A DNA stretch of 17,624 bases from Streptomyces sp. NRRL WC-3742. Lineage in GTDB: Bacteria; Actinomycetota; Actinomycetes; Streptomycetales; Streptomycetaceae. The stretch is taken from positions 1-17,624 of the forward strand of contig NZ_JOCF01000109.1 in NCBI RefSeq assembly GCF_000720635.1. The letters are read 5' to 3'. Shown here piece by piece: positions 1 through 17,624 of this stretch. The notes beneath the pieces are model-generated. The model saw only the letters and a program-made list of their open reading frames with translations. It was not told the DNA's origin and made no database searches. Each line of letters opens with the position of its first letter. Within the stretch, counting starts at the first letter, position 1. The position numbers were made by a program, and so were the translations under genes.

Positions 1-899
1 CCCCCACCCCCCAAGCCCCCCATGAACCCGCCGACGAAGCAGGGGTGGCAGCGCCACACCTGCACCCGGCCCCGGCAGCCGCTCGTCGACGAGCAGGCCG
101 CCGTCCGGGCCCCCGACACGGCGCAGCAACCGGCGAGGACGACGGCCAGGGCGCAGCCGGCCCCGAGGCGGGACCGGCGACGAACCGCCCCTGGAGGCTC
201 CCGGCGGGCTTCCGCCCGACGCGGGTGACAGCCCCAAACTCCATGACCCATGAGCCTGGCGAAGGCAGACTGGTCCGCAGGTATCGGATAGAGGGGGCCG
301 GGGGGCGCAGGCTGGGCAGCCCGGGGCCGGGGTGCGGGCAGCCAGCCCTTGGCGCGCAGCCTGGTGACCGCCTGGCGGTGTGCCAGCCGGAGCCGACGCT
401 GCTGGTCATCGATGCCCACCGTGTCGGTATCCCTGGCGACGAACGCGACCGGGCCGCGGAGGCGGATCTTGCGCAGGTCCGGGTCGAGTGCGGTCGCGTC
501 CTGCGGGCCGGCCGGTTCGGTGAGCTCCCAGTACATGCCGCCTGCGGTGGTGTTCACCCGCCGCGTGTCCTGGTCGTAGGGCACGAAGTAGTAGACCGCG
601 ATGGGGTGGCCTGCGCCGGAGAGGTGCTCGAACCCGGCCTCCCCGATCCCGGCACCCTCCTCCAGACGCTGGCGGATCTCTCGCAGCGGGGCTACGCCGG
701 ACGTCACCTCCCCGTCTGGGGTGACGAGGTGGTAGTGCCTGGCGGGGTGGGCGGACTCGTGCACGGTGTGTCCGATCGGTCGGAGGGAGCCCGGCGCCGG
801 GTGTTCGATCAGTTGTGCCGGGGAAAGCTCTGGATCGTCCTCTGCGGGGCGATCTTGGTCCTGTCTGACTCCTGTGGACACGGTCGGCCCGCCAGGCAC
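1..899 (-). CDS. Unrecognised protein downstream of dnaB, 3' end cut by the window edge
   Basis: An open minus-strand frame begins at GTG 899, 30 bases after the dnaB stop. A GAAGG ribosome-binding site lies 9-10 bases upstream, so it is probably co-transcribed with dnaB. A second in-frame GTG at 881 is an alternative start. No stop occurs before base 1, so the product has at least 299 residues and is partial. The first two thirds look like a genuine protein, with runs such as HPARHYHLVTPDGEV, AVYYFVPYDQDTRRVNT, MYWELTEPAG and LRLAHRQAVTRLRAKGWL. The last third (about 235-1) is Arg/Ala/Cys-rich with a hydrophobic stretch (CALAVVLAGCC) and a CHPC motif, and could be a different frame or a frameshifted end. 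I do not recognise the family and assign no function. Confidence 0.55.
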   Translation of the reverse strand, partial: MPGGPTVSTGVRQDQDRPAEDDPELSPAQLIEHPAPGSLRPIGHTVHESAHPARHYHLVTPDGEVTSGVAPLREIRQRLEEGAGIGEAGFEHLSGAGHPIAVYYFVPYDQDTRRVNTTAGGMYWELTEPAGPQDATALDPDLRKIRLRGPVAFVARDTDTVGIDDQQRRLRLAHRQAVTRLRAKGWLPAPRPRAAQPAPPGPLYPIPADQSAFARLMGHGVWGCHPRRAEARREPPGAVRRRSRLGAGCALAVVLAGCCAVSGARTAACSSTSGCRGRVQVWRCHPCFVGGFMGGLGGG

Positions 900-931
900 C
901 CTGAGGGACCTTCAGGGCCGTTCTCGCCCTG

Positions 932-2560
<1,629 letters not shown>

Positions 2561-2647
2561 GGTGATCTCTCCAACGGGATCGGACGGCCGCCGGGGCCCG
2601 GCTAGGTACACCGGCGGCCGTCGCGTTGCTCAGGTAGGGGAAGCCGC

Positions 2648-3901
2648 TCAGCCGGCCAGGAACCTGGCTCGCTTGGCTGACTGGCTGCGGACCTCTCCGG
2701 CCTGCCGCGTCGCCGCGTCGCGCCGACGGTCGGCCGACGTCCGGGGCTGGCGGGCCTGGGCGAGGAACGCGGCCATGAACTGGCGGCTGGACTCGTCGTC
2801 GATGCCGAGCTTCTCGTCCAGCTCACGGCGTTGCCGGTCCACGACCGCGTCCGCCGTGCAGTGCCGGCAGCCAGCCGCCTCAAGGCTGGGGTGGGACGGG
2901 CATGGGTCGACCAGCCGACGCGGTGCGGCCTGCACCATCGGTTCGGCCGGGGCACCCGCGTACTGTGCCTTCGCGGCCTCGCCCAGACCAGCCCACGCTG
3001 GCTTCTCGGCCGCCATCCACCGAGCCACCGCGATCAGCCACTCCACCGGCTTGCCCGCCTTCACCAGCGCGGTCGCCGATGCCTGGAACTCCTCCAACGC
3101 ACCCGGCCGGCGGTGCGGACCGACCCCGGCGGCGACGCGGGCCTCCGACCACGCCAGCACGATCTGGCGGACCCCCGACGACAGCCCGTCACCCGGGGCG
3201 GGCTCGGACTCCTCCCGCTGCGTCGGCACGGCCGCAGGCGAAGGTACAGCCTGCCCCTGAGGGGGCTCTTCCTGATTGTCGATCTTCTTCTGCTCCTCGG
3301 ACGTCGCACGCGAGGTGGCCGGAGTCTGAGGGGCGGTAGAGGAAGAAGAGTCATTAGCGGAGTACTTGGAAGATGATCCCTGACTCTCCGAATCCGGGTG
3401 AGCCGAATCCGGGTGAGCCGAATCCTGGAAACCCGGAACCGGGCCCGAATCCGGATTCTCAGGAACCGGAGCCTTCGGGGGCTTCTCACCTGCGGTCTTC
3501 TGGCCGTGGGTGCGTCGCGCGGGTGCCGCCTTCGGAGTGTCCTTCGTGGCTCGCTTACGGTCGTCGGGGTTGGTGCGCTGCTCGGGAGGCACCGGGCGGC
3601 TGTAGACCTCGCAGATCCACTCGTGGGTGCCGTTCTTGTGGTGCATCAGCCGTCGAACGACGTAACCGGCGCGCTCCAGCTCGTACGAGGCCGCGTACAG
3701 GGCATCGCGGCCTTCGAGGTTCTTCGCACCGCTCCGCTTGGCGCGCTTGACCATGTCCGGGATGCTGTCGATCTCGACACCGGGCGGCCGGCGAAGCCAC
3801 CTGGTGAGCAGGCCCAGCGCTCGGCACGACAGGTCGTCGTCCACCGTTAGGTTGTCGAGGGTGGTCCAGGTCGCCGACTCCTCGGCGCGGTACATCCTCA
3901 T
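2648..3901 (-). CDS. Initiator or helicase-loader-like protein with winged-helix-like N-terminus and Cys/His cluster
   Basis: The 417-aa product starts at ATG 3901 behind GAGG (7-base spacing) and overlaps the upstream 61-aa ORF by 4 bases, so it is translationally coupled. Residues about 10-100 read as a compact helical domain ending in a basic, hairpin-like segment (ERAGYVVRRLMHHKNGTHEWICEVYSRP), the pattern of winged-helix domains in plasmid and phage replication proteins. Residues 103-240 are a low-complexity Pro/Ser/Glu linker. Residues 241-315 are helical. C334-x2-H337-x7-C345-x2-C348 could bind zinc. A basic helical tail follows. Lying directly upstream of dnaB, it is most simply the initiator or loader that recruits DnaB to the origin. 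That role is inferred from position and architecture, not from a recognised family. Confidence 0.75.
   Translation of the reverse strand: MRMYRAEESATWTTLDNLTVDDDLSCRALGLLTRWLRRPPGVEIDSIPDMVKRAKRSGAKNLEGRDALYAASYELERAGYVVRRLMHHKNGTHEWICEVYSRPVPPEQRTNPDDRKRATKDTPKAAPARRTHGQKTAGEKPPKAPVPENPDSGPVPGFQDSAHPDSAHPDSESQGSSSKYSANDSSSSTAPQTPATSRATSEEQKKIDNQEEPPQGQAVPSPAAVPTQREESEPAPGDGLSSGVRQIVLAWSEARVAAGVGPHRRPGALEEFQASATALVKAGKPVEWLIAVARWMAAEKPAWAGLGEAAKAQYAGAPAEPMVQAAPRRLVDPCPSHPSLEAAGCRHCTADAVVDRQRRELDEKLGIDDESSRQFMAAFLAQARQPRTSADRRRDAATRQAGEVRSQSAKRARFLAG
3388..3430. repeat. 15-bp tandem repeat inside the initiator-like gene
   Basis: The unit CCGAATCCGGGTGAG occurs twice in a row (3388-3402, 3403-3417), followed by a degraded third copy. 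On the minus strand it encodes a repeated Ser-Ala-His-Pro-Asp unit in the disordered linker. The repeat keeps frame, so it looks like slippage expansion of a tolerant linker, not a DNA signal. Confidence 0.8.
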
Positions 3902-4083
3902 CGGGTCACCTCAGCCGCAGACGGGACGCTGTACAGGCGCATCTCCAGGGGAAGGTCGGCAGCAGCAGGCCGGGGCGAGGTAGTTGCGGCCAGCGACCGG
4001 AGGACGCGGTAGACGCGGAAGCTCGTGGCCTTGATGTCTCCACAGAACGCGGCGGAGTCATCAGTGGTGAAACGCTCGCTCAC
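3898..4083 (-). CDS. Small 61-aa protein upstream of the initiator-like gene
   Basis: A 61-aa ORF starts at GTG 4083 and ends in an ATGA overlap with the initiator-like gene (ATG 3901). Its own start overlaps the stop of the preceding tiny ORF (GTGA). The product begins MSERFTTDDSAAFCGDIKAT and continues with a short helical RVYRVLRSLAA segment. I see no known domain. The coupling at both ends and coding-type codon use support translation. It may act as a small regulator or simply set the translation level of the initiator. Its function is unknown. Confidence 0.6.
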   Translation of the reverse strand: MSERFTTDDSAAFCGDIKATSFRVYRVLRSLAATTSPRPAAADLPLEMRLYSVPSAAEVTR

Positions 4084-4187
4084 TTCTTCATCTCCGATCC
4101 GGTGAAGGACACCAGGACCGGACTGGCCTGGACGACCGGGCGGTGGGCGGGGTGGATCTGGGCAGGGGTGTGGTTCTGCATGCCCAT
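4080..4187 (-). CDS. Putative 35-aa leader peptide of the replication operon
   Basis: Reading from ATG 4187 (alternatives: ATG 4181, GTG 4208) gives a 35-residue peptide, MGMQNHTPAQIHPAHRPVVQ onward, ending SEMKK with a TGA that overlaps the next GTG start. Codons are G/C-ending from here on. The same frame further upstream, to GTG 4451, has poor third-position bias and no ribosome-binding site, so I take only the 3' part as possibly coding. No strong Shine-Dalgarno is visible. The overlap with the next gene is the main support. Confidence 0.35.
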   Translation of the reverse strand: MGMQNHTPAQIHPAHRPVVQASPVLVSFTGSEMKK

Positions 4188-4226
4188 AGAGGCCGGGTAT
4201 CCGGGCACGGTGTGACCCGGGGCGAG

Positions 4227-4240
4227 GTGACGTGCGTCAC
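4227..4240. promoter_or_regulatory. CRP-like dyad upstream of the replication operon
   Basis: GTGACG-TG-CGTCAC is a perfect 14-bp inverted repeat. It fits the GTG-N6-GNCAC pattern described for Streptomyces Crp and the wider GTGA-N6-TCAC CRP/FNR half-site pattern. It lies just upstream of the first minus-strand ORF. The binding protein is inferred; another dimeric regulator could use it. Confidence 0.4.
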
Positions 4241-4241
4241 G

Positions 4242-4256
4242 GTTCGGTGAGCGAAC
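4242..4256. repeat. Short inverted repeat GTTCG-N5-CGAAC
   Basis: Perfect 5-bp arms are separated by GTGAG and lie one base after the CRP-like dyad. Two neighbouring dyads suggest an operator or origin-associated region for the replication genes. The loop also holds a reverse-strand copy of CGCTCAC, the heptamer repeated far downstream. Confidence 0.35.
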
Positions 4257-4548
4257 GCGTCCGCTGGTCGCACTGCCGACCTGGGGATCAAGACCAGTGG
4301 TTGCTGCGGCAGGAGCGGTGGTCAATGCTGAGGAAGCCGCGTTCGATGCGAGCGCCGCGCGGATTGTGGGGCGGGACAAAGGGGGACTTGCCTCTCCGCC
4401 GTTGTCAGTTCGTGGGTACCGGTAACCAAACCTAGCCGGTGTCTCTCGCACCTAACTGGGGAAGCCTGGTACCGTCGAACCAACAACGGCATTGTCTTGG
4501 GCGCTCACCTGGGTGTCCCTGGCGAGGGCCGGTTATATCGAGAAGCGC
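4257..4548. other. Non-coding region upstream of the replication operon (possible promoter/origin)
   Basis: No convincing gene is present; codon bias fails in every frame. On the minus strand a TAGGTT hexamer (forward 4429-4434) resembles a Streptomyces -10 box, but no good -35 sits at the right distance. GGTACC occurs at about 4416 and 4468 and a CGCTCAC at 4502. The region is less GC-extreme than its surroundings. It is the natural place for the replication promoter and possibly the origin, but I see no clear iterons or DnaA boxes. Confidence 0.3.
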
Positions 4549-4590
4549 AAGCGGCCCAAGTTTGGCGACTGGGGGCCGCTTTCGCGTTTT
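4549..4590 (+). terminator. Hairpin terminator between the two minus-strand operons
   Basis: A perfect 9-bp stem AAGCGGCCC (4549-4557) / GGGCCGCTT (4573-4581) is followed on the plus strand by TTCGCGTTTT. The U-tract gives it plus-strand polarity, although both neighbouring operons are on the minus strand. On the minus strand the same stem lies 34 bases past the dehydrogenase stop and could end that transcript without a clean U-tract. Confidence 0.6.
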
Positions 4591-4601
4591 CTGGACTAGG
4601 T

Positions 4602-4619
4602 GGCGCCCGTACGGGCGCC
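4602..4619. repeat. 18-bp perfect palindrome after the dehydrogenase gene
   Basis: GGCGCCCGTACGGGCGCC is an exact palindrome starting 4 bases after the stop of the minus-strand gene. It could be part of a compound terminator with 4549-4581, or a protein-binding site. With no loop bases it is a poor hairpin on its own. Confidence 0.6.
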
Positions 4620-4623
4620 CGGA

Positions 4624-5535
4624 TCAGCCTATTCGTCTCCCTGAGTCCTCGGACTGTTCAGGGCCGGTGTGTCGGCTGGACAGGTTGGCCTCCGCGCGAA
4701 GCAGCTCGTCCAGCGCTTGGCCAGCCGATAGCGTGGTGCCCTTGGCGTTGTTCCATCGGCTGAGCGTGGACGCCGCCGAGCGGAGCAGGTCGTCCGGAAG
4801 ACCGGCGGCGGCCATCGTGTCCGCCGCTTCCTCCAGTTCGGGGCCCCAGCGCCAACTCCGGGCAGCGGTTTTGCCGATGTAGCCGGTCTCCGTGAGGTAC
4901 GAGCCAGCCCGTTGACCGGCGACGTCGAGCAGCGCCTGGTCGACACCGTGCTCCCGGGCGAGACCGTAGGACAGCGCGGCCAACACCCTGGAGGTCTTCT
5001 GGTAGACGCTGTAGGCCACCTTCAGCGCGCTGGCCTGCCCGATCTCCTCGCCCAGCACGTGGGTCGACACCGCGCTGCCGGAGAAGAGTTGCTCGACCAC
5101 CCCGACCTCGTTCACCGACCCGGAGAGGTACAGCCGGGACTGCTTCGTACCGACCGGAGGTGAGCCGATCACCGCGCCGTCGACCACCGCGCGGGCCGTC
5201 CCACCGAGCAACTGCGCGATCCGCGCAGCCCGCTGCGGACTGATCGCGTTCGCTTCCACATACAGGCCGGTGAAACCGAGCCCGGCCACGTCGCGCGCGA
5301 CGTCCTCCGCCGTAGCCGGCGGGCACAGGCTGAGCACCACGTCCGCCCGAGCCACCAGCTCGTCCAGAGTGGGTACCGCCGTCAGCCCGAACCGATCCGC
5401 CCTGGCCGCAGTCGCGGTGCTGCGCCCCTGCGGGCACCACAGGACCTGACCGCTGTTCGCGAGGGCGCACCCCGCGACGGCCGCGCCCATACTGCCGGGA
5501 TGCAGGACACCGAGCGTGACCTGTCGATCCGTCAT
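4624..5535 (-). CDS. NAD(P)-dependent 6PGDH-like oxidoreductase (DUF1932-type C-terminus)
   Basis: The 303-aa product starts at ATG 5535 behind GGAGGT, overlapping the upstream gene's stop by 4 bases (ATGA). Residues 5-21 (VTLGVLHPGSMGAAVA) form a beta-hydroxyacid-dehydrogenase Rossmann fingerprint. DVVLSLCPP (65-73) and YVEANAISP (92-100) follow. The helical C-terminal half contains SALKVAYSVYQKTSRVL (169-185), with K172 where this superfamily often has its catalytic lysine. The C-terminus resembles DUF1932 (6PGDH-like C-terminal). The family normally oxidises or reduces beta-hydroxyacids or acts on imines; the substrate here cannot be read from sequence. As the last gene of a three-gene coupled operon, it probably works on the product or substrate of the kinase/phosphatase genes before it. 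Confidence 0.85.
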   Translation of the reverse strand: MTDRQVTLGVLHPGSMGAAVAGCALANSGQVLWCPQGRSTATAARADRFGLTAVPTLDELVARADVVLSLCPPATAEDVARDVAGLGFTGLYVEANAISPQRAARIAQLLGGTARAVVDGAVIGSPPVGTKQSRLYLSGSVNEVGVVEQLFSGSAVSTHVLGEEIGQASALKVAYSVYQKTSRVLAALSYGLAREHGVDQALLDVAGQRAGSYLTETGYIGKTAARSWRWGPELEEAADTMAAAGLPDDLLRSAASTLSRWNNAKGTTLSAGQALDELLRAEANLSSRHTGPEQSEDSGRRIG

Positions 5536-6731
5536 CGGGCACCTCCACGGACGTGGCCCAGGGCGTCCAGGACGTCCAGCGCGATGTAGTCCGGCTCCGC
5601 GCCTCCGGGCCACGTCCGACCGTGGGAGACCCAGACGGTGCGCAGCCCGGCCGCGCGGCCGCCGACTACATCCAGGGCAGCGTTGTCCCCCACCATCCAA
5701 CCGCCCCGCGCGAGGCTGCGCCCCACGCGTGCGGCAGCCGTTTCGAAGATGGACAGATCAGGCTTGCGGGCGCCGGCCTCCTCGGAGATGCACACCCCGT
5801 CGACCAGACCGTCGATGCCACTGGCCTTCAGCTTGGCGCGCTGGATCTCGCTGCCGCCGTTGGTGACGACGACAACCTGCCACCCGTCTGCCCTGATCGC
5901 CTCCAGAGCGTCCGGCACGCCGGGGAAAACCCGGACCGTTGCAGGGAACTCCGCGTTGTAGCGGGCCCACATCCGGTCAGCGGACTCCGGCAGCGCCAGC
6001 TCGGCGCACAGGCCCTCGAAGGTCTGGAGGTCCGCGCGGATCCGTATGGCGTCCAGGATCCGGCGCGCGACATCCGGGCTCAGCCCGTAGGTGGCGCCGT
6101 ACCCGAAGATCCATGCGGTCACCGCGGCGCGGCGGTCGATCAATGTGTCGTCGAAGTCCAGCATCAGCAACCGTCGCTCGCGGGCGCTGAGCGCCTGGCG
6201 GATCCGCTCGGCGGCCTGCTCGGGTGATGCCGTGTCGGTGCGGACAACCAGGTCGAACCGGAAACCGGCATTGGCCTCCAGATCCGCCTGCGTGGCATCC
6301 CAGGCGGCCAGACGCGCAGCGGTGTCCGTGTCCCCCCGGCCCACCGACCGCTCCGCCGTCAACTCCCTCGGGCACCAGAGCAGCACCGTCAGCCAGTCGG
6401 CCGGGTAGCCGTCCAGCACTGCCCGTACCCCGTCGACCTGCCCCAGGTGCATCACCGGTACCCCGGCCTCGAACGCCGCGACCAGCCCAGGTCGGTCCGT
6501 CACGTAGGTGCTGTCGTACCTGCTGTTCTCGTAGACCACCTCCCCCGCCGTGGCGCGCAGCTCGGCGAGGAGCTCCGGTGTTCCCATCCGGTAGCCGGCT
6601 GACCGGCCGGGTCCGACCTTCACCCGAGAGAACAAGCCGAAGGTGGGGTCCAGTGCAGAGAGTGCTCGCGTCACGGTGTCCTTGCCAGAGGCCGGAGGCC
6701 CGTAGATGAGCACTCCGTGCGGGCGGTTCAT
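5532..6731 (-). CDS. Bifunctional P-loop (guanylate-kinase-like) kinase fused to HAD phosphatase
   Basis: The 399-aa product starts at ATG 6731, which overlaps the stop of the HTH-kinase gene (ATGA); an upstream extension of the frame only shadows that gene. Residues 1-182 form a P-loop kinase: Walker A GPPASGKDT (11-19), then FSRVKVG, YRMG and VVYENSRYDSTYVTD (66-79), laid out much like the GMP-binding region of guanylate kinases. Residues 187-399 are a HAD hydrolase: motif I DFDDT (192-196), motif II TN (290-291), motif III KPD (323-325), motif IV GDNAALD (348-354), with a helical cap between I and II. All HAD catalytic residues are present. A kinase and a phosphatase in one chain recall polynucleotide end-healing or cofactor-salvage enzymes, but the kinase resembles nucleotide kinases more than Pnkp. 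The substrate is unknown. Confidence 0.85.
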   Translation of the reverse strand: MNRPHGVLIYGPPASGKDTVTRALSALDPTFGLFSRVKVGPGRSAGYRMGTPELLAELRATAGEVVYENSRYDSTYVTDRPGLVAAFEAGVPVMHLGQVDGVRAVLDGYPADWLTVLLWCPRELTAERSVGRGDTDTAARLAAWDATQADLEANAGFRFDLVVRTDTASPEQAAERIRQALSARERRLLMLDFDDTLIDRRAAVTAWIFGYGATYGLSPDVARRILDAIRIRADLQTFEGLCAELALPESADRMWARYNAEFPATVRVFPGVPDALEAIRADGWQVVVVTNGGSEIQRAKLKASGIDGLVDGVCISEEAGARKPDLSIFETAAARVGRSLARGGWMVGDNAALDVVGGRAAGLRTVWVSHGRTWPGGAEPDYIALDVLDALGHVRGGAR

Positions 6732-7765
6732 GCGCGCACCGCCGCGAGAGCGTGCCGCGCCTGGTCGGCCAGCGAGATTGCCGAGCCCATTCGGTTGTCG
6801 ACCAGCAGGTGCGACACCACCGGGCGCACGTCGATGTCGACCGTTGCCATGTACTCGTCCCACCGGGAGAGCTTCCAGGCGTCGCGCGCCGCGGATCGGA
6901 AGCTGATGTACTCGCGCATCGACTCCGGATCGCACTGGACCCAGATTGGGAAGACATCCACCCCCTGGGCTCGGCACCGGTTGCTGAGCCGGGCCATCCA
7001 CTCCTCGGAGGCCATCTCCGTGATGAACGGGGCGGACAGCACGGTGGAGATCCCGCAGTTGATGTTGGCGTAGGCCGCCTGCATCAGGCAGTCGTACTCG
7101 ACAGCGCGCACCTGCTCGCGGTACAGCGAGGTGTGGCGATCGTTCCGATCCCCACCGAGGGCGACCAGGAGCTGTTCGACGAGCGGTCGGGTGAGCGGAT
7201 CCTTGTCCAGCAACGGCCAGCCGGTCAGTTGGGTGAGGAAGCGGGCGAACTCCGTCTTACCACTGCCGGCGAATCCGCCGACCAGGATGACGACCGGGCG
7301 GTGCGGGTCTCCTCCCGTGTGCCGACGCTTCCAAGCGTCCATGATCCGCCGCTGAAGCCCGTAACTGTCCGCTTCGGAGGATCCCGCCGAGATCTGGAGC
7401 AGCGCCCGTTCGACGGCAAGGACGTGGTTCCCGGTGAGCTTGTCGTCCAACGGCGTCAGCTCAAACCGGCTGTCCTCGCCTGGCAGGGCGCTGCGGAAAC
7501 CCAGCTGGGGTTCGGTGGCCCGGTACAGCAGGCAGTACGCCCGTCGGTAATGCGGGCCCGGGTACACGTCACCCTGCTCGTGCTGGCTGAGCGTCTGCGG
7601 GTGCGCAGCTGGGATCCCCTTCAGGCCGGCCTTCTCTGCGATGTTGCGCAGCCGTTCGCCAGCCTGCTCCAGCGTCAGGCCGTGGGCCTCACGCTGTTCC
7701 CTCAGCATCTCGGGGCGCCACCCGAGCCGGTTCTTCGCCATGTCCCCCGCCTGTGTATTTGCCAT
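6728..7765 (-). CDS. XRE-type HTH regulator fused to a zeta-toxin-like P-loop kinase domain
   Basis: The 345-aa product can start at ATG 7765 or ATG 7741 (behind GGCGGGGG); neither has an ideal ribosome-binding site. Residues about 17-85 form an XRE-like helix-turn-helix (PEMLREQREAHGLTLEQAGERLR, then TLSQHEQGDVYPGPHYRRAYCLLY). After a linker, residues 157-345 form a P-loop kinase: VVILVGGFAGSGKTEF with K170, then LLDKDPL (D187, D189) and a later Arg-rich FRSAARDAWK segment that could form a lid. The order resembles the AAA_33/zeta-toxin kinase group. An antitoxin-type HTH joined to such a kinase is like a fused PezA-PezT pair, but the domain may instead sense a ligand for autoregulation. It heads a three-gene coupled operon and probably controls it through the repeats upstream. 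Confidence 0.78.
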   Translation of the reverse strand: MANTQAGDMAKNRLGWRPEMLREQREAHGLTLEQAGERLRNIAEKAGLKGIPAAHPQTLSQHEQGDVYPGPHYRRAYCLLYRATEPQLGFRSALPGEDSRFELTPLDDKLTGNHVLAVERALLQISAGSSEADSYGLQRRIMDAWKRRHTGGDPHRPVVILVGGFAGSGKTEFARFLTQLTGWPLLDKDPLTRPLVEQLLVALGGDRNDRHTSLYREQVRAVEYDCLMQAAYANINCGISTVLSAPFITEMASEEWMARLSNRCRAQGVDVFPIWVQCDPESMREYISFRSAARDAWKLSRWDEYMATVDIDVRPVVSHLLVDNRMGSAISLADQARHALAAVRA

Positions 7766-7790
7766 GCTCGGAGCCTATGAGCAGCGCGCC

Positions 7791-7868
7791 GAATCTCATG
7801 TTGATGCGGATGTTGAGAATGCGTTGAGCTGCACGTTCACGGATCTCATGATGCGGATGCGATGTTGA
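7791..7868. promoter_or_regulatory. Imperfect direct repeats upstream of the HTH-kinase gene, likely operator
   Basis: Two related blocks lie 49 bases apart. The first contains CGAATCTCATGTTGATGCGG with ATGTTGA after it (7791-7817). The second contains CGGATCTCATGATGCGG with ATGCGATGTTGA after it (7840-7868). Shared cores are ATCTCATG, GATGCGGATG and ATGTTGA. The stretch is clearly less GC-rich than the genes and is the only promoter space for the minus-strand operon, so the repeats are probable autoregulatory sites of the XRE domain. Confidence 0.55.
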
Positions 7869-7955
7869 TCTGACGCTCCACCAGCTGTGATTAGTCATGT
7901 CGGGACGGACTCGACACAGGAGGTGGGAGCAGTGGTGAATCGGACGGCACCCGGA

Positions 7956-8297
7956 TCAGTTGCGCTGCGACTCTCGCCGCTCAAGCATCTCGACGCGGCT
8001 CGTCAGCTCGGCGAGCTGCTTGGCCAGCGCCTCGAAGCTCGCGGGCGCCGGAGCAGCGTCGGCTTCCGGCTGGCGAACGAACGACCCGAGCCCCTGCTGC
8101 GAGTAGATCGCCTTGCTGCCCCGCAGTTCGGAGAGGGCGCGCTGCACAGTCCCGGGCGCTACATCGTAGTGAGCAGCAAGCTCGCGGGTGCTGGGCAGCT
8201 TGTCCCCCGCCTTGAGCCGCCCTAGACGGATCTGGTCCAGCACGTCCTGGACGATCCGCTGATAGGGCTGGGCGAACTGATCTGTCATGAGCCACAT
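7956..8297 (-). CDS. Short GntR-family repressor, likely controls the transfer operon
   Basis: The 113-aa product starts at ATG 8297 (AGGAAGG 10 bases upstream) or ATG 8288. Residues 7-77 are a classic GntR winged helix: QPYQRIVQDVLDQIRLG, then LKAGDKLPSTRELAAHYDVA, then PGTVQRALSELRGSKAIYSQ and a GLGSFV wing. Instead of a ligand-binding domain there is only a short coiled coil (FEALAKQLAELTSRVEMLERR, 88-108), which would give a dimer. Short GntR proteins of this kind (KorSA-type) repress transfer genes in Streptomyces conjugative elements. The gene is divergent from the tra operon, and a strong dyad overlaps the tra promoter between them, which fits that role. Confidence 0.85.
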   Translation of the reverse strand: MWLMTDQFAQPYQRIVQDVLDQIRLGRLKAGDKLPSTRELAAHYDVAPGTVQRALSELRGSKAIYSQQGLGSFVRQPEADAAPAPASFEALAKQLAELTSRVEMLERRESQRN

Positions 8298-8317
8298 CGT
8301 AGGCCCGCCTTCCTGAC

Positions 8318-8331
8318 ATGAATAGCTTCAT
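8318..8331. promoter_or_regulatory. Inverted repeat ATGAA-N4-TTCAT in the divergent promoter region
   Basis: Perfect 5-bp arms flank TAGC, 9 bases upstream of the tra -35 box and in the gntR promoter/leader region. It is a candidate second operator through which the GntR protein could control its own gene. Confidence 0.4.
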
Positions 8332-8336
8332 CAACC

Positions 8337-8369
8337 TAGTTGACACAGCAAAACTGTACCAGCTAAGTT
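8337..8369 (+). promoter_or_regulatory. Transfer-operon promoter with overlapping repressor dyad
   Basis: A perfect -35 TTGACA (8340-8345) is followed after 18 bases by TAAGTT (8364-8369), an acceptable -10 (TAnnnT). This is unusually close to the vegetative consensus for Streptomyces. An imperfect 29-bp dyad (8337-8365) is centred in the spacer: inner arms ACAG-CAAAA-CTGT (8345-8357) are perfect, with outer matches TAG/CTA and TG/CA. A repressor bound there would cover both boxes, as expected for a GntR-controlled tra promoter. Confidence 0.7.
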
Positions 8370-8383
8370 GGCTAAGCCGACAA

Positions 8384-8444
8384 GGCCCGAAGGGGCCGAG
8401 AACGCAAAAGGGCCCCAGGCCGGTGCTCGCTACACCGTCCTGGG
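8384..8444 (+). promoter_or_regulatory. Structured 5' leader with competing hairpins
   Basis: Starting about 15 bases after the -10, GGCCC (8384-8388) can pair with GGGCC (8393-8397). GGGGCC (8392-8397) can instead pair with GGCCCC (8411-8416), excluding the first. A third hairpin pairs CCCAGG (8414-8419) with CCTGGG (8439-8444), plus an inner GGTG/CACC, and competes with the second. This may be an attenuator or an RNA-stability element. No U-tract is seen. Confidence 0.35.
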
Positions 8445-8480
8445 ACCACTTCGAATCGAACTCTCGTGGGAGTGATCCGC

Positions 8481-8780
8481 ATGTACATCATGACCGATTC
8501 GGTGGGGGCGGGACGCAGTGTTCCCGTCGCCAAGAAGCCGGCCGCCAGCTGCATCGCCGAGCTGCAGGGCCAGTACGACGGCGAGGTGCTCGCCCTGGTG
8601 GTGCGCGACCTCGAGCCCGTCGACCCGAAGGCTGGCGAGGGCGCCGTGAGCACGGTCGTCGCCGAGGTCTGGAAGCAGGCCGAGGAGCACCTCAAGAGCG
8701 GCCGCACCGGCTGGGCGCACCTGTCGTGGTTCGTCCAGAGCGCCATCGCCCAGTTCGCCGCACAGACGGCGGGGTGCTGA
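8481..8780 (+). CDS. Small 99-aa protein, first gene of the transfer operon
   Basis: Starts at ATG 8481 with GGGAG 9 bases upstream; an upstream GTG (8466) lacks one. The 99-residue product has a predicted beta/alpha core: SCIAELQGQYDGEVLALVVRDLEPVD, then EGAVSTVVAEVWKQAEEHLK, then a hydrophobic C-terminal helix (LSWFVQSAIAQFAAQ). No signal peptide or known domain is recognised. It is probably cytoplasmic. Its position, first after the GntR-controlled promoter, suggests a regulatory or structural role in transfer. That role is inferred from location only. Confidence 0.75.
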   Translation: MYIMTDSVGAGRSVPVAKKPAASCIAELQGQYDGEVLALVVRDLEPVDPKAGEGAVSTVVAEVWKQAEEHLKSGRTGWAHLSWFVQSAIAQFAAQTAGC

Positions 8781-8782
8781 CC

Positions 8783-8914
8783 GTGGTTGACATCACGACT
8801 GCTGCCGCGCCGGCGCCGGTTCCGCCCATTGACTCCAAGCAGATCGCCGACGCGGCCAAGGCCGCCGGTCGCCTGCTCGCCGGCCTGCTCGGCCGGAAGG
8901 GCGGTCGATCGTGA
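8783..8914 (+). CDS. Tiny 43-aa protein in the transfer operon
   Basis: Starts at GTG 8783, two bases after the previous stop, with GGCGGGG upstream; too short to be certain on length alone. The product is Ala/Pro-rich at the N-terminus and then contains an amphipathic or hydrophobic helix, KQIADAAKAAGRLLAGLLGR, with a basic end (KGGRS). It could be a small membrane-associated peptide. Its stop overlaps the next start (GTGA), which supports translation as part of a coupled chain. Confidence 0.6.
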   Translation: MVDITTAAAPAPVPPIDSKQIADAAKAAGRLLAGLLGRKGGRS

Positions 8915-9066
8915 GCGCCGACAACGCGAGCCAGCTGGCCGCCGCTCAGGCCGCCGCCGCTGCTGCCGCTGCCGCCGCTCAGGCGGCCGAGGCCATCCGT
9001 CGCCAGGCCGAGGAGCAGCTGCAGCGCCACGGGCAGACCATGGTCCGGCTGGGGGGTGGTCGCTGA
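8911..9066 (+). CDS. Tiny 51-aa Ala/Gln-rich helical protein
   Basis: Starts at GTG 8911, overlapping the previous stop by 4 bases, and ends in a TGATG junction with the next gene. The product is one long predicted helix, almost all Ala and Gln in its first half, then EAIRRQAEEQLQRHGQTMVR. It is likely a coiled-coil oligomerisation peptide. No known family is recognised. Coupling at both ends is the main evidence. Confidence 0.6.
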   Translation: MSADNASQLAAAQAAAAAAAAAAQAAEAIRRQAEEQLQRHGQTMVRLGGGR

Positions 9067-9326
9067 TGGGACGAGTCGCCGCGTTCCTCGGCTTCGGCTC
9101 CAGCAGCTCCTCCAGCGGTACGAATACCCGGACCGGCGGAAGCTCGTCGAAGGGCTGGCACTCGTCGGCGCCGCTGCCCGGCGGGCGCGAGGTCCACCCG
9201 GCGCCAGCGGCGACCGACCGGTTCGGCCGCCGGGTGGCCTCGCCGGACCCGTACGTCCAGCCCGACCAGACGCACGTCGTCCGCAACTTCGGCCGCCCGT
9301 ACCGCCAGGACGGGGGTGCGCGGTGA
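9066..9326 (+). CDS. Small 86-aa Ser/Gly-rich protein
   Basis: Starts at ATG 9066 in a TGATG stop-start overlap and ends in a GTGA overlap with the next ORF. The 86-residue product has a short hydrophobic start (MGRVAAFLGFG), a Ser/Thr/Gly-rich spacer and a more ordered C-terminus rich in Tyr, Arg, Pro and Asn (DPYVQPDQTHVVRNFGRPYR). It is mostly disordered by eye. No family is recognised. It could bind DNA or a partner through its basic tail, but nothing in the sequence proves this. Confidence 0.6.
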   Translation: MGRVAAFLGFGSSSSSSGTNTRTGGSSSKGWHSSAPLPGGREVHPAPAATDRFGRRVASPDPYVQPDQTHVVRNFGRPYRQDGGAR

Positions 9327-9427
9327 CGGTCACCCACATCTGCCGCAGCTACGCCGGTGGCGGCACGCCGACCCCGGCGCCGTCGAAGCCCGCGAAGGCC
9401 GGCGGCGGTTCCAGCTCCGGCAAGTAG
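9323..9427 (+). CDS. Tiny 34-aa protein ending the coupled small-ORF chain
   Basis: Starts at GTG 9323 (GTGA overlap) and ends at TAG 9427. The product is MTVTHICRSYAGGG followed by a Thr/Pro/Lys/Gly-rich tail with SSSGK at the end. It has one Cys and no visible domain. It is the fifth in a chain of short coupled ORFs and is the least certain to encode a stable protein. Confidence 0.45.
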   Translation: MTVTHICRSYAGGGTPTPAPSKPAKAGGGSSSGK

Positions 9428-9484
9428 CCCCTCCCCTCCCTTCTCCTCCCTGTTCCGCAGTACGGCTTCCCGCCGCCTGCCACC

Positions 9485-9520
9485 GGCACCGTCCTGGCAT
9501 GCACATGCCTGGACGGCGCC
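9485..9520 (+). terminator. Long hairpin between small ORFs and the 207-aa gene
   Basis: Two 17-nt arms (9485-9501, 9504-9520) pair at 15 of 17 positions around a CA loop, with an inner perfect GGCATG/CATGCC. There is no U-tract. It may partly terminate the small-ORF transcript or protect an mRNA end. A second 12-bp palindrome, GGCGGGCCCGCC, lies at 9532-9543. Confidence 0.5.
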
Positions 9521-9588
9521 GGGAGTGGTGCGGCGGGCCCGCCAGGGCCCCGCCACCAACCACGTTCCACCACGTCCAGGAGGACACC

Positions 9589-10212
9589 GTGACCAGCACC
9601 CTCACCCGCCGCCCGGCCTCCACACCGACCGTCGGCGCCGCCGCGCTCGCCCGGCACATCGCCCGCGTCACCACCGCGGCTGCCCCGCGGTCCTGGACCG
9701 AGAGCAGCGCCGAGCAGCGGTTCGCCGCCGAGCTGGCCGCACTGACCGGCACCGACGCCGGGATGTGGTTGGAGGGCGAGTACGCCGGCAACGAGACCCG
9801 CCGCCGCCTGCTCGCCCAGAGCGCCGACGCCATCGTGCGCACTGACAGCTCGATCGAGCTGATCCTCCCCGCCGAGGCGGGCGACGACTGGGCGGAGCTG
9901 GAGGCGGAGATCGCCAACGAGGCCGCCGCCGACGCCGCCCTCGAGGCCGCGACCGCCGCCCGGACCCGGGTCACCGCGAAGGCCGCCCGACGCGAGCTGG
10001 CCCGCGAGCACGCCCTCAAGCACTACACCGAACGGGAGCTCGCCGCGTTCGGCGACGACCCGCTGGACGCCTGGGGCAAGGACGTCCGGGACGTGGTCGA
10101 GGCGTGGTCGCCGTTCCGCGCCGACCGCTCCGGCCGGGACCCGCGCGGGTGCCACGTCGTCCGCTGCAGGGACGGTCTCCGCCGCTACCCCGACGGCAGC
10201 CTCGCGGACTAG
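9589..10212 (+). CDS. 207-aa acidic/alanine-rich protein of unknown function
   Basis: Starts at GTG 9589 with a clear AGGAGG ribosome-binding site; the frame upstream has no comparable site. The 207-residue product has a basic N-terminus (TSTLTRRPASTPTVG), a helical middle (SWTESSAEQRFAAELAALTG, then WAELEAEIANEAAADAALEA), a basic helix with AKAARRELAREHALKHYTER, and an ordered C-terminus DPLDAWGKDVRDVVEAWSPF followed by CHVVRCRDGLRRYPDGS with two Cys. No signal peptide or membrane segment is visible. I do not recognise the family. Its place between small tra-operon proteins and the membrane genes suggests a soluble accessory transfer role. Confidence 0.8.
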   Translation: MTSTLTRRPASTPTVGAAALARHIARVTTAAAPRSWTESSAEQRFAAELAALTGTDAGMWLEGEYAGNETRRRLLAQSADAIVRTDSSIELILPAEAGDDWAELEAEIANEAAADAALEAATAARTRVTAKAARRELAREHALKHYTERELAAFGDDPLDAWGKDVRDVVEAWSPFRADRSGRDPRGCHVVRCRDGLRRYPDGSLAD

Positions 10213-10421
10213 CCCGTCGGCACCGGCCCCGCTGCCAGCACCACCCCGTCGCCCACCCGGGCCCGCCCCGCCAGCCCCGACCGTGCGGCCGCCCGCAGTG
10301 GCGCCCGCACCGGTGAACCACCCGACACCACCGCGTGCCGCAGCCGGCCTTCCCCAGCCGGCGGCGGCACGGCCCCGCCCCGCGCCTGGCACACCCGTCG
10401 ACTCCCAAAGGGGGGAGCACC

Positions 10422-10649
10422 ATGCACCACCAGCACTTGATCCTCTACTTCTTCGCCGCCGCCACGGCCGTCCCGGCCCTGGTGCTGCTGCTCTGGTCCC
10501 TCAAGCAGCACCGCAGGAAGGCCGACGCCCGGGCCTCGTCCGAGGCCGAGGAGACCGGCGCCGCGCTCGGCCGCTGGAGCGCCCGGAACACCGACCCGGC
10601 CGCGTTCATGGCCGAGCGGATCCGGAAGGCGGCCAGCAGCGATGTCTGA
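10422..10649 (+). CDS. Small single-pass membrane protein (75 aa)
   Basis: Starts at ATG 10422 behind GGGGGAG. Residues about 6-26 (LILYFFAAATAVPALVLLLW) form one strong transmembrane helix. A basic flank (KQHRRKADAR) indicates N-out, C-in topology, with a soluble helical tail of about 45 residues. It overlaps the next gene by 8 bases. Small membrane proteins next to spread genes are typical of Streptomyces plasmids, so a Spd-like accessory role is likely but not shown. The 209 bases before it hold only Pro/Arg-coding shadow frames and no convincing gene. Confidence 0.75.
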   Translation: MHHQHLILYFFAAATAVPALVLLLWSLKQHRRKADARASSEAEETGAALGRWSARNTDPAAFMAERIRKAASSDV

Positions 10650-11454
10650 CACCACCACCGGAACGAACACGTTCGACCTGTTCGCCGCCACCGCCGGGAC
10701 GGGCGGTTCGGGCGGCATGGAGATCATCGACGCCGAGATCGTCGAGGACGACGCCCCGCCCGCCGGCGGGGCCGGACAGCCGCCGTACGGGGGACAGCGG
10801 ATCCACACCCCGCCGCCGCCCCCGCCGCCCGCCTCACCCGCCCCGCCGGCCGCCGAACCGGACTGGGCGCAGTACGCGGCCGCCGCCGCGGCCGCCGTGG
10901 CGGCCCACTACCAGGCCCCGCCGCCGCACGTGCCGGTCCCGCCGCAGTACACCTACCCCGACCCCGGGGCGGTGGTGCCGGTGGAGGTCGTGGCCCCCCA
11001 GCCCGTCCCGGTGGTGGTGGTCGCCCCGCCCGCGCCGCCCGAGCCGTTCTGGGACTTCTCCTGGCTGCAGCTGGGCGCCAACGCCACTGCCGCGGCCCTG
11101 GCCGCCGTCCCGGCCTGGCTGCTCCACAGCCACCTGCCGGTCATCACCGGCTCCTACGGCACCGATGCCGCCGCCGCCGTCGCGATCCTGTGGGGCGGCA
11201 GGCCCGCCCTGCGTTCCCTGGCCCTGGGCGGCGCCGCCTACTACGGCTGCGCCGCCTCTCACGCCGGCACCGCGACCACCGCCGCCGTCGAGCTGGTCGC
11301 CATCGTCCTGCCGCTCGCCGGCGCCAAGCGGGCGGAGGTCTCGCTGCTGCGCCGTACGGCGGTGTGGATCCCCATCCTGGCCGGCTGCCTGTCACTGCCG
11401 GCGCTCACCGACGCCATCACCTGGCTCACCACCGCATTCACCGGAGGACACTGA
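10642..11454 (+). CDS. Proline-rich multi-pass membrane protein, Spd-like
   Basis: The 270-aa product starts at ATG 10642, overlapping the previous gene by 8 bases. Residues 26-38 form an acidic motif (MEIIDAEIVEDDA). Residues 40-135 are extremely Pro/Ala-rich and contain PPYGGQ (47-52). The rest is membrane-embedded: helices at about 144-164, 174-188, 194-205 (weak), 213-228 and 238-257. This layout of disordered acidic/proline arm then membrane domain matches plasmid-spread (SpdB-type) proteins of Streptomyces conjugative elements, which with TraB allow DNA to cross septa in recipient hyphae. Assignment is by architecture and position. The arm may dock TraB or other tra proteins. Confidence 0.7.
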   Translation: MSDTTTGTNTFDLFAATAGTGGSGGMEIIDAEIVEDDAPPAGGAGQPPYGGQRIHTPPPPPPPASPAPPAAEPDWAQYAAAAAAAVAAHYQAPPPHVPVPPQYTYPDPGAVVPVEVVAPQPVPVVVVAPPAPPEPFWDFSWLQLGANATAAALAAVPAWLLHSHLPVITGSYGTDAAAAVAILWGGRPALRSLALGGAAYYGCAASHAGTATTAAVELVAIVLPLAGAKRAEVSLLRRTAVWIPILAGCLSLPALTDAITWLTTAFTGGH

Positions 11455-11456
11455 TC

Positions 11457-12026
11457 ATGGACGTCACCCTCGGCACCTACGCCGCTGTCTTCGGCCTGAC
11501 GGGCTGGCAGCTCGCCCGCACCTACGGCATCCCGATCCCGAAGATCGGCGGCAAGGGCGGCGGGGCCTACGGGCGCAGCGGCGCCGCCGACCACGCCAGC
11601 CTGATCCCCTACGCCATCGGCACCGGCTTCGGCGCGCTGTGCGGGCTGTGCGCCGGCGGCATCCTCGGCGCCCTGGGCTGGCTCGGCTACAAGGCATCCG
11701 CGTGGGGTGGGCAGCTGTCCCTGTGGTCCAGCACCGGCGCCGCGTCCACCGCCCAGTTCCACGGCGCCGACCCGGTGCCGGTCGGCGGCGGCGGCGCGCT
11801 GCTGCTGTTCGTCGTCGCCGTCGTGCTGGCCGGGGCCCGCAAGTCGGCCAAGGGCGCGGCCGGGGCTGGGGGCTCGGGCCTGGACAAGTGGAAGGTGCGG
11901 GCCGGCTTCGTCAACGGCGCCGCCCTGGCCGCGATCCCGCTGGTCACCTACTACGCCAACGAGGCGCTCTCCAACGGCGGCCAGGTCGTCCTTGACGCCC
12001 TGAACCACGTCGCCTCCTCCCGCTGA
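11457..12026 (+). CDS. Multi-pass membrane protein, Spd-like (189 aa)
   Basis: Starts at ATG 11457, two bases after the previous stop, with GGAGG upstream. The 189-residue product has hydrophobic segments at about 5-21, 51-77 (long, Gly-rich: GTGFGALCGLCAGGILGALG), 111-127 (GGGALLLFVVAVVLAGA) and 148-166. Gly/Lys-rich loops (KIGGKGGGAYGR; ARKSAKGAAGAGGSGLDKWK) lie between them. No enzymatic motif is present. It lies directly before the translocase gene and is probably an integral-membrane partner in transfer or spread. No specific family is recognised. Confidence 0.7.
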   Translation: MDVTLGTYAAVFGLTGWQLARTYGIPIPKIGGKGGGAYGRSGAADHASLIPYAIGTGFGALCGLCAGGILGALGWLGYKASAWGGQLSLWSSTGAASTAQFHGADPVPVGGGGALLLFVVAVVLAGARKSAKGAAGAGGSGLDKWKVRAGFVNGAALAAIPLVTYYANEALSNGGQVVLDALNHVASSR

Positions 12027-12063
12027 GACCGCCCACCGGACCCGAGAAGAGGGGCACCTGACC

Positions 12064-14475
12064 GTGAGCATCGACCTGCGCCTGGAGCCGGCCGAGGAGG
12101 AGATCCTCGAAGGCGAGCTGCTGGACGACGACGACCCGGGCCCGCGTCCGGCCGAGCCGGACCCGGCCGGTCCGCGCCCGTGGTGGCGCCGCCAGCTCGG
12201 GCACATCCCGGCCGGCCTGCGCGTGCTGGCCGCCGAGCGCTCGGCCTGGCTGTTCGTCACCGAGGACCACCTGAGCGACCGGGCGGTGGCCCTGCACATC
12301 CTCAACGACCGCCACCAGGTGTGGGAGCAGGGCCGCAACGCGGAGCACACCGCCCTGGCCGGGCGCGCCGCCCAGGAGATGGCCGCCGCCAAGGCATCGG
12401 GCGCCGCGGCCCAGGCCCAGGGCATCACCCCGGCCGGCCACACCGCGGCCCGCCGCGCCGAACTCGCCGCCCGTACCGCCGCCGCCCAGTGGGAGCAGAA
12501 GGCCGCCGCCGTGCTGGCCCTCACCTACACCGGGCACGCGCCGGTGCTCCCCGGGGAGATCACCCACCACCGGCGGCGCATGTCCCACCGGCGCCGGATC
12601 CGCCTGGCGCTCACCGTGCTGGGCACCTACGGCATCCCCGCCCTGTCCGGCGGCCCGCACACCCTCGCCGTGGAGTGCGCGGCCACCGGCGCGGCAGTGG
12701 CCCTGGCCGCCTGGGGCAAAAGCGTCCTGCCCCGGTGGCGCTCCGGCCGCCGCGCCGACCCCGACCTCGCCTACAAGCTGCCCGACGGCGGCCAGGTGAC
12801 CGCCCCGGCCGGACCGCAATGCGCCGACAACCAGGCGGCGGCCCCGGGCGGGGCCGCCGCCCCCGCCCCCGCAGCGTCGGCGGCGGGGGCCTGGCCGACC
12901 GGCGACGGCCGGCCGTTCCCGATCCACGGTGTCACCGACCCGGTCGCAGCTGCCGAGTGCGTGCGGCGGGCCCTGCTCGCCGAACGGGTGCCGCTCGCCC
13001 ACGTCGGTGAGCCGGTCCGGCACCCGTGGGGCTGGGAGGTGGTGGTGCGGGTGTTCGACGGTACGTCCGGCGACATCGGCGACAAGCTGGGCGGCCTGGA
13101 GACCAAGTTCGACGTCGGCGACGGCGACGTGATCCTCCAGCCCAACCGCAAGCGCACCGCCGAGGCCGTGCTGCGCATCGTCACCGGCGACCTCTTCGGC
13201 GCGATGCAGCCCCCGCCCTACCGGGCGCCGCACTCCGTCGACATCACCGACGCCGGGGTGTTCGGGATGAGCGCGGACGGAACCGACCTCTCGTTCTCCC
13301 TCGCCGAGCTGATGGGCGAGGTGATCGCCCGCTCCGGCGGCGGCAAGAGCACGCTCATCCGGGCGCTGCTCGACTGGACCACCGCCGCCGACAACGCCGT
13401 CACGGTGTTCCTTGACCCGTCCGGCGACGGGCCGGGGAAGTTCTCCGAGGCGGTCAAGCTCACCAGCACGAACCCGATTGAGATCGAGTTCGCGCTGCTC
13501 TCCCTCTACCGGCTCGCCGCCGGCCGCGCCCGCATCCGCCGCAAGCTCGGCATGGGCGACACCTGGCGGTGCACCCGCGAGCACCCGGCGATCATCGTCT
13601 TCGTCGACGAGTTCCCCAAGCTCACCAAGCGCAGCAAGCAGATCATCGCCGAGCTGATGCTGGTGGGCCGCAAGGAAGGCGTGTGGCTGATCTTCGCCGC
13701 GCAGGGCGCCACGAAGGAGCTACTGGGCTCCAACATCGCCCAGCACCCGGCGCTCAAGATCCTCGGCGCCTGCCGGGATGTCGACACCACCGGCGCCCTG
13801 GGCGGCGGCGCGATCGACTGGGGCTTCCTGCCGCACCGGCTCCAGCCCAAGTCCGGCGACAGCCTCAACGACCTCGCCAAGACGTACATCGTCGGCGCTC
13901 CCGGGGTCTCCGAGGACCCGATGCTCCACAAGTGGCACTACATCCCCGACGACGAGGGCGGCCGCCGCGCCGCCGAGCGCCTCGCCGCTGGCCTGGTCGA
14001 CGTCGACCAGGCGTCGATCCACGCGGCCCTCCACGCGCCCAACCCGCCCGGCCTCAAGTTCGCCGACGAGGACGAGTACCTCCACTACGTTCCGTGGCCG
14101 GAGCTGCTGGAGATGTGCGCCGAGGACGACGACGAGTACGGCCCCGACGACGGAGCCGAGGAAGAAGAGGCACCGGTCCCCGAGATCAGCGCGGTCCTCA
14201 TGGAGGCGTTCGACAAGGAGGAGGCCGACGCCCTCACCCTCACCCAGCTCCACCGGCACCTGATCGAGTACGACTCCGAGCGGTGGGACCGCTGGCACCA
14301 CAAGGACGAGCACGGGCTCCTGATGGAGATCGGCCGACACCTCGCCCTCGAGTTCCGCAAGGTCGGCATCAAGCTCTCCACCGAGCGCCTGGACGAGCTC
14401 GACGGCAGTCCCCGAGGCATCCGCCTCGCCTCGCTGCTCGCCGCAGTCAAAGCCGCCAGTGAAGACACAGAGTAG
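12064..14475 (+). CDS. TraB/FtsK-SpoIIIE-type conjugal DNA translocase
   Basis: In actinobacterial plasmids this ATPase alone pumps double-stranded DNA between cells, after recognising repeats at the clt locus. The 803-aa product starts at GTG 12064 (GAAGAGGGG upstream). N-terminal acidic motif EEEILEGELLDDDD (11-24) is followed by a helical Ala-rich region. Two possible membrane helices lie at about 182-195 and 200-220. The motor domain has Walker A ARSGGGKST (422-430, K428) and Walker B IIVFVDE (510-516), then KRSKQIIAELMLVGRKEGVWLIFAAQGATKE with a Q-rich switch typical of FtsK-like motors. An acidic spacer (about 685-703) precedes a C-terminal helical domain (706-803) in the place of the DNA-recognition winged helix. 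Overall identity to known TraB proteins cannot be judged here, so no symbol is assigned. Confidence 0.9.
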   Translation: MSIDLRLEPAEEEILEGELLDDDDPGPRPAEPDPAGPRPWWRRQLGHIPAGLRVLAAERSAWLFVTEDHLSDRAVALHILNDRHQVWEQGRNAEHTALAGRAAQEMAAAKASGAAAQAQGITPAGHTAARRAELAARTAAAQWEQKAAAVLALTYTGHAPVLPGEITHHRRRMSHRRRIRLALTVLGTYGIPALSGGPHTLAVECAATGAAVALAAWGKSVLPRWRSGRRADPDLAYKLPDGGQVTAPAGPQCADNQAAAPGGAAAPAPAASAAGAWPTGDGRPFPIHGVTDPVAAAECVRRALLAERVPLAHVGEPVRHPWGWEVVVRVFDGTSGDIGDKLGGLETKFDVGDGDVILQPNRKRTAEAVLRIVTGDLFGAMQPPPYRAPHSVDITDAGVFGMSADGTDLSFSLAELMGEVIARSGGGKSTLIRALLDWTTAADNAVTVFLDPSGDGPGKFSEAVKLTSTNPIEIEFALLSLYRLAAGRARIRRKLGMGDTWRCTREHPAIIVFVDEFPKLTKRSKQIIAELMLVGRKEGVWLIFAAQGATKELLGSNIAQHPALKILGACRDVDTTGALGGGAIDWGFLPHRLQPKSGDSLNDLAKTYIVGAPGVSEDPMLHKWHYIPDDEGGRRAAERLAAGLVDVDQASIHAALHAPNPPGLKFADEDEYLHYVPWPELLEMCAEDDDEYGPDDGAEEEEAPVPEISAVLMEAFDKEEADALTLTQLHRHLIEYDSERWDRWHHKDEHGLLMEIGRHLALEFRKVGIKLSTERLDELDGSPRGIRLASLLAAVKAASEDTE

Positions 14476-14483
14476 CCGTAGCT

Positions 14484-14580
14484 GATCACTGCGGGATCGG
14501 TCCGTCATCGGATCCCGATCAGCGGCGGATCGGCGGGGCATCGGCTGCCCCGCCGATCGTCCGCTGATCGTCCGCCGATC
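14484..14580. repeat. Array of 11-bp repeats headed by GATC, candidate clt/TRS locus
   Basis: GATC or CATC starts fall at exact 11-bp steps: 14484, 14495, 14506 (CATC), 14517, 14528 and 14539 (CATC). After a 16-bp step come 14555, 14566 and 14577. Later units read GATCGTCCGCT and GATCGTCCGCC. More GATCs lie at 14511, 14609, 14618 and 14623. The array starts 9 bases after the traB stop, where clt repeats lie in plasmids such as pSVH1. Eleven bp is one helical turn, so bound subunits would sit on one face. Confidence 0.75.
14517..14569. repeat. 53-nt inverted repeat within the GATC array
   Basis: Arms of 24 nt (14517-14540 and 14546-14569) match at 22 of 24 positions around a 5-nt loop, TCGGC. 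The GATC at 14517 pairs with that at 14566, and 14528 with 14555, so the iterons face each other. It could also serve as a transcription terminator, but no U-tract follows. Confidence 0.75.
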
Positions 14581-14638
14581 ACAAAACCGATTCTGACCTG
14601 GGGAAACCGATCCAGCCGATCAGATCCCCCGCACCCTG

Positions 14639-14675
14639 GGAAACGGCCCCGACACCCCGGATCGGGGCCGTTTCC
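14639..14675 (+). terminator. Hairpin terminator after traB
   Basis: GGAAACGGCCCCG (14639-14651) and CGGGGCCGTTTCC (14663-14675) form a perfect 13-bp stem with an 11-nt loop. The T-run lies within the 3' arm, a common form of Streptomyces terminator. It would end the traB transcript, so the next gene needs its own promoter or read-through. Confidence 0.75.
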
Positions 14676-14763
14676 GCGCCCTCGCCGCTCCCGGGCGCCA
14701 GCAGCCCGTCCCGATCGCCGCATTACCACGCAACGTCACCACGCGAGACAGGAGTCTCCCACC

Positions 14764-17067
14764 ATGACCCCGGCCCGCACCACGAGCCGTCGCACCCGAA
14801 CCCCCGCCAAGAAGACGCCCGTCAAGCCCCCCGCGGCCCGCCCGGCCGCCCCGATCGCCGTCCAGCCAGACCCCCTTGCCGAGCTCCCCGCGACCTTCAC
14901 CGTCCGGTCGGCCGCCGACCGCGCGGCCGACGTCCTGGCCCTCGCGGAGGACCAGGCGCTCGCCGTCCTGGAGCGGGCCGCCGAGCAGTCCGGCCGCGAC
15001 CGGGAGACCGCCGCGCAGTGGGCGGCCGAGGCCGAGCAGCTGCGCGCCGACGCCGCCGCCGAGGCCGAGACCGTCACGCAGCGTGCCGACCGGGCGGTCC
15101 GGCAGATCCTCGACCTGGCCAACGACCAGGCCGACCTGATCCTCCAGTACGCCCGGGAGCAGCGGGAGGAAGCCGGCGCCGACGCCCGCGCGGCGGCCGA
15201 CCGGCTGCTGGAGGAGGCCACCGAGCGGGCTGCGTCGCTGCTGGCCGATGCCGAGCAGCGCGCCGCGGCCGTCCGCGCCCAGGCCGAGGAAGAGGCGGCT
15301 CGGATCGTCTCCGCGGCCGAGGAGCGGGCGCAGGCGGTGGCGGCCGGCATCACCGCCACCGCCGAGGAGCGGGCCGCCGAGCTCCTCGCCGAGGCCGAGG
15401 GGGAAATCACCACGGTGCGGCGCCGGGCCGACGCCGCCCTCGCCGATGTCCACGACCAGGTCGCTGGCGCCACGCTGGCGCTGGAGCGTACCCGGGCCCG
15501 GATCGCCGAGGACCGCGCCCGGGCCGAGCAGGACCTGACCGGCGCGCGGGAGCTCGCCGCCACCGTCCAGTGCGACGCCGCCGCGGCCGCCGACCGGACC
15601 CTGACCGAGGCCGCCGCTGCTGCCGAGACGATCCGCACCCGGGCCGCCGCCACCGCCCGCGACATCCTCACCACCGCCGAGACGCAGGCCGAGGAACTGC
15701 GCGCCGACGCCGAGGAGCGGGCCGCCCGCCTCACCGAGGCCGCCCTCGCCGACGCGGACACCGCCCGGGAGGAGGCCGCCACCGCCGTCGACCAGCTGCA
15801 TACCGAGGCCGAGGCCGAGGCGGCGGAGCTCCGGGAGGAGGCCGGGCGCCAGGCCGCCGAGCTCCGGGAGGAGGCCGGGCGGCAGGCCGCCGAGCTGCGC
15901 CGGCGCGGGCAGGCCGACGCCCAGGAGCTCCAGGCCGAGGCGCGGCAGCAGATCGAGCAGGCCCGGCAGTCGGTCGCCGAGCAGCTGCGCCAGGCCAGCT
16001 CGGCCCGTGGCAAGGCGGAGGCCGACGGCCAGCGCCTGCGCGCCGCCGCCCGGCGGGACGCCGATCAGGTCACCGCGGACGCCCTCGCCGAGCTTGCCGA
16101 GACGCAGGAGCAGCTGGCCGCGCTGCGCGCCGAGCAGGCCGAGCTGGAGGCGCGGCGGGCCCAGAAGGAGCAGCGGCGGTGGCGCCGGACGCTGCGCCGG
16201 GCGGTGGCGAACCGGGTTCACCTGGTGCCGTTCCTGCTGACCCGCACGGTGCTCGGGGCCGGCCTGGCGTACACCTCCTACAAGGAGCACCAGCTGGCGG
16301 TCACCGCCGGGATGAACTCCGCGCTGGCGTGGCTGCTGGCGGTGTGTGTGGACGGGTGGGTCGTCGCCGCGACCCGCAGCAAGCTCAAGACGGAGACGCG
16401 GATCGCGCTCGCGGTGATGATGCTGTGCCAGATCGCCGCGATCCTGACCGACCTGCACCTGCTCGGCGTCGCCCAGGACGCTCACGGAGCGTGGAGGATC
16501 CAGTGGCAGCTGGCGATCCCGCTCGCCACGGTCGTCCCGATCGCCATCTGGCGCGTGCACGAGATCATCGACCACGCCAAGGGCGCTCACGGCGAGCACG
16601 GCGTGGGCGCTCCGTCCGCCGACGCGCCCACCGGCACCGGCGGCGGCGCTCACGAGGACCCCACCCCGCGCCCGCCGTACGGCGGACAGCCGCTGCCCGC
16701 CGCCCACGGCGTCCTGCTCCCCGCGCAGAGCGTCTACATCGAGCGCTCACATGAGCGCGAGATCACCGCAGGTGGGGGGACGAATGGCGCTCACCGCGCG
16801 CTGCCGGGCGCTCACCTGCAGACCGCGAACGCTCACCCGCCGGTTGCCCTGACCGGGGCCGCGCTCACCTACGCCCGGCGGGCGACCGTCCGTCAGCTCT
16901 ACACCGCTCTCGACCGTCGCCCGCTCGTCTCCGAGATCCACGCCGCGCTCACCGCCAAGGGTCTGCTCAACGGCGACGAGAAGACGACGCGCTCGACCTG
17001 CCAGCGCGTGCGCACCGATGTGGAGGGCGCCGAGCCGGCACTCAAGCCCGCCGTTCGCTCTGCGTAA
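14764..17067 (+). CDS. Long coiled-coil / multi-pass membrane / HTH protein, Spd-like
   Basis: The 767-aa product starts at ATG 14764 behind AGGAG. The N-terminus is basic and Pro-rich (1-38). Residues about 45-470 are an almost unbroken Ala/Glu/Arg coiled coil, some 60 nm if fully extended. A basic collar (RRWRRTLRR, about 472-480) leads into four hydrophobic segments (about 487-505, 519-537, 546-569, 583-600), the arrangement of the DUF2637/SpdB-like membrane domain. A Gly/Pro/His-rich linker with PPYGGQ follows. A helical region at about 704-760 (ATVRQLYTALDRRPLVSEIH onward) resembles a DNA-binding HTH. It may join septal membrane, TraB and plasmid DNA during spread. The coiled coil is far longer than in Spd proteins I know. 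The 3' third carries the CGCTCAC array. Confidence 0.8.
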   Translation: MTPARTTSRRTRTPAKKTPVKPPAARPAAPIAVQPDPLAELPATFTVRSAADRAADVLALAEDQALAVLERAAEQSGRDRETAAQWAAEAEQLRADAAAEAETVTQRADRAVRQILDLANDQADLILQYAREQREEAGADARAAADRLLEEATERAASLLADAEQRAAAVRAQAEEEAARIVSAAEERAQAVAAGITATAEERAAELLAEAEGEITTVRRRADAALADVHDQVAGATLALERTRARIAEDRARAEQDLTGARELAATVQCDAAAAADRTLTEAAAAAETIRTRAAATARDILTTAETQAEELRADAEERAARLTEAALADADTAREEAATAVDQLHTEAEAEAAELREEAGRQAAELREEAGRQAAELRRRGQADAQELQAEARQQIEQARQSVAEQLRQASSARGKAEADGQRLRAAARRDADQVTADALAELAETQEQLAALRAEQAELEARRAQKEQRRWRRTLRRAVANRVHLVPFLLTRTVLGAGLAYTSYKEHQLAVTAGMNSALAWLLAVCVDGWVVAATRSKLKTETRIALAVMMLCQIAAILTDLHLLGVAQDAHGAWRIQWQLAIPLATVVPIAIWRVHEIIDHAKGAHGEHGVGAPSADAPTGTGGGAHEDPTPRPPYGGQPLPAAHGVLLPAQSVYIERSHEREITAGGGTNGAHRALPGAHLQTANAHPPVALTGAALTYARRATVRQLYTALDRRPLVSEIHAALTAKGLLNGDEKTTRSTCQRVRTDVEGAEPALKPAVRSA
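15826..15891 (+). repeat. 33-bp tandem duplication in the coiled coil
   Basis: Two adjacent 33-bp units (15826-15858, 15859-15891) differ at one base and encode ELREEAGRQAA twice. The 11-residue unit equals a coiled-coil hendecad, so the duplication preserves the helix register. It is probably a recent event. Confidence 0.85.
16479..16952. repeat. Nine CGCTCAC motifs inside the 3' third of the coiled-coil gene
   Basis: CGCTCAC starts at 16479, 16584, 16647, 16744, 16788, 16809, 16830, 16862 and 16946, all on the plus strand. Steps are 105, 63, 97, 44, 21, 21, 32 and 84 bp, close to whole multiples of 10.5 (10, 6, 9.2, 4.2, 2, 2, 3, 8 turns). Codon phases differ: Ala-His (six copies), Arg-Ser-His (one) and Ala-Leu-Thr (two). 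Keeping the motif uses GCT and TCA, codons rare in this genome. It is therefore probably a DNA signal, not a protein repeat. Confidence 0.8.
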
Positions 17068-17086
17068 CGGAGTGCCCAACGTGAGC

Positions 17087-17119
17087 GGCCTCCGGGATGA
17101 AGAAAGCACCCCGGAGGCC
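17087..17119 (+). terminator. Hairpin after the coiled-coil gene
   Basis: GGCCTCCGGG (17087-17096) and CCCGGAGGCC (17110-17119) form a perfect 10-bp stem with a 13-nt loop, 20 bases after the TAA stop. No U-tract follows. It is likely a terminator or 3'-end stabiliser of the 767-aa gene's mRNA. Confidence 0.6.
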
Positions 17120-17213
17120 AAGGCACCCGAGAGTGCCGACTGGCCGGTCTCGTCCCCGGCCCGCCCCCATCGTCCCGCACCGCCGACCCGTCCCCGAAAG
17201 GAAGTGCCGCCCC

Positions 17214-17450
17214 TTGTTCGCCATAGAGCGTGACGCCCAGATCGCCGTCCTGCGCCAGACCCACTTCGAGCGCAGCCAGACCCTGGCCAACGTCCCCGCC
17301 GGCTCCCGCTCCCACGGCCGGCTCCTCGTCGAATGCGAGGACATCAGCGACGAGATCGACCGCCTCAAGCGGTGCATCGACATCCCGCGATCGGTCGCCC
17401 TCGCCGTACCCGTCCTGCTTGCCGTCCTGGTCCTCGCCCTCGTCAGCTGA
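17214..17450 (+). CDS. Small protein with C-terminal membrane anchor (78 aa)
   Basis: The likely start is TTG 17214, with AAAGGAAG upstream at 9-base spacing. The same frame could start at ATG 17097, but that stretch is Pro/Arg-rich, overlaps the hairpin at 17087-17119 and has no ribosome-binding site. The product begins MFAIERDAQIAVLRQTHFER and has a helical, charged middle (CEDISDEIDRLKRCID). It ends in a hydrophobic helix (SVALAVPVLLAVLVLALVS), so it would be tail-anchored with its soluble part in the cytoplasm. No known family is recognised. It is probably a minor membrane partner in the transfer region. Confidence 0.65.
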   Translation: MFAIERDAQIAVLRQTHFERSQTLANVPAGSRSHGRLLVECEDISDEIDRLKRCIDIPRSVALAVPVLLAVLVLALVS

Positions 17451-17531
17451 CCACCGGCCGACCGGCCGTGCTCCCGGCCTGCCGGGCTGTTCCCCGCCTC
17501 GGCGGTACCGCCCAGGTCAGCACTGAGTACC

Positions 17532-17578
17532 TGTGTCTGAACCCCCGGTTTGGGTAGCCTGGAGCCCTAGCCTGGGCT
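17532..17578 (+). promoter_or_regulatory. Possible promoter with duplicated TAGCCTGG
   Basis: TAGCCTGG occurs at 17555-17562 and again at 17568-17575 (13-bp step). The first copy includes TAGCCT, a possible -10, with TGTGTC (17532-17537) a weak -35 at 17 bases. AGCCC (17563-17567) and GGGCT (17574-17578) can pair. No gene is seen from 17451 to the right edge, so a plus-strand gene probably starts beyond the window. Confidence 0.3.
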
Positions 17579-17624
17579 GGTGTCCGAGGACAGCGGGCCG
17601 GTTGGTGAGCGGTGGTGCGAGGAC

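Follow-up and report, generated by a model that had tools for sequence, protein, structure and literature searches.

A heptamer array inside an SpdB2/DUF2637-like gene of Streptomyces: candidate docking sites for the encoded membrane protein

The locus and its genes

The window analyzed here is the whole stretch of 17,624 nucleotides that makes up contig NZ_JOCF01000109.1 of Streptomyces sp. NRRL WC-3742, a genome of 8.74 Mb in 233 contigs. A traB-like gene (12064..14475, + strand) encodes an FtsK/SpoIIIE-like dsDNA translocase of 803 aa. The protein matched the PHROG FtsK/SpoIIIE-like profile over residues 283-650 (E=1.9e-65); none of the curated Pfam and NCBIfam cut-offs were reached, and a PDB sequence search returned nothing at 0.01. 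A winged-helix-like fold was predicted for its C-terminal domain (14173..14472, + strand; AlphaFold pLDDT 89.6). The best Foldseek rows for this model were mainly forkhead/winged-helix structures, with a lowest E of only 0.059.

The adjoining gene (14764..17067, + strand) encodes an SpdB2/DUF2637-like protein of 767 aa. Its translation and its relatives indicate an extended coiled coil rich in Ala and Glu, then a membrane region, a linker and an HTH-like C-terminal end. The coiled coil gave weak matches to DivIVA, Scy, and FliH, far under the cut-offs. No DUF2637 match was detected in Pfam (E 0.1) or NCBIfam (E 0.01) for the protein itself; four related plasmid proteins are annotated DUF2637. 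The membrane-spanning region (16108..16572, + strand), which served as search profile A1, was delimited from the alignment, with hydrophobic segments judged by eye. The C-terminal region proposed as a DNA reader (16855..17031, + strand) is predicted to form a three-helix HTH. This fold is a prediction: the HTH profile found nothing under E 0.4 among PDB sequences, and Foldseek found nothing under E 2 for the HTH model. A Pfam scan identified no ParA-like domain among the 10 ORFs of the window; the contig is 17.6 kb long and the element may be incomplete. The membrane-protein gene is probably part of a conjugative plasmid.

A CGCTCAC array within the coding sequence

Nine copies of CGCTCAC, here called array 2, lie on the + strand within the coding sequence of the 767-aa protein (16479..16952), starting at 16479, 16584, 16647, 16744, 16788, 16809, 16830, 16862, and 16946. 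The number of copies, their span of 474 bp and the steps between them were found exactly as a sequence-only reading of this DNA had given them. The array occupies the 3′ part of the gene, some 1.7-2.2 kb downstream of the start codon. Nine more copies are present elsewhere in the window, both strands together, and 2431 in the 8.74 Mb genome, or about one per 7.2 kb per strand; the sequence-only reading had expected roughly one per 8 kb per strand. Codon-preserving shuffles of the gene (n=2000) held a mean of 0.76 copies and at most 4, which places the observed nine far above chance. On the shuffles, protein repetition was rejected as the cause; the copies were also found in all three codon phases (6, 2, and 1), which speaks against it too, as had been argued. 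The expected import of an otherwise avoided codon was seen as well: GCT is used in 6 of the 7 Ala-His pairs vs. 7 of 182 other Ala codons. The inverted repeat GCGCTCA-CA-TGAGCGC around one of the copies was located where it had been reported (16743..16758); it is identical in the related loci L028, L029, and L032, one base off in L031 and more changed in L027 and L030. Array 2 exists, exceeds codon-preserving chance and is maintained at the DNA level. It would represent a set of binding sites kept within a coding sequence through codon choice.

It had further been proposed that the motifs lie nearly on one face of the DNA. The step values were correct; the placement on one face at 10.5 bp per turn was not borne out (cumulative R=0.34, p=0.35). 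A period of 10.65 fitted the window array (R=0.89), a fit equaled by 0.4% of random layouts when periods of 10.0-11.2 were scanned, and with eight of the nine copies 10.69 fitted better than 10.5. Among the arrays compared, frame-preserving p at 10.5 was 0.003-0.018 in L036, L037, L039, L057, L060, and L064; it was at least 0.11 in the other 14 arrays tested, reaching at least 0.7 in L040, L047, and L048. As a general rule of the arrays, helical phasing has mixed support, and for the window array it is only partly supported.

Related genes and their own heptamers

A protein search identified relatives of the 767-aa protein in 16 of 70 genomes of the genus, the window's own included. With the membrane-region profile, relatives turned up in 28 of the 150 family genomes and 10 of the 99 order genomes searched. 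A protein 79% identical is encoded at L006 in Streptomyces sp. CBMA156 (same contig as L027), with eight CGCTCAC copies at identical spacing. In many relatives an array is present at the same position in the gene, built from a different word in each protein group, and about ten motif groups were distinguished among the relatives compared. CGCTCAC was found in L027-L032, plus four copies in L016, whose contig carries the fragment L034. Other words include TGCAACG (nine copies in L033), TGAGACC (10-11 copies in L036, L037, and L039) and its TGARANC variants (10-11 copies in L035 and L038), CGAACCG with its complement (L041, L042), CCGTACG (L047, L048), GTACCCG/CGTACCC (L056, L057, L060, L061, L064), CGGAACC (L053, L067), CGGGAAG/CGCTTCC (L050, L076), GCGGTAA (L075), and CGGACCG (plasmids L083, L084, L090). 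CGGTAAC in L040, a second element in the same genome as the window, fell short of clear significance (p=0.017 and 0.067). In L041, a soluble 176-aa protein related to the A-group HTH had no CGCTCAC array nearby.

The strongest word of each gene was compared with codon shuffles. It reached p<0.01 in 33 of 45 genome loci (L055, L063, and L069 were excluded) and in 9 of 12 plasmid genes. The 12 genome loci above this threshold were L030 and L057 (near-misses at p=0.017 and 0.025), L034 (a 143-aa fragment), L040, L045, L051, L054, L058, L062, L065, L066, and L068; the plasmid genes were L086, L087, and L089. The gene tested in L087, selected for its position, is possibly not the spd gene; its CGTCACG reached a raw count of 11 vs. 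a shuffle maximum of 8, without being over-represented by the strongest-word statistic. Of the 15 Spd genes compared at the first loci, 14 scored above every one of 57 other ORFs (maximum 3.8), although the value for L030 dropped to 3.8 when the test was repeated with other shuffles. These control ORFs were chosen by length and GC3, and p<0.01 was reached by three; the 15 exclude L034, which was too short, and L037, whose gene was absent from the ORF set. The useful named plasmids came from two queries, the window DNA (five plasmids analyzed of 14 matches) and the window's TraB (eight analyzed of 42 records matched). One weak match was obtained in the plasmid search with the window protein, and only short matches with two stretches of the GTACCCG group.

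Co-variation of array 2 with its candidate readers

Two candidate readers of array 2 were compared, the C-terminal HTH encoded in the same gene and the C-terminal domain of TraB. Across 120 pairs from 16 loci, with motif groups assigned by us and L059 dropped (its traB runs off the locus), pairs with the same motif were separated from pairs with different motifs with an AUC of 1.000 by the HTH and 0.658 by the TraB tail. Motif similarity was also scored blind, from codon-corrected 7-mer profiles of the linker with the HTH codons omitted. This profile correlated with HTH similarity in 53 loci (r=0.77). In a Mantel comparison of 42 loci, the correlation between motif and HTH was 0.81; it was 0.66 for the HTH given the membrane region and 0.00 for the membrane region given the HTH. 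The 42 loci do not include L069 (the same gene as L029), L055 (a 2-residue tail), L063 (an end that looks out of frame) or L034, L041, and L042 (no membrane-profile match), and for the TraB part L058 and L059 were also omitted; the 53-locus set adds L041, L042, and nine plasmid genes and leaves out L086, L087, and L089. In the 42-locus comparison, 68 of 93 locus pairs with like HTHs had a motif profile in common and 25 did not, and 23 of 686 pairs with unlike HTHs still shared a profile to some degree.

Where both genes were available (26 loci), the motif followed the HTH given TraB (r=0.88). With the TraB tail it showed a weak simple correlation (r=0.20, p=0.006), which was absent given the HTH (r=-0.07, p=0.86). 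Single loci illustrate the same point. L031 and L032 carry CGCTCAC as in the window, but their TraB tails are unrelated; the TraB tail of L042 resembles those of L027 and L028 (normalized score 0.59-0.64), yet the motif there is CGAACCG; L064 and L053 resemble each other in TraB tail (0.60) and carry the motifs GTACCCG vs. CGGAACC; and a common HTH and CGGACCG array go with three kinds of TraB tail in the plasmids L083, L084, and L090. No TraB match was detected within the 8.7-10 kb examined at L033, L035-L039, L043, L044, and L046-L048. This absence is local only, because a weak FtsK-like ORF (E=8e-7) is present about 7 kb further on in the plasmid of L035 (L082, 49 of 122 kb examined).

On this co-variation, TraB was rejected as the reader of the heptamers, and the idea that array 2 is a clt/TRS-type loading site for a dsDNA translocase is not supported. 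The comparisons suggest that the motif follows the protein's own C-terminal HTH and not the C-terminal domain of TraB. The other options raised in the sequence-only reading, a spread-protein site and a protein that might bind its own gene, fared better: array 2 is supported as a DNA-level array, and the HTH-like end of the 767-aa protein is the best candidate reader.

A non-coding array directly 3′ of traB

A second set of repeats (array 1), consisting of CCGATC/GATCGG and CTGATC in both orientations, occupies the non-coding stretch directly 3′ of traB (14476..14640). Its variation among loci was the reverse of that of array 2. Array 1 correlated with the TraB tail given the HTH (r=0.56) and not with the HTH given TraB (r=-0.06) in 23 loci with a usable HTH, out of 25 of 28 loci compared (L056, L057, and L060 had less than 150 bp after traB). 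The result is a double dissociation, array 2 varying with the HTH and array 1 with TraB. CCGATC-type repeats were also found in L030 and L083, two loci with TraB tails of moderate similarity to that of the window (0.42 and 0.34). Repeats of the ACAGATC/GCGGATC/ACGGATC type accompany another TraB tail in L027, L028, L042, and L084 (0.59-0.68 among the listed pairs). L049 and L052 have AGGGAGGC in common 3′ of traB (TraB tail score 0.30), and the repeat of L090 is GGACAACCA. No clear repeats were seen 3′ of traB in L051, L062, L063, L085, and L086. In pWTY27, clt takes in 16 bp of traA plus the 159 bp next to them (PMC3583192); given this layout, the position of array 1 is one where a clt might be expected. 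By its co-variation, array 1 is a better clt candidate than array 2 and the best one of this element, with the C-terminal domain of TraB as its candidate reader.

Shared descent

Because one gene carries both array 2 and the HTH, their association could be due to shared descent alone. Several observations bear on this concern. TGAGACC is present in 10-11 copies in L036, L037, and L039 and in none in L035 and L038, which carry the TGARANC variants instead; the membrane regions of these relatives are 67-76% identical (two pairs compared), and about ten sites differ together. The recognition helix changes alongside, from GKSRATA[GA]RR in the TGAGACC group to GKSQATAWRR in the TGARANC group. Some motifs that go with related HTHs are present in both orientations and hence encode different residues. 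CGGAACC is found as +6/-3 in L053 and +7/-5 in L067. GCTTCCC, of the CGCTTCC/GGAAGCG motif, occurs as +3/-2 in L050 and +2/-5 in L076, two loci with an HTH similarity of 0.30 and a membrane-region similarity of 0.26.

Four linear plasmids (L078-L081), from S. goshikiensis, Streptomyces sp. NBC_01546, S. globosus and S. vietnamensis (pSVL1), carry CGCTCAC as +8-10/-2-5, with some copies beyond the stop codon. Their membrane domain is different: the profile matched L078 at E=0.0011 and gave no match up to E 10 for the other three Spd genes. Their nearest HTH relatives in the set all belong to the A group (score to nearest 0.32-0.36). These plasmids were found via the window DNA; the match to L078 was split in two and possibly extended into the array or the HTH, and those to the other three were confined to the coiled-coil part that precedes the membrane region. 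The concerted change of motif, the use of both orientations and the linear plasmids argue against mere hitchhiking, without removing it.

Discussion

We infer all of the functions assigned here from sequence comparison. Array 2 probably constitutes self-encoded docking sites, read by the HTH of the same membrane-anchored SpdB2/DUF2637-like protein in spread or maintenance, and not the loading site of TraB. The C-terminal HTH would bind the CGCTCAC sites in the 3′ coding part of its own gene, and several HTH tails on a membrane-bound oligomer could grip the array. Gripped in this way, the plasmid would be tethered at the membrane, hyphal cross-walls being one possible place, for spread or maintenance. 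From this tether TraB might take it over to spread it through the mycelium, or it might stay held for inheritance, and TraB itself would load elsewhere, at array 1 directly 3′ of traB.

Autoregulation, in which the HTH bound to array 2 represses or blocks transcription of its own gene or operon, is unlikely. That far 3′ of a start codon, sites would serve a repressor poorly, and anchoring in the membrane would be unusual for one. The arrangement itself, a self-encoded HTH with self-embedded sites, would suit autoregulation, and SpdA2 has been described to bind palindromes in or near its own gene (PMC4170104). Slightly less likely again is that array 2 is a clt/TRS site at which the TraB translocase loads through its C-terminal winged helix. 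The neighboring gene is indeed FtsK/SpoIIIE-like, and nine heptamers in 474 bp resemble clt sites in being a cluster of short repeats on an element. The TraB of pSVH1 reads repeated 8-bp motifs (PMC3583192; PMC12857230) and the clt of pWTY27 extends into traA (PMC3583192); the weak simple correlation of motif and TraB tail also fits. Against it stand the lost correlation given the HTH, the mismatches at L031/L032, L042, and L064/L053, the loci with no TraB match nearby (a local absence only) and array 1, which tracks TraB instead. Selection on the protein, with the Ala-His (or Glu-Thr, Gly-Asn) repeats of the linker important and the heptamer a by-product, is very improbable: most copies do share a codon phase (6/9 in the window, 7/7 in L040), but codon-preserving shuffles do not yield the arrays (L040 not being clearly significant), three phases are used in the window and both orientations in other groups, and copies lie over the stop codon in L036, L037, and L039 and past it in L078-L081.

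The docking reading of array 2 can be compared with several known systems. The SpdB2 of pSVH1 is reported to be an integral membrane protein that oligomerizes, binds dsDNA and interacts with TraB, and its DNA binding was reported to be non-specific (PMC4170104). SpdB2/DUF2637 proteins are membrane proteins encoded near traB and linked to intramycelial spread; the gene of the window protein lies beside the FtsK-like one, and hydrophobic segments judged by eye suggest a membrane region. The window protein differs in lacking a Pfam or NCBIfam DUF2637 match and in its C-terminal HTH and group-specific heptamer array, which point to sequence-specific self-recognition. In TraB/clt (TRS) systems, too, short repeats are the proposed loading site of a DNA-handling protein that the plasmid encodes, and clt repeats vary from plasmid to plasmid (PMC3583192); unlike clt, which is read by TraB, array 2 follows the Spd HTH.

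The closest published parallel found is SpdA2/sps of pIJ101 and relatives, a spread/stability gene with sites for its own product. SpdA2 is reported, from EMSA, to bind repeated sites that lie within the coding part of its own gene or immediately ahead of it (PMC4170104). The sps site is a highly conserved 12-bp palindrome, CGTCACGTGACG, and SpdA proteins are 117-163 aa long, whereas array 2 consists of 7-bp motifs that differ by group within the gene of a large membrane protein. No sps palindrome was found in the window with up to two mismatches. The parS/ParB centromeres are multi-copy sites bound by an HTH protein of the same element; array 2 is multi-copy, and co-variation links it to a predicted HTH. 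It differs in that the proposed reader is membrane-anchored, the sites lie inside its coding sequence and the Pfam scan showed no ParA-like domain among the 10 ORFs of a possibly incomplete element.

No description of heptamer arrays inside spdB2/DUF2637 genes was found in the literature searched, the coverage of which was incomplete, so that a prior mention is possible. More broadly, the odds are about even that widespread actinobacterial conjugative elements encode a membrane-anchored centromere-like system, with its own docking array in the gene of the anchor and with array and HTH forming a swappable specificity module, parallel to and independent of TraB/clt.

The role of Spd proteins in the spreading of Streptomyces plasmids is a long-standing question, and the formation of a TraB/Spd complex is described as awaiting further study (PMC12857230). 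If two arrays with two readers are present, the loading of TraB at clt would be separate from docking at the membrane, and clt sites could be found by computation. The matched pairs of HTH and heptamer lead, for each group, to a prediction of which DNA its protein binds and which it does not; if our reading is true, these groups would represent a natural series of HTH specificities.

Heptamer repeats and HTH proteins of related elements

Clustered short repeats were also found within genes of other loci. In L087, a plasmid locus (NZ_CP108702.1), a gene located upstream of a traB (1713-3002) carries 11 copies of CGTCACG, against a maximum of eight in shuffles. This heptamer is half of the word forming the sps palindrome of pIJ101 and its relatives, which SpdA2 is reported to bind. 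The source genome itself carries a second traB/spd element (L040, contig C37), with an HTH different from that of the window; the CGGTAAC repeat inside its spd gene was not clearly significant relative to codon shuffles.

The HTH type of the CGCTCAC group (A-type) also occurs outside spd genes. Two related loci, L041 (4784-5314) and L042 (4573-5103), encode on the spd strand a 176-aa protein with this HTH and without the Spd-like membrane region. Its gene lies downstream of an spd gene whose own HTH and motif differ.

Other repeats and genes

Within the window, four copies of CCGAATCC occupy about 65 bp (3388-3452), all in a single codon phase, inside a minus-strand ORF (2648-3901). Of two overlapping ORFs, also on the minus strand (5532-7765), one encodes a HAD phosphatase-like protein and the other a protein with HTH and AAA_33 domains. 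The contig of a relative, L027, has five iteron-like TTAACGG copies in about 140 bp (10286-10424).

A candidate clt downstream of traB

A non-coding array of CCGATC, GATCGG, and CTGATC is located 3′ of traB (window 14476-14640). It contains a TTCTGACCTG(G/C)GGAAACC box, which is common to the CGCTCAC-group relative L030 and partly to L027. An array with 78% identity to part of it was detected at about 6000-6140 of L077, a linear 21-kb plasmid of Kitasatospora purpeofusca (NZ_CP108564.1); despite these similar repeats, no TraB match was found within the 11.8 kb fetched. The array 3′ of traB is probably the true clt, the TraB loading site, of the window's element.
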